64,000 nt of DNA from Cyanobacteria bacterium FACHB-DQ100 (GTDB lineage Bacteria; Cyanobacteriota; Cyanobacteriia; Leptolyngbyales; Leptolyngbyaceae): contig JACJNW010000028.1 of NCBI GenBank assembly GCA_014695195.1, forward strand, positions 558,001 to 622,000. Direction: 5' to 3'. A program made the position numbers and the translations under genes. Shown piece by piece: positions 1 to 64,000 of the stretch. The notes under the pieces are model-generated. The model did no database searches. It worked only from the letters and a program-made list of their open reading frames with translations, and was not told the origin of the DNA. How positions within the stretch are numbered: the stretch's first letter is position 1; each line of letters begins with the position of its first letter.

Positions 1-726
1 GTGCGCCGCAATACTCGTCAGCACTGTTCTACTGGTGATTCCTGGCGCTGCCACGATCGCAATGTCATCGATCGCTTCAAACTGTTCTAGGGCTTGGTCA
101 ATCTCGCCCTCTTGATTCATCCACACCACATAACAACTGGTGCCGCCATTTCGGAAAAATCCAAACACCCCATGAGCCAGCAAATTCTGCCCTGCATTGT
201 TCGAGAAATCACCAAAGAATTTTTTGAACTCTGAAAAGTTTGTACAGAGCTTAACTTGATTCGCCGTTGCAAGCGTTGAAGATACAGGTGTCGCTACCGT
301 TGCAGCAGGGGCAGGAGTTGCAGTTTCTTTGAGTTGGAAAAAGCCCGTAATTTCAGCCTTGTTATCCGGAGCATCTCCAGTAAATGTAAGGGTTGCCTTC
401 CCATCTTGCAGGGTCAGTTGCACATCTTGGCGTTCAGTAGTACCTACAAAAAATCCAAACGTTCCCGCAGTTGTCACTACTTCTGCGCCTTCAGACTGCG
501 GCAAATCAAAGCTTTTTTTCCGGCCTGTTCCCGTTCCAACGGCAGTCGGTTGTTCTCGTGATCCAATCGATCGAGTCGTTACTGTGGGAGCCGCTGGAGC
601 GGGCGCACTGGCAGCGCCAAATACCCCAATAAATCCCGCCGTACTGGTTCCGACTCCTGCGATCGGCGCTGATCCAGACGGCACTTCCTTAACATACACA
701 CCCGGAGATTGGTAGGCTGAAACCAT
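1..726 (-). CDS. Contractile injection system tail sheath protein (N-terminal part, cut by window edge)
   Basis: The visible 242 residues begin MVSAYQSPGVYVKEVPSG, the classical N-terminus of phage-tail-like sheath proteins, followed by a Gly/Ala/Pro-rich linker and a sheath-type segment around residues 180-240 (HGVFGFFRNGG, then IDDIAIVAAPG). Sheath subunits form the contractile outer tube around the inner needle. The start is ATG at 724-726, with GGGAGTGA just upstream as ribosome binding site. The gene is last of three leftward genes, 24 nt behind the beta-sandwich gene, so co-transcription is likely. The C-terminal part lies outside the window. Given the cyanobacterial host, the system may be of the thylakoid-anchored kind, but that is inference; the anchoring gene is not visible. 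Confidence 0.9.
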   Translation of the reverse strand, partial: MVSAYQSPGVYVKEVPSGSAPIAGVGTSTAGFIGVFGAASAPAPAAPTVTTRSIGSREQPTAVGTGTGRKKSFDLPQSEGAEVVTTAGTFGFFVGTTERQDVQLTLQDGKATLTFTGDAPDNKAEITGFFQLKETATPAPAATVATPVSSTLATANQVKLCTNFSEFKKFFGDFSNNAGQNLLAHGVFGFFRNGGTSCYVVWMNQEGEIDQALEQFEAIDDIAIVAAPGITSRTVLTSIAAH

Positions 727-750
727 AGTCACTCCCTAGTCTTTAGTCGA

Positions 751-1419
751 TTACTTGCGCGTCAAAGTCAGATCCAACGATTTCATTTCGCCCACGCTCA
801 ACCAAACGCCTGACGTGGCGCTCTGATACCCTTGAGCCGAAACCGTTACCAATGGTCTAGCGGACTGAGAAGCGCGATCGCGCCGCCACACTTCTAGTCC
901 AGTCAATCCATAATCGCCATTGCGATCGCTAAACACCGCTACAGCATTGCCCTCAATTTGCACTTTCGCCATCGCCACCGGTTTTTGCTCCGAATCTAGG
1001 ATTCGTCCTTTAATTCCCGTGGGTGGCAAGCTGAGATTGGCGATCGCAGCTTCGCTCGTCACGTTGAGATTCTCGACTTGACGCGTGCCATAGCGAGTCC
1101 CCAGATGCGGCAAAGCGACTTGCAAACTGTAGATTCCATCGGGCAGATCGATGAAATAGTAGTGACCGTCCAATGCGGTGTAGGTCACTAGAAGCAAAGC
1201 ATCCTGTTCCTGCACTAACGTCAAAGTTGGATTCAGTTGAATCCGCCCGTCTCGGTTGAGCACATGCTCAAATGGCAAGGCTTTGAGCGCAAGCCAATGG
1301 TTGAAAGCAGTTGACACTTGCCCAAGTTTGACCTCAGCACCTGAAATCAGCTCGCCTGTTTCAGCATCACTGACGATGCCCGCGATCGCAACTTGATGTT
1401 GGGTTGGTTGCAACTTCAT
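751..1419 (-). CDS. Beta-sandwich (carboxypeptidase regulatory-like) protein of the contractile injection locus
   Basis: A 222-residue protein with two carboxypeptidase-regulatory-like (Ig-fold) segments. The first runs from about AGIVSDAETGELISGAEV to DGIYSLQVALP, the second from IKGRILDSEQKPVAMAKVQI to SDRNGDYGLTGL; both have the GxVxD...G..V.L...G.Y pattern. There is no catalytic carboxypeptidase domain, signal peptide or membrane segment. It sits between the DUF4255 gene and the sheath gene, so a structural or adaptor role in the injection particle is inferred. The ATG at 1417-1419 is used here; an in-frame TTG at 1453-1455 preceded by AAAGG would add 12 residues (MSRKRGSKVAAW) and cannot be excluded. 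Confidence 0.75.
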   Translation of the reverse strand: MKLQPTQHQVAIAGIVSDAETGELISGAEVKLGQVSTAFNHWLALKALPFEHVLNRDGRIQLNPTLTLVQEQDALLLVTYTALDGHYYFIDLPDGIYSLQVALPHLGTRYGTRQVENLNVTSEAAIANLSLPPTGIKGRILDSEQKPVAMAKVQIEGNAVAVFSDRNGDYGLTGLEVWRRDRASQSARPLVTVSAQGYQSATSGVWLSVGEMKSLDLTLTRK

Positions 1420-1558
1420 CCATGCTGCCACTTTAGAACCTCGCTTTCGGGACAATGTAGCCTTTGTTCTTTTGGTCTAGGGTCAATTCTGAAGTAGCGA
1501 ATTCGCTTTAGCCATAACCAATAGGATTTCTTCAGCTTTGATGTTGCAATCTTGAAAT

Positions 1559-2140
1559 TCAAATTTGCGTACTCATGACTAAAGGCACAGATTGTTCAGC
1601 TTCATCTTCAACCGGAAGCGCGAGCGTCACGGTATAGTTCATGGCTGGTTTGGGTCTGCCGCCCATTGCCTGCCAGAATTCTCCTAAGCTTTGTAATTGG
1701 GGTGGGCGCAGTGTCAGCGCTCTAGGAACGGGGTCTTGATCGCTCAAACTTCCCTGAAGCACTGCTTTGGGAATGGTAGGGTGACGTAGCAGGGCTTTCA
1801 TTACTTCCCCCAATAAGCGGTGTTCGGTCTGAAAATCTGCTGGGTCTTTTGCCCAAACTGTTACTAAATAAGAGCAATCGATCCGCACGGGAGGACGCCG
1901 CCGAGCCGCGCTCCCATTGCCCTGGCGCTGCACCGTCCATTCAGTGTTTCGCAACTCCAAATTTTCTCGCACATCGTAAAGAAAAAGATCGATCGCAGGT
2001 AGACTGATTTTCTTTGTGAACTCTTGATCGGGTGTAGCAAAACTAATCGTCACGGGTGTCCGTGCTTCCGAACCCACCAAGCTAGGAGGTAATTCTCGTT
2101 TGAGCAGTTCTTCTAGGGTGCTGTCTAAGTCATTGAGCAT
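1559..2140 (-). CDS. DUF4255 / Pvc16-family contractile injection protein
   Basis: A 193-residue protein matching the DUF4255 (Pvc16 N-terminal) family. It starts MLNDLDSTLEELL, then has an LPAIDLFLYDVRENLELRN segment, a strand with RIDCSYLVTVWA, and an EHRLLGEVMKALLRHPTIP helix, all typical of the family. Pvc16-type proteins cap the inner tube end in extracellular and thylakoid contractile injection systems. It is the first of three leftward genes here, with a 139-nt gap to the next. The ATG at 2138-2140 is the only good start. The upstream 350 nt presumably carry the operon promoter. Confidence 0.85.
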   Translation of the reverse strand: MLNDLDSTLEELLKRELPPSLVGSEARTPVTISFATPDQEFTKKISLPAIDLFLYDVRENLELRNTEWTVQRQGNGSAARRRPPVRIDCSYLVTVWAKDPADFQTEHRLLGEVMKALLRHPTIPKAVLQGSLSDQDPVPRALTLRPPQLQSLGEFWQAMGGRPKPAMNYTVTLALPVEDEAEQSVPLVMSTQI

Positions 2141-2492
2141 TGCAGCAGCTATCCTAATCGGTTAAAGTAACTCTCAACTAGTAGCCCAGGTTTCCAAAAA
2201 TACACCCCTCGCCATAACAATTCTTCAAGGTTAGGATGTAATAGACGAACGAGACCCGTTTGTATTGCTTTAAGCGCTCACTCCGAAACGTTCATTAATA
2301 AATTAGTCTAAAAAAATTAACTAACACCAGGATTGTTCAGTGAGAGATTGTGCAACAATTCGCAGATATTGGCTTCGATCACGTGGTAGCCCACATTTCC
2401 ATTCAGTCTTTGCCGTCCTTTGTTAAAAATCAAGGTAGGACTCACAGAAACCGTGTGTTCTTCCACCAATCAGAACATCGCTTTTTCTAGTA
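2141..2492. other. Intergenic region upstream of the injection-system genes
   Basis: About 350 nt without a convincing gene on either strand. It lies behind the ABC exporter and in front of the leftward DUF4255 gene, so it should hold that operon's promoter. The stretch around 2300-2330 is AT-rich. No hairpin or known operator was recognised. Confidence 0.4.
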
Positions 2493-4319
2493 TCACTGAT
2501 AGCCTGCCGCTTGAATCGCGAACAAATGCGCGTATCGTCCCCCTAACCTCACCAATTGTTCGTGGCTCCCTTGTTCCACAACTGCACCTGCTGACATCAC
2601 AAGAATCCGATCCGCCATTCGGACGGTTGAGAATCGATGTGAAATCAAAATTGCCATCTGATTCGGGGTCATTTCGCGAAAACGATCGAAGATTTGTACC
2701 TCTGACTCTGCATCCATTGCAGAAGTCGGTTCATCTAACACCAAAATATCGGCGCTAGTTCGCATAAAGGCACGCGATAGTGCAATTCGCTGCCATTGTC
2801 CTCCCGATAGCTCTCGTCCCGTTTTGAACCATCGCCCTAAACGGGTATCAAATGCTTCTGGCAGTTCTTTGATAAAGGAAAGGGCGTTGCCTTTGTCGGA
2901 TGCAATCTTCCAGCGATCGCGATCGTCTAAGTTCAACACATCGCCCACACCCACATTCTCGCCGACGCTAAATTGATAGCGCATAAAGTTCTGGAAAATT
3001 ACACCGATTCGGCGCTGCAATGCTTCGAGCTTCCAGGCTTGCAGATCTAATCCATCGAGCAGAATGCGTCCCGAAGTTGGCGTATAGAGTCTTGTGAGCA
3101 GTTTGATCAGCGTTGTTTTACCCGAACCGTTTTCACCAACGATCGCTAATTTTTCTCCGGGCTTGAGATGAAATGAAACGCGATCGAGGGCAGGCTTATC
3201 AGCTTCGGGATAGTAGAAGGTGACATCTTCAAAGCGCAAACCGTCACCGGGTAAGGTTCCCTGCGTTGCACTGCCTTGCGATCGGGGAATGTCCTGACCT
3301 AGAAATTCGTAGAGATTCGATAGATAAAGCGAGTCTTCGTACATTCCCCCAATTGAAGTCAGAATTGATGCAAACGCGCCCTGTCCTTGACGAAAGACGA
3401 TCAGGTACATCGTGAGTTCACCGAGTGAGATGTTGCCTGCGATCGTTTCCCACACAATCCACACATACGCCCCGTAAAATGCAGCAGAGCTAACTAATCC
3501 CAGCAAATAGCTCCAGATGCCCCGGCGGACTGTCAAATCTCGGTCTTCGGCATACAATCGCCCGAAGATAGTTCGATAGCGATCGAGCAACAATTCGCCC
3601 AACTGATACAGCCGAATTTCCATTGCGGGTGATTCGTTTGCAATCAGCCATTCAAGATAATTTTGTTCGCGGGTTTCAGGCGTGCGCCAGCGAAACAACC
3701 GAAAGGCTTCCCCAGCAAATCGCGTCTCTGCAATAAAGGCAGGAACGGCGGCAACCATCAGCATCACCACTGCCCAAACCGAAAATCCGATTAACAAACC
3801 GCCATACGTAATCAAAGTCAGCGAGTCTTGCACAATGCCAAACGTGCGACCAACCAAGCTGAGGGGACGGCTTGAGGCTTCTCGTCTTGCCCGCGTCATT
3901 TTGTCGTAGAACTCTGAATCCTCAAAGTGCGTCAAATTCAGCGTTAACGCCTTTTCCAGAATCAACTCATTTACTTTCTGACCGAGCAGCACTCTCAGCA
4001 GCGATTGCACCAAAACTAAGCCTTGCTTACTGCCTGATTGAATCGCGACCATCACCGCTTCAAAGCCCAGATAGCCTAATGCTGTCCAGCGATCGTTCTC
4101 CAGTCCCGTTCTTGATGCTAATACCACCGCATCGACAATCAGCTTACCTGCATACGCAACCACCGCAGGCACAAGCCCTCCGATGAGCGTAAACAGTGCC
4201 AGAACGATCGTTAAGCGTCGATTCGTTGTCCAAACTAGCTCGATCGCCCGTCCGCAATAGCGAAAAATCGATAGAAATTGAGTAGTGCTCCTGAAGAAGC
4301 GTTGAAGTCGTCTCTGCAT
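2493..4319 (-). CDS. ABC exporter, fused membrane and ATPase domains
   Basis: A half-size ABC exporter of MsbA/HlyB type. The first about 330 residues are a six-helix transmembrane domain, starting with the hydrophobic segment LTIVLALFTLIGGLVPAVVA. The nucleotide-binding domain follows: Walker A GENGSGKTT at about 395-403, signature LSGGQ at about 504-508, Walker B LVLDEPTSAMD at about 526-536, and the H-loop ISHR at about 559. It should work as a homodimer in the inner membrane; substrate unknown. The ATG at 4317-4319 (MQRRLQRFF) is preferred. An upstream in-frame start at 4400 would leave only 17 nt to the divergent gene at 4418, too little for two promoters. Next to a polysaccharide region, export of a lipid-linked glycan or lipid is possible, but unproven. 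Confidence 0.9.
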   Translation of the reverse strand: MQRRLQRFFRSTTQFLSIFRYCGRAIELVWTTNRRLTIVLALFTLIGGLVPAVVAYAGKLIVDAVVLASRTGLENDRWTALGYLGFEAVMVAIQSGSKQGLVLVQSLLRVLLGQKVNELILEKALTLNLTHFEDSEFYDKMTRARREASSRPLSLVGRTFGIVQDSLTLITYGGLLIGFSVWAVVMLMVAAVPAFIAETRFAGEAFRLFRWRTPETREQNYLEWLIANESPAMEIRLYQLGELLLDRYRTIFGRLYAEDRDLTVRRGIWSYLLGLVSSAAFYGAYVWIVWETIAGNISLGELTMYLIVFRQGQGAFASILTSIGGMYEDSLYLSNLYEFLGQDIPRSQGSATQGTLPGDGLRFEDVTFYYPEADKPALDRVSFHLKPGEKLAIVGENGSGKTTLIKLLTRLYTPTSGRILLDGLDLQAWKLEALQRRIGVIFQNFMRYQFSVGENVGVGDVLNLDDRDRWKIASDKGNALSFIKELPEAFDTRLGRWFKTGRELSGGQWQRIALSRAFMRTSADILVLDEPTSAMDAESEVQIFDRFREMTPNQMAILISHRFSTVRMADRILVMSAGAVVEQGSHEQLVRLGGRYAHLFAIQAAGYQ

Positions 4320-4417
4320 TCTTTTACGATAGCGTTTGATTGTGCAGTTGAGGAAGAGAGAATGCAGCGATCGCCAATTTGTAAAGATAAGTTGTTCCAC
4401 ACTCTACCGAATCCAGC

Positions 4418-5590
4418 ATGAAGCGCATTGTTACTTGTCAGGGAAGCATTCAACTCATCGCGGCACTATCCGCACTGTTCTACCGGGATCGATCGGGCAC
4501 AGCAAATGTTCAAAACTATCTTGTCATCTACGAGCTTTATGCGCCAGAGCAGCAGCATTATCAGTTCGCTGAATTCATTCAGCGCATGGCGGAATCTGTG
4601 TGTGATTGGGAAAAGATTGTTTATCTCACCCCGGAACAACTAAACGCGATCGGATATCAGTTAGATTCCACGCCACCCCACCGCATTTACAACAAAGTTC
4701 ATCAATGGATTGGCTTAGATGATGCAGACGAACTGTATCTCTGTCGCAATTGGCAGTTCACAAATCAACTATTAAGCAATGCCTATCCTTCTGCAAGTCG
4801 AATTTGCTACGGCGATGGCATTGGATTGTATTTTTCTGAGCACTCTGCTGTAGTGCGTCGTCCTTTCACACCCCCGCCCACTCCGAATCAGGTGATCGCT
4901 TGGACGCGGTGGAAACTACGATCGCTCTATCATCGAATTCGCGAACGCTTAAAGCTGAAAACCAAGCTGTATTTGATGCCATTTGATGTCGGCTATTTTG
5001 TGCTGCCAAAAATCTTTGGTGAAACGCCGCCAATGCCGATTGTTCAATTAGCACCCTCCAACTTACTCACCTGGTTCGAGCGGTTTACCTCTTTTGTCGA
5101 TGCGGCTCAGGTAGCGAAAGTACAAGCGGCGATCGAAAACTCACCTGTTACAGTTCTGCTCACCTCTAATTTTTCAGAAGGCGATCGCTTGCCTCAAGAG
5201 CATGAGATTCTTGCTTATCGAGAATTTCTAACCTCATATGAAGTTCTCCCAAATAGCGTTTTGATCATTAAGCCGCATCCCAGAGATGATCTGAATAAGA
5301 TTTACCGGTTGAAAGAAAGCTTATCGGATTTATATCGCGAGATTGTGGTGCTTACTGAACCAAACCTGTTCTTTTTGCCGTTTGAAGTCTTTTTTCTAAA
5401 AGCTTTCCAAACCTTTGAAATTCGGGTGTTCGCATTTAGCTCAGCTTGTCTATCTCTAAAACTTCTATTTGATGTTCCTAGCTTTATTGGTTTTGGCACA
5501 GCACTAACAACTTGCTACTTTGCTCCAGAATTTGTTGCCGCCCGATTAGAACATGAGCAAGTTTTACAAAACGCGATCGCACAGCTTTAG
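4418..5590 (+). CDS. Polysialyltransferase-like glycosyltransferase
   Basis: A 390-residue protein with features of the bacterial alpha-2,8-polysialyltransferase (GT52/GT38-like, PF07388-type) group. It has an N-terminal Rossmann-like half (MKRIVTCQGSIQLIAALSAL), a central ICYGDGIGLYF strand/loop, and a C-terminal half with the nucleotide-sugar binding motif IIKPHPRDD near residue 285. Such enzymes transfer sialic acid or other acidic sugars from CMP-activated donors. CMP-KDO is the only CMP-sugar whose synthesis is encoded in this window, so a KDO-like donor is worth considering (inference). It is divergent from the ABC exporter across about 98 nt and convergent with the response regulator. 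The family assignment rests on motifs only. Confidence 0.6.
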   Translation: MKRIVTCQGSIQLIAALSALFYRDRSGTANVQNYLVIYELYAPEQQHYQFAEFIQRMAESVCDWEKIVYLTPEQLNAIGYQLDSTPPHRIYNKVHQWIGLDDADELYLCRNWQFTNQLLSNAYPSASRICYGDGIGLYFSEHSAVVRRPFTPPPTPNQVIAWTRWKLRSLYHRIRERLKLKTKLYLMPFDVGYFVLPKIFGETPPMPIVQLAPSNLLTWFERFTSFVDAAQVAKVQAAIENSPVTVLLTSNFSEGDRLPQEHEILAYREFLTSYEVLPNSVLIIKPHPRDDLNKIYRLKESLSDLYREIVVLTEPNLFFLPFEVFFLKAFQTFEIRVFAFSSACLSLKLLFDVPSFIGFGTALTTCYFAPEFVAARLEHEQVLQNAIAQL

Positions 5591-5630
5591 AATATTCCCA
5601 TGATTAGAGCAATTCGTAAGCTCCTACGCC

Positions 5631-6269
5631 TCATTCCATATTATTTTCGATAATCCAGCGCGATAGTTCGGTTCGATTGCTCAACAGCGTCTTTTTTAAC
5701 ATATGACTAATGTGACTTTCGATCGTCCGCTTACTCGCATTCAGTCGCTGAGCAATCTCTAAATTCGACAATCCCTGCGCCACCAATCGCGCCACAGTTA
5801 ATTCTGTATTCGTCAATCTCACGCCATCAGGCACTGCAATTCTAGACTCTGCTCGCTTGGCTCGACTTTGCTGAATCAACTGAGACGATCGTAGCGCTGA
5901 TTCAATTTGCGCGTTCAACTCTGCAAGATCAAGCGGCTTGGTCATGTAAGCCATTGCCCCCGCACTTAATCCACGCACGCGATCGTGAGTTTGATCCCGT
6001 GCAGAAAGAAAAATAATTGGAATCCAATTACTTTCTGGCGATGTACGGAGAGTCTCTGCAAACTCATAGCCATCCATTTCCGGCATTCCAACATCTGAGA
6101 GAATCAGATCCGGCTTCACATCGCTTAACCGCTCGATCGCTTGTTTCCCCGTTCCGGCGGTCGTCACGTCATATCCGTGGTGTGCTAAATATCCAGTCAT
6201 CAGCGTGACAAAGTTTAGATCATCATCGACCAATAGGATTGAACTCTTTCTGTCTACTTGCAAAACCAT
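5631..6269 (-). CDS. NarL/LuxR-type response regulator
   Basis: A 212-residue two-domain regulator. The receiver domain spans about 10-125, with the acidic pair D15-D17, the phospho-acceptor D59 in LILSDVGMPEMDGYEF, and the conserved K111 in YMTKPLD. A short linker leads to a LuxR-type helix-turn-helix at about 151-200 (LTVARLVAQGLSNLEIAQ, then KRTIESHISHMLKK). It should bind DNA as a dimer after phosphorylation. No sensor kinase is adjacent, so its partner is encoded elsewhere. It is convergent with the polysialyltransferase-like gene (40 nt apart), and a 610-nt region lies upstream. Confidence 0.92.
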   Translation of the reverse strand: MVLQVDRKSSILLVDDDLNFVTLMTGYLAHHGYDVTTAGTGKQAIERLSDVKPDLILSDVGMPEMDGYEFAETLRTSPESNWIPIIFLSARDQTHDRVRGLSAGAMAYMTKPLDLAELNAQIESALRSSQLIQQSRAKRAESRIAVPDGVRLTNTELTVARLVAQGLSNLEIAQRLNASKRTIESHISHMLKKTLLSNRTELSRWIIENNME

Positions 6270-6578
6270 ACCCTCTGCTATTCGTATCTTTAGTCGAGTT
6301 TGACGAACGTTCAGTATTCCATCCTGTTTAGGACTGACCCGATTGTCATCCGCATAAACGTCTGCTTCAAATTTCCCTAACGACCCAGAATTTACGTAGG
6401 TACATTTCCATAATCTCCGTATTATTCCTCAATCTCTCTTTTCAGAAGAAAGTGATTCTCTCGATCGTTCCCGGCTCACTGCTGCTCAAAGTACCACTCC
6501 AGCTAGGCTTCGCGCCATTTGTTCATCGGTAACTCGCCTTCAAGCGCTTCTCTGTTCTCAGTCGTAAAAACCAGGATA

Positions 6579-6710
6579 ATGCTGACTCAGCGCCAGAAAA
6601 AATCCGTAGGACGGATTCTCCAATATTGGCAAACGATAGGACGATCGCACCTTGAAGCCGCACTCAATCTAGCGGATATCAGCTTCCACATCAAAATTTT
6701 ACAAAACTAG
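6579..6710 (+). CDS. Possible 43-residue small protein
   Basis: An ATG at 6579 preceded by CCAGGAT opens a frame of 43 codons ending TAG at 6710. The peptide begins MLTQRQKKSVGRILQYW and carries a basic N-terminus and a short amphipathic stretch (HLEAALNLADISFHIK). No family is recognised and it has no obvious partner. It may be a chance frame within the long intergenic region. Confidence 0.2.
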   Translation: MLTQRQKKSVGRILQYWQTIGRSHLEAALNLADISFHIKILQN

Positions 6711-6730
6711 CATGAAAATTAAGCTGCATA

Positions 6731-6766
6731 CGTAATTATCGTTTCTTCCTGATATCGGTAATTACG
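6731..6766 (+). promoter_or_regulatory. Inverted repeat in the leader of the 6883 gene
   Basis: CGTAATTATC (6731-6740) can pair with GGTAATTACG (6757-6766), ten pairs with one G-U, around a 16-nt loop. There is no T-run after it. It could be a transcript hairpin or a dyad operator for the response regulator or the downstream gene. Function inferred only from position. Confidence 0.35.
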
Positions 6767-6820
6767 GTCGTAGTTCTATATAGTTCGGACTTAAAACTTA
6801 ACCTTGGCTTGATGGAGCGG

Positions 6821-6845
6821 GCTTCGATGGTCATTTGATCTCAGT
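6821..6845 (+). promoter_or_regulatory. Two-part leader motif, copy A
   Basis: GCTTCGATGGTC (6821-6832), one spacer base, then TTTGATCTCAGT (6834-6845). The same two 12-mers, with a 3-nt spacer, occur at 21824-21850 upstream of kpsF. It ends 37 nt before the TTG start of the 6883 gene. Nature unknown: operator, promoter element or RNA element. Confidence 0.5.
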
Positions 6846-6871
6846 CTCTCCCCCGTAACCTTCATTCAGAC

Positions 6872-6878
6872 AGGAGGT
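6872..6878 (+). promoter_or_regulatory. Perfect Shine-Dalgarno sequence fixing a TTG start
   Basis: AGGAGGT at 6872-6878 is a full anti-16S match placed 4 nt before TTG at 6883. It supports use of this rare start codon. Confidence 0.7.
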
Positions 6879-6882
6879 CGAA

Positions 6883-7311
6883 TTGCAGAAGCGGTGTGAT
6901 CGAAATCGGAAACGCTCTAAGCGGCGCAGTCTTTACTGCCCGAAGCATAGATGTTATCTGCACAGCGTTAGTCAGAAGCATCCAATCTATGCCGATCGTG
7001 CAGAACAGTTACAGCAGCGAGGACTCACTCGCCGACATGCACTCCTCGCAGTTGCGACCCGAACAACAGTCATGCTGCAAGGTGAATGGCTAGAAGCTTT
7101 TTGGTGCGACGAGTGCCAAACGCGGGAGTGGTATCATGTACGGCGCTTAGAGAACAATCAATATGAAGTGTCGATCGCGCCCCCAGAGCTATGGCAGCAA
7201 GCGATAGGCGTAATTCAGCCCCAAGGAAACCCTTCCGTCAGCGAATTTACGCGTAAAAGTTCTCGTAGGACAACCTATCAAGGTGTAAAAGACTTTAGCT
7301 GTATTGGATAA
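6883..7311 (+). CDS. Conserved cyanobacterial zinc-ribbon-like protein
   Basis: A 142-residue protein of unknown function. The N-terminus is strongly basic (MQKRCDRNRKRSKRR). Two Cys/His pairs, LYCPKHRCYL (about 18-27) and WCDECQ (about 93-98), could bind one zinc ion. Between them lies a helical segment, DRAEQLQQRGLTRRHALLAVA, followed by GEWLEAFWCDEC. I recognise this arrangement as a small protein common in cyanobacteria, but know no function for it. The TTG start at 6883 is supported by AGGAGGT 4 nt upstream. It stands alone, with a long leader and a hairpin downstream. The basic N-terminus and putative zinc site suggest nucleic-acid binding (inference). Confidence 0.75.
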   Translation: MQKRCDRNRKRSKRRSLYCPKHRCYLHSVSQKHPIYADRAEQLQQRGLTRRHALLAVATRTTVMLQGEWLEAFWCDECQTREWYHVRRLENNQYEVSIAPPELWQQAIGVIQPQGNPSVSEFTRKSSRRTTYQGVKDFSCIG

Positions 7312-7344
7312 CGCTGGGCTGAAGCTTTTTGCGATCTTTGCGAT

Positions 7345-7382
7345 CGCTTCCGCTCGTTAGAGCCAACTTAACAGCGGAAGCG
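7345..7382 (+). terminator. Hairpin after the 6883 gene
   Basis: CGCTTCCGCT (7345-7354) pairs perfectly with AGCGGAAGCG (7373-7382) around 18 nt, 34 nt beyond the stop. No T-run follows, so it may be an imperfect terminator or an mRNA 3' stabiliser. It also separates this gene from the export pair. Confidence 0.45.
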
Positions 7383-7452
7383 AAACGCATTCTCTATGCT
7401 TCATCATTCACAAGACCCAGCATGTTGAGTCGCGCAGATTAATTGAGAAGTC

Positions 7453-8355
7453 ATGCAAAAAAAACGGCAACGATCGAGATCCGTCAGACCCTTGCACCCC
7501 AGCCATGCAGATCAGCAGGTGGTGGTCTATCGCCCTGATAGCCAGATGCTTAATCCCCTCCGACTATTTAGAGCCATGTGGTTCGATCTCTTAGGGTCAC
7601 GATCTCTTGCATGGCAACTGATACGGCGTGATATTAGCGCCAAGTACCGTCAATCTTTCCTCGGTCTATTCTGGGCATTCTTGCCCGCCCTGATCATGGC
7701 GGCTGGCTTTAGCCTTGCAAGAGGAAGCGGTGTCATTAATATCGGCAAAACGGATTTGCCTTACCCCGCTTATATTATGTTCAGCATGACGTTATGGCAG
7801 ACCTTTGTTGAAGCATTAAACGCACCTGTACAAGCAGTTGCAGGCGCGAAATCTATGCTTTGTCGCGTGAATTTTCCGCGTGAGGCATTGATTCTCGCAA
7901 AGCTTGGTGAAGTTGGATTTAACTTTGGCATTAAGCTAATTTTCATTGTTGCATTGTTCTTATGGTTTCGCATTCCCGTAACCTGGAGTGCAATTCTGGC
8001 TCCTGTCGCGCTGATTCATCTCATCGCCTTTGGCACATTTTTAGGCTTGCTACTAGCTCCGATCAGCGCTCTGTACCAGGATGTTTCGATGGCACTCACG
8101 CTGATGACAGGACTGTGGCTGTTTGTCACACCAGTCGTGTATCCCATTCCTCAGACTGGCGCTTTTGCACAGATTGTGGCGCTCAATCCGGTGACTCCGC
8201 TCTTGGTCACAGTTCGAGAGTTAGCAACCACGGGGATTGTGTCGAATCCTACCGGATTCTGGATTGCAAGCGCGATCGCGCTGTTTGGCTTACTGTTTGC
8301 TTGGATTTTTTATCGGCTAGCGCTTCCGTTTGTTGTTGAGAGAATTAGTTCTTGA
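7453..8355 (+). CDS. ABC-2 type polysaccharide export permease (Wzm/KpsM-like)
   Basis: A 300-residue integral membrane protein with about six hydrophobic segments. A cytoplasmic basic N-terminus is followed by LAWQLIRRDISAKYRQSFLGLFWAF, the hallmark interfacial helix of ABC-2 permeases such as Wzm, KpsM and TagG. It forms the channel through which a lipid-linked glycan leaves the cytoplasm. ATG at 7453 with GAGAAG upstream. The ATPase gene follows at once, its ATG 5 nt beyond this stop codon, so the two are one transport unit. It opens the long plus-strand polysaccharide island. Confidence 0.92.
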   Translation: MQKKRQRSRSVRPLHPSHADQQVVVYRPDSQMLNPLRLFRAMWFDLLGSRSLAWQLIRRDISAKYRQSFLGLFWAFLPALIMAAGFSLARGSGVINIGKTDLPYPAYIMFSMTLWQTFVEALNAPVQAVAGAKSMLCRVNFPREALILAKLGEVGFNFGIKLIFIVALFLWFRIPVTWSAILAPVALIHLIAFGTFLGLLLAPISALYQDVSMALTLMTGLWLFVTPVVYPIPQTGAFAQIVALNPVTPLLVTVRELATTGIVSNPTGFWIASAIALFGLLFAWIFYRLALPFVVERISS

Positions 8356-8360
8356 GAATT

Positions 8361-9653
8361 ATGGCTGTCACCCATTCAATCGTTCCTGAATCGATCCCGT
8401 CGACTTCGCAAGAGGTGATTCTCTCGGTAAATGGAGTCTCTAAAAAGTTCTGTCGAGATTTGAAGCGATCGCTCTTTTATGGCATTCATGACATTAGCTC
8501 AGAATTAGCCGGTCGCAGACGCTCCCGTACCTCGTTGCGGTCTCATGAATTCTGGGCATTACACGATATTAGCTTTGAACTGCGACGCGGAGAAGCACTC
8601 GGACTGGTCGGCAAAAATGGCAGCGGCAAGTCTACGCTGCTGCGGATTATCTCAGGCTTGATCCGACCCGATCAAGGACAGGTCGAGGTTCGCGGTCGCG
8701 TTGCTCCTTTGATTGCGCTTGGAGCCGGGTTTAATCCGATCCTTACAGGACGAGAAAATATCTACGCCAATCTGTCGATTTTAGGCCTGAGCAAACCGCA
8801 GATCGATCGCGTATTTGATCAAGTCCTAGAGTTTGCTGAAATCAATGATGCAATCGATTCTCCGGTACAAAGTTATAGTTCGGGAATGGCAGCGCGATTA
8901 GGCTTTGCCTGTGCCATTCATACTGAACCGGACATTCTGCTGCTCGATGAAGTCTTAGCGGTTGGCGATTTGAGATTTCGAGCCAAGTGCTACCGCCGAC
9001 TGGCAGAACTGCGCGATCGCGGAGTTGCGTTTATTTTGGTGTCGCATAGTTCCAACACGATTCTGTCGAAGTGCGATACAGCCCTGTATTTATCGAAAGG
9101 ACAGCTAATTCTGTCGGGGGATGCGGCAGTCGTGACGCGACGGTATGAAAATGAACTATTTCTAGAGGGTGCACCGCCTGCAACCGGAGAACTTCAACGC
9201 CCGCAGCGAGCCACGCACGAAAGTTCTGGATTAGATATTACCGGAGTCTTTTTCCGCGATCGCAATGCCACTAAAATTACAACGCCGATCAGCGGAGAAA
9301 AGCTAGATCTTTGTATTCAATCCGAAGCACGGCATTCGATTGCTGAAACAAATATGGTTGTCTCCATTCGAGAGCGAGCAGGAGAAGGAGATAAAGTTTT
9401 AGTGCTGAGTACTCTACATGACAAAACTCCGATTCGTGTCACTGCTGGAGCGAATGAGATTCGAGTTGAATTTCCTTACCTTGGGCTAAAACCTGGCTCT
9501 TACTTATTAGATCTACATCTCTATCAGGGCAACTACATTTTGCTTGATTCGATCAAGGAATTTAGCTTTGCAGTAGAAGGAACAGGCAGCATGAGCGAAT
9601 GTTCATTTTATCAGCCTCGATGCTGGACTGCCGTTCAGACCGAAGCGGAATGA
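8361..9653 (+). CDS. Polysaccharide export ATPase with C-terminal substrate-binding domain (Wzt-like)
   Basis: A 430-residue ATPase. Walker A GKNGSGKST is at about 84-92, signature YSSGM at about 172-176 and Walker B ILLLDEVLAVGD at about 192-203. YSSGM and LDEVLAVGD are characteristic of Wzt/TagH/KpsT proteins rather than of importers. After about residue 250 a beta-rich extension (TGVFFRDRNATKITTPISGE to the end) matches the Wzt C-terminal carbohydrate-binding fold, which in known systems reads the capping group of the finished polymer. ATG at 8361; a TTG at 8352 overlapping the permease stop is the alternative and would allow tighter coupling. It pairs with the permease upstream. Confidence 0.92.
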   Translation: MAVTHSIVPESIPSTSQEVILSVNGVSKKFCRDLKRSLFYGIHDISSELAGRRRSRTSLRSHEFWALHDISFELRRGEALGLVGKNGSGKSTLLRIISGLIRPDQGQVEVRGRVAPLIALGAGFNPILTGRENIYANLSILGLSKPQIDRVFDQVLEFAEINDAIDSPVQSYSSGMAARLGFACAIHTEPDILLLDEVLAVGDLRFRAKCYRRLAELRDRGVAFILVSHSSNTILSKCDTALYLSKGQLILSGDAAVVTRRYENELFLEGAPPATGELQRPQRATHESSGLDITGVFFRDRNATKITTPISGEKLDLCIQSEARHSIAETNMVVSIRERAGEGDKVLVLSTLHDKTPIRVTAGANEIRVEFPYLGLKPGSYLLDLHLYQGNYILLDSIKEFSFAVEGTGSMSECSFYQPRCWTAVQTEAE

Positions 9654-9698
9654 AGGTGCATCGACAGAGAGAAACTTGATGGTTGTTCGGAGGATGTG

Positions 9699-10529
9699 AT
9701 GAGATCGTTATTTGATGCCGTAGAAAAGCATGAAGTATTTACTGAACCTTTTCCGCATGTAGTGATTCGCGATGCGTTAGACGAAGACCTTTGTACTCAA
9801 TTGATCGCTGAATTTCCTACTATCAACACCATTACGCAAAGTCCTCAGTTTGTTAGCAACGAGCGGTATAGCTATCCAGCCCGCGATGTGTTTGCTAATC
9901 CGCAGATTAGCGACCTTTGGAAGTCTTTTATTCAGCTTCATACCTCCGATCGCTTTCTCAAACAGTTCGGCATTTTGTTTGAAGATCACATCCGCCAGTA
10001 TCATCCAGAGTTTGAGCAGGTAATCGGTGAGATTCGCGCACTTGAAGCAGGTGTGCGAAAAATCGATGACTTTTCGAGTGCTGATGTGTTGATGGATGCC
10101 CAAATTTGCATTAATGCGCCGGTCACTGAAGTCCCCAAGCCGATCAAGCAAGCCCACATTGATCGGCCTCAAGTTTTATTTGCTGGACTTTACTACTTGC
10201 GACATCCAGACGATCGTTCAACGGGCGGGGATCTCGAAATTTATCGCTTCAAGTCCGGCAAACCCTACGGTTTTCAGGGACAATTTATCGACGATCGCTA
10301 TGTTGAACTCGTGAAGACGGTGAAATACGATCGCAATGTCTTAGTTCTTTTTCTCAACTCAATTCATTCTTTACACGGTGTAACGGCTCGATCAATTACG
10401 AACTCTCCTCGCTGTTTTGTTAACTTAATCGGAGAAGTAAAGCAGCCTTTATTTAACTACCGCCTTTATGAAGAACAGACAAACTTAGTGCGTCAGTTTA
10501 CGCGGAAACTGCGGGGGTTAGTACCTTAG
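9699..10529 (+). CDS. 2OG-Fe(II) oxygenase-like protein, paralogue 1
   Basis: A 276-residue protein of the 2-oxoglutarate/iron dioxygenase fold. The metal triad is visible as H153-x-D155 (HIDRPQ) and H226 (SLHGVT), and R231 five residues later fits the 2-oxoglutarate carboxylate ligand. TGGDLEIYR lies on the strand before. A close paralogue lies at 24637. The ATG at 9699 is preferred because CGGAGG ends 5 nt upstream; GTG at 9696 is too close. Within a polysaccharide locus, hydroxylation of a sugar or acyl group, or of a glycan-modifying protein, is plausible; the substrate is unknown. Confidence 0.78.
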   Translation: MRSLFDAVEKHEVFTEPFPHVVIRDALDEDLCTQLIAEFPTINTITQSPQFVSNERYSYPARDVFANPQISDLWKSFIQLHTSDRFLKQFGILFEDHIRQYHPEFEQVIGEIRALEAGVRKIDDFSSADVLMDAQICINAPVTEVPKPIKQAHIDRPQVLFAGLYYLRHPDDRSTGGDLEIYRFKSGKPYGFQGQFIDDRYVELVKTVKYDRNVLVLFLNSIHSLHGVTARSITNSPRCFVNLIGEVKQPLFNYRLYEEQTNLVRQFTRKLRGLVP

Positions 10530-10749
10530 GGAAAGCACTGAGATTGATGTAATGTGTCATTCGTGGTCTTGGTCGCTTGAGTAAAAGCAGTGGTTCAGCT
10601 TTCATTCTTAGAACAGATTGCTCAGATTTGAAGAAAACAGCATCAGGGTGGTTCATCCTCGCATCAAACTAAAGGTGTGCGTTCGTCTTAGCACCCTTAA
10701 ACCCAATGTTCGTTTGTATCAAACATTATTCTGTTTCTAAACGCCTTTC

Positions 10750-12888
10750 ATGTTAATCAACTATAATACCTTCTCAGGCGCGACCGGACTCGCCCTGAAT
10801 GGCAATGCGTCTTTAAATGGTGGCGCTTTACAATTAACCCCCGATGCCTCGCTGCAACGCGGTAGCGCTTTTTGGAATACGCCTTTATCATTGAGTGGAA
10901 ACGCATCGTTCTCTACAAATTTCCAACTTCAGATTACGGGTAGTCGAGGCACAAACGGTGCAGACGGAATGACCTTTATGCTGCAAAATAGCAGCCAAGG
11001 CATTGCCGCACTCGGAGGGGTGGGTGGACAACTCGGTTACGGAACGATCGACAAAAGCTTAGCGATTAAATTTGATACTTGGGCAAACACAGGCGAAACG
11101 AGCCGTAACTATGTTGGAGTTGTTCTGAATGGGGCTTCGGTTGGCGGAGTGGTGGGAACCGAAGCGCCCGTCGATCTCAATGGTGGCAAAGCTGTAAATG
11201 TTTGGATTGATTACGATGGGCAGACTGATAAGCTTGCTGTTTTTATTGCAGGCGACACAGCGACTAGTAAGCCCACCAATCCGCTATTTACCTACACAGT
11301 CGATCTGCTTAGTCTGCTCGGTACTCAAGCTTATACAGGCTTCAGTGCAGGCACTGGAGGGGCAACCAACGCACATCGCATTAATCGGTGGCAGCTAGAT
11401 ACCTCGCTCCCCACTGTACCCAACCCGACTCCTGGAACTTCGGGTTCGTTTAACTATAGCGATTTCTCTACGCTCACCGGAATCAAAACAAACGGGAGTA
11501 CCTTTCAATCAGGGAACGTACTGCGATTAACCTCCGACCAACAGCTTCAAGCGGGAACCGCATTTACAACAACCCCGATCGATATCTACGGTGATACTTC
11601 ATTTAGCACAAACTTTAGACTACGATTTTCAGGCGTTCGGGGAACCAATGGCGGCGACGGAATGACCTTCCTACTGCAAAATAGTAGTGCAGGTGCAAAC
11701 GCAGTTGGAATTGCAGGCGGCAGCTTAGGGTATGGCGGCATTAATGATAGCTTGGCGATTAAATTTGATACTTGGCAAGGGACAGGTGAATTAAGCAATA
11801 ACTATGTTGCAGTCGTAACGAATGGCAATGCCACAAAGACCTACGACTGGGCAGATCAAAATAGAGTCACCTATTTTTCTCAAGCGCAATCGCCCTTCGA
11901 CTTAAACGGCAGTGGAACGATCGTCAATGCTTGGATTGACTACAACGGAGTCACCGATAACTTACGGGTGTACGTTTCTAACACCTCTACAAAGCCAACC
12001 AATCCTTTATTCAGCGCCAGAATACAGCTTTCAAATATCGTTGGATCACAAGCCTTTGTAGGATTTACTGGGGCAACTGGTGGAGCGACTAGCACTCAGG
12101 ATGTATTGAATTGGAGTTTTTCGACTTCAACTCCCCCACCACCTGCCGTTCAGTCCGGAGTGACTCGGCTTCTGACGCTAGGGGATTCGATTACCCTGGG
12201 AGTCACCTCAAGAACCGACGATCGCAATCGCACTGCAATTCCAGGCGGCTATCGTCGTGTCTTGTGGAATAAGTTCAGCGAAGCAGGTCTTAGGGTTGAT
12301 TTCGTGGGTAGCGAAACCGATGGAACTTCTACAAATCCAGCATATCAATGGACAAACGGGGGAGATAAGAACGATCAAGGCATGTCAGGTTGGAGAATCG
12401 AAAAAATCATTGCCAATGTGGAGAACTATCTCAAGCGAGAGAAGCCAGACATCATTACGCTGATGATTGGAACGAACAATCTCTTTACAGATACTTCGGG
12501 AGCGCAAATGCTCAGCAGGCTCAATACTCTGATTAATAAGATTACTGCATTCTCACCGAATACGAAGCTGCTGGTTGGTTCGATCCCACCTGCTTATCCT
12601 GATATCGATCGATTCGCGACTCCTGAACGAAGTCAACAACAGATGCAAATGATCACAGACTACAATAATGGCATCCCCGGACTGATCAGCAATGCTCGTG
12701 CAGCGGGTAAGAAGGTTTACTTCGTCGATATGCGATCGCTGACGCTTTCTGATCTCGCACCGCGCAGCGATGATAATGGGTTACATCCCTCAATGGCGGG
12801 CTATGACAAGATTGGCACCCTGTGGTACAACGCTTTGCTTGATCCCAACGTAGTTGGAGTGAATGGAAATACGCTGAAAGTAGCATAG
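10750..12888 (+). CDS. Two L-type lectin domains fused to an SGNH/GDSL hydrolase
   Basis: A 712-residue protein. Two tandem legume-lectin-like domains (about 1-220 and 230-465) repeat the same plan: FSTNFQLQ/FSTNFRLR, GADGMTF/GGDGMTF, LAIKFDTW and VNVWIDYDG/VNAWIDYNG. After a Pro-rich linker comes an SGNH domain: block I GDSITLG with Ser480, block II GMSGW, block III GTNN at about 574-577, block V with D675 and H679. Such hydrolases deacetylate or deacylate carbohydrates. No N-terminal signal peptide is visible, although lectin modules normally work outside the cytoplasm, so a non-classical route (type I or other) is inferred. The gene stands alone, with 220 nt before it and a good terminator after it. 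Confidence 0.85.
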   Translation: MLINYNTFSGATGLALNGNASLNGGALQLTPDASLQRGSAFWNTPLSLSGNASFSTNFQLQITGSRGTNGADGMTFMLQNSSQGIAALGGVGGQLGYGTIDKSLAIKFDTWANTGETSRNYVGVVLNGASVGGVVGTEAPVDLNGGKAVNVWIDYDGQTDKLAVFIAGDTATSKPTNPLFTYTVDLLSLLGTQAYTGFSAGTGGATNAHRINRWQLDTSLPTVPNPTPGTSGSFNYSDFSTLTGIKTNGSTFQSGNVLRLTSDQQLQAGTAFTTTPIDIYGDTSFSTNFRLRFSGVRGTNGGDGMTFLLQNSSAGANAVGIAGGSLGYGGINDSLAIKFDTWQGTGELSNNYVAVVTNGNATKTYDWADQNRVTYFSQAQSPFDLNGSGTIVNAWIDYNGVTDNLRVYVSNTSTKPTNPLFSARIQLSNIVGSQAFVGFTGATGGATSTQDVLNWSFSTSTPPPPAVQSGVTRLLTLGDSITLGVTSRTDDRNRTAIPGGYRRVLWNKFSEAGLRVDFVGSETDGTSTNPAYQWTNGGDKNDQGMSGWRIEKIIANVENYLKREKPDIITLMIGTNNLFTDTSGAQMLSRLNTLINKITAFSPNTKLLVGSIPPAYPDIDRFATPERSQQQMQMITDYNNGIPGLISNARAAGKKVYFVDMRSLTLSDLAPRSDDNGLHPSMAGYDKIGTLWYNALLDPNVVGVNGNTLKVA

Positions 12889-12895
12889 AGCGATA

Positions 12896-12930
12896 TCGCG
12901 CCAGGATTTGAATCTTTCAACCTGGCGCGA
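12896..12930 (+). terminator. Intrinsic terminator after the lectin-SGNH gene
   Basis: TCGCGCCAGG (12896-12905) pairs perfectly with CCTGGCGCGA (12921-12930) around 15 nt, 8 nt beyond the stop, followed by AAATTCT. GC-rich stem and position fit a terminator, though the T-run is poor. Confidence 0.65.
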
Positions 12931-13201
12931 AAATTCTCCGGGTTACGGCACTCAGAACTGTAAGACTGGTAAGAATGCTAGTTCGACAGAATCTTTCGTT
13001 GCGTTTTGGGCAACTTCTGCCCCTCTAAATCCTTTACTAGTGGGAACTTTGAGAGCGTCGGCTCGAAGTCCTCTATTCTGACAATTTAGGCAGCAGCCTA
13101 GATTCAGTATCGCAGCGAATTCTTTCTGTCGAACTGACATGGCGACATCTCAGATTGATTAGATCATCGTGAACTGTGGCTCTTTTCTTTTCCGGCACAC
13201 A
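12931..13201. other. Intergenic region before the UbiA-like gene
   Basis: About 270 nt. A 62-codon frame exists on the minus strand (12952-13140) but has no support. The region should contain the promoter of the UbiA/HAD/GT-C module. No hairpin or known motif was seen. Confidence 0.35.
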
Positions 13202-14155
13202 ATGACAACCCCTCTACTCGATCCGAGAGCCGAAAAAACGCAGCGCAAGGCTAGTCTTTTTCCCTATGTGATTGCTCTGCGCCCCCACCAGTGGACAAAG
13301 AATTTAGTTGTCTTTGCGGCTCCTCTGTTTGCCTTTTCAATCCGCCTAGAGACAGTTCTTGAGAGTGTATTTGCGTTTGCGCTCTTTTGCTGTGTTTCTA
13401 GCAGTTTTTACTTAATTAACGACATTGCAGATGTCAAAGACGATCGCGCTCATCCCATTAAATGTAAACGCCCGATCGCGTCTGGAGCCGTCAAGATTCC
13501 CGTCGCGGTTGGGATGGCAGTTACGCTCTTGACTAGTGCTTTGGTTTTTGCGTTTCTGCACTCAATAGCGTTAGGTTTTACGATGATCAGCTATGCTGCT
13601 CTTCAGACGGCGTATAATCTTCGGCTCAAGCGCATGGTGATTTTAGACATCATCGCGATTGCAATGGGGTTTGTGCTGCGAGCTTACGCGGGAGCAAGCG
13701 CGACTGAGATTCGGCTCTCGATTTGGTTCGTGCTGTGTACCGCAATGTTGGCATTGTTTCTAGGCATTGAGAAACGTAAGGCAGAATTGAGACTGCTACA
13801 GCGCAAGGGCGGAAAAACGCGATCGGTGTTACGCAAATATTCGATGTCCCTGTTGACCCGGATGGAAAGTACCGTCGTCACAGGAACGGTGCTGACTTAC
13901 GCACTTTGGAGCGCGGGGCCAAAACTGTCAGGTGCCTCGACTCCTTGGATGGTGATCACATTACCGTTTGTGCTGTATGGCGTATTTCGGTATCAGTTAC
14001 TGAGCGAAATCATTGGGGATGATCCAGAGTGCGACAAAACGGAGCGACCCGATGAAGTGCTGCTGACGGATCTGCCCATTTTGCTCACTGTGCTTTCCTG
14101 GGTCGCTACTGTTTTTGCGATTTTGCTGCTCAAGCACTATGAAATTCTTCAGTAA
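13202..14155 (+). CDS. UbiA-family decaprenyl-phosphate phosphoribosyltransferase-like protein
   Basis: A 317-residue polytopic membrane enzyme. The diagnostic loop NDIADVKDDRAHPIKCKRP (about 73-91) has the Asp-rich site and the HP.K..RP extension typical of decaprenylphosphoryl-phosphoribose (DPPR) synthases, rather than of quinone or chlorophyll prenyltransferases. The N-terminal LRPHQWTKNLVVFAAPLF is also typical of that group. The family moves phosphoribose from PRPP to a polyprenyl phosphate; in mycobacteria this leads to the arabinose donor. ATG at 13202 is preferred over GTG at 13169. A YqeG-like phosphatase follows 24 nt later, which fits removal of the 5-phosphate from the product (inference). 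Confidence 0.85.
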   Translation: MTTPLLDPRAEKTQRKASLFPYVIALRPHQWTKNLVVFAAPLFAFSIRLETVLESVFAFALFCCVSSSFYLINDIADVKDDRAHPIKCKRPIASGAVKIPVAVGMAVTLLTSALVFAFLHSIALGFTMISYAALQTAYNLRLKRMVILDIIAIAMGFVLRAYAGASATEIRLSIWFVLCTAMLALFLGIEKRKAELRLLQRKGGKTRSVLRKYSMSLLTRMESTVVTGTVLTYALWSAGPKLSGASTPWMVITLPFVLYGVFRYQLLSEIIGDDPECDKTERPDEVLLTDLPILLTVLSWVATVFAILLLKHYEILQ

Positions 14156-14179
14156 GGCGCGATCGGTCGTCGTTTAAGC

Positions 14180-14767
14180 ATGACAAAGATTGGATTTTGG
14201 CTTGAGGTGATCGGGTGGAAGCTGCTTCATCTTGTTCGCTTTTCTAAGCATTTTTTACCGATTTCACGAGTAGATTTGTTGGCAGACATCAGCTTAAGAC
14301 TGTTGTATGCCCACGGAATTCGCGGTGTGATATTGGATTTAGATAATACGATCGTGTCCGAGGATGATCGCTATGCTTCTCCAGAAGCAGAAGCTTGGAT
14401 TGACACCGCGAAGCGAGCATCATTCAAGCTTTTGATCCTAACAAACGGGAAGCGCCAGGGACGGATCGACTACTGGACAAAGCGCTTGGGAGTTCCAGCG
14501 ATTCACCCAGCCCGCAAGCCTTTTCCAAAAGCATTTCGTCAAGCTTTGAACCGAATGCAACTCAAACCGCATCAAGTTGTTGTGATTGGGGATAGTCTTC
14601 ACACTGATCGATTGGGTGCGTGGTTTGTGGGTTGCCCAATGATTCAGGTTGCCTCTTTGCCGCACCCAAAGCGATCGTGGGAGCGAGTGATCGGGCGAGT
14701 TGTGCATCGGTCTTACCCACGCGATCGCGAGCTTTGGACAATCACAGATGGCAATGTTAACTGTTGA
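14180..14767 (+). CDS. YqeG-like HAD phosphatase
   Basis: A 195-residue HAD-superfamily protein. Motif I is DLDNT (D53, D55), motif II is the Thr in LLILTNGKR near 88, and motif III/IV is VVIGDSLHTDRLG (D138, D143). The layout, including the N-terminal helix with PISRVDLL, follows the YqeG/GEP4 phosphatase family, whose characterised members dephosphorylate phosphatidylglycerophosphate. The sequence departs from housekeeping YqeG in several places (IVSEDDRY, HPARKPFPKAF). Directly downstream of a DPPR-synthase-like gene, it may act on the polyprenyl-phosphoribose 5-phosphate; this resembles the known HAD-UbiA fusions of other bacteria. A hairpin follows. Confidence 0.82.
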   Translation: MTKIGFWLEVIGWKLLHLVRFSKHFLPISRVDLLADISLRLLYAHGIRGVILDLDNTIVSEDDRYASPEAEAWIDTAKRASFKLLILTNGKRQGRIDYWTKRLGVPAIHPARKPFPKAFRQALNRMQLKPHQVVVIGDSLHTDRLGAWFVGCPMIQVASLPHPKRSWERVIGRVVHRSYPRDRELWTITDGNVNC

Positions 14768-14805
14768 TTCTGGATAAACGCACTGTACTCTCGCAAGAAC
14801 AACTT

Positions 14806-14833
14806 GCCTCAGAGAAAATGTCATTTCTGAGGC
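14806..14833 (+). terminator. Hairpin after the YqeG-like gene
   Basis: GCCTCAGA (14806-14813) pairs with TCTGAGGC (14826-14833), extendable by two pairs, about 40 nt after the stop. No T-run follows; weak terminator or transcript structure. Confidence 0.35.
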
Positions 14834-14914
14834 GATTGGCGTTCTTCCTGATGATTGACGCGATCGCGTTTGGCAACCCGTTGCATTGTTTCTCAGCTAT
14901 CTAACAACCAAACT

Positions 14915-15727
14915 ATGAAGTGTGTTTCAGAACTTTACGATCGCTATCCAAACAGTGATATCTATGTGGTTGGTACTGGCGCAAGTCTGCGAGTCTTTCC
15001 CCTCTCGCTGCTAGACAACAAAATCACGATCGGACTCAACCAAGCCTGGAAAACGGTTCCAGTTCGCTACAGCATCACCATTCACCCGGAGTTGAGCATT
15101 CCAGAGTTTCTTCCCAGCGAACCTGCTCATCCAGAAATCACCTGGATCACGAAGTACGAAAAAACAAAGGGCGTGGCTACCCCTGAACAACTCCGCTATG
15201 CAGAGGAGCAGTTTTACTTTTTTGAGACGGCAGGGCGACCGAACACTCAGCCGCCGAACAAGCCATCAGACACAGGACGCATGTTAGATTGGGTACGCCG
15301 ACCGACCGACGATAAGCTATATCTTTGGACTTCGATCGCTCAATCTGGGGTTAACTTAGCGGCAAATATGGGCGCAAAAAATGTCTTTCTGATCGGCTGT
15401 GACAACTGTGCGCTGCTTGGTAACAATCACGCTCACAAACAACACACCCGCTGGCGCGATGCTTCTGCCGACAGCCGCTATCGAGAATACTATGAAGGCT
15501 TAGCAGAAATGCGTCCGGTGCTGCGAGAGCGAGGAGTCAACTTAGTCAGCTTGACTCCGTTTCTGAGCTTAGCAGCACCCGAACAAGACTTTATGCGACT
15601 TTGTGAAGACCTCGATCGACCCAGCTTGATCGAAAGCGGTGCCGATATTTCTCCAAAGTTAGATTACACAGGCTACTATGTCGATCGCTTCAAAAAATTT
15701 GCTCGTAAAGTGTTAGCCGCCCGTTGA
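14915..15727 (+). CDS. MptE-like/DUF115-related protein of a glycan locus
   Basis: A 270-residue protein with a Rossmann-like N-terminus (YVVGTGASLRVFPLSLL) and a second conserved block, VFLIGCDNCALLGNNHAH, around residue 160, followed by a C-terminal helical part. This plan resembles the 6-hydroxymethylpterin diphosphokinase MptE-like / DUF115 group, which includes proteins next to glycosylation genes (for instance motility-accessory-factor proteins). The His-rich GNNHAHKQH stretch could hold a metal or substrate. ATG at 14915 is chosen over TTG at 14855, which would add 20 basic residues. The next gene begins immediately. Function in glycan transfer is inferred, not known. Confidence 0.5.
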   Translation: MKCVSELYDRYPNSDIYVVGTGASLRVFPLSLLDNKITIGLNQAWKTVPVRYSITIHPELSIPEFLPSEPAHPEITWITKYEKTKGVATPEQLRYAEEQFYFFETAGRPNTQPPNKPSDTGRMLDWVRRPTDDKLYLWTSIAQSGVNLAANMGAKNVFLIGCDNCALLGNNHAHKQHTRWRDASADSRYREYYEGLAEMRPVLRERGVNLVSLTPFLSLAAPEQDFMRLCEDLDRPSLIESGADISPKLDYTGYYVDRFKKFARKVLAAR

Positions 15728-15735
15728 GACTCCTG

Positions 15736-17073
15736 ATGAAAGCTAAAGTCATTCCACCTGTTGCCGTTGCGCTGAGTTCGTATCGTGCTGATGTAGTGAT
15801 TGTGAGTTTGTTGCTGGTTGTGACAAGTGTGATCACTTATGCGACTAGTCAGATGATCGATCCAGTTTTGCTGAAAGATTTCACCGAAGATGTTTGGTTT
15901 GGCTCTGATATTGAGCGTGTGTTCTCAAACATGAGCATACGATCTGCACCGAATACGCGGGCACGGGTGCATCCTTTATTCGCATTGTTAGTGTTTCCCC
16001 TAGTGAAGGGGATACGGGCGATCGCGCAAGTGCCGCCTGAAACCGCAGTCATGTTGCTCAATGCAGCGACGACTGCGATCTGGGTCAGCTTGCTATATGC
16101 GACACTGCGGTTAATGGGCTGTCGGCGGTTCGATGCGACGGTGTTTAGCGTTTTATCCTTGTCGAGCGCGGCGCTGCTTTTTTGGACAACGATCCCCGAA
16201 ACTTATCTATTTGGCTCGTTGAGTCTGCTTGTGCCGTTGTTTTTGGTCGTGCTGTCCCAGACAAGAAGATTACCGCTATGGAGCTATGTGATAGTGAGTG
16301 CATTCTCGCTCAGTATCACCACGACCAATTGGATCGCGGGAATAGCAGCAACAATCGTGAATCACACCTGGAAGCGGACGATCTCGCTGACTGGAGCCGC
16401 ACTCGCGATCGTCTTGGGGTTGTGGGTGGTGCAGTATCGAATTTTTCCGGGGACAACTTTCATTACTGACATTGCAGGAGAAACAAACTATATCCTGCCC
16501 AAGACCGCCGGAGGCCCGTTGCGGATTGTATTGGGGCTATTTCTTCACCCGATGGTTGTTCCCGCCCTGCAAGTCATTCCCAGCAATCGCAATCAACCGG
16601 AATGGCCGATGCTGAGTGTGCAGCACTCGCTTCCTGGATCGGGGGGTATCACCGGCATGATTGCATTGCTCTTGTGGATCGCACTGCTGGGATTCGGGGC
16701 GTGGGCTTGCTGGACAGTGAGACAGAATCAGAAATTACGCATTGTCGTTGGGTTGGTACTGTTGGGACAGCTTGCTTTGCATCTGGTGTATGGCGAAGAA
16801 ACCTTTCTTTATGCAATTCACATGATCCCCTTTCTCTTGATTGTGGTTGCAATGACGACGTTAACGAAATGGCGATCGCTCGTTCTGGGTTTAGCAGTGC
16901 TGCTGATTGTGTTTGCTGGGTTGAATAATGGAGCGCAGTTTTCACACGCAACTGAATTTCTTAAGTACCGGGGTCACTTGCGGCAACAGGTTCCACAAGT
17001 GAGATCAAATCATACTGAACCTTTGATCTCTGCTCAATTCATTCAGACTTCTGTATCCCCGATCGTTTCATGA
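15736..17073 (+). CDS. Polytopic membrane protein, GT-C-like glycosyltransferase candidate
   Basis: A 445-residue protein with about ten membrane segments. The first periplasmic loop contains acidic residues (DFTEDVWFGSDIERVF), the place where GT-C enzymes carry their catalytic Asp/Glu. A second conserved-looking loop is NWIAGIAATIVNHTWKR. GT-C enzymes use polyprenyl-phosphate sugars outside the membrane. With the DPPR-synthase-like and HAD genes just upstream, it could transfer a pentose from polyprenyl phosphate to a surface glycan. No specific family is recognised, so the call depends on topology and context. ATG at 15736 is chosen; TTG at 15724 overlapping the previous stop is possible. 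Its stop overlaps the next ATG by 4 nt. Confidence 0.55.
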   Translation: MKAKVIPPVAVALSSYRADVVIVSLLLVVTSVITYATSQMIDPVLLKDFTEDVWFGSDIERVFSNMSIRSAPNTRARVHPLFALLVFPLVKGIRAIAQVPPETAVMLLNAATTAIWVSLLYATLRLMGCRRFDATVFSVLSLSSAALLFWTTIPETYLFGSLSLLVPLFLVVLSQTRRLPLWSYVIVSAFSLSITTTNWIAGIAATIVNHTWKRTISLTGAALAIVLGLWVVQYRIFPGTTFITDIAGETNYILPKTAGGPLRIVLGLFLHPMVVPALQVIPSNRNQPEWPMLSVQHSLPGSGGITGMIALLLWIALLGFGAWACWTVRQNQKLRIVVGLVLLGQLALHLVYGEETFLYAIHMIPFLLIVVAMTTLTKWRSLVLGLAVLLIVFAGLNNGAQFSHATEFLKYRGHLRQQVPQVRSNHTEPLISAQFIQTSVSPIVS

Positions 17074-18095
17074 GCAATAGTGCTGCTTTTCACTTTGGAC
17101 AAACATTCCAGAAAGGAACAAAGCTGATTCAACGGCTGCTCGCAAAGCTGCAACATCTTATAAAGACCGTTGTGCATCAGCTCAGTTGGGAGATCCAGCT
17201 TAAGACCTACGATCTGGTATTTGTCACAGATGCAGGTAATAAAGGCTGGATTTTAGATGCAATCTGCCATGAAATCGAAGCTTATTTTTCTGGAACCTGC
17301 CGCCATTATTACTCGACTCATTTTCTGCCGCCTGCAAAAGCCTACTTTTTCTCGCACTATTCGCTTTATCCTGCTGCGCTCAAAAGTACGCCTCAGATTG
17401 CGAATTCAGCGGCTCTAATTTGGTACACGCACCCCAAGCCTTTAGACATTCCTGACCAAGAACTGATCGCAGCACTCAATCAAGCTTCTAAGGTGATTTG
17501 TACTTGTTCAGGCTACGAGAAACTGCTGCATTCTCAGGGACTAGCGCCTGAGCGAACTACAGTAATCTTAGGGGCGGCTGATCCTGAACTGTTTCAACCT
17601 CATGCACGATCGCAGGGCGCCGTTGGTTTCTGCACCGCCTACTATCCCCGCAAAGATCCCGATCGCATCTTCAACATTGTTCGAGCAATGCCGCATCGAT
17701 CGTTTATTTTGCTAGGGAAAAATTGGGAGCAGTATGAACGGTTTGAAGCGTTGTGCAGCTTGAAGAACTTTACTTACATCAAAGCAAAGTATGCGGATTA
17801 TCCGAAATACTATGCTCAGATGGATGTGTTTGTTTCTGCTTCTAAATTAGAAGGTGGCCCAATTCCGCTGATTGAAGCCATGATGTGCAATGTATTTCCC
17901 GTTGCCAGCAATACCGGATTTAGCCCCGATATCATTCGACATGGCGAAAATGGATTTATTTTTGATATCGATGCGCCGATCGAGGAGATCTGCGATCGCA
18001 TTGATCAAGCGTTCACCCTGACCACCGATGTTCATGAAACGGTCAAGCACTTGAGTTGGAAAAACTTTTCACTGGATGTTCAAAAACTGCTGTAG
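17070..18095 (+). CDS. GT4-type glycosyltransferase
   Basis: A 341-residue GT-B enzyme. The C-terminal donor-binding half has VGFCTAYYPRKDPDRIFNI (about 183-201), then the E-x7-E region EGGPIPLIEAMMC near residue 270. The N-terminal half is short and carries a basic amphipathic helix (LIQRLLAKLQHLIK), probably for membrane association. It should add a sugar to a growing lipid-linked glycan in the cytoplasm. The ATG overlaps the preceding stop by 4 nt (ATGA) and TAGGAG for the next gene lies just after the stop, so the genes are one unit. Confidence 0.85.
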   Translation: MSNSAAFHFGQTFQKGTKLIQRLLAKLQHLIKTVVHQLSWEIQLKTYDLVFVTDAGNKGWILDAICHEIEAYFSGTCRHYYSTHFLPPAKAYFFSHYSLYPAALKSTPQIANSAALIWYTHPKPLDIPDQELIAALNQASKVICTCSGYEKLLHSQGLAPERTTVILGAADPELFQPHARSQGAVGFCTAYYPRKDPDRIFNIVRAMPHRSFILLGKNWEQYERFEALCSLKNFTYIKAKYADYPKYYAQMDVFVSASKLEGGPIPLIEAMMCNVFPVASNTGFSPDIIRHGENGFIFDIDAPIEEICDRIDQAFTLTTDVHETVKHLSWKNFSLDVQKLL

Positions 18096-18107
18096 GAGTA
18101 ACCGCTG

Positions 18108-19064
18108 ATGATAGACCCGATTCGGATTTTTATTGGCTCTAGCCCCAAAAACACTATCGAAGAAAGCGTTTTTCGCTATACCCTGCTCAAACAAACTCAG
18201 CACCCAATCGAAATTTACGCGATCGATGGAACGAGCGGCTCTGCCAAGAATTTAACCACAGGTGAAGTGAAACGCTTGCCAGCAGGTGTGAGCGATCGGA
18301 TTCAAGGCGCGACGGCGTTTTCCCTAGCACGTTGGGCAATTCCAGAATGGTGCAATTATCAAGGTCGCGCCATTTACTGTGACTCAGATCAGATTGCGCT
18401 GCAAGACATGACTGAACTCTGGAACTATGGCTTAGGCGACAGTAGCCTTGCAGCCGTTCCGGTCAAACAAGCCAAATGTTATCAGCATTATATTGCAGAT
18501 TCAATGGGGGTGTTTTTACACACTGAGGAAACGTTTTATCTTGCTAGTGTCATGCTGATGGATTGCGAAAAGATTCAGTGGAATCTCAGTGAGCTTGTCG
18601 AGCTACTCGATCGCAATGCCTTTTCTTTGCCGAATTTGATGTATTTGGGGGAACAGTTCCGGCAGCATTTTAATCTAAGCGTTAGCGCATTACCGAGCGA
18701 ATGGAATCACTTAGATTATGCTGATCGTGAGTCTAAAATTGTTCACTTTACGGATTTAACCAGCCAACCTTGGAGATTTCATCACAACCCGATCGCTGAG
18801 GTCTGGGAAACGGTTTTTCTAGCCGCAGTGGATGACAATGCTCTAACCCAAGCTCAGCTTGAGACTGCGTATGCAAACGGCTGGATCAATCGCAGAATCA
18901 AAGTTCTCGCTCAACTGCCAAGTCTAGTTCGCCGCCCGATCAATTGGGTTTGGCGGAGTTGGGGAGCAACAGTGTTCAAGGTAAGAACCACGCTCGATCG
19001 TCAAGTTCAGCGATTGAAATCAGGACTATTTCGCTTAACGCAGTGGAAAACCATCCGAGCTTAA
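18108..19064 (+). CDS. GT8-like glycosyltransferase
   Basis: A 318-residue GT-A fold protein. IRIFIGSSPKNTIEESVFRYTLLKQT at the N-terminus and the metal-binding DxD motif in AIYCDSDQIAL (about 89-99) are visible. The later SVMLMDCEKIQW strand is typical of GT8/glycogenin-like folds. A basic amphipathic C-terminus (RRPINWVWRSWGATVFKVR) may touch the membrane. TAGGAG precedes the ATG. It lies 4 nt before the next glycosyltransferase gene. Sugar and acceptor are unknown. Confidence 0.75.
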   Translation: MIDPIRIFIGSSPKNTIEESVFRYTLLKQTQHPIEIYAIDGTSGSAKNLTTGEVKRLPAGVSDRIQGATAFSLARWAIPEWCNYQGRAIYCDSDQIALQDMTELWNYGLGDSSLAAVPVKQAKCYQHYIADSMGVFLHTEETFYLASVMLMDCEKIQWNLSELVELLDRNAFSLPNLMYLGEQFRQHFNLSVSALPSEWNHLDYADRESKIVHFTDLTSQPWRFHHNPIAEVWETVFLAAVDDNALTQAQLETAYANGWINRRIKVLAQLPSLVRRPINWVWRSWGATVFKVRTTLDRQVQRLKSGLFRLTQWKTIRA

Positions 19065-19068
19065 AGTT

Positions 19069-20547
19069 ATGCCCGTTGAATGTTCGCGAATTGATCAAAA
19101 TCGCGTGATTGCCGATCTCGATCGCTTTGCTTGGGATGCGATTTGCGATTGGTCAAAGCATACGCAAGCCCGCACACACTACAACGGCATTGATTATGCA
19201 GAACTATCCCGATGTTTTCTGTGGGATAAAGTAGCGAGAGCCATTCGGAAGCAGACGCACCCCAAGCGATTCGAGTTTGAGCAAGCCCTGCTCGATCGTC
19301 GCCCTATTCCGAACTTACCTACGCCTAATCCAAATCAATTCAAGTTCTGGCTGAAGCGATCGCTCACCGCTCTGCAAACCTGGCAAGATGCGCGATCGCT
19401 GTCGTCAAAACGAATTTTATATGTTCCTCACGCTCATCCTACGCTGCAAACGATAGTTCGCACCTTGGCACGGACTCTTCCGGTAGTTGCGCCTGAGAAC
19501 GCATTCGATCAAATCCCAGAACTCCAAACCATCCGTTTGCCTTTGTGCGGAGATTCTCCAAGGTTGGCTCAAGTCAATGAGCTGCATCGCGGTATTCTGG
19601 AGGGATTGCAGGCGTTTGCAATTGCATTATTACCTGAAGATATAGTTGTTCTTCGCGCTCAACTTGCTCAGCTTTTTCTTCGCACTGAGCAGATCGATCG
19701 AGAACTTTCGCTGCTTCGCCCTGCTGCAATTCTAGTGTTTGCGGACAATCACTTTCCAGTTCAAAGCTACGTGTTGGCTGCGCGTAAACAGGGAATCAAA
19801 AGCATCATGCTCCAGCACGGGCTAGATTGCGAGCATTACTGCTTAGATGAAGCTTATGCAGATATCATTAGCGTTTGGGGAAAGTCGAGGCTCCAGCGCT
19901 ACCAGACTCAATCGAGCTGGCAACCTGAACAAATTCAAGTGAATGGCAATCCAGAATATGATTCATTCAGCTTACCGCATCAGATCGATCTCGCTGGCTG
20001 CTACTGGTTATGGGCAACTCGTCCACACTGTCCCGAAAAATGCTACAGTCCTTCACGCCATCCCCAAGAAGGCATCCAAATTTTAGAAGCACTGCTAACG
20101 GCATTAGCGAGATTGCCGCAGGCTCGGCTAGTGATTAAACCGCATCCACTCGATCAGATTGATTTGTATCAATCCTACCTTGATGAACATTGCCTTGCAG
20201 ATCGCGTTGCAATCTCAACGGAATCGGTACGATCGTTGCTTCCAGAAGCAACCGTTGTGATCTCGGAAGATTCAACGATCGGGCTAGAAGCCATGTTTTT
20301 CGGCAAAATCGTGATTCACGCACACTTCGCTGCTTCTGAACCTGTGCTCCCATTGGTGCAATATGGTGCAGCACTGCCCGGATATTCACCGCAAATGTTA
20401 CAAACAGCGCTGCAAACCCTAGAACAGTTGAGCGACACCCAATTGCTTGCCGCAGGACAGCGCCGATTTATCCAAGAGTTTGCGGACTACACTGGACAAG
20501 CTCAAGAACGAGTGACAGCAATGATTCGAGGAGTGTTAGATCAGTGA
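19069..20547 (+). CDS. GT-B fold transferase with QHG and KPHP motifs (capsule-synthesis type)
   Basis: A 492-residue protein. In its second half it has IMLQHGLD (about 245), VWGKSRLQRY, VNGNPEYDSF, then LVIKPHPLD (about 363) and VVISEDSTIGLEAMFFGK (about 403). This order is shared by capsule polysaccharide transferases, CDP-glycerol glycerophosphotransferases and KDO-type transferases such as KpsC/S. It therefore uses a nucleotide-activated donor, perhaps a CMP- or CDP-linked one. Since CMP-KDO synthesis is encoded nearby, a KDO transferase function is possible but unproven. The next gene starts with GTG inside its stop (4-nt overlap). Confidence 0.65.
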   Translation: MPVECSRIDQNRVIADLDRFAWDAICDWSKHTQARTHYNGIDYAELSRCFLWDKVARAIRKQTHPKRFEFEQALLDRRPIPNLPTPNPNQFKFWLKRSLTALQTWQDARSLSSKRILYVPHAHPTLQTIVRTLARTLPVVAPENAFDQIPELQTIRLPLCGDSPRLAQVNELHRGILEGLQAFAIALLPEDIVVLRAQLAQLFLRTEQIDRELSLLRPAAILVFADNHFPVQSYVLAARKQGIKSIMLQHGLDCEHYCLDEAYADIISVWGKSRLQRYQTQSSWQPEQIQVNGNPEYDSFSLPHQIDLAGCYWLWATRPHCPEKCYSPSRHPQEGIQILEALLTALARLPQARLVIKPHPLDQIDLYQSYLDEHCLADRVAISTESVRSLLPEATVVISEDSTIGLEAMFFGKIVIHAHFAASEPVLPLVQYGAALPGYSPQMLQTALQTLEQLSDTQLLAAGQRRFIQEFADYTGQAQERVTAMIRGVLDQ

Positions 20548-21653
20548 AAATTGCCTTTATTGCCGTGAACAATACCGCCCCTTGGGGCGGCAGCGAAGAA
20601 CTCTGGGCGCAGACTGCGATTTACCTAGCAAAATCTGGGCATCAGGTCGCAGTCAATGTCAAGGGCTGGGCAACGAAGCCCGCTCAGATGCAAGCCATAG
20701 AAGCAGTCTGCTCAACCACCTATCGCGGCTACGATCGCAATTGGATGGAAAAGCTCAGCTTTATGGCACAGCGCGGCAAAAGCTTTTATCGCTGGCTCGA
20801 TCGAGTGCGTCCTGATCTCGCTGTCATTTCTCAATCTAGCAACAATGACGGGCTTTCCTGGATGGAAGCTTGCAGCAGCAGAAGCATTCCTTATGTCACG
20901 ATTTCGCATATTGCAACAGAGAATTATTGGTATGCGGATGCGCTCAATGCTCGATTGGCGATCGCCTACACTCAAGCAAAACGAGCCTATTTCGTCTCGC
21001 AAAACACTCGCGATATCACGCTTAAACAAATCGCAACGCCTCTACCCCAAGCCCGAATTGTCAGAAATCCGTTCAACGTCGCTTACACGGCTACGCCCCC
21101 TTGGCAGCCTACCGAAGCTGGATTCAAGCTGGCTTGCGTGGGAAGACTGCATCCTCCTAGTAAAGGGCAAGATCTGTTATTTGAAGTCTTGCGATCGCCC
21201 AAATGGAAAAATCGTCCGCTCACCGTCACGCTGTTTGGCAGCGGTAGCCACACGGAAACGCTCAAACGCCTGCAAACTCTGTGGGAACTCGACCAAATCG
21301 AATTCGCATCCTTCACCTCGGATATCGAAGCTCTTTGGGCAACGCATCATGGATTGATCCTGCCCTCTCGGTATGAAGGATTACCCCTTGTGGTGGTCGA
21401 AGCAATGCTGTGTGGACGAATGTGTATTGTGACTGATGTGGCGGGTAACACAGAACTGGTCGAGGACAATATTAATGGCTTCGTTGCCAAAGCTCCCACA
21501 CCAGAACTACTTGATGAAGCGTTGGAGCGGGCTTGGCAGCAGCGAGAATCTTGGTATGAACTGGGAAAAGCAGCAGCAGAAAAGGTGCGCCAGGAAATTC
21601 CACCCGATCCGATTGCCGTCTTTGCCGAAGAAATAGAATCCTTAATGAATTAG
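20544..21653 (+). CDS. GT4-type glycosyltransferase (GTG start)
   Basis: A 369-residue GT-B enzyme. The N-terminal glycine-rich acceptor loop is NTAPWGGSEELW (about 10-21). The donor half has LACVGRLHPPSKGQDLLF and YEGLPLVVVEAMLCGR near residue 280, with the catalytic E-x7-E. GTG at 20544 overlaps the previous stop by 4 nt, so translation is coupled. It closes a five-gene overlapping series starting at 15736; a 340-nt region follows. Confidence 0.88.
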   Translation: MKIAFIAVNNTAPWGGSEELWAQTAIYLAKSGHQVAVNVKGWATKPAQMQAIEAVCSTTYRGYDRNWMEKLSFMAQRGKSFYRWLDRVRPDLAVISQSSNNDGLSWMEACSSRSIPYVTISHIATENYWYADALNARLAIAYTQAKRAYFVSQNTRDITLKQIATPLPQARIVRNPFNVAYTATPPWQPTEAGFKLACVGRLHPPSKGQDLLFEVLRSPKWKNRPLTVTLFGSGSHTETLKRLQTLWELDQIEFASFTSDIEALWATHHGLILPSRYEGLPLVVVEAMLCGRMCIVTDVAGNTELVEDNINGFVAKAPTPELLDEALERAWQQRESWYELGKAAAEKVRQEIPPDPIAVFAEEIESLMN

Positions 21654-21993
21654 AGGCAGTCTAATTTCTACGTCCTTCTACAGCCGTCTCCGGACGGATT
21701 TCACCCTTGTTTACTTAGGATTTATCTAAGCGAATTTCCGCACAACATCTACGAATTTTTCCTGAAAGTGCAATTCAACTTGGAATAGAAGGGTAGCAAA
21801 CTGCCGTATTTTCACCAGGTTGAGCTTCGATGGTCGCTTTTGATCTCAGTTCACCACCGTCTTGCATCTAGCTCTGGAAGTGGATGTAGGCATTTAACAG
21901 AGTTTATGTATCAATCAGACTAACAAAGAAACGGCTCCAATCTATCTCAAATCTATCCTGTTGTCCTTATTTTTTGGTGGGAGGCTCTTAAAC
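21654..21993. other. Leader and promoter region of kpsF
   Basis: About 340 nt. A short hairpin, CCGTC/GACGG at 21684-21697, lies 30 nt after the glycosyltransferase stop. The two-part leader motif is at 21824-21850. GGTGGGAGG at 21977-21985 is the ribosome binding site for GTG 21994. No gene is seen. Confidence 0.45.
21824..21850 (+). promoter_or_regulatory. Two-part leader motif, copy B
   Basis: GCTTCGATGGTC (21824-21835), three spacer bases, then TTTGATCTCAGT (21839-21850). Both 12-mers are identical to those at 6821-6845. This copy is 143 nt upstream of the kpsF start, against 37 nt for copy A. Confidence 0.5.
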
Positions 21994-22980
21994 GTGCCAT
22001 TGACTCAAACTGAGCTACATTGGTCGCACGTTCAATCGCTGCTGCAACTCGAAGCAGATGCGATCGCAAAGACGGCTCAGCGACTTAATCCCCAAGCGGT
22101 GAATCTCGCAGTGACGCTGTTACTAAACTGTCGCGGCAAAGTGGTGCTGTCAGGGGTTGGAAAGTCTGGAATTGTTGCTCAAAAAATTGCTGCAACCCTC
22201 AACAGCATCGGAACGGTAGCTGTATTTTTACATCCGTGCGATGCGCTGCATGGTGATCTTGGAATTGTCAATGCTGCAGATGTGGGGATTGTGCTGAGCA
22301 ATAGCGGCGAAACCGATGAACTGCTTCAGATGATGCCTCACCTGAAGCATCGCAACGTACCCGTGATTGCGATTTTAGGCAATCTCAGTTCAACCTTGGC
22401 CCAGCAAGCCACGATCGCGCTAGATGCCTCGGTCAATCGCGAAGCTTGTCCGCACAACCTAGCACCAACCACCAGTACAACAGTCGCACTCGCGCTTGGA
22501 GACGCACTAGCAATTAGCGTGATGCAACTCAAAGGTACAACCCCCGAAGAGTTCGCGTTTAATCATCCTGCCGGTCGGCTTGGAAAGCGATTAACCCTGA
22601 CCGTGCGCGATTTGATGCACCCAGATAGTCCGACGCTAACTTCCCAAGCCTCTTGGCTAGAAGTGATTGAAGGTATCAGTCGGGGTGGACTTGGAGCCGT
22701 GAATATCGTCGATCAGCAAGGCAAGCTGCTAGGCTTGATTACAGATGGAGATTTACGGCGCTGCATTCAGAGAACCAAGCCAGTCGACTTAGAAACCCTG
22801 ACGGCGGCTCATATCATGACCCAAAATCCGGTTTCGATTCAGCCAGAAGTGCTTGCCTATGACGCGCTGAAGCTCATGGAGAATCGTCCTTCTCAAATCT
22901 CTGTTTTACCTGTAGTAGATGAAGCGCAACACTGTATGGGGCTGTTGCGCCTGCATGACCTGTTTCGCAGCGGACTCTAG
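21994..22980 (+). CDS. kpsF: Arabinose-5-phosphate isomerase (SIS plus two CBS domains)
   Basis: A 328-residue enzyme interconverting ribulose-5-phosphate and arabinose-5-phosphate, first step of KDO synthesis. The SIS domain (about 30-165) has VVLSGVGKSGIVAQKIAATLNS, LHGDLGIV and VLSNSGETDEL, followed by PTTSTTVALALGDALA. Two CBS domains follow, beginning near VRDLMHPDSPTL and HIMTQNPVSI. Length and order match KdsD/KpsF. GTG at 21994 is chosen because GGTGGGAGG lies 8-17 nt before it; a TTG at 21961 would add 11 odd residues. The other KDO genes follow 2.6-7 kb downstream, and the leader carries the shared motif. Confidence 0.92.
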   Translation: MPLTQTELHWSHVQSLLQLEADAIAKTAQRLNPQAVNLAVTLLLNCRGKVVLSGVGKSGIVAQKIAATLNSIGTVAVFLHPCDALHGDLGIVNAADVGIVLSNSGETDELLQMMPHLKHRNVPVIAILGNLSSTLAQQATIALDASVNREACPHNLAPTTSTTVALALGDALAISVMQLKGTTPEEFAFNHPAGRLGKRLTLTVRDLMHPDSPTLTSQASWLEVIEGISRGGLGAVNIVDQQGKLLGLITDGDLRRCIQRTKPVDLETLTAAHIMTQNPVSIQPEVLAYDALKLMENRPSQISVLPVVDEAQHCMGLLRLHDLFRSGL

Positions 22981-23179
22981 CGATCGATCGTTCTGCTTCA
23001 TTCTCTTTCAGCGATAACAGATTGTATGTTCTATTTATTGGGTTTCAAGAATCGTTTAACTCAGGTTTTGCCAACTCAAGCAGATCCTACAGTTGCCTGA
23101 AACTCTGGTGCTGCTCCAATGTGATGAAAAAACGCATCGATCGCCCAGAGGCACCATTCTGATATCAAATTAATTTGGT

Positions 23180-23317
23180 ATGAAGTTTAGCGAAACAGAA
23201 CGCCAGAACTTACTGGAATGGTATGCGGCTGACTATCAGTTTCTAGATCTCTGCAAGCGATTGTTAGCGCAGGAGAACCGCAGCACCGAGGAGATGAAGA
23301 AGTTGGTTTTGCGCTAG
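23180..23317 (+). CDS. Possible 45-residue small protein
   Basis: ATG at 23180 opens 45 codons ending TAG. The peptide (MKFSETERQNLLEWYAAD, then FLDLCKRLLAQENRSTEEM) is charged, predicted helical and free of rare codons, which is more protein-like than most chance frames. No family is recognised. It sits in the 400-nt gap between kpsF and the acyltransferase; the rest of that gap (22981-23179, 23318-23381) shows nothing else. Confidence 0.35.
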   Translation: MKFSETERQNLLEWYAADYQFLDLCKRLLAQENRSTEEMKKLVLR

Positions 23318-23381
23318 CCGCGATCGTGCCACAGGGCTAAGTCATAGTTAGATTCCGTTTCCCTATCCCTTTCCTGTCCCT

Positions 23382-24548
23382 ATGCAATTAGAACAGACCA
23401 GCGATCGCCGCAATACCTACATTGATTTTCTCGATCCCATCCGTGGATTTGCAATTATTGGTGTTTCTATTTTCCATGCTTTGGATGCTCTTGCCGATAA
23501 CTATGCGCAGCTTCCCTGGGGAGACTGGTTTCGGACGCTACCCACACCGCGATGGTTGCTGCTAGTTACCCCCGGCACCCTCGGTTGGGCAGGCGTTGCC
23601 GTTTTCTTCGCTGTCAGTGGCTTTTGTATTCATTTGAGTTTTGCCCGTGGTCGTCAACCTAACTTTACGACCTTCTTTCTGCGGCGGTTTTTTCGCATTT
23701 ACCCACCTTATCTGTTCGCGCTGATTCTCTTTGCGTTCATCATTCCGCGTCGAGAACTCGCATCAGGCCCGTTTTCAGCCTGGACGCAGTTGGGTGTGCA
23801 TCTGGCGCTGATTAACAACATTGATATCCACTCGATCTATCGGGTGAATAACTCGTTTTGGAGCATTGCGATCGAGGCTCAACTCTATGTTATCTATCCA
23901 GCGCTGTTGTTTCTGGCATCCAAATTTGGTTGGCGTAAATCACTTGCGGGATTAGCAGTGCTTGAAGTCTTTTTGCGACTTGTGGCGCCCGCTCTCTTTC
24001 TCAGTTTTACAGCGCAAACGAGGATTCCCACTTGGATTGAATTTTCACCCTTTACCTACTGGTATAGCTGGTCGATCGGGGCGTGGCTGGCAGAGGCGTA
24101 TTTGCTCAAGCAGCCCTTACCGTTTGCGCGATCATCCCTCTGGCTCTGGTTTGCGCTTGCGGTCGGAACCTACTGCTTTAAGCCGCTCTATCCGTTGTCT
24201 TTTATGTTTTTTGCGATTCTCTCTACCACCTGGATTGCCAAACTGCTGAATGGAGAGCAATTTAAGCTGCAAGTACCACAGTTCTGTACAACTTATCTCA
24301 GTCGGATTGGTCTCTTGAGCTATAGTATTTATCTGCTTCATCAGCCGTTAATGGAGCAGCTTGTGATGTTGATGATTAGACTGCGTCCTAGTTTGTTTGC
24401 AGACCCGGTCCCGAAGTTCTTAGTCGCATTATCCGCTTGGCTCTTTATTGTTCCGCTATCGGCTTTGTTGTATCGATATTGCGAGTTACCAAGCATTCGT
24501 CTGGGCAAGATTGTAATCGAAAAATTGGGAACAGCAAAGGCGCAATAA
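23382..24548 (+). CDS. Membrane-bound acyltransferase (acyltransferase-3/OafA family)
   Basis: A 388-residue polytopic protein with about ten membrane segments. It starts with IDFLDPIRGFAIIGVSIFHAL, where the His is the family catalytic residue in the R-G-x10-H context, and contains FFLRRFFRIYPPYLFAL, the family R...R.YP motif, and NNSFWSIAIEAQLYVIYP with the conserved W-S-...-E. Such proteins O-acetylate sugars of LPS or exopolysaccharide at the outer side of the membrane. ATG at 23382 has no clear ribosome binding site. The second oxygenase-like gene follows after 88 nt. Confidence 0.9.
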   Translation: MQLEQTSDRRNTYIDFLDPIRGFAIIGVSIFHALDALADNYAQLPWGDWFRTLPTPRWLLLVTPGTLGWAGVAVFFAVSGFCIHLSFARGRQPNFTTFFLRRFFRIYPPYLFALILFAFIIPRRELASGPFSAWTQLGVHLALINNIDIHSIYRVNNSFWSIAIEAQLYVIYPALLFLASKFGWRKSLAGLAVLEVFLRLVAPALFLSFTAQTRIPTWIEFSPFTYWYSWSIGAWLAEAYLLKQPLPFARSSLWLWFALAVGTYCFKPLYPLSFMFFAILSTTWIAKLLNGEQFKLQVPQFCTTYLSRIGLLSYSIYLLHQPLMEQLVMLMIRLRPSLFADPVPKFLVALSAWLFIVPLSALLYRYCELPSIRLGKIVIEKLGTAKAQ

Positions 24549-24636
24549 GTCTGATTCGGAAAACCGATCGGCGCAATAAGGTACTCAGTTTCAACTGCTT
24601 CGAGATTAGCTGTGAATACTCAAAAATTTCAAAATC

Positions 24637-25500
24637 ATGATGCAATCCTTATTATCTTCCAGTGTGGAGCAAGATATCGTTACTGATCCTTTTCCTTATT
24701 TCAGTACTCAAACTGCGATCGCTCCAGAAGTTTGTGCTCAGTTAATCACTGAGTTTCCGCCTTTAGAAACTGTGACGCAAGGAATGCCCACTGCGAGTAA
24801 CGAACGTTTCAGCTATCCAGCAAGACTCGCTTTATCTAACAAGGGTTTAAGTCCGCTTTGGCGTGAATTTATCGAGTATCATGTTTCTCAAGCGTTTTTG
24901 AATCAATTTGTTCAGTTATTCCAGAATCAGATTAGAGCTTGTTATCCGAATTTTGAGGCTGATTTTGGTCGTATCGATCAGTTAAGGGCAGGCATTCGCG
25001 GTCTTGATGATTTCTCGAATGCCGATGTGCTACTCGATGCTCAGATTTGTATTAACACCCCTGTTGTTGGCGCTCCTTGCTCGGTACGACGCGGGCATGT
25101 GGATGCTCCAAACAAGCTGTTTTTCGGGCTATTCTATCTTCGTCCTGAGGCAGATTTCACAACCGGCGGCGACTTAGAAATTTATCGGCTAAAAGACCGA
25201 GAACAAGTTTATCGAGGTGGCTTTGTAGACGATCGCTATCTCAAACTGGTGCAGACAATTCCTTATCAAACGAATCACTGTGTGATTGGAATCAACAGTA
25301 TTCGCTCGCTGCATGGTGTGACTGTTCGTAATGTCACCGATCAGCCAAGATTATTTTTTAATCTTGTCGGTGAGGTCAATCGTCCGCTGTTTGATACCAG
25401 TCCTTATGCGTTGTCGCCTACCTGGGTTGATCGCACTATCGAGCAGTCGGCGAAAGCAGTCAAAAAGCTTGCGAGAGTGGTTCGCTCAAGAACTGCTTGA
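24637..25500 (+). CDS. 2OG-Fe(II) oxygenase-like protein, paralogue 2
   Basis: A 287-residue paralogue of the protein at 9699. The iron triad H154-x-D156 (HVDAPN) and H226 (SLHGVT) and the 2-oxoglutarate Arg R231 are kept at the same positions. Long stretches match: SNERFSYPAR, DDFSNADVLLDAQICIN, TTGGDLEIYR, and F.NL.GEV at the end. The N-terminal 30 residues and the region 145-165 differ, so substrates may differ. Two ATG codons in tandem (24637, 24640) begin the frame. A strong terminator follows, so it is the end of a transcript with the acyltransferase. Confidence 0.78.
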   Translation: MMQSLLSSSVEQDIVTDPFPYFSTQTAIAPEVCAQLITEFPPLETVTQGMPTASNERFSYPARLALSNKGLSPLWREFIEYHVSQAFLNQFVQLFQNQIRACYPNFEADFGRIDQLRAGIRGLDDFSNADVLLDAQICINTPVVGAPCSVRRGHVDAPNKLFFGLFYLRPEADFTTGGDLEIYRLKDREQVYRGGFVDDRYLKLVQTIPYQTNHCVIGINSIRSLHGVTVRNVTDQPRLFFNLVGEVNRPLFDTSPYALSPTWVDRTIEQSAKAVKKLARVVRSRTA

Positions 25501-25512
25501 AGTGGCTCAGGG

Positions 25513-25556
25513 TACTCAGACTAAACTAAGGAAAATTTTACGGTTTGGTCTGAGTA
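25513..25556 (+). terminator. Intrinsic terminator after the second oxygenase gene
   Basis: TACTCAGACTAAAC (25513-25526) pairs with GTTTGGTCTGAGTA (25543-25556), 14 pairs with one G-U, around a 16-nt loop. TTTT follows directly. It is 12 nt beyond the stop. This is the clearest terminator in the island. Confidence 0.8.
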
Positions 25557-25586
25557 TTTTCCATTGTTTCTTTATCAAGGCTCTCG

Positions 25587-26330
25587 ATGATGCAAATTCT
25601 TGCAGTGATTCCGGCTCGATACAGTTCCCAACGCCTTCCTGGAAAAGTATTGCTCAAAATTGGCGATCGACCCATGGTGCAATGGGTCTATGAAGCAGCG
25701 ATTCAGTGCCCGGCTTTCTCAAAAGTGGTGGTTGCAACCGATAACGAAGCAGTTGCCGATTGTGTTCGGGGCTTTGGAGGGACAGTTGAAATGACATCGA
25801 ATCAACACGAAACCGGAACTGACCGAGTTGCGGAAGTGGCAAGCCGCTATCCTGAGATGGATGTCGTAGTGAATGTGCAAGGCGATCAGCCCTTTGTCAC
25901 CGCTGAAATGCTATTAAAGCTTGTGCAGCCTTATCTACAGGGCGAAACGCCAGAAATGACCACTTTGGCGACTCCGCTCGATTACGAAGCGGGATATCAC
26001 GATCCGAATGTGGTGAAAGTCTTGTGCGATCGCCATCAATACGCTTTATATTTTTCGCGATCGCCGATTCCTTATTTTCGCAATCGAGGCGAGGTTCCGG
26101 TACACCATCATCTGGGACTGTATGCGTTTCGACGAGATTTTCTCGCGGATTATGCTCGCCTCGAACCGACTCCCTTTGAGCAATGTGAAGCACTTGAACA
26201 ACTGCGGGTGTTAGAACATGGCTTTCGGATTCGAGTCTGTCTGTCTGAGCGAATGACGCTCGAAGTGAATACAGCTGAGGATTTGACGGCGGCAAAGGAT
26301 TTGGTGATGAATTCATCGCTGACTGTTTAA
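25587..26330 (+). CDS. kdsB: CMP-KDO synthetase
   Basis: A 247-residue cytidylyltransferase that joins CTP and KDO to form CMP-KDO. The N-terminal nucleotide loop is VIPARYSSQRLPGKVL (about 7-22). Other family blocks are VVVATDNEAV, GTDRVAEVA (about 77-85), VVNVQGDQPF (about 92-101, metal Asp), HHLGLYAFRR, and a final ERMTLEVNTAEDL. Length and motif order match KdsB. Two tandem ATG codons begin the frame. It lies just after a terminator and 330 nt before kdsA, so it may be transcribed on its own. Confidence 0.95.
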   Translation: MMQILAVIPARYSSQRLPGKVLLKIGDRPMVQWVYEAAIQCPAFSKVVVATDNEAVADCVRGFGGTVEMTSNQHETGTDRVAEVASRYPEMDVVVNVQGDQPFVTAEMLLKLVQPYLQGETPEMTTLATPLDYEAGYHDPNVVKVLCDRHQYALYFSRSPIPYFRNRGEVPVHHHLGLYAFRRDFLADYARLEPTPFEQCEALEQLRVLEHGFRIRVCLSERMTLEVNTAEDLTAAKDLVMNSSLTV

Positions 26331-27997
<1,667 letters not shown>

Positions 27998-28026
<29 letters not shown>

Positions 28027-29242
28027 TATTTTTGGTGGAGCCGCGATCGCAGGGTATCGTTTGCATCAAGGACTGTTGCAGCAGGGAATTGATTCGCGCT
28101 TGCTGGTGGGTCGAGTCAAAACACAGAGCGATCGTGTGGCTCAAGCTCCGCGCGAGTCCTGGCTTGATCAAAAGCTCAAGCGAGTTACGGAAAAAGCTGG
28201 TTTGAACTATATTGCACAGCTTTCAACCTTTAAAGTGCAGCAACACCCGTTTTATCAAGCGGCTGAAGTCCTGAATTTTCATAACTTACATACTAGCTAT
28301 TTTAATTATCTTGCAGTTCCCGCCCTGGTTCGTCATAAGCCTGCGGTTTTAACGCTGCATGATATGTGGTCGATGACTGGACATTGTGCCTATAGCTACG
28401 GGTGCGATCGCTGGAAAATCGGGTGTGGTCAGTGTCCTGATTTACACAGCTATCCCTCCGTGCGCCGGGATAGTACCCGCTGGGAATGGAAGCTGAAAAA
28501 CTGGGTATATCAACATACAGAGTTGTCAATCGTTGCTCCGAGTCAGTGGCTAGTGGATGTAGCAAAAACAAGCCTACTCAACCAATTCCCGATCCACTAC
28601 ATTCCGTATGGAATTGATACGGAAACCTATCAACCCGAAGATCGCAGTCGCGCTCGTGCTGCGTTGAGAATTGAGAGCGATCGCAAAGTCTTGTTGTTTG
28701 TGTCTCAAACCCTGGAAGATACGCGTAAAGGCGGAGATTTATTGTTAAAAGCGATTCAGGATTTACCTGAATCGCTGAAATCTGAGGTTCTTCTACTTAC
28801 CATGGGCGAAAGCCAAATTGCTCAAGATACCTTTGGGATCAAAACCTTGAACTTAGGGTATGTAAGTGAAGATCGAACCAAAGTGACTGCATTCTCTGCC
28901 GCTGACTTGTTTGTGTTTCCGACTCGTGCTGATAACTTGCCGCTGGTACTTCAAGAAAGCTTAGCTTGTGGGACTCCAATGGTGTCTTTTCGTGTGGGTG
29001 GAGTGCCTGATTTAGTTCGTCCTGGAGTGACGGGATATCTAGCAGAACCGGAAGATGCAGCCGATTTGAGTCGCGGAATGGTTCAGCTTTTAGAAAACGA
29101 TGAGTTGCGCGATCGCATGCGTCAGAACTGTCGGGAGGTCGCTGTGCAGGAATACGAGATCGGGCTTCAAGCTCAGCGATATTTAATGCTTTATCAACAA
29201 TTGGTGCAGGCAAAAAACAGCCTGAGAAAACATGACCAATAA
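27998..29242 (+). CDS. GT4-type glycosyltransferase
   Basis: A 414-residue GT-B enzyme. The N-terminal acceptor loop is NQSDIFGGAAIAGYRLH (about 6-22). TLHDMWSMTGHCAYSYGCDRW, typical of WcaC/WcaI-like amino-sugar or colanic-acid transferases, is followed by a four-Cys cluster (C-x6-C-x4-C-x2-C type) near residue 135. The donor half has ADNLPLVLQESLACGTPMV with the E-x7-E near 320. ATG at 27998 (MHVLHINQSD) is preferred over TTG at 27971. It overlaps kdsC by 29 nt, which couples KDO supply to glycan assembly. Confidence 0.87.
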
Positions 29243-29360
29243 AAAAAAAGATGCGTTATCACTTTGAAGCAGTGCGATCAAATTCAGATTCTAAACATTC
29301 TTGAATTGCCCGCTTGCCTCACTCAATATTCAACTCATTAATCTTTACGATTTAATCACT

Positions 29361-30188
29361 GTGATTACGATTATTACTCCGGTCTACAACGGCGATCGCT
29401 TCATCGAAAGCTGTCTGCAAGCCGTGATTCAGCAGAACTGCTCAGAAGTCGAACATTTGATCGTAGACGGTGGCTCTAGCGATCGCACGATCGAAATAGT
29501 CCAGCGCTATGCTCAACAGTATTCACAGATTCGCTGGATCTCCGAGAAAGATCGGGGACAGTCCGATGCGATGAATAAGGGCGTTACTTTAGCAAAAGGC
29601 GAGATTATTGGATTTCTCAATGTGGATGACTACTACGAGCCTAATGTTCTCAACCGAGTTCTAGAACTCTTTCAGTCCCTTCCTCAGCCGAGTTTTGTAG
29701 TCGGAAATTGCAACGTTTGGAATGATGCAGGTGAATTAAAAAAATACAATCGTCCTGCTAAATTACGGTTAACGGATCTGCTGCTGGGTGCAGAAGTGAA
29801 CCCTCATCCGATCAATCCATCTGCTTACTTTTACCACACTGCTCTACACGACGCGATCGGACTCTACAAAGTCGATGAACATTTTGCGCTGGATTTAGAC
29901 TTCATCTTGAGAGCCGTACAAGTCGCTCATGTAAAGCATATTGATGAAACTTGGGGAAATTATCGCGAAATCGAGGGAACAAAAACAATCTTAGATTGGC
30001 GATCGGGCGAAGGGGCTAAGCGGGCACAAGCATTACTGAGAACCTACCGCAAACAGCTTCCACCGCATTTGCAAATTCAAGTGGTGATGCTTTATTTTCT
30101 GCTGAATTCTCCCCGACAGACGGTGAAATGGATGAAGAAAGGAATTGGTAGAACAGTGCGATCGCTGCCCAAGGTCTTACAAACATGA
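29361..30188 (+). CDS. GT2-type glycosyltransferase
   Basis: A 275-residue GT-A enzyme. It starts MITIITPVYNGDRF from GTG at 29361, the usual GT2 N-terminus, then EHLIVDGGSSDRTIEIV (Asp of the uracil site) and IGFLNVDDYYEP (DxD-like NVDD near residue 80). The upstream TTG at 29301 would add 20 residues not typical for the family. WcaA-like colanic-acid transferases are the nearest group. The ATG of the next gene overlaps its stop by 4 nt. Confidence 0.85.
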   Translation: MITIITPVYNGDRFIESCLQAVIQQNCSEVEHLIVDGGSSDRTIEIVQRYAQQYSQIRWISEKDRGQSDAMNKGVTLAKGEIIGFLNVDDYYEPNVLNRVLELFQSLPQPSFVVGNCNVWNDAGELKKYNRPAKLRLTDLLLGAEVNPHPINPSAYFYHTALHDAIGLYKVDEHFALDLDFILRAVQVAHVKHIDETWGNYREIEGTKTILDWRSGEGAKRAQALLRTYRKQLPPHLQIQVVMLYFLLNSPRQTVKWMKKGIGRTVRSLPKVLQT

Positions 30189-31357
30189 AAATTGGTTATT
30201 TACACATTGGCGCATTGCAGCACGGCATTCGTCGTTATGGACGTTTACTTGCCGCAGAAGCTCAGAGTCGATCACAGCTTCAAGTGATCGAAGCGGAAGT
30301 AAATTTAACCGGAGACCGACAGCACGATCGCACCAGTCTCATTCATGCAGCTCAAACGCTTGCTCAGGCAGATGTCGTTCACTTTCAATACAATCGTGCA
30401 ATCTGGCGGGATCACTGGAGTCAGCTCAGCTATCTTGATGCGTTTCTCAATCACTGCTCTCGTCCTTTGGTTGTGACGCTGCACGACATTTTCTACCCAC
30501 CCTCTAGCGCCACGCTGACCCAACGATATTTCTCCCATCCTGGTACAGTCCGCTTCTCTGATTTAGCAAAAGCAGTCCTGCGCGATCGTGTCGCGCCGCA
30601 TATTTTAGCCTTACAGAAAGTAATTGCTCGATCGCGAGTTGCGATCGTCTGTACTCAAGAAGAAGCGCAACGGCTTAGCGATCGCATCGATCGAGCAAAA
30701 CTTAGCATTATTCCTCATTTTGTTGAATCGCGGCACCTCCAGAACGATCGAGCAGAAGCGCGCAGGATATTAGGATTAGAGCCGTTCACGGTGATTACAC
30801 TGCTGGGATTTATCTATAGCGGCAAAGGACATTCACTCCTGATTCGAGCTTTGCCAAAGCTTCCAGAGACGGTCAAAGTTATCTTTGCCGGGGGAGTGAG
30901 CGTGGGACATGAAGCGTATTATCAAGAGTTGCTGGCACTTGCAGAGCAAGTAGGAGTTCGCGATCGTCTGCGAGTGACAGGCTACTTGTCCGAAGCAGAA
31001 TTAGAACAATATCTGCTCTCAACCGACCTTGCCGTTTGCCCCTTTAGGCAAACTTCGGCATCAGGATCACTTTCGACCTGGATTTCTGTAGAGCGTCCAA
31101 TTCTTGCTTCAAACATTCCCCAAGTCGAGGAATACAACCGGTTACAGCCCCATGCAATTGCGACATTTGAACCTTATACGAGTGACGCGATCGTAGATGC
31201 CTTAAACCATCTCATTCCCAGCTGTTCACCCGAACCAGACCCAAATGTTTCCCGCCTGCGTCATCACCTGTCGATGCCCAAAATTTTCGATCAGCATCTG
31301 AGCCATTATCAAGCCGCCTATGAATCTCAGTCCTACTCGTCCGCTAAAATTGCCTAA
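30185..31357 (+). CDS. GT4-like glycosyltransferase
   Basis: A 390-residue GT-B protein. The N-terminus, MKIGYLHIGALQHGIRRYGR, has the acceptor-site glycine region; VVHFQYNRAIW and VVTLHDIFYPP follow. The donor half contains VITLLGFIYSGKGHSLLI and AVCPFRQTSASGSLSTWI, where the usual E-x7-E is altered to a Ser/Thr-rich loop. The clear fold but atypical donor loop suggests a specialised member. Overlaps of 4 nt upstream and 38 nt downstream put it inside a tight operon. Confidence 0.78.
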   Translation: MKIGYLHIGALQHGIRRYGRLLAAEAQSRSQLQVIEAEVNLTGDRQHDRTSLIHAAQTLAQADVVHFQYNRAIWRDHWSQLSYLDAFLNHCSRPLVVTLHDIFYPPSSATLTQRYFSHPGTVRFSDLAKAVLRDRVAPHILALQKVIARSRVAIVCTQEEAQRLSDRIDRAKLSIIPHFVESRHLQNDRAEARRILGLEPFTVITLLGFIYSGKGHSLLIRALPKLPETVKVIFAGGVSVGHEAYYQELLALAEQVGVRDRLRVTGYLSEAELEQYLLSTDLAVCPFRQTSASGSLSTWISVERPILASNIPQVEEYNRLQPHAIATFEPYTSDAIVDALNHLIPSCSPEPDPNVSRLRHHLSMPKIFDQHLSHYQAAYESQSYSSAKIA

Positions 31358-32471
31358 ACAGACCACCCCTGTACCTACCAATGCTGTACTGATTGATCCT
31401 TTTTATCCGTTGGATGTGAATGGGCATGGCGGTTCCCGGCGTACAGTGCAGGTGATTGAGCTTTTACAGAAAGCGGACATTGAACTTTCGCATCTAGAGC
31501 GAAAGATTTTGCGAACTCAGCGCGATCGCTATCTGACGGGGATCAGTTCTGTGTTGAATCCCAACACACTACGATTCATTGTTCAAAATCAGCTTCAGAT
31601 TCGTTCTTCTTTGCAGTCACTCGCATTTTGCGGCTTTCAACGTCAGGTTTACCACGACGAATTGAGCCATCATCAAGGCAGCAAGCTGCTGCTCTGGGAA
31701 ACGACAAAAAACTATGTTGCGCCTTATGTTGCCAAAGCGATCGGATATCGCGTGATTGCATTGCCGCACAATATCGAAGCGCTGATTCCCCGAAATGACT
31801 GCTGTGAAACACTAGAAACCGAGATTGCATCTTTAGGCAAAGCCGATGCGGTCTTTTGCATTGCTCGCGAAGAAGAATGGCTATTAAAAGCCAAAGGCGT
31901 AAATGCGTTTTATTTACCTTACTATCCACCCGACCCAATCCTCAAAGACCTGGCAACCGTGCGTCAAGCCAGATTAACCACCCAGAAACAACGATTTCTC
32001 ATTCTAGGAACCGCCAACAACACGCCGACGCTGCTTGGAATGATCGAACAGATCGAATGGTTAAAGCAAATTCAATCCACGATCGAGTTTGAGGTTGACA
32101 TTGTAGGATATGGCACTGAACAACTCAGCCGTTACTGCGATCTTCCGGGCTTCACGGTTCATGGTGCTGTCGAAACCAAAACGCTGAACCAATTCTTGCA
32201 GTCGGCAAAAGCGGTTTTAGTTCATCAAAAAGCAGGAGTCGGCGCACTCACTCGCATTCCAGAGATGATCATGGCGGGAATTCCGGTGATTGCCAGCAGT
32301 AATGCTTGTCGAAGTGCGTTTGAATATGCTGGAGTCTATTGTTATGAAGATTGGCGAGAGCTTGCAGAATGGTTGAGCCGTGATTTAGCCATGCCAGAAG
32401 TCCTACCGCGTCCAATTTCCGCCGAGCAGCGATTGATTGAATGGGTGTTACAACTGGCGCAGGCTGAGTAG
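31320..32471 (+). CDS. Divergent GT4-like glycosyltransferase
   Basis: A 383-residue GT-B protein. The N-terminal half has DPFYPLDVNGHGGSRRTVQV (glycine loop, about 27-46) and VIALPHNIEALIP. The donor half has FLILGTANNTPTLLGM in place of the usual GR..KG, then VHQKAGVGALTRIPEMIMAG, in which E and the following residues mimic E-x7-E. These changes are typical of WbpY-like or sulphoquinovosyl-like branches; no closer assignment is possible. It begins 38 nt before the end of the previous gene. Confidence 0.7.
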   Translation: MNLSPTRPLKLPKQTTPVPTNAVLIDPFYPLDVNGHGGSRRTVQVIELLQKADIELSHLERKILRTQRDRYLTGISSVLNPNTLRFIVQNQLQIRSSLQSLAFCGFQRQVYHDELSHHQGSKLLLWETTKNYVAPYVAKAIGYRVIALPHNIEALIPRNDCCETLETEIASLGKADAVFCIAREEEWLLKAKGVNAFYLPYYPPDPILKDLATVRQARLTTQKQRFLILGTANNTPTLLGMIEQIEWLKQIQSTIEFEVDIVGYGTEQLSRYCDLPGFTVHGAVETKTLNQFLQSAKAVLVHQKAGVGALTRIPEMIMAGIPVIASSNACRSAFEYAGVYCYEDWRELAEWLSRDLAMPEVLPRPISAEQRLIEWVLQLAQAE

Positions 32472-32557
32472 AAGAAATTCTGCTTTGTTTACCAAAGTCT
32501 CCGGTTGAAGCGATCGAGTCTCTGAAGGGTACAAAAGGCAACAACCCAGAATACTCT

Positions 32558-33682
32558 ATGAGAATTTGCCATGTTATCTATATTCCAAGATTTTCAGGGG
32601 CGGAAATCTTAGTGCGGAGTCTTGCGATCGCGCATCAAGCCTTGGGGCATCAAGTTGCGGTGATGGCACTCATGCCGCCGCAGCCTTCGTTTTTGAGCGA
32701 ACTTGCCCAAATGCAGGCAGCTCAGGTTTCGCTGTTTCTCCCTGAACAAGAACTCAGCAAAAGGGAGCGAATCACATTCCTAGTCCAGCATTTGAAGCAG
32801 TTTAAGCCAGATGTCGTCGTTGCTCATGCAGTGATCCCCAGTTTATATGCGCGAATTGCGGTGAGGTTGGCAGCGCTTCATCACACTTCGACCCTGAGCG
32901 TGTTACACGATGCCTCTCAAGACGACTACGCATCGCCTTATTTCCGCGCCCTTGAACGCTGGTTCGTGCCCGCGCCTGACGCGATCGTCGCTGTCTCGCC
33001 AACAGGAGCAGAGAACTACTGCAACCGCATTAATTCGATCGCGAAGCCTGTCGTGATTCCTAACGGAATTAATTTAAGCGCAATCCAGCAAGCGGCGACT
33101 CAGCGAGACAGAGTCAGGCAGACCATCTTTGCCGTGCAGCCAGAGGAGGTTGTGTTTTTGCAGGTGGGGCGGTTTAGCTCGACCAAACAGCAGCATCTTT
33201 CGTTACAAGCCTTTGCTCAGGCACAACAGCAAGCGCCTTTTTCAGGAAAGCTGTGCTTTGTGGGGAGTTCCGAAGACCAGCCTTACGAACAACACCTGAG
33301 ACAACTTGCACAGCAATTTAACATTGAAGATCAACTCCTCATTCTGGGGTCTCGTTCAGATGTTCCTGACCTACTATCTGGCGCAGATGTGTTCCTGATG
33401 CCCTCAAAAATCGAGGCGCACTCGCTTGCATTTATTGAAGCACTCTCTAGCGGCATCGCGATCGTCGCGTCTGACATTCCCTCTTTGCAGTATGGCAAAG
33501 CCTTTCCGGGCGTGAAGCTTATTTGTCCTGAGCTGATCAATGAGTTCACTCGTGCGATCGTTGAGACTGTCCGTAGCAGTGTCAAGGTTCGCTGGCAGCG
33601 AGATTTGAGTGCATATTCAGTGGAACAAACCTCCAAAGCTTATCTAGAGCTTTTTGGCAGATTGAGCGCGATCGCAAGTTGA
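32558..33682 (+). CDS. GT4-type glycosyltransferase
   Basis: A 374-residue GT-B enzyme with the N-terminal IYIPRFSGAEILVRSLAIAH (acceptor side) and VVVAHAVIPSLYARIAVRLA. The donor half shows FLQVGRFSSTKQQHLSLQAF (about 196-215) and MPSKIEAHSLAFIEALSSG (about 281-299) with E-x7-E. ATG at 32558 follows an 86-nt gap, which is long for this operon and could contain a promoter. It probably adds one sugar of the repeat unit. Confidence 0.86.
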   Translation: MRICHVIYIPRFSGAEILVRSLAIAHQALGHQVAVMALMPPQPSFLSELAQMQAAQVSLFLPEQELSKRERITFLVQHLKQFKPDVVVAHAVIPSLYARIAVRLAALHHTSTLSVLHDASQDDYASPYFRALERWFVPAPDAIVAVSPTGAENYCNRINSIAKPVVIPNGINLSAIQQAATQRDRVRQTIFAVQPEEVVFLQVGRFSSTKQQHLSLQAFAQAQQQAPFSGKLCFVGSSEDQPYEQHLRQLAQQFNIEDQLLILGSRSDVPDLLSGADVFLMPSKIEAHSLAFIEALSSGIAIVASDIPSLQYGKAFPGVKLICPELINEFTRAIVETVRSSVKVRWQRDLSAYSVEQTSKAYLELFGRLSAIAS

Positions 33683-33742
33683 GGCGAGATAACCAGACGA
33701 ACGTAGTATTGCAGCACATCATCGCCGTTGAGGACTCAAACT

Positions 33743-35005
33743 ATGCTGTCTCAGTGTGATCTATCCGTTTCAACCCAATCGAGTAGCGATCGTACCCTGT
33801 TGCTGTTTGATCTCTCAGCAAGAGGACATCACCCAGTTTATTTTAAGCATTTGGTAAAAGACTGGTCTCAGCAGCAGCGACCCGGATGTTTGCACTTGGT
33901 CGTTTCTCCGGCGTTGGTCAAGAACCATCCTGACTTAATCGCATTTAGCACAGAATCAACGCTGAGTCGTATTCGATTTAGTTCGATCACTGAAGCAGAA
34001 TACCAAACCTATCTTCGCGCTCGATCGCTCGTCGCCAAGTCTTTTATCGAGTGGAAGCTATTTTGTCGTTATGCCAAACGGCTCAACCCGACTCAGGCGC
34101 TTTTGATGTATCTTGATAGCCTGCAGTTGCCTTTAGCTTTTGGAGAACGATCGCCCTGCCCCGTGTCGGGAATTTACTTTCGTCCTAGCTTTCATTACCA
34201 TCAGTTCTCGGCACATCCTCTTTCTGCAAAAGAGCAGTGGAGACAATGGCGGCAAAAAGCCGTACTTGCCCGGATTCTCCGGCGATCGCAGTTCAAAACG
34301 CTGTTTTGTCTCGATCGCTTTGCAGTGCCAGAAATTCAGCAGTTGACTCAAAAGCCAATCTTGCCGCTGGCTGATCCGGTTGAAGTTCCTGCTTGCCAGC
34401 CTGCTGAAGTGGAAGCCTTGCGCCGGAAACTTCAGATTCTGCCGGATCGACATCTCTTTTTGCTGTTTGGTGAACTGAGTGGTCGTAAAGGAGTTTATCA
34501 GGTGCTACAGGCTCTAAAACAACTGCCGATCGAGACGCAAAGCCAGCTTTGTCTCGTGCTTGCGGGGTCAGTGAACGAGCGCGATCCAGAGATTCGGACT
34601 GAAATTGAGCAGCTCAAGCAGATTACTCAAGCTCAGATTGTGTTATGCGATCGCTATATCAAAGGTGCAGAAGTGCAACAATTCTTCGAGCTTGCAGATA
34701 CCGTGCTGGCGCTGTATCAAAAGCATGTAGGAATGAGTTCGATTTTGGTTCATGCTGCTGCTGCTCATAAACCTGTTCTCTCCACGAACTATGGATTGAT
34801 GGGAGCAATGACACAACAGAATCAACTGGGACAGACCGTTGATTCTGAAAATCCAGCCGCGATCGCGAAAGCCCTGCAAGCCGCGATCGCGCAGCCGATC
34901 TTCTGCAAGTTATCAAAAATGAACCAGGTGGTAGATGAAAATCGTGCTGATCAATTTGTCAGTGCTTTGATGTCTGATTTTTTGTCGAGGTGCAGCCATG
35001 AATGA
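33743..35005 (+). CDS. Divergent GT-B glycosyltransferase
   Basis: A 420-residue protein. LLLFDLSARGHHPVYFKHLV at the N-terminus and LFLLFGELSGRKGVYQVLQAL near 240 mark the two Rossmann halves. YQKHVGMSSILVHAAAAHKP takes the place of the usual E-x7-E loop, so the donor site is atypical. ATG at 33743 with GAGGA 9 nt upstream is preferred over TTG at 33728. The final 8 nt overlap the membrane polymerase-like gene. Confidence 0.7.
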   Translation: MLSQCDLSVSTQSSSDRTLLLFDLSARGHHPVYFKHLVKDWSQQQRPGCLHLVVSPALVKNHPDLIAFSTESTLSRIRFSSITEAEYQTYLRARSLVAKSFIEWKLFCRYAKRLNPTQALLMYLDSLQLPLAFGERSPCPVSGIYFRPSFHYHQFSAHPLSAKEQWRQWRQKAVLARILRRSQFKTLFCLDRFAVPEIQQLTQKPILPLADPVEVPACQPAEVEALRRKLQILPDRHLFLLFGELSGRKGVYQVLQALKQLPIETQSQLCLVLAGSVNERDPEIRTEIEQLKQITQAQIVLCDRYIKGAEVQQFFELADTVLALYQKHVGMSSILVHAAAAHKPVLSTNYGLMGAMTQQNQLGQTVDSENPAAIAKALQAAIAQPIFCKLSKMNQVVDENRADQFVSALMSDFLSRCSHE

Positions 35006-36356
35006 GCTTTCATTCAAAGCAAAATTGATTGCAATTCTGTTAGCTTGTTACGTTCATGGCTTAACTTTCTACTTTTCGGTGAGTGGGCTAGTCGGCGCTC
35101 GTACAACGCTCTTGACTGCCATCTTTCAGGTCACTTTGGTGACGATCCCGTTTGTGCTAATTGTGCTAACCCGCGCACCCCGACAGCGATTGTTTCGCGT
35201 TAGCTTCGTCGAACTCTTTTATCTGGCGTTTGTCGCAATGTTCTTAGTGGACTATATGACAATCAAGGATAAATCTACTTTCCCAGAAAATCTCCTCATC
35301 TATTTTGGTGTGTACTGGACTGCCTTGTGTTTGATGAGAAGCCTAACGCTTGCACAGTTTCGACTGTTGTGCCCCGCTTCTAGTGCGATCGCGGTTTTCA
35401 CCTCGCTGATTTTGCTGGTTCAAGTGCTGACTGGAGGTGCTCAATGGGCGGACAACGGTGGACGGTTAGTTGCAGGCACATCCAGTAATCCAATCTTAGT
35501 TGCGTATACGGGCGCTTATGCGTTTCTATCTTGCCTAGTGATGTGGCTAACGGGTCGGTATGCTGGCAATCCCTTGTTATTAGTTCTGATGGTTCCAGGT
35601 TTTTTGGTGTCTTCTTTTGCAGGAACACGTAGCGCTACACTTTCCGTTCTGGTGAGTGCAGCATTTGTTGTGATCTATACGGTCAATCTGTTAATGTCTT
35701 CTAACAAAAGTGCTGTGAGAGCGATTTCTAACTTTCTTTTGTATTCGGGGGTTGGGTTAGCCAGCTTGCTTATGTTATCACCGCTCTCAGCCGCGACTAG
35801 TTCGAGCAAAGCTGAAATGTCCCCGGTCGAGCGTGCGCTTACCAATGGCTTTCAGAGAATTGACATCTTATTTAAGCTGATTACGGGTAGCGGCGGTGGA
35901 GATAGGTCTATTCAGGGACGAGAAGCCATGTATAGCGGTGTTTCAAGCTTGTTCTTTAGAAGCCCGATTTGGGGTCATGGTCTCTACAGTTACGGAAGCG
36001 TCCATAATGCCTTTATGCAGGTTGCGATCGAGTTTGGCATTTTCGGAATTATTACGTTTGTGTTGCCGTTTCTCTACTTGGCATTCCGCGTGATGCAGAT
36101 TGCTTTATCTCCAGCGAAGCAGTGTGCAGAGGCTCGCCAATCTCCCTCTCAGTTTGTTAAAAGCGACTATGCCATGATGACCTGCTTTACGGTTGTCTTT
36201 TTGTTCCAATCCATTTGTCTATTTAGCTTTCACGGAGATCCGTATCGAAACTACCTGCCGATCGCTTCGGTGGGGTTAATGATTGCCTTTCTAAGATTCA
36301 GTCGGCGAGAGACTCAAGCCGCTTCTCAGTCGCAGAACTTTCCACCTCTTCTCTAA
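34998..36356 (+). CDS. O-antigen polymerase/ligase-like membrane protein (Wzy type)
   Basis: A 452-residue integral membrane protein with about ten to twelve segments. A large outer loop between the late segments contains DRSIQGREAMYSGVSSLFF and SPIWGHGLYSYGSVHNAFMQ. The R-G-R and H-N-A-F-M-Q.A.E.G pattern is the hallmark of the Wzy_C/O-antigen ligase (WaaL) fold, where the loop His and Arg contact the lipid pyrophosphate donor. It should polymerise or transfer lipid-linked repeat units outside the membrane. It overlaps the previous gene by 8 nt. A Wzy-like enzyme beside Wzm/Wzt-type export suggests two glycans or a mixed route. Confidence 0.82.
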   Translation: MNELSFKAKLIAILLACYVHGLTFYFSVSGLVGARTTLLTAIFQVTLVTIPFVLIVLTRAPRQRLFRVSFVELFYLAFVAMFLVDYMTIKDKSTFPENLLIYFGVYWTALCLMRSLTLAQFRLLCPASSAIAVFTSLILLVQVLTGGAQWADNGGRLVAGTSSNPILVAYTGAYAFLSCLVMWLTGRYAGNPLLLVLMVPGFLVSSFAGTRSATLSVLVSAAFVVIYTVNLLMSSNKSAVRAISNFLLYSGVGLASLLMLSPLSAATSSSKAEMSPVERALTNGFQRIDILFKLITGSGGGDRSIQGREAMYSGVSSLFFRSPIWGHGLYSYGSVHNAFMQVAIEFGIFGIITFVLPFLYLAFRVMQIALSPAKQCAEARQSPSQFVKSDYAMMTCFTVVFLFQSICLFSFHGDPYRNYLPIASVGLMIAFLRFSRRETQAASQSQNFPPLL

Positions 36357-36359
36357 ACT

Positions 36360-37493
36360 ATGACGAGTGTTGCGCTCCTGTTTACAAACTATGGGCCTTA
36401 TCATTTTGCTCGATCGAATGCAGCTTATCAGCGATTCGAGCAGATAGGGTGGCAACTCCATGCGATCGAGCTTGCTCGCGCTGATCAGGACTATGCTTGG
36501 AAAGCAGCCGTTGAACAGTCTGATTGCCCGTTTATCACAGTGATCCGGGATCAACCGTTGCAAGCGGTAACACCCAGCCGATTATTTCAATCTGTTCATA
36601 ACGTCCTATCCCAAATCAATCCTGATGTCGTGGCGATCGCAGGCTACTTTCAAACGGGCATGTTATCAGCACTATGTTGGAGCCGTTGGCATCGCAAGCC
36701 TGCAATTCTGTTATCTGCTTCTAAAGAAGATGATGCTGCGCGACACGGACTGAAAGAGCAGGCAAAACGGTTGTTGGTGAATCAGTATCAATCGGCATTA
36801 GTGGGAGGACAGCCCCAAAAGCGGTATTTACTCAAGTTGGGAATGCCAACCCAGAGCGTTTTTACCGGATACAACGTGGTGGGAAATGATGCGTTTCATC
36901 CCGATCGACTGCGATCGCTGCCAAATCCGACCAAGGCTCCTTTCTTTTTGTCGATCAATCGATTCCTCGAAAAGAAAAACTTACCCAATTTAATCACAGC
37001 TTATGCAGCTTATGCTGCCCAAACTTCATCGCCTTGGGATTTAGTGCTTTGTGGGGATGGTGAGCTTCGACCCCAGATCGAACAACAGATTCAGGCTTTG
37101 GGACTGAGCGATCGCGTTCATCTACCCGGATTTCTTCAGCAGGATGAATTATTGCCGTACTTTGCTCATGCTAATTGTTTTGTTCATGCAAGCCAGCAGG
37201 AGCAGTGGGGATTAGTCATTAATGAAGCAATGGCGGCAGGTCTACCTGTATTGGTCTCCAATCGCTGCGGATGCTTTGAAGATCTAGTCATTGAGGGCGT
37301 GAACGGCTGGGGATTTGATCCAGACAATGTAGAACAGATGCAGCAATTGATGAGCAAAATAAGCTCAGACCCGCAGCTTGCGGAAACCATGGGAAACGCT
37401 GCCCTAAAACACATCCAGAACTTCTCTCCTCGTTATTTTGCTCAGGGCTTACATCAAGCCGTTGAGTATGCACTAAAACAGAGAGCGCTATGA
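36360..37493 (+). CDS. GT4-type glycosyltransferase
   Basis: A 377-residue GT-B enzyme. The N-terminal half is short and has NYGPYHFARSNAAYQRF. The donor half has FFLSINRFLEKKNLPNLITA (about 198-217), LVLCGDGELRPQIE and SQQEQWGLVINEAMAAG (about 280-296) with the E-x7-E. It starts 3 nt after the membrane polymerase-like gene and its last codons overlap the next ATG by 4 nt, so the three genes are coupled. Confidence 0.88.
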   Translation: MTSVALLFTNYGPYHFARSNAAYQRFEQIGWQLHAIELARADQDYAWKAAVEQSDCPFITVIRDQPLQAVTPSRLFQSVHNVLSQINPDVVAIAGYFQTGMLSALCWSRWHRKPAILLSASKEDDAARHGLKEQAKRLLVNQYQSALVGGQPQKRYLLKLGMPTQSVFTGYNVVGNDAFHPDRLRSLPNPTKAPFFLSINRFLEKKNLPNLITAYAAYAAQTSSPWDLVLCGDGELRPQIEQQIQALGLSDRVHLPGFLQQDELLPYFAHANCFVHASQQEQWGLVINEAMAAGLPVLVSNRCGCFEDLVIEGVNGWGFDPDNVEQMQQLMSKISSDPQLAETMGNAALKHIQNFSPRYFAQGLHQAVEYALKQRAL

Positions 37494-38668
37494 AAGTTTT
37501 AATCGTCATTCCTGCGGTTAGTTTGGTTTACGGTGGAACCTCTAAGCTGCTGTCTGAGCTGGCTCAGGCACTCGGCGATCGCGATCTGCACGTTGATGTT
37601 GTTACAACCAATGCCAATGGTTCGACCAATTTAGAGGTTCCACTTTGTACCTGGCAGCAAGCAGGCTCTTATCGAATCCAATATTTTCCCAGATGGGGAG
37701 TAAGCGAATATAAGTTTAGTTATCCGCTGACCGCTTGGCTGTTTCAGCATCTTAGAGACTATGATCTGGTGCATACGATTTCGCTGTTTACCTATCCGGT
37801 TGCGATCGCACACTGGCTCTGCCAGCTCTACAAAATTCCCTACATTGCCAGCCCTCACGGAATGTTAGATCCCTGGGCATTGAATTACAAAGCCTGGAAA
37901 AAGAAGGCTTATTACACGCTGATTGAACGACCCATTTTATGCAAAGCCAGTATGATTCAAGTGCTTTCCCAATCTGAAGCCAATGCCGTGCGATCGTTAG
38001 CCTTACCCACTTCATTAACAATCCTTGCCAATGGCATCCACCAGCGCGACTTTGAATCTTTGCCTGATCCGGAACTGTTTTACCAAAACTTTCCAGCCCT
38101 GCGTGGCAAAACCTTGATTCTATTTCTAGGACGAGTTGATCCGAAAAAAGGACTGGATCTCTTAGCCCCTGCTTTTGCTCAAGTTCACGCTGAATTTTCT
38201 CAAACTCATTTAGTGGTAGCTGGGCCGGATAACATTGGATTTCTGCCGACGGCTCGATCGTACTTTGCCCAAGCAGGATGTCTTGAAGCCGTCACATTCA
38301 CAGGAATGCTCACGGGAACACTGAAATCCGCTGCACTTGCAGCAGCCGGTCTGTATGTTGCTCCGTCTTATTCAGAAGGTCTGAGCCTGTCGGTGCTTGA
38401 AGCGATGGCATCAGGATTGCCTTGTGTATTCACGACTGGGTGTAACTTCCCGGAAGCCGCGATCGCGGCTTCCGCGCAAGTCGTTGAGATTGATTCAGGC
38501 GCGATCTCTCAGGCAATGAAAGAGCTACTCTTAGACCCGAATGCAGCCAAGCAAATGGGTAAACGAGCACAGCAATTTATTTTTGATCACTATACCTGGC
38601 AACAGATTGCAGCGGGCTTGAGCGAGGTTTACAGCAAGATCGTATTCGAGCACGATCGTCTTTCTTAG
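37490..38668 (+). CDS. GT4-type glycosyltransferase
   Basis: A 392-residue GT-B enzyme. The acceptor loop VIPAVSLVYGGTSKLLSELA (about 5-24) and SPHGMLDPWALNYKAWKK (about 120) match WcaI/WbnE-like transferases of colanic-acid and O-antigen loci. Donor half: ILFLGRVDPKKGLDLLAPAF and PSYSEGLSLSVLEAMASG (about 296-313) with the E-x7-E. ATG overlaps the previous gene by 4 nt. The tandem family at 38730 follows after 61 nt. Confidence 0.9.
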   Translation: MKVLIVIPAVSLVYGGTSKLLSELAQALGDRDLHVDVVTTNANGSTNLEVPLCTWQQAGSYRIQYFPRWGVSEYKFSYPLTAWLFQHLRDYDLVHTISLFTYPVAIAHWLCQLYKIPYIASPHGMLDPWALNYKAWKKKAYYTLIERPILCKASMIQVLSQSEANAVRSLALPTSLTILANGIHQRDFESLPDPELFYQNFPALRGKTLILFLGRVDPKKGLDLLAPAFAQVHAEFSQTHLVVAGPDNIGFLPTARSYFAQAGCLEAVTFTGMLTGTLKSAALAAAGLYVAPSYSEGLSLSVLEAMASGLPCVFTTGCNFPEAAIAASAQVVEIDSGAISQAMKELLLDPNAAKQMGKRAQQFIFDHYTWQQIAAGLSEVYSKIVFEHDRLS

Positions 38669-38729
38669 AGTTTCTCGATGTTAATGCAAAAAGACCTTCC
38701 ACCCACCTATTTTTGATCTAGTAAGACGT

Positions 38730-39527
38730 ATGCTAGTCTTCATTATTCCATTGAGAAGTGCCCAGTCCTCAAAGTCTTGGGAAAAAGTATCGAAGTTATT
38801 AGAGCGTACGCTTCGCTCAATCTGTCATCAGACCTCTACGGAATATCATGTCATTATTCTCTGTCACGATCGTCCAATTCTTCAGGATGACTATGCTCAA
38901 GTTGAGTTTGTAGAGGTTGATTTTCCGGCACCAAATCAAGCAAGTTCGATCGCAGAAAGACGAATCGATAAAAACCGCAAGCTTTGGACTGGAATTCATC
39001 ACGCTGCGAAAAACTTCAAAGATGCACATCTGATGATTATGGATGCGGATGATTGCATTCATAAAAATCTTGCAGCATTTGTCGCTCAACATCCACAGGC
39101 AAATGGCTGGTATTTTAGCCAAGGCTATCAATATCAGGAAGGAAGCTGGTTGATTCGACACCGCAAGCGAGGATTTGAGCAGTTTTGTGGAAGCTGCAAC
39201 ATTGTGAAAGCTGGAATCTTACTGGATTACATCAAAGAAGTGCAATTTTCAGACATTACCCAAAGCTTTTTACTGCATACCCAGCTACCTTATCGCCTAG
39301 CTGAGCAGAATATTCCTTTGAAGTCTCTGCCTTTTCCTGGTGCAGTTTACATTACCGACCACTCGGAGAATACCTTAAACCAAGCAGAAACGATTCGGCG
39401 AGAATTCATAGGCAATCATCCCTTCAAACTGATGAGGTTTTATGTTCTGAGGCTGTGTAAGCCTTTCATTTCTCAGATTCTATCAGCCTCAATTCGAGAT
39501 GAATTTAATCTTTATCGGATTAGTTAA
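38730..39527 (+). CDS. GT2-like glycosyltransferase, triplicated family member A
   Basis: A 265-residue GT-A fold protein, first of three paralogues (38730, 40513, 41419). The start MLVFIIPLRSAQSSKSW gives the first beta-strand, LLERTLRSICHQTS the first helix, and IMDADDCI (about 108-115) the metal-binding DxDD motif. A shared C-terminal block FPGAVYITDHSEN (about 200-212) marks the family. It should be a cytoplasmic transferase with nucleotide-sugar donor; the sugar is unknown. It stands apart from GT2 proteins elsewhere in the island in lacking the usual VDGGS block. Confidence 0.75.
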   Translation: MLVFIIPLRSAQSSKSWEKVSKLLERTLRSICHQTSTEYHVIILCHDRPILQDDYAQVEFVEVDFPAPNQASSIAERRIDKNRKLWTGIHHAAKNFKDAHLMIMDADDCIHKNLAAFVAQHPQANGWYFSQGYQYQEGSWLIRHRKRGFEQFCGSCNIVKAGILLDYIKEVQFSDITQSFLLHTQLPYRLAEQNIPLKSLPFPGAVYITDHSENTLNQAETIRREFIGNHPFKLMRFYVLRLCKPFISQILSASIRDEFNLYRIS

Positions 39528-39569
39528 AACACAAAACCTTGGGACAATCATTCACGAGGGGATAAGACA

Positions 39570-40505
39570 ATGCAGATAAATATCGCGATCGCTTCAGATC
39601 GAAACATGGAAGTTGGGCTACACGTTACGCTCTACACTGCTCTACAGTTTTTAGATCCGGATGCCTTCGTCAACATTCACCTGTTCAGCAAAGATTTCTC
39701 CAGTCAGGCGAGCGAGCGAATTCATCAAACTCTGTCTCCTTACCGCGATCGATATCATCTACAAACCTATGATGTCGCAATCTTAGATTTAGGAAGTGGC
39801 AAGGGATTACACTACAACAAAATGCCTTATGTAATTCTCTTGGCTGCGAATCTCGTCGAAGCGGAAAAGCTGTTGTTTTTAGATGCAGATCTCATCATTA
39901 GAACTGACTTATCTAAGCTATTTGCCTATCCCCTTGAAGACAAAATTATTGGAGCAGTGTTTGAATCTTATGTTTCAAAAACTTGGAACAAAGAATACGG
40001 GCTACTCAAACAAATTGGTCTACCGGATGATGCCCCTTATTTTAATTCTGGCGTGGTCTTATTCGATGCAAAAAGATGGAAGCAGGAGCAGATGAGCCTT
40101 CGCTGTTTCAAGATTATTGATGAGTATGGAAAGCTTCTGCACAATACCGATCAGACTGTTCTGAACGCAGCAGTAGGCGGAGAGTTTCTTCTGTTGCCTC
40201 ACAAGTACAATCGTCCCTTTTATCCAGGAGGATACGGAATCACAGATGACTCAGATTGTATTTGTCATCTCGTGGGTTCTCCAAAGCCCTGGGATCTGTT
40301 TGGTGAAGTCTTGCATAACAGCTATCCTGCCTTTTATCGGTACCTCAAGGAAACCGCCTTGCAGAATTATAAAAGCTATTTAACCCCTTCAATTCCTCGC
40401 CTCCAGCGAACCTTTGCGTTGTCTCGCTCCTATTATTCATTGGTGAAATGGCAAGTTAAACAACGATTCTTCACCAATTCAGCATTAGACAAAAGAGCTA
40501 ACTGA
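39570..40505 (+). CDS. GT8-type glycosyltransferase
   Basis: A 311-residue GT8 enzyme. It begins INIAIASDRNMEVGLHVTLYTAL, followed by KLLFLDADLIIRTDL (about 106-120, DxD), PYFNSGVVLFDAKRW (the FNSG block near 161), and LLHNTDQTVLNA. Members transfer glucose or galactose onto LPS core or O-glycans with retention. The GAGGGG ribosome binding site precedes ATG 39570. It is placed between copies A and B of the triplicated family. Confidence 0.88.
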   Translation: MQINIAIASDRNMEVGLHVTLYTALQFLDPDAFVNIHLFSKDFSSQASERIHQTLSPYRDRYHLQTYDVAILDLGSGKGLHYNKMPYVILLAANLVEAEKLLFLDADLIIRTDLSKLFAYPLEDKIIGAVFESYVSKTWNKEYGLLKQIGLPDDAPYFNSGVVLFDAKRWKQEQMSLRCFKIIDEYGKLLHNTDQTVLNAAVGGEFLLLPHKYNRPFYPGGYGITDDSDCICHLVGSPKPWDLFGEVLHNSYPAFYRYLKETALQNYKSYLTPSIPRLQRTFALSRSYYSLVKWQVKQRFFTNSALDKRAN

Positions 40506-40512
40506 GGACACT

Positions 40513-41358
40513 ATGCTTGTTTTTGTCATTCCACTGAAAAGTAGGGTTGCCTCAAAGTCGTGGGAAACAGCTTCTAACCTGCTTGAGCGCACGCTCCAGT
40601 CGGTCTGTAACCAAACTTCTCCCGATTTTCAGGTCATTGTCGTCTGCCACGATCGACCCAATCTACAACACGATTACTCCAAAGTTGAGTTTCTAGAGGT
40701 TAATTTTACCCCACCGAGTCGGCTCACTCCTTCGAGCGGCATGGCTGATCAAGAACGAAAGCTCAGAATTGGAGCTGATCATGCAAGCACGATCGCACCT
40801 GCTTCGCATTTGATGTTTGTCGATGCGGATGATTGTGTCAGCAGCAATCTGGCTGAATTTGTCAAACAACATCAGCACTGTCATGGCTGGTTTCTGGATC
40901 AAGGCTACGAATATCAGGATGGAAACCCCAGACTAAAACATCGAAAGCAAGGGTTTTCTAAGATTTGCGGTACATCGAATATCGTCAGAGCCGATTTGAT
41001 CCATCAGTACATCGAAGACTTGCAGCTACTCGAAACCCGATTTGCCGAAAAACGACTGTTTCACACTGAGATCGCGAAAGCAATGCAAGCAAGAGCAACG
41101 CCGCTGTCTCCTCTCCCTTTTCCTGGCGCAGTCTATATCACCGATAATTCAGAAAATCTTGAAAATCAATCTACACTCGTGCTTCAGCAAATCAGAAGCC
41201 AGCCTGTGAAATTGACTAAGTTTTACGCCATGAAGCTATACAAAAGGCTAGCTGCTCAACCTCTTACACACGCATTGCAGCAAGAGTTTAAGCTCTACTC
41301 GATCGCGGCGATTGGTTCTGCTCAGCGAATAACAACTGATCCACGAGTTCAACAATAG
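40513..41358 (+). CDS. GT2-like glycosyltransferase, triplicated family member B
   Basis: A 281-residue paralogue of 38730 and 41419. The shared plan: MLVFVIPLKSRVASKSW, LLERTLQSVCNQTSPDFQVI, VVCHDRPNLQ, FVDADDCVSSNL (metal site about 107-112), RADLIHQYI, then FPGAVYITDNSEN. The C-terminus is about 16 residues longer than in A and C (IAAIGSAQRITTDPRVQQ). It starts 7 nt after the GT8 gene. Confidence 0.75.
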   Translation: MLVFVIPLKSRVASKSWETASNLLERTLQSVCNQTSPDFQVIVVCHDRPNLQHDYSKVEFLEVNFTPPSRLTPSSGMADQERKLRIGADHASTIAPASHLMFVDADDCVSSNLAEFVKQHQHCHGWFLDQGYEYQDGNPRLKHRKQGFSKICGTSNIVRADLIHQYIEDLQLLETRFAEKRLFHTEIAKAMQARATPLSPLPFPGAVYITDNSENLENQSTLVLQQIRSQPVKLTKFYAMKLYKRLAAQPLTHALQQEFKLYSIAAIGSAQRITTDPRVQQ

Positions 41359-41418
41359 TTAGAGATTAATAGATAGTCAGAGATTTATACATTGTCGTTC
41401 CTGCTACCTCGATAAGCT

Positions 41419-42213
41419 ATGCTGATCTTCATTATTTCACTCCGCAGCGCCAAGGTTTCAAAGTCTTGGCACCGGGTATCTAAACAATTAGAACGAACAT
41501 TACGATCGGTCTGCAATCAAACATCACCAGATTTTCAGGTCGTGGTTGTCTGTCATGAGCGACCTGTGATCCAGTATGAGCATCCTCAGATTAATTTTGT
41601 TGAGGTCGATTTTCCAACGCCAGATCCAGCCCATATGGAAAGTAAATGTGCTGACCAACATCGCAAATTTTGGGTGGGTGCCCAGTATGCGATGCAGTTT
41701 TCTAGTTCACACATCATGGCTGTTGATTCTGATGACTGTATCAGCAAGCGGCTTACAGCCTTTGTTCAGCAGAATAAAGACTGTAACGGTTGGTTTATCA
41801 ATCGTGGGTATAAGTACCGCGATGGCAGTACGCTTATCCAACCCTTGAAAAATAGGTTTGAGCAGATTTGCGGTACCTGTAACATCATCAGGACAGACCT
41901 TATCTATGCTTATCTCCAAACAATGAAGTTGGACGACATTCAGGATCGGTACTTACTCCATCATAAGGACCTGCCCAACATCATGAAAAGCAGAGGATTT
42001 CCGCTTCAACCCCTGCCATTTCCAGGGGCAGTGTATGTGACTGATAATGCTGAAAATATACAAGCTGATACAGCCTCGGCTCTCAAGGGTTTGAGCGGAA
42101 GCTGGCGGGGATCAATTAAATATCGACTGTTGCTGCTTCAAGGCACGATCGCGTCACGCCCCCTCACACGATCGGTTCGACAAGAGTTTGGACTGCACCG
42201 GCTCAGCTACTAA
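41419..42213 (+). CDS. GT2-like glycosyltransferase, triplicated family member C
   Basis: A 264-residue paralogue. The plan is as in A and B: MLIFIISLRSAKVSKSW, LERTLRSVCNQTSPDFQVV, CHERPVIQ, VDSDDCISKRL (DxDD changed to DSDD), CGTCNIIRTDLIYAYL and FPGAVYVTDNAEN. B and C share NQTSPDFQV.VVCH, absent in A, so B and C look like the later split. The Asp-to-Ser change still leaves D-x-D. The gene lies 60 nt after B. Confidence 0.75.
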   Translation: MLIFIISLRSAKVSKSWHRVSKQLERTLRSVCNQTSPDFQVVVVCHERPVIQYEHPQINFVEVDFPTPDPAHMESKCADQHRKFWVGAQYAMQFSSSHIMAVDSDDCISKRLTAFVQQNKDCNGWFINRGYKYRDGSTLIQPLKNRFEQICGTCNIIRTDLIYAYLQTMKLDDIQDRYLLHHKDLPNIMKSRGFPLQPLPFPGAVYVTDNAENIQADTASALKGLSGSWRGSIKYRLLLLQGTIASRPLTRSVRQEFGLHRLSY

Positions 42214-42243
42214 TCGTCTAACTCAGTCTTACAAGCGAATTTT

Positions 42244-43002
42244 ATGAAAGTAACGCCGTTAATTTTGACCTACAACGAAGTCGCCAATATTGGGCGAGTG
42301 CTAGAGCGCTTGATTTGGGCAGAGCGAATTGTCGTGATTGATAGCGGGAGCACTGATGAAACCATAGAAATTCTCAAGGCTTACCCACAGGTTGAGATTT
42401 TTACCCGATCGTTTGACTCATTCGCCTCACAATGCAATTACGGCTTGTCTAAAATCCACTCTGAATGGGTGCTCTCGCTCGACGCTGATTATGTGCTAAC
42501 CGATGAACTGATCACCGAGATTCAAGCCTTAGCTTTAGATAAAACCACAGATTACTACAAGGCCCGCTTCAAATACTGCGTTTTTGGCAAGCCCCTGCAA
42601 GGCACGCTGTTACCCCCTAGAACGATCCTCTATCGCCGCGATCGCGCCGTTTACCAAAACGATGGTCACGCCCATCGAGTCAAGGTTAATGGAAACCCGC
42701 AGATGCTAAGCGGATACATTTACCACGACGATCGCAAGCCACTCTCGCGCTGGCTCTGGGCACAGGATCGCTACATGGTACTGGAGGTCAAAAAACTGCT
42801 CTCTACACCCCCTAGCAAACTGAGCTTGGGCGATCGCATCCGTAAAACAAAAATTCTCGCACCCTTTGCCGTTTTGATTTACTGCTTGATCGTTAAGCGT
42901 GGCATTCTCGATGGCTGGGCAGGTTGGTACTACACTCTTCAGCGCGTCTTAGCCGAAATTTTGTTATCAATTCATTTAATTCAAGCGGAGAAAGATTCAT
43001 AA
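42244..43002 (+). CDS. GT2 glycosyltransferase of the WaaE/KdtX type
   Basis: A 252-residue GT-A enzyme. It begins MKVTPLILTYNEVANIGRVL, then ERIVVIDSGSTDETIEI (about 29-45) and WVLSLDADYVLTDEL (about 77-91, DxD). The later CVFGKPLQG and the GHAHRVKVNG.P....GYIYHDDRK block are typical of the LPS-core WaaE/KdtX family, which adds glucose to the heptose region or related core sugars. The last helix is hydrophobic. It lies 30 nt after copy C and ends the core glycosyltransferase run. Confidence 0.87.
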   Translation: MKVTPLILTYNEVANIGRVLERLIWAERIVVIDSGSTDETIEILKAYPQVEIFTRSFDSFASQCNYGLSKIHSEWVLSLDADYVLTDELITEIQALALDKTTDYYKARFKYCVFGKPLQGTLLPPRTILYRRDRAVYQNDGHAHRVKVNGNPQMLSGYIYHDDRKPLSRWLWAQDRYMVLEVKKLLSTPPSKLSLGDRIRKTKILAPFAVLIYCLIVKRGILDGWAGWYYTLQRVLAEILLSIHLIQAEKDS

Positions 43003-43058
43003 AATGAAAAAACCGAGTACACTGGGTCCAGGGTTCTACCAATGATTCAGAGTTTACC

Positions 43059-43622
43059 GTGTTATTTCGTACTCGACTGCTTCAGTGCATCGCCGCTGCT
43101 GCCGTTCTGCTCGGCTCAGGATATATTCCGACCCGACTGACCATTGCGCGTCAGCAATCTCCCTCTCCAGAGATGATTCTCATTCTGGGAGGCAGTCCAG
43201 ATCGAGAGGAATACACGACACAACTCGCCCAACGCTATCCTTGGCTCAAAATCTGGGTGTCGAGTGGTTCTCCGAGTGCCGTTCGCATCTTTGAGAATGC
43301 GGGCATTCCCCGATCGCGCCTGTACTTTGACACCCGCGCCACCGATACCGTCACCAACTTTACAACCGTTGTTCCGGATCTCAAACGGCGTGGTATTCAG
43401 CACGTTTACATTGTCACCTCTGACTATCATATGCCGCGAGCAGAAGCGATCGCGACAGTTGTGTTCGGGAGCCAAGGCATTACTTTTACGCCGATTGAGG
43501 TTTCTGGTGAGCATCGCCAAGAATCAAAGATTCGAGTTTTGCGAGATGTGGGGCGCTCACTGGTGTGGTTAATCACCGGACGAACGGGAGCAAGTCTGCG
43601 TTATCGATCGTGGTTCAAATAA
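43059..43622 (+). CDS. YdcF/DUF218-family membrane-anchored protein
   Basis: A 187-residue protein with an N-terminal signal or anchor (LLQCIAAAAVLLGSGYI) and the DUF218 core: PEMILILGGSPDREEY (about 39-53), KIWVSSGSP, DTRATDTVTNF, and YIVTSDYHMPRAEAI (about 130-144). DUF218 proteins (YdcF, SanA, ElyC) influence envelope polysaccharides and undecaprenyl carriers; the reaction is unknown. The GTG start at 43059 is the only reasonable start. The leading position before two hydrolase-like genes suggests a maturation module. Confidence 0.85.
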   Translation: MLFRTRLLQCIAAAAVLLGSGYIPTRLTIARQQSPSPEMILILGGSPDREEYTTQLAQRYPWLKIWVSSGSPSAVRIFENAGIPRSRLYFDTRATDTVTNFTTVVPDLKRRGIQHVYIVTSDYHMPRAEAIATVVFGSQGITFTPIEVSGEHRQESKIRVLRDVGRSLVWLITGRTGASLRYRSWFK

Positions 43623-43682
43623 AGTTTTGCTGCAATCGCGCCTGGGTGCGACACAGCTAGCATTGTTCCTGTTGAACTAACC

Positions 43683-44687
43683 ATGAAAACAAAACCCCTG
43701 CTGCTGGGACTGCTTGGGCTTGGGCTGAGCATTGGTGTCCTGGAATTTGCGCTGCGTCTGTTTCTCGGACTGGGCAATCCGCCACTGTACCAAGCAGACA
43801 GTCAAACAGGCTACCGCCTCCAGCCGAATCAAAAGCTATTTCGATTTGGCAACTCGATGGAGGTCAATCAGTATTCTCAGCGCAACGGTACAATCTCGCC
43901 AACCAAGCCACCGAACACGCGCCGGATTTTAATGCTCGGAGATTCAGTCCTGAATGGGGGTGCCCTGACCGATCAATCTCGCACCATTACAGAGCGGTTT
44001 CGCGCTCGACTGGGCAATTCAACAGAAGTGATTAATGCTTCTGCTGGTTCATGGGGCATCGAAAACCGCATCGGTTACTTGCGTCTATTTGGCAGCTTCC
44101 AGAGTGATGTAATTATCTTCCAAATCGGCACCAGCGACCTGATTCAGAGAACAAGCACAGGGGGAATGGTTGGAGTCGATTCCAGCTATCCGAATCAGCG
44201 TCCTTTGTCAGCGATCTCAGAAGGGATGTCCCGATATTGGATGCGTGTGATCCGGAGATTGACGAGTCAAGCCACGATCGCGCCCGTTTACGCACAACAG
44301 GTACGCACTCCGCAAGATAAAGCGGAATGGTTTGCCCGTAACCGTCAAAGTTTCAGCCAAGCAATCCGCGCTTTAAGGAACGATCCCGAAACGAAAAACG
44401 TTCCCATCATCGTGTTATACACCCCTAACCTGAACGATGTTGTCCCGACTCCACAAGCACCCCTATACAAAGCAGAATTTTTTAACCTACTGAAGCAACT
44501 CCAGGTTCCGGTGGTGGATGCACATCAAGCTTGGTCATCACTACCAGAAAAGACAAAATCAAGCTATTTCAGCGATGTCATTCACCTCACCGAGTCCGGA
44601 AACCAAGCGATCGCAGACTTATTGTTTCAGCAGCTTTGTGTTCAATCCAAGTCCGATTGGTGCAAAGAACGAACAACAAAGCAATAG
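43683..44687 (+). CDS. SGNH/GDSL hydrolase, membrane-anchored
   Basis: A 334-residue protein. An N-terminal anchor (LLLGLLGLGLSIGVLEFALRLFLG) precedes the SGNH core: block I ILMLGDSVLNGG (Ser about 88), block II NASAGSWGI, block III IFQIGTSDLI, and block V DVIHLTESG near 310 (D-x-x-H). These features match esterases that edit O-acetyl groups on secreted polysaccharides (AlgJ/AlgX-like in concept). It would act outside the cytoplasmic membrane. ATG at 43683. Confidence 0.82.
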   Translation: MKTKPLLLGLLGLGLSIGVLEFALRLFLGLGNPPLYQADSQTGYRLQPNQKLFRFGNSMEVNQYSQRNGTISPTKPPNTRRILMLGDSVLNGGALTDQSRTITERFRARLGNSTEVINASAGSWGIENRIGYLRLFGSFQSDVIIFQIGTSDLIQRTSTGGMVGVDSSYPNQRPLSAISEGMSRYWMRVIRRLTSQATIAPVYAQQVRTPQDKAEWFARNRQSFSQAIRALRNDPETKNVPIIVLYTPNLNDVVPTPQAPLYKAEFFNLLKQLQVPVVDAHQAWSSLPEKTKSSYFSDVIHLTESGNQAIADLLFQQLCVQSKSDWCKERTTKQ

Positions 44688-44723
44688 GTTCAGAAAAACT
44701 TTTCAAATTTAGGAGTTCCTTGA

Positions 44724-45569
44724 ATGTCTCATATTTGGAATCGCAGGCAGTTTCTTACGCTGCTAGGGGGAAGCATCTTGCTGCCCAGTGCTTGTCAGAG
44801 AGTCGAATCTCGTCCCAATCGAAGTGCTAACTCTTTCACGATTTTCGATGCGCTGCTTTACGCTGAGAAGCCGAAGATTGGAATGACTCCGATTCGAGTC
44901 GATGATCGAGGATTTTGGAAAAACAAGGATCGATCGCGCCCTGATCGCGATGCCTGTCAGCAAAACGCCCGCACTGCTGCAAAAGACTTTTCTCACTTTG
45001 TCATCGACATCGAACACTGGAAAATGAACATCAACCAGGCTGGGAAAGACACAGTTCAAGGCAATATCAAGAAGTACGTCGAAATTATTCAGTGGATGCG
45101 AGAAGCAGCACCAGCGCTTAAACTTGGCGTTTATGCGGTTCCGCCCGTGCGTGACTATTGGACACCGGTGCGAAATCAGCCCGCAGGTCTTACCTCCTGG
45201 AGAGCAGTCAACCAATTTCTTAAGCCAATTGCCGAAGCCGCGGATTTTATTGTGCCCTCACTCTATACCTTTTATGACGACATTCCCGGATGGGTGACTT
45301 ATGCACGCGGAAATATTGAAGAAGCACAGCAATTTGGTAAGCCTGTCTATCCTTTTCTTTGGTGTCGATACCATACCAGCAACCGTCTTCGCGGGAATCA
45401 ATTCATCGAAGGTGATTTTTGGCGAACGCAGCTAGAAACCGTGCGCGATCGTGGTGCAAATGGAGTCGTGCTGTGGGATTGGTTTGGTCATGACAGTCCC
45501 AGGACAAACATTTTGGATACACGACAAGGTTGGTGGCAAGAAACGGTCAAGTTTGAAGCCACTCTCTAA
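44724..45569 (+). CDS. Tat-type lipoprotein, glycoside-hydrolase-like TIM barrel
   Basis: A 281-residue exported protein. The N-terminus has RRQFLTLLGGSILLPSAC: a twin-arginine motif followed by a lipobox with the modifiable Cys near residue 24. The mature part looks like a TIM barrel: SHFVIDIEHWKMN (a D-x-E pair, about 92-104), LGVYAVPP, FIVPSLYTFYDD and VVLWDWFGHD. The D-x-E pair after a beta-strand recalls GH56-like hyaluronidase enzymes. GAGTT/AGGAG precedes ATG 44724. A glycan-cutting or length-controlling role is inferred; no family is certain. Confidence 0.6.
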   Translation: MSHIWNRRQFLTLLGGSILLPSACQRVESRPNRSANSFTIFDALLYAEKPKIGMTPIRVDDRGFWKNKDRSRPDRDACQQNARTAAKDFSHFVIDIEHWKMNINQAGKDTVQGNIKKYVEIIQWMREAAPALKLGVYAVPPVRDYWTPVRNQPAGLTSWRAVNQFLKPIAEAADFIVPSLYTFYDDIPGWVTYARGNIEEAQQFGKPVYPFLWCRYHTSNRLRGNQFIEGDFWRTQLETVRDRGANGVVLWDWFGHDSPRTNILDTRQGWWQETVKFEATL

Positions 45570-45618
45570 TTCCTCTTGCTCTGAAGTCATTGTTCTGACG
45601 TTATTGCCTTAAAATCCT

Positions 45619-46203
45619 GTGAGCCTGATTCATCTCAATCAATACACACCCGGAGAATATACCCCAGGCGCATCGGTCTGGAAGCAGCTTTTATGGTTCT
45701 TTCTAGGCGATCCGATCGTCAAATCTCGGCTGCTTCCGCTCTCCAGCCTGAAAGTAGGGATACTTCGATCGTTTGGAGCATCGATCGGGCAAGGAGTCCG
45801 CATCAAACCGGGAGTACAAGTAAAATTCCCGTGGCGCTTAACCATTGGAGATCACTGTTGGATTGGCGAGGATGCTTGGTTCGATAACCTTGCGCCCATA
45901 GTTCTTGGCGATCATGTCTGTGTGTCGCAATCGGTTTATTTCTGTACTGGAAATCATGATTGGACTAAGCCAACCTTCGATCTCCGGATCGCTCCGATTT
46001 CGGTTGGATCAGGAAGTTGGTTAGCTGCACGATCGACGATCGCGCCCGGTGTCGAGATCGGAGAAGGTGCAGTGCTGAGTTTGGGGAGTGTTGCGGTGCG
46101 ATCGCTTGCTCCCTGGACAATCTATGCGGGAAATCCAGCCGCTGCGATTAAGCCTCGCATCCTCAAAGACCAAAGCTTGTCTTCTACAGTGTTAAACGCA
46201 TGA
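45619..46203 (+). CDS. WcaF-like hexapeptide acetyltransferase
   Basis: A 194-residue left-handed beta-helix protein. The repeats run IGQGVRIKPGVQVKFPWRLTIGDHCWIGED, then VLGDHVCVSQSVYFCTGNHDW (catalytic His in GNHDW), and APISVGSGSWLAARSTIAPGVEIGEGAVL. The NPAAAIKPR end is the family signature. It transfers acetyl from acetyl-CoA to a sugar, as in colanic-acid synthesis. GTG at 45619; the next gene's ATG overlaps the stop by 4 nt. Confidence 0.9.
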   Translation: MSLIHLNQYTPGEYTPGASVWKQLLWFFLGDPIVKSRLLPLSSLKVGILRSFGASIGQGVRIKPGVQVKFPWRLTIGDHCWIGEDAWFDNLAPIVLGDHVCVSQSVYFCTGNHDWTKPTFDLRIAPISVGSGSWLAARSTIAPGVEIGEGAVLSLGSVAVRSLAPWTIYAGNPAAAIKPRILKDQSLSSTVLNA

Positions 46204-46955
46204 GAGTTTCTATTATTACAGTCACCTACAATGCAGGCGCGACGATTCGAGACACGATCGAATCGGTGCTGGCTCAAGATTATCCCAACATCGAACATAT
46301 CATTGTGGACGGAGCATCTAGCGATAACACCGTCGAGATTGTGCAATCGTATGGCGATCGCGTTGCGAAGTTTATTTCTGAACCCGATCGCGGCATGTAT
46401 GACGGCATGAACAAAGGAATCAAGCTAGCAACGGGCGATGTGGTTGCAATTTTGAATGCAGATGATTTCTATGTGAATTCGCAAGTGATTTCGACGATCG
46501 TCGAGCAGTTTGAGCAGCATCAGGTTGACTCTGTGTTCGGAGACTTAGTGTATGTCAAGCACGACAATCCAGATAAAGTCGTGCGCTACTATAGTTCTGC
46601 AAGCTTTCATCCGGGTAAGTTTGCGTATGGTTGGATGCCTGCTCACCCGACTTTTGTGGTGAAGCGATGGGCATTCGATCACTATGGCTATTTCAAAACA
46701 GATTATAAAATCGCCGCAGACTATGAACTGCTGATTCGGTTCTTAGCGATTCACAAACTGTCTTATCATTACCTGCCTCAAGTGCTTGTGAAGATGCGAA
46801 CCGGAGGAGCTAGTACCGCCAATCTCTCAAGCAACTGGATTCTGAACCGCGAGATTGTTCGAGGATGCCTTGAGAACGGTATTCAAACCAATATGACAAA
46901 GGTGCTCTCGAAATACTTTGTCAAAGTCTTCCAACTCGTTGTACGTCCAGCATGA
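46200..46955 (+). CDS. GT2-type glycosyltransferase (WcaA/PssA-like)
   Basis: A 251-residue GT-A enzyme. It starts MRVSIITVTYNAGATIRDTI, then EHIIVDGASSDNTVEIV (about 31-47) and VVAILNADDFYV (about 81-92, NADD metal site). FHPGKFAYGWMPAHPTFVVKR is typical of GT2 enzymes of colanic-acid-like loci. Both ends overlap neighbours by 4 nt, so WcaF-like, this gene and the epimerase are one translationally coupled trio. Confidence 0.9.
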   Translation: MRVSIITVTYNAGATIRDTIESVLAQDYPNIEHIIVDGASSDNTVEIVQSYGDRVAKFISEPDRGMYDGMNKGIKLATGDVVAILNADDFYVNSQVISTIVEQFEQHQVDSVFGDLVYVKHDNPDKVVRYYSSASFHPGKFAYGWMPAHPTFVVKRWAFDHYGYFKTDYKIAADYELLIRFLAIHKLSYHYLPQVLVKMRTGGASTANLSSNWILNREIVRGCLENGIQTNMTKVLSKYFVKVFQLVVRPA

Positions 46956-47896
46956 ACTTCTTGATTACTGGAGCGACAGGCTTTGTTGGCTCAGCCCTTT
47001 GTCAGCTTTTAGAATCCTCAGAACATACCCTCTATGGTGTGATTCGTAATCCTGATGCAATCTTACCGGCATCAGTAAAGCCAATTCTGGTGTCCTCGAT
47101 CGCACAACTCAGCGACCATCCAATTTTGCCCAAGATTGATGTAGTGATTCATCTGGCTGCAAGAGTGCATCAGATGAAAGATACTGCAACTGATCCACTG
47201 ACTGAGTTTCGGTTAGTTAACACTGAAGCAACAAAAAATCTAGCGATCGCGGCAGCAGCAGCAGGTGTAAAGCGATTTGTCTATCTCAGTTCGATCAAAG
47301 TCAACGGGGACGGACAAGCGGAACCCTACACCGAACAGAGCCAACCGCAGCCCAACGATTCCTATGGCATCAGCAAGTGGGAAGCAGAATGTGCCTTAAA
47401 GTCGATCTCCGATGAAACGGGTTTAGAAGTGGTGATTCTCCGTCCGCCGCTTGTTTACGGTGCTGGAGTTCGAGCCAACTTTCTCAACCTAATGAAGCTT
47501 GTTGAGAAAGGCATTCCTCTGCCCTTGGGAGCCGTCCATAATCAGCGCAGCTTAGTCTATGTCGGAAATCTCGTTGATGCGATCGCCACCTGCGCTACGC
47601 ACCCAAATGCGACGGGACAAACGTTTCTCATCAGTGATAACGCGGAAGTTTCAACGGCTGAATTAATTCGGAATTTAAGTATATTTCTCAATCAACCTGT
47701 CCGGTTAGTGGCAATTCCTCCCGTAATACTAACCATGCTCGCCCAGATCTTCGGCAAAACGGCAACGGTCGATCGCCTACTTGGTTCACTGACGATCGAC
47801 AGTTCAAAAATTCGCCAAACCCTCGATTGGCAACCTCCCTTTAGCCTAGCTCAAGGTCTGGAACATACCGCGAGATGGTTCAAAAAGATTGATTGA
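46952..47896 (+). CDS. SDR-family NAD-dependent sugar epimerase/dehydratase
   Basis: A 314-residue extended short-chain dehydrogenase. NFLITGATGFVGSALCQLL (about 2-20) is the NAD loop GxxGxxG, VIHLAARVH the second site, then S-x24-Y-x3-K: SSIKVNGD and the active YGISKWEAE (about 130-138). RPPLVYGAGVRANFLNLM follows. This is close to UDP-glucose 4-epimerase and WbpV/Gne-like enzymes acting on UDP-HexNAc, a good match for the WecA-like transferase 68 nt downstream, which would use that product. Confidence 0.88.
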   Translation: MNFLITGATGFVGSALCQLLESSEHTLYGVIRNPDAILPASVKPILVSSIAQLSDHPILPKIDVVIHLAARVHQMKDTATDPLTEFRLVNTEATKNLAIAAAAAGVKRFVYLSSIKVNGDGQAEPYTEQSQPQPNDSYGISKWEAECALKSISDETGLEVVILRPPLVYGAGVRANFLNLMKLVEKGIPLPLGAVHNQRSLVYVGNLVDAIATCATHPNATGQTFLISDNAEVSTAELIRNLSIFLNQPVRLVAIPPVILTMLAQIFGKTATVDRLLGSLTIDSSKIRQTLDWQPPFSLAQGLEHTARWFKKID

Positions 47897-47963
47897 CTTG
47901 TCAAAGTAACAGTCGCCTTGGAGGTTGTGCCCTGACCAGTTAGAGCAAATAAGTGTTCTCCTG

Positions 47964-49004
47964 ATGAATATATCTCTCAGTCTTTTGCTGGCGAGTGGCG
48001 GCTTGAGTTTTCTGCTGGTTGCCTCAATCAAGCAGTATTTCAGTCGCTTTCTATTGGACATTCCCAACGATCGCAGTTCTCACACCCAACCGACTCCCCG
48101 TGGAGGTGGACTTGGCTTTGTCGTGGCATTTGCGATCACCAGCGCAGCAATTGCGTCTTTTAATTGGCAAACGGTCGGTCGTGATGTTCTCTCAATTTGG
48201 GCAGCTTTGATTCCGCTCGTGGTTGTTGGTCTTTTTGACGATCGCGGTGATGTTCCTGCTCGAATTCGGTATCTGGTTCAACTCAGTTCAGCAGGAATTG
48301 CGATCGCAGCTTTCAGCGCGTTTCCGCAACCCTGGCTGACTCAATTTGGCATGATTGGAATCGCGATTGCGATCGTTCTAACAATGATCGGCATGACTGC
48401 GCTGATCAATTTCTACAACTTCATGGATGGACTCGATGGACTGGTAGCGAGTGTTTCTGTCGTGCAGTTGTCATACTTAGCGATCGCGCTGAATCAGCCG
48501 CTTTTGCTCCTACTTGTTGTGGCGCTGCTGGGTTTTTTGTGGTGGAACTGGTCGCCTGCCAAGATTTTTATGGGCGATGTGGGCAGTACAACGCTGGGTG
48601 CAATGGTCGCGATCGCGCTGTTACATCAGTCCGATGATCCCGTTCGTGCTTGGTCATCGTTAGCCATTACCTTGCCGCTCACCGCCGATGCTATTTACAC
48701 GCTGATCCGCCGCTTGCTGCGTCACGAAAACATTTTTAAGCCGCACCGAACTCACTTGTATCAGCGTCTTCAGCAATCGGGCTGGAATCATGCTCAAGTT
48801 GCAACAGCTTATGTCTTGGTGACGATCGCCATTGCTCTGAATCTGTACTTCTTGCACGAAGTTGGAGCGATGCTTAGCGGAGTCGAAGTGATTTGCGCGA
48901 TCGCGCTCCTAGAGCGTTATCTCAGCCATCAGCAAGGCGTAAGAATGCGAACAGTCATCTATTCTTCGGTACGCAATCTAATTACCGGACTCCGAGCCAG
49001 CTAA
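47964..49004 (+). CDS. WecA/WbpL-type undecaprenyl-phosphate sugar-1-phosphate transferase
   Basis: A 346-residue membrane enzyme with about eleven segments. Cytoplasmic loops show [34 protein letters not shown] (about 145-160, Asp pair) and [14 protein letters not shown] (about 195-210), then a [16 protein letters not shown] block (the HIHH-like motif). It starts repeat-unit synthesis by linking HexNAc-1-phosphate to undecaprenyl phosphate. ATG at 47964 is preferred; TTG at 47925 lies too close to its GGAGG. It is the last gene of the island, beyond which structured intergenic DNA follows. Confidence 0.9.
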
Positions 49005-49038
49005 TGCTAGATCTCTAACTGCTCGCTACAGATCCGGG

Positions 49039-49087
49039 TAAAGACGCGAACCCCTTCGGTGCAGCGAAGCGCCTAATTGCGTCTTTA
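49039..49087 (+). terminator. Nested hairpin after the WecA-like gene
   Basis: TAAAGACGC (49039-49047) pairs with GCGTCTTTA (49079-49087); inside, CTTCG (49054-49058) pairs with CGAAG (49065-49069). It lies 35 nt beyond the stop. A structured 3' end or terminator. Confidence 0.45.
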
Positions 49088-49142
49088 TGAAGGGGGACTG
49101 ATGTGTTGCAGAACTTCTAGGAATTCGCATAAAGTCTTGCTC

Positions 49143-49187
49143 AAACACGGAGAAACCTCTGCAACTCTGCAAGATTTCTCCGTGTTT
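49143..49187. terminator. Perfect 13-bp inverted repeat upstream of the response regulator
   Basis: AAACACGGAGAAA (49143-49155) pairs with TTTCTCCGTGTTT (49175-49187) around 19 nt. The end of each arm is A/T-rich, so it could terminate transcription in either direction. It ends about 100 nt before the regulator start. Confidence 0.5.
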
Positions 49188-49290
49188 ACCGAATTGCTTT
49201 AATGAAAAACTCAAAATATCTACTGATATCGCTCGAATCTCTCTGTAGAAGTAAGCAGCTTATCTTTACTGCAACTTACCGGGGTAGTTG

Positions 49291-49992
49291 ATGAATCGCG
49301 TTTTGGTAATCGAAGACGATCCAGAAATTTTAGAAAATATTGAAGAAATTTTAGAGCTGCAAAGCTACCAAACTTTAGCGACGAGTAGCAGTCTTACAGG
49401 ATTACAGCTTGCAAAAGAAATGCTTCCCAGCCTAGTAATTTGCGATGTGATCATGCCTGGACTTGATGGCTATGCCGTTTTGAGTGAACTCCGTCAGCAA
49501 ACCGAGACGGCAACGATTCCGTTTATTTTTCTCACAGGTCGCGCCGATCGCGCCGATATCCGCCTTGGCATGGAGTTAGGGGCAGACGATTACCTTACTA
49601 AACCTTTCACTCAAGCGGAATTAATTGGCGCAGTGCAAAGTTGCCTCACCAAATACGATCGCTTATCGCGCCAATATAAGAGCCTAGCTCAACAAACACA
49701 AAGCCTTGAGAAACAGCTACAGACCCTGCAAGAACTCGTAGATTTAAACCGGCTATTGTTGCAGCAGCTCTGCCAGGGATTGCGGCATCCCGTCTCAAAC
49801 TTGACGATCGCAACTTATCTGCTGAAGCAAGATATCCCGAAAAAAGACTTCGATCGCTACCTTACGATTCTTGAAGAAGAATGTACCCGCAGTACAGCTT
49901 TGCTCAGTGAAGTTGCCAGCTTACAGGAATATCTTCACCCCTCTAAGCTTAATTTGCTCCGCAGCAAGCTCAACATCCGCCTATCGCCCTGA
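49291..49992 (+). CDS. Response regulator with HisKA-like C-terminal helices
   Basis: A 233-residue protein. The receiver domain (about 1-120) has EDDPEIL, D51-type acceptor in VICDVIMPGLDGYAV and the conserved Lys in YLTKPFTQ. A long coiled coil (about 125-160, QQTQSLEKQLQTLQEL) leads to LLQQLCQGLRHPVSNLTIATYLLKQ, which resembles the HisKA H-box (LRHPL.N) but no ATPase domain follows. It may therefore be a phospho-accepting relay or a dimerisation module rather than a kinase. ATG at 49291 (TTG at 49288 just before). It is convergent with dnaN. Confidence 0.85.
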   Translation: MNRVLVIEDDPEILENIEEILELQSYQTLATSSSLTGLQLAKEMLPSLVICDVIMPGLDGYAVLSELRQQTETATIPFIFLTGRADRADIRLGMELGADDYLTKPFTQAELIGAVQSCLTKYDRLSRQYKSLAQQTQSLEKQLQTLQELVDLNRLLLQQLCQGLRHPVSNLTIATYLLKQDIPKKDFDRYLTILEEECTRSTALLSEVASLQEYLHPSKLNLLRSKLNIRLSP

Positions 49993-50318
49993 CTTATCTA
50001 AATGGAACGTGAGTTCGAGTGAAATGCTTCGGCGCGCTCTGCAACTCGACGCTGAATCATTGTCGAGTGCCTAGCGATCGTCTACATTTGGTCGCACTCT
50101 TTAACCGTTATCGAACTCCATCACAGATTCGGGCGCTGCTGAATGCAAGGATAATCGCCCTCATCCCCAACCCTTCTCCTCAGGGAGAAGGGAGCTAGAA
50201 CGCTCTTGTTCCCTCTCCCCAGGGAGAGAGTTAGGGTGAGGGTAAATCCAGATTCATGCTTCAATTCAGCAACGCCGAAAAGTTATGCTTCCATCGACAA
50301 TCCTGGAAATGGGTGAGA
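49993..50318. other. Convergent intergenic region with C-rich palindromic element
   Basis: About 325 nt between the response regulator and dnaN, which face each other. The palindromic element at 50158-50242 fills its middle. No gene is seen. Confidence 0.4.
50158..50242. repeat. C-rich palindromic intergenic repeat
   Basis: Outer arms CCCTCATCCCCAAC (from 50158) and GTTAGGGTGAGGG (50230-50242) are near-complementary. Inside are two hairpins, CCTTCTCC/GGAGAAGG (50172-50191) and CTCTCC/GGAGAG (around 50213-50228). The CCCTC-ACCCTAACCC style is a frequent dispersed intergenic repeat of filamentous cyanobacteria. It may end both converging transcripts. Confidence 0.7.
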
Positions 50319-51452
50319 TTACGATCGCACTTGGACAGGCATCACCAAATAAGTCATCTTCAGATTTCCGAGCGGCGAGAGAACCACAGGACTGGTTGAA
50401 GTGTTCAACTGCATTTGGATTTCTGACGTGTTGATTGCTTTCAAGCCATCGAGCAAGTATCGCACATTGAACGCAATCTCCATGCCATCACCAGAGATTT
50501 GTGCGGGAACTGCTTCTCGTCCACTTCCCACATCTTGAGCATCAACCGCCAGCGTAAGTTGCTGATTCGTCGGGTCAAGCTGAACTTTGACGATGTTGTT
50601 TTTCTGATCCGCAAGCACCGAGATACGCTCTAATGCACTCAGGAAAGATCGACGATCGACCGTCATCTGATGCGTAAACTGGCGCGGTACAAGCTGGCGA
50701 TAGTTGGGATATTGCCCTTCTAACAATCGGCTCGTGAGGCGCTGATCTGTCCACTCAAAGATGACCTGTCCTTGATCAAACTGCACATTGATCGCGTTAC
50801 CGTTCTGGCGATCGAGCATTTTCATCAATTCTTGTAACGCTTTGGCTGGAACCGTGACATCGAACTGAGAATCTGCTTCTGGAGCATCCTCTTCGACTGT
50901 TGTGACCACCGCGAGTCGATGCCCATCGGTTGCAGCAAACTCCAATCCATCAGACTGCATACTGACGTGAACTCCGGTGAGTACCTGTTTCGTTTCATCG
51001 GCACTCGCTGCAAACAGCGATCCTCGTAACCCATCCACCAAACGATCGGCAACTAACTGGGTTTGCTCTCCTTCTTCAATTCTGGGAAGTTCGGGAAACT
51101 CTTCAGCGCCCATGCCGCGCACCTGATAGCGTCCAGAGGCAGAGGTGATGGTTGTGACGTGATTGGATTCGATATCGCTTTCGATCGTAATGTCGCCTTC
51201 GGGAAGTCGCGATATGATGTCTCCCAGGAGTTTTGCCGGGAGTGTCAGAACGCCGCTCGTTTCGACGTTCGCCGGAAAGCTGGTTTGAATCCCTAAGCTG
51301 AGGTCGAAGGCGCTAAGAATGACGCGCTGAGTTGCAGCATCGGCTCTCAGCAGAACGTTCGCCAGGATTGGATGGGTGGGGCGCGAAGAAACCGCCCGAC
51401 TAACCAGCGACAAGTGTGAATTGAGGTGAGTTTGAGCGCAGACCAGTTTCAT
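50319..51452 (-). CDS. dnaN: DNA polymerase III sliding clamp (beta subunit)
   Basis: A 377-residue ring-forming clamp that holds DNA polymerase III on DNA. The three similar domains are visible: the first starts MKLVCAQTHLNSHLSLVSRAV, the second contains SADETKQVLTGVHVS and FAATDGHRLAVV (about 170-190), the third NIVKVQLDPTNQQLTLAV and the end LSPLGNLKMTYLVMPVQ, with the peptide-binding C-terminus. Length and domain order match DnaN. The upstream DNA carries TTTTCCACA boxes; in cyanobacteria dnaN often flanks oriC. It is convergent with the response regulator. Confidence 0.97.
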   Translation of the reverse strand: MKLVCAQTHLNSHLSLVSRAVSSRPTHPILANVLLRADAATQRVILSAFDLSLGIQTSFPANVETSGVLTLPAKLLGDIISRLPEGDITIESDIESNHVTTITSASGRYQVRGMGAEEFPELPRIEEGEQTQLVADRLVDGLRGSLFAASADETKQVLTGVHVSMQSDGLEFAATDGHRLAVVTTVEEDAPEADSQFDVTVPAKALQELMKMLDRQNGNAINVQFDQGQVIFEWTDQRLTSRLLEGQYPNYRQLVPRQFTHQMTVDRRSFLSALERISVLADQKNNIVKVQLDPTNQQLTLAVDAQDVGSGREAVPAQISGDGMEIAFNVRYLLDGLKAINTSEIQMQLNTSTSPVVLSPLGNLKMTYLVMPVQVRS

Positions 51453-51463
51453 AGGAGTTGCCG

Positions 51464-51830
51464 GAGTGTGGAACAGATGGGGGGGGTTGTGGAAAAGTAA
51501 AGCGTACTCTATATAGGTGTAGCTCTAAAATTTGAGGTGCTATATCTAGCGTTTTAATCGATGTTTGAGCATAGTAACACCCTTCGTCGGATCGATCCAC
51601 TCCCTCTTTAACCTAAGCGCGAAGCTAGAAAGAAACAGTGGTTATAAGTACTATTGTACGACCTGTGGAAATTGTGGAAAACGCAGCAAATCTCGATTCT
51701 TTCAGGGGAGTTGCGATCGCAGCCTGTGGAAAACTCTCAATTAACCGATCTCGGCTTCAAAGATTTTCGCAACTTGAGGGTATTTTTCCCACAGGTTTTC
51801 CACAGAAACCTAGAAGTTTTCCACAGAGGG
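51464..51830. other. Candidate oriC with a cluster of DnaA boxes
   Basis: Five perfect TTTTCCACA boxes lie in the 520-nt gene-free stretch upstream of dnaN: minus strand 51488-51496, 51673-51681 and 51725-51733; plus strand 51796-51804 and 51817-51825. One-mismatch boxes are at 51467-51475, 51664-51672 and 51785-51793. The A/T-rich part around 51505-51580 could be an unwinding element. TTTTCCACA is the DnaA box described for cyanobacteria, and a dnaN neighbour is the classical place for oriC in that phylum. Orientation of boxes changes across the region, a usual origin feature. DnaA itself is not in the window. Confidence 0.75.
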
Positions 51831-51970
51831 GATTTGATAGATAGGAAAAAACTATGAATTGGCAGGGTAACAATAATGTGCGCTTTCGTTGAAGACTCAC
51901 GTTAATGAGGCTGGTTCAGTTGTTGCAAGGTGCGGATTGGGTTGGAAGCGCGATCGCCTTGCGATCGCGC
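51831..51970. other. Short region between the origin boxes and the TPR fragment
   Basis: About 140 nt without a gene of its own; frames here (such as 51905-52150, plus strand) run over the 3' part of the TPR gene on the other strand and are not supported. Confidence 0.3.
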
Positions 51971-52291
51971 TTATCTCCAGAGCCATGTGATGAGAAGGAC
52001 GATCGCAATTCCAGCACAGATCCAGAAAATCCGCTTCATTCGACGCTTGGAGGTGCGGCGGGATTTAGCTGGAGTGGACAGACGACGATCGTGCTTGTCT
52101 TGTGTGGGAGTGTGGTCGATCGTCTGAGCGGGAAAGCTGGGAGCGGATAGGCGTTGCTCCGTGGCAATGATTTGATTGAAGTCATAAATGGCCTCATTGC
52201 ACTCCTCGACCCGATAATCGAGTTTTAATTCTGCATAGATGACGCGGGCTTGCTGGAGAGCGGAGAGGGCTTCAAAGCGACGAGGTTCGTA
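51971..52291 (-). pseudogene. Out-of-frame 3' part of the TPR gene, with C-terminal membrane segment
   Basis: Reading continues the TPR gene in another frame: YEPRRFEALSALQQARVIYA, then DYRVEECNEAIYDFNQIIA, a linker rich in Thr/Ser and Lys/Arg, and a final hydrophobic helix IFWICAGIAIVLLITWLW. LAKYEPRRFEAL is a natural continuation of the repeat array, so this is the lost C-terminus (about 107 residues). It has no start of its own with a ribosome binding site. The break is one extra base at 52292 (on the coding strand AAA-C-TAC). Sequencing error, real inactivation or programmed +1 shift are all open. Confidence 0.65.
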
Positions 52292-54320
52292 GTTTAGCAA
52301 GCGCCAGGGCTTTATTGAAGAGAGAATCCGCTTCACCCCTGCGATTACCAAGCTCACGCTGAATCTCTAGGGATTGTTGATGAAAGTCAATCGCTCGTTG
52401 ATACTGTCCTAATGCATGGTAAGCCTTGCCCAAATGGCCGAGAGAGTTAGCTTCACCGCTACGATTACCAATCTCACGCTGAATCTCCAGGGACTGTTGA
52501 TAAAAGTCGATCGCTCGTTGATACTGTCCTAATGAACCGTAAGCACTGCCCAAGCCACCGAGAGAAGCAGCTTCACCGCTACGGCTGCCAACCTCACGTT
52601 CAATCTCTAAGGACTGTTGATAAAAGCTGAGCGCTCGCTGATACTGTCCTAACGCATGGTAAGCATTGCCCAAACTGTTGAGAGAATAAGCTTCACCGCT
52701 ACGGTTACCAATTTCACGCTGAATCTCTAGGGACTGTTGATGACAGTCGATCGCTCGTTGATACTGTCTTAACGCATGATAAACAATGCCTAAACCTCCG
52801 AGAGAAGCAGCTTCACCGCTACGATTGCCAATCTCACGTTCAATCTCTAAGGACTGTTGATAAAAGCTGAGCGCTCGCTGATACTGTCCTAATGAATAGT
52901 AAGCACTGCCCAAACTGTTGAGAGAAGCAGCTTCACCGCTACGGTTACCAATTTCACGCTGAATCTCTAAGGACTGTTGGTGAAAGCCGATCGCTCGTTG
53001 ATACTGTCTTAACGCATGATAAACAATGCCTAAATTGTTGAGAGAATAAGCTTCACCGCTACGGTTACCAACTTCACGTTGAATTTCTAGGGACTGTTGA
53101 TAAAAGTCGATCGCTCGTTGATACTGTCCTAATGCACAGTAATGATTGCCTAAACTGTTGAGAGAATTAGCCTCACCGCTACGATTACCAATCTCACGCT
53201 GAATCTCTAGAGACTGTTGCTGAAAGTTAATCGCTCGTTGATATTGCCCTAATGAGCTGTAAGCATTGCCCAAATTGTTGAAGGAAGCAGCTTCACCGCC
53301 ACGATCGTCCGTGAAATTGGCGATCTCTAAAGACTGTTGATGACAGTTGATCGCTCGTTGATACTGTCCTAATGAATTGTGAGTAATGCCCAAATTGTTG
53401 AGAGAAGCAGCTTCACCGCTACGATCGCCAATTTCGCGGGCAATCTCTAAAGACTGTTGATAGGCTGAAATTGCTGCGTCATACTGAGATTGATCATCCA
53501 GAAAATCACCAAATCTTCTCAGCACACCCACAAGCTCGGATTGATTGTTAAGTTTCTGATGCCGATCAATTGAAGTCTCAAACGCAGCGATCGCTTGCTG
53601 TCTTTCTTGCTCTAAATTTGCTGCTGCTCCCTTAGCAATTCGCTCTGCATAGACCTGTCCTAACTGGTCATACAGCGTTGCTAAATTCGCTGATTCTGGT
53701 GAGGCTGCCTCTAATTGTTGAATCTCTGAAAGCAATTCTTCTAATGGCGGCAGAAACTCCGCATTCGGCTGACTTTCGAGTGATCGCGATCGCGGTTCTT
53801 CTTGCCGCAGCGCGATCGATTCCTCTTCCTGCGAAGCAAACCGCAACACCGCTTTCCGCCAACTCCAGAAGTCCGGCGCTCTTTTGCTCATCTCTCGCAA
53901 AATCCGATGCGTCACCCACAGCACGATCGGATAGCGAAACTCCCGCAATCCCTCCCGCGTCCACTGCAAATACCCAAAAAACTTATCGAGATCGCTCTGC
54001 TCCTCTCCTTCCCGCGTCGTTACCCGCAACAGCCATTCTGCCCCCGTCACGGTTACAACCGCCGCATAGCCTTCTCGAAGCTCCAACCTCGCCAATCCCG
54101 ATCGCAAACTCGGCTCTGTCCCCAGCACCACCCGAAACGGTCGAATTTTCGCCTGTCTTGCCTCTAACTCATAGCGATCGATCACCCGTTGCCGCAATCG
54201 CAGATCATCACACGCCACCAGAATCAACGCCAAGCGCTCCTGATTGTTCTCGATCAGCGAGATCAGACTCTCATACGTCGCCTCATTCTCCGGAGTCAAA
54301 GACTTAAGCGGTTGTACCAT
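52272..54320 (-). CDS. TPR-repeat protein, frameshifted near its C-terminus
   Basis: The open frame has 682 residues. The N-terminal part (about 1-190: YESLISLIENNQERLALILV, then GYAAVVTVTGAEWLLRV and FRYPIVLWVTHRILREM) looks like a P-loop-free Rossmann-like domain without Walker motifs. A helical linker (about 190-275) leads to ten 40-residue TPR-like repeats (about 277-676), consensus LGQYQRAI-F-QQSLEIQREIGNRSGEA. The frame then breaks at 52292, ending with RTSSL; without the extra base it would go on to YEPRRFEAL and a C-terminal membrane helix (51971-52291). The ATG overlaps the ATPase stop by 17 nt, so the two proteins are made together and probably act together as scaffold and motor or sensor. 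Confidence 0.82.
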   Translation of the reverse strand: MVQPLKSLTPENEATYESLISLIENNQERLALILVACDDLRLRQRVIDRYELEARQAKIRPFRVVLGTEPSLRSGLARLELREGYAAVVTVTGAEWLLRVTTREGEEQSDLDKFFGYLQWTREGLREFRYPIVLWVTHRILREMSKRAPDFWSWRKAVLRFASQEEESIALRQEEPRSRSLESQPNAEFLPPLEELLSEIQQLEAASPESANLATLYDQLGQVYAERIAKGAAANLEQERQQAIAAFETSIDRHQKLNNQSELVGVLRRFGDFLDDQSQYDAAISAYQQSLEIAREIGDRSGEAASLNNLGITHNSLGQYQRAINCHQQSLEIANFTDDRGGEAASFNNLGNAYSSLGQYQRAINFQQQSLEIQREIGNRSGEANSLNSLGNHYCALGQYQRAIDFYQQSLEIQREVGNRSGEAYSLNNLGIVYHALRQYQRAIGFHQQSLEIQREIGNRSGEAASLNSLGSAYYSLGQYQRALSFYQQSLEIEREIGNRSGEAASLGGLGIVYHALRQYQRAIDCHQQSLEIQREIGNRSGEAYSLNSLGNAYHALGQYQRALSFYQQSLEIEREVGSRSGEAASLGGLGSAYGSLGQYQRAIDFYQQSLEIQREIGNRSGEANSLGHLGKAYHALGQYQRAIDFHQQSLEIQRELGNRRGEADSLFNKALALAKLRTSSL
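52293..53492 (-). repeat. Ten tandem 120-bp repeats encoding TPR units
   Basis: Ten consecutive 120-bp units, each coding for one 40-residue TPR-like unit. Several units share long identical stretches at DNA level, for example the GAAGCTGCTTCTCT and CGAGCGATCGACTT-type segments on the coding strand. The variable positions are mainly at unit ends and at the seventh and eighth residues of the helix (IDF/INF/LSF/ICH). This level of identity suggests recent duplication or gene conversion. Confidence 0.85.
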
Positions 54321-55674
54321 CCAAAATCCCCTCCCGCACTAGCAAATCGCGCACGATCGGATTCAAGTCATACCAGAGCAACGCATTGCGATACTCCAAC
54401 ACATACAGCCCATGCAACAAATCTAACAGCCGTTGACTCTCCATATCTTGCAGTTTAAGCTGCTCATAAATCAACTTCAACGCCTCAAAATCCGCCTGCC
54501 CCAGCGCTTCCGCCGCTTCAATCTGCAACTCCGTCACCACTTCATCTAAAATCTGCTGATCCACAATCACATCCGGCTGGTCAAACTGCTGCCGTCGAAT
54601 CTGTCCGCGAATCTTCAGCATTGCCCTATCACAACAGCGATCGCTAATCCGAATAAACTCCCGCAACACGCCCCCACTCAGCAAAATGATTTGCCGCTTC
54701 ACCTCCGGGTCGATCAAGTCTGAAGGCAATCGTCGCGCCAAAATCTCTTCAAATACCTGCACACAAGCTTCGTCGGGTACTCGATCGGGTTTCCTCACCG
54801 TCGCTTTACTAAAAAACTTTGTCACTCGCATCGTGTGAATCTTGTTGACATAAGTTGTGATGCTGGTTTTGATGGCAACCTCACGTAACGTTGCGATCGG
54901 GATTGTGTAGAGAATTCGACAGTTTGGATCAAGCAAAGACTGGATGTTTTTGCGAAACATCGTCTCTGTCACGCTCAAATCCAACTTATCGAGATCATCA
55001 ATAATCACTAAAACTTGCTGCCCTGTAGCATTCTCAATATAAGCTTGCAGTTGATTAATCTGAGCAACCAAATCCGAAGTGCGTCGAGCAAACTCGATCG
55101 AGATCTCCTGCCGAATCACCGAATTGATTTTCAGCTTGGATCGAATTTTGGCTAAAAACTCCAGAATCACTGGAATTCCACCTTTAACCGTCGCTTCTGT
55201 GTTTGCCTCAATTTCTGCCTCGACGGCTTTCGATTCGGTCTGCGTATGTTTGCCAAGCCAGCGATAAAACTCTTTCTTAATGCCAGGTTGTAGCCTAATT
55301 GCGCGACGTTCCGCCTCTTCAAGCAACTGCAACGCCATCGAAAATAACACATTGACATGATCGACCGCCGATCGCTCGATTGTATCTGCGATCGAGAACA
55401 TGACTACAAAGTACCGATTCGTTTCCCCCAAGCGAAAGCCCAATTCCGCCAACAACGTCGATTTACCACACCCTCGATGCCCGGTGAATATCAGCTTGTT
55501 GGCTTGAGTGACACAATCTTCGATCGCCTGCTCCAATTCATCGATCATCTCCGTCTGATATTCCACACCCAGTCGTGCCAAATCCTCTGGCGTGACGAGT
55601 GGATCAAGCTGGAGATTGCGCCCTGCTTCGCGAAAGATTTCTAAACGGCGTTGCAGCGCTTCTAAACTGGACAT
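54304..55674 (-). CDS. P-loop ATPase paired with the TPR protein
   Basis: A 456-residue STAND/AAA-like ATPase. Walker A GHRGCGKST is at 65-73 and Walker B VLVIIDDLDK at 221-230. The region between (about 110-210) is helical, with Glu/Lys-rich stretches. A sensor-like arginine region follows (RVTKFFSKATVRKPDR, about 290), and a winged-helix-like C-terminus (ALKLIYEQLKLQDMESQRLL to DLNPIVRDLLVREG). The IIDDLDKL block recalls KAP/NACHT-type ATPases. No effector domain is seen. It overlaps the TPR gene by 17 nt. I know of cyanobacterial proteins of this kind but not their function; a signal-sensing pair is the working idea. Confidence 0.8.
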   Translation of the reverse strand: MSSLEALQRRLEIFREAGRNLQLDPLVTPEDLARLGVEYQTEMIDELEQAIEDCVTQANKLIFTGHRGCGKSTLLAELGFRLGETNRYFVVMFSIADTIERSAVDHVNVLFSMALQLLEEAERRAIRLQPGIKKEFYRWLGKHTQTESKAVEAEIEANTEATVKGGIPVILEFLAKIRSKLKINSVIRQEISIEFARRTSDLVAQINQLQAYIENATGQQVLVIIDDLDKLDLSVTETMFRKNIQSLLDPNCRILYTIPIATLREVAIKTSITTYVNKIHTMRVTKFFSKATVRKPDRVPDEACVQVFEEILARRLPSDLIDPEVKRQIILLSGGVLREFIRISDRCCDRAMLKIRGQIRRQQFDQPDVIVDQQILDEVVTELQIEAAEALGQADFEALKLIYEQLKLQDMESQRLLDLLHGLYVLEYRNALLWYDLNPIVRDLLVREGILDGTTA

Positions 55675-56111
55675 GAATAGTCTCTACTCAACGGCTTCCC
55701 TATTGTATTCGGTCCTAGAACGCCAGAAATGTATTCGGTCATAGAACGCCAGAAACTCTGGATGATAAAAGTGCAAGATAAGGCAAGCAGGAGCGCGATC
55801 GTCCTATCCCCTAACGCTGTTGCCGTATCTGTGCTACTTGTCGTCGTGAATATTGCGACGTTATTCGTAAAAACCGCAATAGATACCGTGAACATTCAAA
55901 CGTTTGCCATCAACGTTTAAGCATTCACCATAAACGGCGGAATTATTTCAGTGAACTTACTCACTCTGACAATATCGCTGCGGAAACTCCTGAGAAACGA
56001 TCGCAAATCTTCTTGGAAACAACACAAGTTTTTGTGCGATTTACTCAACCAATTTCCTACAGCTAAAAGACAAATTAGCAGTGTAAACCAATTACAGGAA
56101 GCATCTCAACC
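55675..56111. other. Divergent intergenic region between the ATPase and the coiled-coil gene
   Basis: About 440 nt, holding a 26-bp tandem repeat (55704-55755). Frames of 63-81 codons exist (for example 55729-55920 and 55951-56196, plus strand; 55662-55895, minus strand) but none is supported by a ribosome binding site or homology. It should carry promoters for both neighbours. Confidence 0.35.
55704..55755. repeat. 26-bp tandem repeat, two copies
   Basis: Two adjacent 26-bp units (55704-55729 and 55730-55755), beginning TGTATTCGGTC, differ at a single base (C at 55715, A at 55741). They lie 30 nt upstream of the ATPase start on the opposite strand, so within its likely promoter. They could be a regulator-binding repeat. 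Confidence 0.7.
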
Positions 56112-56501
56112 ATGTCACGCGCACAACGCATGTCCCGTATTCTCGAAAAAGGACAACTCAGACTCCTGCGGCTCAAAGCGATCGATCCCTACCTGACCCT
56201 TGGTACCGATCGTAGTGTTCCAGCCCTCGAAGCGCAAATCGAGAAATTGAATGCAAAATTAAACGAATACAACACCACGATCGCCGCCCTTGATACCGCA
56301 AAACAAGAGATTGATCAGATGGAGCGTGAAATGGGTGACTTGCTCGATCAACTGCTGCAAGGAGTTGCGGTCAAATACGGCAATGATAGTCGTGAGTATG
56401 AAATGGCAGGCGGGACTCGCAAAAGCGATCGTGTCCGCAAAAGTGCCGTGAGCCGGACAAAGAACAGTGCAAGAAGGTTCACCCTTGCGGCAAAAAACTA
56501 A
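56112..56501 (+). CDS. Hypothetical coiled-coil protein
   Basis: A 129-residue protein of unknown function. The N-terminus is basic (MSRAQRMSRILEKGQLRLLRLK). Residues about 35-90 form a probable coiled coil (LEAQIEKLNAKLNEYN, then EIDQMEREMGDLLDQLL). The C-terminus is rich in Lys/Arg/Ser (GGTRKSDRVRKSAVSRTKN) and could bind nucleic acid or membrane. AGGAAG lies about 10 nt before ATG 56112. It faces away from the ATPase and is closed by a bidirectional terminator. Confidence 0.65.
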   Translation: MSRAQRMSRILEKGQLRLLRLKAIDPYLTLGTDRSVPALEAQIEKLNAKLNEYNTTIAALDTAKQEIDQMEREMGDLLDQLLQGVAVKYGNDSREYEMAGGTRKSDRVRKSAVSRTKNSARRFTLAAKN

Positions 56502-56516
56502 CTCTCATTCAACGGT

Positions 56517-56563
56517 CGATCGTGCCAGAAAGCATTACAAAACAATGCCTCTTGGCACGATCG
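56517..56563. terminator. Bidirectional terminator between converging genes
   Basis: CGATCGTGCCA (56517-56527) pairs perfectly with TGGCACGATCG (56553-56563). Inside, GCATT and AATGC form a second stem. It sits 15 nt after the coiled-coil gene and 27 nt before the SLH gene end, serving both. Confidence 0.7.
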
Positions 56564-56590
56564 CAGCAGCAAATTTTATAAGACAACCAT

Positions 56591-57577
56591 TTAGCGAGGC
56601 TGATTAGCCTTTTCCGCCCGCACCACATACTTAGATGCCGGAACATTCTGCGATATGGGTTGAGCGTATCCTTTATTCACCATTGCTTGATAAACGATTG
56701 CGGCAACTTCCCCACGGGTCGCAGGGCGTAGCGGATTCAACTGTCGCGCATTCGGATGATTGACTACAATGTTCGATCGAGTTGCTTCTGCAACAGGGCC
56801 AACCGCATATTTCGGAATGCGATTCGCATCTGTGTAGTATTGATTCAACGACAGGGAAGGCTGCTTTCGGGGAGTGCTAGCTTTTGCCGCAGAGGCAGCA
56901 GTTGATTGTGTGGGTGATTGTGCTGGAAGCGCAGCCGCGACGCGATTCGCAGCCGGAGTCACGAATGGCTGAAGTAGCATCATGCTTGCCATAGGAAATG
57001 GAAACATTAAACCGCGATTAGCTCGACGTTGCGAAGCGGCTTGATTGTTGACAGGTTGAGTATTTGTGTTTTGAGCGATCGCAGCTTGATTCGTTGCAGG
57101 TACTTTTGAATTTAGGTTTAGGTTCTGTGCGAGCGATACTAATGCTTCCACTTTCGTCACAGGCTGATTGGGACGAAAATTGCCGCCCGGATAACCACGC
57201 ATAAATCCAGCTTCGTAAGCTTCTTTAATTGCAGGAGCCGCCCAATAACCTTTGGGAACATCGCGGTAGTCGCTCCCACTTCCGATTTGTCGTTCTTGGG
57301 GTTGGTTGAATGCCGTTCTTAAAATTGCAGCAAATTCATCGCGATCGACGGGTTGATCAGGGCGAAATGTTCCGTCTGGATAGCCTTTGATCACATTGCG
57401 ACTTGCTAAGGCTTCGATAAACGGCTTTGCCCAATAGTTTTGCGTGTCGCGAAAGTTAGTATTCTGAGCGGTACTAGGTGCAAAGATTGAAGATAAAAGG
57501 GCAGCGGAAGTTGCGGTAATGCCAATCCCAACGATCGCGCCATTTCGCATCCAACGATTGCTCCTTAAGTCAGACAT
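56591..57577 (-). CDS. S-layer-homology (SLH) domain protein
   Basis: A 328-residue exported protein. A signal peptide or anchor (GAIVGIGITATSAALLSSIF) precedes two SLH domains: FRDTQNYWAKPFIEALASRN with GYPDGTFRPDQPVDRDEFAA (about 42-85) and YRDVPKGYWAAPAIKEAYEA with GYPGGNFRPNQPVTKVEALV (about 104-147). A low-complexity Ala/Gln/Pro middle part leads to a third, degenerate SLH-like segment (LRPATRGEVAAIVYQAM, about 283-300). SLH domains bind peptidoglycan-linked polysaccharide, so the protein is probably held at the cell wall. It is convergent with the coiled-coil gene. Confidence 0.92.
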   Translation of the reverse strand: MSDLRSNRWMRNGAIVGIGITATSAALLSSIFAPSTAQNTNFRDTQNYWAKPFIEALASRNVIKGYPDGTFRPDQPVDRDEFAAILRTAFNQPQERQIGSGSDYRDVPKGYWAAPAIKEAYEAGFMRGYPGGNFRPNQPVTKVEALVSLAQNLNLNSKVPATNQAAIAQNTNTQPVNNQAASQRRANRGLMFPFPMASMMLLQPFVTPAANRVAAALPAQSPTQSTAASAAKASTPRKQPSLSLNQYYTDANRIPKYAVGPVAEATRSNIVVNHPNARQLNPLRPATRGEVAAIVYQAMVNKGYAQPISQNVPASKYVVRAEKANQPR

Positions 57578-57686
57578 ACTTTTTCTCCTAAACGGCAGTT
57601 AATCCCTGTCAGCGCTTATGCTAGTCGCTTTTGTAGATTATTTCCTCTGCCGTATGATAGAGAGTACGAACGGAATTGCTGCTTTA

Positions 57687-58367
57687 TCAGGGACTGTACA
57701 CAGGCATCGGTTCAATCCCAAGCTCCGATCGCCATTCTGTTAGTGGTTTTTCCCAGTGTTCTTCCCATCTTTGCGCTAGAAGGGGTTTGGCTTTTGCGCC
57801 CATGCGATAGCCCGCAGCAATGCGATCGAGCAATCCCCCTAATTGCTCAGGCTGGTTCAGCATTGTATTCAGAAATGCACCTGCAACGAGTACCCCTGCA
57901 AGCGGACGACGAGTTTGAGCAATCTCAAACGCTTTCAGTCCAATTTCACCAGCAACGTCCACACTCATGCCTGTAACGACGTGCCAGATATCATGCGTTT
58001 GGCGCGATCGTAACAGTAGGTAAGTTGCATCATCAACGACTTCGATCTTACGATAGAACCCCGGATCAAAGCCTGAAACGGAGATGTATTGAGCAAACGC
58101 ATATCCCAACGAGTCTGGGGGATAAGTCATTAATTGTTCGATATCCGGAGCAGGAACGGAATAGCGGTCGCGCACCAACGCCGCAATTCCTGGATCGTTC
58201 ACCATATACTTGACTGCTGCTGCCATTGTTTGCGGATGCGATCGCAAGAGTGCGTCCTCGACATCGTAAACGGAGTCAGTTTCATTTGAACTTCTTAATA
58301 AATTTAGAACTGATCTCAGCGTATTCAAATAATTCATATTAAGGCGACGCAAGTCTTTGAAGTGCAT
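57687..58367 (-). CDS. Coq4-family protein
   Basis: A 226-residue protein with the metal-binding motif H-D-x-x-H-x11-E: H125, D126, H129 and E141 (THDIWHVVTGM...GE). The surrounding AFAQYISVSGFDP and the final RWEEHWEKPLTEWRSELGIEP are typical of Coq4/YER-like proteins. In mitochondria Coq4 is needed for ubiquinone synthesis. Cyanobacteria make no ubiquinone, so here the role is unknown; a plastoquinone or carotenoid link is possible. ATG at 58367 is used; M11 at 58337 is an alternative. It follows ureB on the same strand. Confidence 0.85.
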   Translation of the reverse strand: MHFKDLRRLNMNYLNTLRSVLNLLRSSNETDSVYDVEDALLRSHPQTMAAAVKYMVNDPGIAALVRDRYSVPAPDIEQLMTYPPDSLGYAFAQYISVSGFDPGFYRKIEVVDDATYLLLRSRQTHDIWHVVTGMSVDVAGEIGLKAFEIAQTRRPLAGVLVAGAFLNTMLNQPEQLGGLLDRIAAGYRMGAKAKPLLAQRWEEHWEKPLTEWRSELGIEPMPVYSP

Positions 58368-58401
58368 AACTTTGAGATCGAGTTAAATGTCATGCCCACC
58401 A

Positions 58402-58433
58402 TAATCGATCAGCCTTTTCGGTGTAATCGATTA
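58402..58433 (-). terminator. Hairpin overlapping the ureB stop
   Basis: TAATCGAT (58402-58409) pairs with ATCGATTA (58426-58433). The stem begins in the ureB stop codon. It may end the ure transcript or slow ribosomes; no T-run is seen. Confidence 0.4.
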
Positions 58434-58772
58434 TTTAGATTTCTTCTTACCTTTTTTCGACTTCCCATCCAGTGCGCCTTCGATTTTGGCGTTGAATCCG
58501 TACACTTGACGCGATCCAGCCAGCGCAACAAGCGTAACTTCTCGATCGTCTCCAGGTTCAAATCGAACGGCGGTACCTGCGGGAATATCGAGCCGCATTC
58601 CACGGGCGCGATCGCGATCAAATTCCAATGCCGCATTCACTTCAAAGAAATGAAAGTGTGAGCCAACCTGAATCGGGCGATCACCTCGGTTTGCCACAGT
58701 CAGTGTTACGGTTTCTCGTCCTGCATTCAGTTCGATTTCACCGTCTTCGACGAACATTTCACCTGGAATCAT
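58431..58772 (-). CDS. ureB: Urease subunit beta
   Basis: A 113-residue structural subunit of urease. It starts [20 protein letters not shown] and contains [19 protein letters not shown] (about 29-47) and [20 protein letters not shown] (about 60-79), all UreB landmarks. The C-terminus carries a Lys/Ser-rich tail ([10 protein letters not shown]). It is 12 nt behind ureA. The next gene in the same direction is Coq4-like, not ureC, so the catalytic alpha subunit must be elsewhere. Confidence 0.96.
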
Positions 58773-58784
58773 GGCGCTATTCTC

Positions 58785-59087
58785 CTATCGAATCGGGTTG
58801 TGAACGGTGACAAGCTTGGTTCCATCCGGGAAGGTAGCTTCGACTTGGACTTCGTGAATCATTTCGGAAATTCCGTCCATTACGTCGTCTTGAGTCAGGA
58901 GCGTGGTTCCGTAGTTCATTAACTCGGCGACGGTTTGCCCGTCTCTTGCTCCTTCGAGAATTGCCGCAGAGATGTAGGCGATCGCTTCGGGGTAATTTAG
59001 TTTCAATCCTCTTGCTTTGCGGCGTTCTGCGACTAAAGCGGCAGTAAAAATGAGAAGCTTATCTTTTTCTTGGGGCGTGAGTTGCAT
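58785..59087 (-). CDS. ureA: Urease subunit gamma
   Basis: A 100-residue protein, the usual length of UreA. It starts [20 protein letters not shown], then [22 protein letters not shown]-type helices and [20 protein letters not shown] (about 55-74), ending with [20 protein letters not shown]. It packs with UreB and UreC in the enzyme. ATG at 59087. It is followed by ureB after 12 nt. Confidence 0.97.
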
Positions 59088-59227
59088 CGATTCTGTCTCT
59101 GGTCGGCTCGGAATTAAATGTATGACAAAAGCAGAGCAGATGTTGTGAAGAATTTTGGAAATCTTGGATGCGTCCAGCTTATGCCAAATTGGTCTTTTTG
59201 ATCTTTGAGCACCACAGATCTTGGTGG

Positions 59228-59312
59228 CCCCCTAAATCCCCCACGAGTGGGGGACTTCAAACCAAAGAATTATTAGATTCTCAAAGTCCCCCAGAATGGG
59301 GGATTTAGGGGG
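59228..59312. repeat. C-rich palindromic intergenic repeat
   Basis: Arms CCCCCTAAATCCCCCA (59228-59243) and TGGGGGATTTAGGGGG (59297-59312) are perfectly complementary. Each arm continues into a small TCCCCCA/TGGGGGA hairpin. CCCCCTAAATCCCCC is a well-known dispersed repeat of cyanobacteria. It lies upstream of ureA and after the HEAT-repeat gene, so it may separate the two. Confidence 0.75.
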
Positions 59313-59334
59313 CGAAGGATCTGTAGCATTAACA

Positions 59335-59385
59335 AACTGATTGAGTATTACAACTGATTGAGTATTACAACTGATTGAGTATTAC
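59335..59385. repeat. 17-bp direct repeat, three copies, running into a stop codon
   Basis: AACTGATTGAGTATTAC occurs three times in a row (59335-59351, 59352-59368, 59369-59385), identical in all copies. The last one includes the stop codon (TAA on the minus strand, 59382-59384) of the HEAT-repeat gene. No gene is disturbed, so it may be a slipped-strand expansion or an mRNA 3' element. Confidence 0.85.
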
Positions 59386-61355
59386 AATTGCGCCCCAAGC
59401 GTGGAAAGCAGGCTACTTGCTGCTTCTCGCACTTCTTCGGATTCGTCTTTCTCTGCAAGTTGCTTCACAATCTGCTGCACTTCTGGAAATTGGGCTTGAA
59501 CTTGCCACAGGTTTCTAAGCAGCGCCATTCTGACCTTAACGGATTTATCCGATTGAATGGCTTGTTTTTGGCTTTGGTAATTCTCTGGCGACATTTCGCG
59601 AAATCCTAATGCAACTGCCGCTTCAGCGCGTACCGCTTCTTCTGTGTCGCTCTGTAGGGTTTGATTTAAGCGTCGATCGATCGTTGTCTCAGGAATTAGG
59701 CGCAGAGATGAAACAGCGATCGCTCGAATCTCTGCCTGCGGTGAATTTGTCAGCTTTGTAATGGCATCGAGCGATCGAGCCGAGCCAATATTCCCTAACA
59801 CCAGTAAGTTTTGCTTGATGTCATCGGAAGATTGCGATTTTTGGAGTCGCTCAACAAAGCGATCGGCGATCGAGTTCGCTCGATTCGGCGCAGACTCAAG
59901 TAAGTTGTGTGCGGCTGTACCGAGGGCGAGTTGCGCGGTTGAGGCAACTTGCGAGTTGTCAGAGTTGAAGGCGAAATTGCTTAAGAGCGCGATCGTTTCT
60001 GGAGTTGGAGATTTTACGGTTGCAAGACTGGGAATTAGCGCCGCGAGTGTTTTCCAATCTTGAGTTTGAGAATTGATGATTTGAACTAAAGCAGCTTGTG
60101 CTTGTGAATGTCCAACGGCACTCAGCGCACCTACAACTAATTGCATCGCTGGAGTGGCTTCACTCTTGAGAATGCGTTGAGCAAAAGCTGCACTGGTTTC
60201 TGGTTTGAGATAAATCAAAGCTTTGATCTTGAGATACAGATCAGTGGTGTTCTGAGCTTTGTCGGGTGATTTGCTCAGCGCGTCTAACTCAGATAACAAG
60301 CTTTCTAAGGTGCTTTCTCCTAACTGTTGGCGCTGAATTTTTGCTTCCGCTTCTTCTTCAGGAATGGTGTAAGAGAGCGCGATCGCTTGCGTTTGCTGCG
60401 CTGCACTAGCTTTTTGTAAGGCTGCTAAATCCGTCGCGTTTAATTGTGTCTGTGCAGAATAACTTAGATTCAGTGTTGTTTCGCTTTGTCCAATCTTTTT
60501 CTTAGAGACTTCAAAGCTTTGAGTCTCTTTCCCACTCAGGTTTAAAAGGCGACCTGCTTTTATGTCAAATTTTGCGGTTAATTGTCCCTGTGGAGTAATA
60601 ATGGGTGTGAGTTTGGTGCTTCTAGGTTTTTTATCGGGTTGTAGATAGCGTAGTTTTGACTTTTGGAACTGGTCAAAGTTACTGCGATATTGAGCAATGT
60701 ACTGTCCGTTCGGATCGTCTTCCTGTGTTTCCCAAGTGCTAACTGTGGGAGATTTTGCTGTGACAAATTGAGTCGAAGCCAGCAGCGATCGTGCAAAACT
60801 CTGAGCAATGTTGCTCATGTTCGGATCAAACCGCACCGATAGAATCTTGCCCTGAGCATCAACCTCAGCAAAGATATCTTGAGCGAGATCTTTCTGAATC
60901 AGTTGAGACTGTTCTGCAATCAATTGACCATTCGAGAGAATCTGCACATTGAGATTTTGCAAACGATAAGCAACTGTGACGCGATCGTTCTTCTGCTCCA
61001 GAACAGTCATGACTAAATCTGCTTGTATCCGATTGTCAAAGTTACTTACAAAGGTACTTGGAGCCTCTGCATTACTATCTGGTTTTAGATCCCCAAACAA
61101 AGCCCGTAAATCAGAATTTCCGATATTGCGATAGTCCAACTTGTACGTCAAACGATCGCCCACTTTGAACTGATACTGCGGTGAAGGTTGAGCAACAATC
61201 GACGAACTCAGAATTGTGCCAAATTCACCAATCTGTTTGCCATAGGTTAGTGTTCCAGGAATAGCGATTGCAAGTAACAATCCAGATAATGCAAACAGCG
61301 ATCGACGATGCAGAGGCAACACTTTTTGTAGAGGCAACACTTTTTTAGAAGACAT
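59382..61355 (-). CDS. Exported HEAT-repeat protein
   Basis: A 657-residue protein. The N-terminus has a basic, partly duplicated start (KKVLPLQKVLPLHRR) and a hydrophobic segment (SLFALSGLLLAIAIPGTLTYG), a signal or anchor. The first half is beta-rich (YQFKVGDRLTYKLDYRNIG, then TVLEQKNDRVTVAYRL). The second half is made of HEAT-like helices (LKQNLLVLGNIGSARSLDAI, ...AEIRAIAVSSLRLI, EAVRAEAAVALGFREM, VRMALLRNLWQVQAQFP, EEVREAASSLLSTLG). The mixture recalls vitellogenin-type lipid-transfer proteins, but that link is not proven. It is encoded 79 nt after the 61435 gene and both lie between ureD and ureA. Confidence 0.75.
   Translation of the reverse strand: MSSKKVLPLQKVLPLHRRSLFALSGLLLAIAIPGTLTYGKQIGEFGTILSSSIVAQPSPQYQFKVGDRLTYKLDYRNIGNSDLRALFGDLKPDSNAEAPSTFVSNFDNRIQADLVMTVLEQKNDRVTVAYRLQNLNVQILSNGQLIAEQSQLIQKDLAQDIFAEVDAQGKILSVRFDPNMSNIAQSFARSLLASTQFVTAKSPTVSTWETQEDDPNGQYIAQYRSNFDQFQKSKLRYLQPDKKPRSTKLTPIITPQGQLTAKFDIKAGRLLNLSGKETQSFEVSKKKIGQSETTLNLSYSAQTQLNATDLAALQKASAAQQTQAIALSYTIPEEEAEAKIQRQQLGESTLESLLSELDALSKSPDKAQNTTDLYLKIKALIYLKPETSAAFAQRILKSEATPAMQLVVGALSAVGHSQAQAALVQIINSQTQDWKTLAALIPSLATVKSPTPETIALLSNFAFNSDNSQVASTAQLALGTAAHNLLESAPNRANSIADRFVERLQKSQSSDDIKQNLLVLGNIGSARSLDAITKLTNSPQAEIRAIAVSSLRLIPETTIDRRLNQTLQSDTEEAVRAEAAVALGFREMSPENYQSQKQAIQSDKSVKVRMALLRNLWQVQAQFPEVQQIVKQLAEKDESEEVREAASSLLSTLGAQL
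61312..61347. repeat. 18-bp tandem duplication at the start of the HEAT gene
   Basis: AGAGGCAACACTTTTT occurs at 61312-61327 and again at 61330-61345, an 18-bp unit. It doubles KVLPL in the signal region (KKVLPLQKVLPL), lengthening the basic N-terminus by six residues in frame. Confidence 0.75.
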
Positions 61356-61384
61356 AATCTGATCTCAAGAGCAGTAGAGTGGCG

Positions 61385-61420
61385 TAATTCTGTCTTTCGG
61401 GACAGTAAAAGACAGAATTA
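61385..61420 (-). terminator. Strong hairpin between the two exported-protein genes
   Basis: TAATTCTGTCTTT (61385-61397) pairs perfectly with AAAGACAGAATTA (61408-61420), 13 pairs, with a 10-nt loop. It is 15 nt beyond the stop of the upstream gene (61435) and 30 nt before the ATG of the next. It may be an internal terminator or attenuator that lets the HEAT gene be expressed at a lower level. Confidence 0.6.
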
Positions 61421-61434
61421 AATCGAACGAACCG

Positions 61435-62877
61435 TTACAGCGCAACTTTGTAAGATTCATCAAACAGATAACCGTCGGTCTTGAAGCCCGTCCAGCTCCA
61501 GATATTCCAGTTCCACTGTTTCTTCTTCCACGGTGGGATACCAAACTTCGGAACATACATATAGGCATAAGCATAAGCATTACCGCTCAGCGCTTCCAGC
61601 GAGTTGTATGCCGATAGCTGCATCATCAAGTAAGGATTGTTGTTCTGAAGTGCCAGATAAGCCCGACCCCGCATATCTAGATCATCGCGTACCAGCACTA
61701 AGTTTGCACCAACTCCAGCCCCAGCCACATAGATATCCGCGCCACCCTGACCATAAGCTCTTGCATCCACAAACGGGCTGACTTGAGCATACGCCGAGAC
61801 AATGGCTGGATTTGCGATCGCGAGATACTGAATACCTGCGCTTCCCCGCACCCCAAACGAGGCTCGCATCGGAATTGGGCCTAAGCTAAACCGCAGATCC
61901 GCAACCTGACGATCGACTGATCGCGAGAAGCTATCAGACTTGATTAGCAGCGTGTTACGACTGTCTTGGAAGTTATAAACGCTCTGTCCCAGCACATTCA
62001 GCCGGACATCAATGGTAGAGTTGCCAGACTTCTGCGAGTTCATTGAAGCAGTCGCCCGGATCAGGTTGGCTTGGTTGTTAAACATATAGCCACCCGCATT
62101 GCCCTCCGCATAAGCATTCGAGAAATTCGTCGAGCCTTTAAGCTGAAGTTTTCCGTTGACGTAAGCGGAGAAGGTGCTGGGATTGCCGAGGTTGTAGTTC
62201 CAGGCTTTGTTGTAGCCTTTGGGTGCAGGCGGGATGACTCGGATTAAATCGGGATTGATCGGCTTGAACACGGGCGATCGCAGTTGCTTTTGCCGCAAAG
62301 TGCCGAGATCGGGCTGCTGGAGAGTATCAAGATCAAATTTAGGATTGAGTTGCGATTGTAGTGCGCCGGGTCGGAGTTCTAAGTTGGGAATGGCTTCGGG
62401 TTGCCTGAGAACTAGACTCGGATCAAGCGTGGTTTTAAACAGCGATCGTTCTAGACTGATCTTGCGGTGATCACCTGAAACAGAATCAATCTGCCGTTTC
62501 AGTTCGCTTTGATCAATCACCGTCTCTTGCAACAAGACACTCTCTTCTGGTTGTCGGAATGAATAACCAATCTGGCTGAATTGTTGCTCAAGACGATTCA
62601 GCTCAGCATAGTATTCGCCTGCTTTGACTTGTTTACCATCTGGCAGCGTCAGAACCGTGTCCGGCGAGATTGGCTTTCCGGTTTCGGGATCTCGCACCTC
62701 AAAAGGTTGAAATTGAACGGGTGCCCGCCTGTTGATCCGGACAGTCTCCGGGTTGATTCTTGCAGCATTTGGATTGATGTCGAGTTGACGGGTTTGCGCT
62801 GAGACGGACAGGGTGCTTGCTAGATTGAGTGCAGAGAGAGTTGCGATCGAGCTAAGCGCAATTAAACGTTTAGACAT
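61435..62877 (-). CDS. Secreted beta-rich protein of unknown function
   Basis: A 480-residue protein with a classical signal peptide (MSKRLIALSSIATLSALNLAS, cleavage near SVSAQ). The N-terminal third is charged and Gln/Leu-rich with helical EL...LEQQF stretches. From about residue 220 it is rich in Tyr, Asn and Gly with alternating hydrophobic residues (SAYVNGKLQLKGSTNFSNAYA, then SFGVRGSAGIQYLAIANPAI and QGGADIYVAGAGVGANLVLV), as in beta-barrels or beta-solenoids. The aromatic end (PPWKKKQWNWNIWSW) is unusual. No family is recognised. It precedes the HEAT gene on the same strand, likely one transcript, and may be its partner at the cell surface. Confidence 0.7.
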   Translation of the reverse strand: MSKRLIALSSIATLSALNLASTLSVSAQTRQLDINPNAARINPETVRINRRAPVQFQPFEVRDPETGKPISPDTVLTLPDGKQVKAGEYYAELNRLEQQFSQIGYSFRQPEESVLLQETVIDQSELKRQIDSVSGDHRKISLERSLFKTTLDPSLVLRQPEAIPNLELRPGALQSQLNPKFDLDTLQQPDLGTLRQKQLRSPVFKPINPDLIRVIPPAPKGYNKAWNYNLGNPSTFSAYVNGKLQLKGSTNFSNAYAEGNAGGYMFNNQANLIRATASMNSQKSGNSTIDVRLNVLGQSVYNFQDSRNTLLIKSDSFSRSVDRQVADLRFSLGPIPMRASFGVRGSAGIQYLAIANPAIVSAYAQVSPFVDARAYGQGGADIYVAGAGVGANLVLVRDDLDMRGRAYLALQNNNPYLMMQLSAYNSLEALSGNAYAYAYMYVPKFGIPPWKKKQWNWNIWSWTGFKTDGYLFDESYKVAL

Positions 62878-63024
62878 AGGTTAGTTCGGCTCCATCGAAT
62901 GAATGGGGGGATACCACTTCAGCTCTGAACGAGGGGTAGTGAAGTGAATCTTGGTTCAATCGTATGCAGCGCGATCGTGTTTCCCTCTTACCCGTTTGGG
63001 TAATTCCTCGGAGAACAAAGTGTT

Positions 63025-63879
63025 CTAAAGCTGCCAAACTCTCGGAATGCAAATCGGGCGACCGGACATCGATCGCACCAATCCCCAAACTGCAATTAGC
63101 CAGCGTCGGACTTTGCTGCTAGAGTGACCCCGATAGCGGCACAGTAAGCCCAAGGGTAAGCGCGTTACCCCAATTTCGCCCTCACTTCCTGTCCAAAGGG
63201 CGCGTGCTTTTTCCACCAGTTCGGACTCTACGGTCTGTCCAATCCAAGCGAAACTAGCAACGATCGGGCAGCCTGCTAATCCATGCGAACTGTTGAAAGT
63301 GGTTTCACTGCCTGGAAGCCATTGTCGATCGATCCAAATGGGTTTTCCCGCTTGCCAAACTTCGGTGTGCGATCGCCAATTTCCTTCGAGAAATCGTTCC
63401 CCTCCGGCACTCCGTCCAAAGCGGGTAATCTCCCACCCAATCCACTCTGCACCCGGAGCTAAGTTCACGCGCATTGCTTGGCGGAATGAGGCTTGATTAA
63501 ACACGATCGTTTCGAGCGGCAACCATTCTAGACAAGCGCCTTCTGCTAAATCGATCTCGGTGATTTGCTGAGCTTCGCGCCCATTGGTGCGATAGATTTT
63601 GGCGGCGGCGGGAGTGGTGATTAGTGCTTGGCTGTGAGGTGCAAGTTTAACATCGAAAGTTAAGCGATCTCCCCCGACGATTCCGCCTGCGGTGTGCATG
63701 ATGACACTGTGGCAAGTTCCGCTATTTTCTGGATAGAACGGGCGCTGGACTTTGAGCGGCGCTTTTCCCTGATTTTGAATCAGTTGAGTAATCCCACGGC
63801 GATTTTCAAATTCGAGGCGCAAACTACCATGCCAATCGGTTTGGGTTAGCTCAGAAGCAACAGGTCGAGGATGATTCAC
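63025..63879 (-). CDS. ureD: Urease accessory protein UreD (UreH)
   Basis: A 284-residue nickel-insertion accessory protein. It has the family blocks SLRLEFENRRGITQLIQNQG-type start, CHSVIMHTAGGIVGGDRL (about 56-73), LITTPAAAKIYRTNG (about 87-101) and LEWLPLETIVFNQASFRQAM (about 116-135). UreD binds UreF/UreG and urease during assembly. GTG at 63879 is the start. ureA and ureB lie 4 kb further, past two unrelated genes. Confidence 0.95.
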   Translation of the reverse strand: MNHPRPVASELTQTDWHGSLRLEFENRRGITQLIQNQGKAPLKVQRPFYPENSGTCHSVIMHTAGGIVGGDRLTFDVKLAPHSQALITTPAAAKIYRTNGREAQQITEIDLAEGACLEWLPLETIVFNQASFRQAMRVNLAPGAEWIGWEITRFGRSAGGERFLEGNWRSHTEVWQAGKPIWIDRQWLPGSETTFNSSHGLAGCPIVASFAWIGQTVESELVEKARALWTGSEGEIGVTRLPLGLLCRYRGHSSSKVRRWLIAVWGLVRSMSGRPICIPRVWQL

Positions 63880-64000
63880 AGCAATAGAGCGGCTAAAGTT
63901 TCGTATTTTTAGCTTCTATCGGGAAAGGCAGCGATCGCAAAATTTACAGAAGCTTTTCAGATTTGCGATCGGAATGCCACAATACTCACAACTTTATTAC
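63880..64000. other. Region upstream of ureD
   Basis: The last 121 nt hold one HIP1 octamer (GCGATCGC) and A/T-rich stretches. The ureD promoter is expected here. No NtcA site of the GTA-N8-TAC form was found. Confidence 0.35.

Follow-up and report, generated by a model that had tools for sequence, protein, structure and literature searches.

Does the group of DnaA boxes beside dnaN in this cyanobacterium mark its chromosomal origin, and what might boxes of the same sequence do elsewhere in the genome? The window analyzed here is a 64-kb stretch of contig C28 (G000:C28:558001–622000) from an assembly of 5.508 Mb in 44 contigs. On the minus strand at 50319–51452 it encodes dnaN, the DNA polymerase III sliding clamp (beta) of 377 amino acids (PF00712, PF02767, and PF02768; TIGR00663 with 370 bits). 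Among the named genomes searched, "Cyanobacteria bacterium FACHB-63" has the nearest dnaN (98% identity). An earlier note on this DNA had described five perfect TTTTCCACA boxes and three near-matches in both orientations beside dnaN. A word search confirmed all eight within 359 bp (51467–51825), the near-matches carrying one mismatch each. The dnaN-upstream region that contains them (51453–51830, without strand assignment) is the oriC candidate, based on the word search and on the recurrence of its layout in relatives.

On the minus strand, a one-mismatch box (TGTTCCACA) at 51467–51475 lies ∼15 bp from the dnaN start and is followed by the exact box nearest to dnaN (51488–51496, −44 from the dnaN start), a second one-mismatch box (ATTTCCACA) at 51664–51672, and exact boxes at 51673–51681 and 51725–51733. 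The plus strand features a one-mismatch box (TTTCCCACA) at 51785–51793 and exact boxes at 51796–51804 and 51817–51825, the latter two 21 bp apart. Relative to dnaN, the exact boxes are located at −373 and −352 on one strand and at −281, −229, and −44 on the other, which organizes them in two opposed half-arrays.

All five exact copies of TTTTCCACA in the 64 kb fall into 51467–51825, compared with 0.91 expected, and none of 100 shuffles reached five. Because matches with at most one mismatch are hardly enriched across the whole window (26 versus 20.5 expected), the near-boxes carry weight only through their position. The complete 5.508-Mb assembly contains 64 exact copies, versus 34 of the reversed word, and at this genome-wide density five exact boxes in 338 bp correspond to a Poisson p of ∼8e-15. 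A similar box density at other loci, named in the earlier note as a refutation, was partly observed: other contigs carry three exact clusters, all smaller than the one beside dnaN. The spacing pattern of the locus, however, (two boxes 10–14 bp apart, then 55–85 bp, then one opposed box) has one match only.

The layout recurs in relatives. At least two exact boxes are present within 1 kb upstream of dnaN at 54 of 80 named loci and at least three at 51, and a box pair at 21–22 bp is kept in 31 of the 54 (manual count). In the nearest named relatives (L003–L007), the boxes occupy almost the same positions as in the G000 array. Scored anywhere in the genome rather than anchored to dnaN, the oriC spacing pattern was found in 120 of 388 class genomes and its reversed control in none; 96 of the 120 genomes show a single match, and the matches of the other 24 overlap at one place. 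Pattern matches in families f5, f19, f23, f32, and others contain, between their boxes, a recurring short word rich in AT (TAGGTATAAATACC, with variants), which is perhaps a candidate unwinding element. This type of word was not seen in the array of the window, where AT content at the boxes peaks at 0.66 in 50-bp windows and no clear AT-rich unwinding element stands out.

In the upstream DNA available for 27 of the 80 relatives, three exact boxes in 400 bp were not found; 21 of these carry Nostocales genus names, four others still possess two to three exact boxes, and two of the 27 (L061 and L066) offer <300 bp of upstream DNA. Three loci with Nostocales names (L051, L062, and L074) feature an oriC-like array 4.1–4.6 kb upstream of dnaN, and L082 features one at 0.8 kb. 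The absence in other Nostocales may reflect displacement beyond the 5 kb of upstream DNA examined; a displaced oriC has been reported for Nostoc punctiforme (PMC5987646).

These features closely resemble published cyanobacterial origins, which are reported to have dnaN on one side in 55 of 68 species and to contain the box TTTTCCACA (PMC4674748). Boxes of this type are bound in vitro by DnaA domain IV (PMC4674748). As in the oriCs of Synechococcus elongatus PCC 7942, Anabaena PCC 7120, and Cyanothece ATCC 51142, the TTTTCCACA boxes are located upstream of dnaN; what differs from the known dnaN-adjacent oriCs is the strain, and the details of spacing are those of its own relatives. The dnaA gene of G000, which encodes the DNA-binding domain, is found on contig C23 and thus away from dnaN on C28, as in other cyanobacteria (PMC4674748, PMC7198777). 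Because box sequence, number, both orientations, the place upstream of dnaN, and the recurrence of the layout fit published cyanobacterial oriCs, 51467–51825 is very probably the oriC of the chromosome, where DnaA is predicted to bind and to open the DNA. The earlier reading of the locus as an origin with the cyanobacterial box in the classical place is supported by the box word, number, and orientations, by dnaN, and by recurrence in relatives and across the class. DnaA would bind the eight boxes of the two opposed half-arrays, oligomerize, and separate the strands, and replication would begin next to dnaN. As such, the presumed oriC would be an ordinary, further example of the published arrangement.

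GC skew had been proposed in the earlier note as a check. The mean skew on C28 has the expected sense, with −0.0024 to the left and +0.0046 to the right of the boxes, but the turn is not significant (p = 0.26, 117 blocks of 10 kb), and the cumulative minimum lies 39 kb from the boxes (1.182 of 1.201 Mb analyzed). The congener G115 (main contig of 5.695 Mb) shows no significant skew V in 38 samples of 20 kb (permutation p = 0.62 for the best split). The fraction of ORFs on the plus strand of C28 (0.55 left, 0.59 right) is uninformative. Most cyanobacterial genomes are known to have an irregular skew, and some of them replicate without DnaA (PMC7198777), so the skew check cannot decide here.

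The lack of a significant skew turn on C28 and of a significant V in G115 would also suit a former oriC that DnaA still occupies, perhaps as a regulator of dnaN, while initiation takes place at another site or at many, as is reported for Synechocystis PCC 6803 and Nostoc PCC 7120. Indeed, DnaA-independent replication is reported to occur in cyanobacteria that carry dnaA (PMC7198777). We nevertheless regard disuse as unlikely, because it should bring decay, whereas layout and spacing recur in relatives, and because DnaA domain IV is matched in 41 of 42 family genomes, the sole genome without a match being 82% complete. What the sequences show is the box array beside dnaN with its recurrent spacing and a DnaA gene in the genome, from which we infer binding, opening, and the status of main origin. 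As the skew turn is not significant and several cyanobacterial lineages are reported to depend on DnaA and oriC no longer (PMC7198777), the region is best called the presumed active and sole origin.

The three smaller exact clusters were located by word search. The first comprises four boxes in 85 bp (C39:47316–47400) upstream of a gene for a DUF2811 protein at ∼C39:47717–47950. Its boxes follow each other in steps of 11 and 21 bp and then 44 bp to an opposed box; this spacing is identical in G115, and the first three boxes are present in 9 of 42 family genomes and in 7 of 8 in the genus. The second comprises three boxes in 371 bp (C37:70870–71240), with a decayed copy of DUF2811 and then hemJ downstream of them. 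The third comprises three boxes in 50 bp (C7:34807–34856; L084:10007–10056). Clusters of this third type have three same-strand boxes at 21 + 20 bp. All eight members of the genus carry one at the 5′ end of a DUF3122 gene, and both genomes of genus g7 carry one next to a CDF gene; DUF2811 was not seen at them. An Rfam search for known RNAs returned nothing in the window or in seven satellite loci.

The boxes in front of DUF2811 are widespread. All 30 loci of an initial search with PF10929 have at least two same-strand boxes (at most one mismatch) upstream of the gene, and the exact boxes at these loci number 66 upstream and 2 downstream, with no occurrence of the reversed word. We defined a ladder as at least two same-strand boxes spaced 9–13 or 20–24 bp within 1 kb upstream of DUF2811. 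Of 100 loci, drawn from 94 genomes in 36 families, 84 possess such a ladder, whereas each of 30 shuffled control words (at least five differences from the box; any with TTTT excluded) yielded 0 of 100. The steps measure 11 or 21–22 bp, and up to seven boxes are arranged head to tail in helical register, ∼240–720 bp from the DUF2811 gene. Eight of the 16 loci without a ladder, seven of them in family f2, have a plus box followed by a minus box 44–46 bp on, the same pair that occurs in the C39 cluster, and the other eight have neither. Three genomes of the f31/g60 lineage (G218, G231, and G259; loci L337, L332, and L338) possess dnaA and a DUF2811 gene without a ladder; this lineage is possibly heading toward DnaA independence.

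The DUF2811 gene sits between the array and a gene for a PDDEXK protein (C39) or hemJ (C37). On the hemJ side of G000 it is a decayed remnant, and PF10929 finds one copy in this genome. Both neighbors were considered as the partner of the ladder and rejected. Among 50 hemJ loci (30 from a search and 20 hand-picked to widen the families; L223 excluded, as it has no upstream DNA), a ladder accompanies 24 of 25 with an adjacent DUF2811 gene versus 3 of 24 without. For PDDEXK, the ladder is present at 17 of 18 loci with an adjacent DUF2811 gene, the exception (L281) having 833 bp of upstream DNA only, versus 0 of 12 without. The ladder thus tracks DUF2811, not the neighboring genes.

Between ladder and gene, family f1 shows a promoter-like pair, TTGACA and a second hexamer ending in AAT, at all 10 hemJ-type loci of the alignment and at 5 of its 11 PDDEXK-type loci; in the remaining six, including the copy of G000, TTGATC or TTGTAA replaces TTGACA. 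A further element, like the pair recognized by eye, around GTAACG...GATTCTTTCGT is located upstream of this pair at L208, L211, L214–L217, L254, and most of L255–L269, that is, at most aligned f1 loci of both DUF2811 types. Neither is a class-wide feature: in a pattern search, pair and element occurred upstream at 12 and 15 of 100 loci and downstream at 0 and 4, respectively.

With the ladder word identical to the oriC box, the DnaA of G000 probably also binds the ladders upstream of DUF2811 at C39:47316–47400 and C37:70870–71240. Most likely, DnaA would oligomerize along the ladder and affect a promoter downstream. We give about even odds to a class-wide DnaA output in which filaments on helically phased ladders set DUF2811 expression and DUF2811 itself has a role in the DnaA pathway, either as feedback on initiation or by coupling replication to the cell cycle or the photosynthetic state.

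Boxes outside oriC and in front of genes make up the DnaA regulon of Bacillus subtilis. DnaA-box clusters of this bacterium occupy eight intergenic regions (cited in PMC7198777). Like the ladders, they are gene-upstream boxes outside oriC; here, in contrast, the gene is DUF2811, which was found in 190 of the 194 genomes of the class that were searched and whose absence goes with that of dnaA. The ladders likewise resemble datA, DARS1, and DARS2 of Escherichia coli, which are reported as DnaA-box clusters away from oriC and conserved among relatives (PMC4585315), but differ from them in their same-strand boxes with steps of 11 or 21–22 bp and in being tied to one gene family.

The main rival reading builds on this resemblance: the ladders would act in cis on initiation by titrating or reactivating DnaA, in the manner of datA, DARS, or the box clusters of Bacillus, with DUF2811 a mere neighbor or an accessory protein working on the ladder. 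The long head-to-tail runs in helical register look suited to a DnaA oligomer, and the long distance to the gene points the same way. Other observations speak against it. The ladder stays with DUF2811 when the neighbors change, a promoter-like pair lies between ladder and gene in family f1, and the distance from ladder to oriC, as a fraction of the main contig taken as a whole circle, is 0.34/0.43 in G115 versus 0.17/0.11 in G183, whereas the E. coli sites are reported to keep their chromosomal location (PMC4585315). Of the hallmarks of datA and DARS, the ladders hence share several boxes outside oriC and a place conserved among relatives, but not, in these two genomes, a conserved distance to oriC. 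We consider titration or reactivation a possible but rather doubtful explanation.

The DUF2811 protein is small (∼66–80 residues), and among 14 control genomes PF10929 matched only Synechococcus elongatus. Read by eye, the alignment has a strand-helix-helix look. An assignment as ribbon-helix-helix protein was not supported: three proteins gave no RHH family in Pfam up to an E value of 10, and a PDB search with DUF2811 returned one unrelated chain (E 0.72). A close-relative search of viral_contigs revealed no phage-borne relative. DUF2811 was not named in the literature searched, and searches of subscription-free papers for cyanobacterial DnaA-box clusters or a DnaA regulon brought up nothing on such ladders.

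The distribution of DUF2811 was compared with that of dnaA. DnaA domain IV (PF08299) is matched in 368 of 388 genomes; 13 of the 20 genomes without a match are at least 90% complete, and the other seven are 62–83% complete. The search for DUF2811 found no match in 10 of these 13 near-complete genomes, versus 2 (G027 and G151) of 180 near-complete ones that have DnaA. The corresponding Fisher test, which ignores kinship, gives p = 1.2e-12; it sets the 13 dnaA-lacking genomes of the 388-genome sample against 180 of the 194-genome sample, with the seven incomplete genomes excluded. DUF2811 is present in all seven of these, as expected if dnaA were merely unsequenced there. All 22 dnaA-bearing controls searched alongside have DUF2811, G295 with a weak partial match only. 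The oriC spacing pattern occurs in 0 of the 13 dnaA-lacking genomes versus 102 of 334 near-complete genomes overall, which lends slight support to the link with dnaA.

The 13 genomes belong to f36 (six), f32/g93 (two), f32/g96 (one), f42 (one), f31/g147 (two), and f35/g97 (one), and the first four groups are those in which DUF2811 was not found. Within genus g93, the dnaA-lacking G356 and G365 have no DUF2811 match, whereas six genomes with dnaA have both DUF2811 and ladder. In the remaining groups, the DUF2811 match of G353 (f31/g147) reads through two stops and those of G383 (f31/g147) and G150 (f35/g97) are intact. The gene of G150 has no box in its upstream 1 kb, whereas that of the dnaA-bearing G327 of the same genus has seven.

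G383, in which no DnaA match was found, has kept a two-box ladder together with DUF2811. This genome and the three f31/g60 genomes that have DnaA and no ladder would be compatible with another factor that recognizes a similar site and binds the ladder boxes independently of DnaA. Such a factor seems very improbable to us, given that ladders and oriC share exactly the same box word, that near-complete genomes without a DnaA match lack DUF2811 so much more often than those with one, and that in g97 boxes within 1 kb of DUF2811 are confined to the dnaA-bearing genome. We infer instead, from sequence comparison, a class-wide link between DnaA and DUF2811 with putative DnaA binding and a putative DUF2811 function: DnaA bound at the ladder would control DUF2811, which would act in the DnaA pathway.

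The ladders represent a variant of the known DnaA-box clusters outside oriC, and together with the near-absence of DUF2811 from genomes without dnaA they matter more than the origin. If true, the DnaA–DUF2811 link would account for DUF2811 being usually missing where dnaA is missing, and for dnaA being kept where chromosome replication no longer needs DnaA. Ohbayashi and colleagues ask what role DnaA plays in cyanobacteria whose replication does not require it although dnaA is retained (PMC7198777), and for this question DUF2811 would provide a single named candidate target of DnaA.
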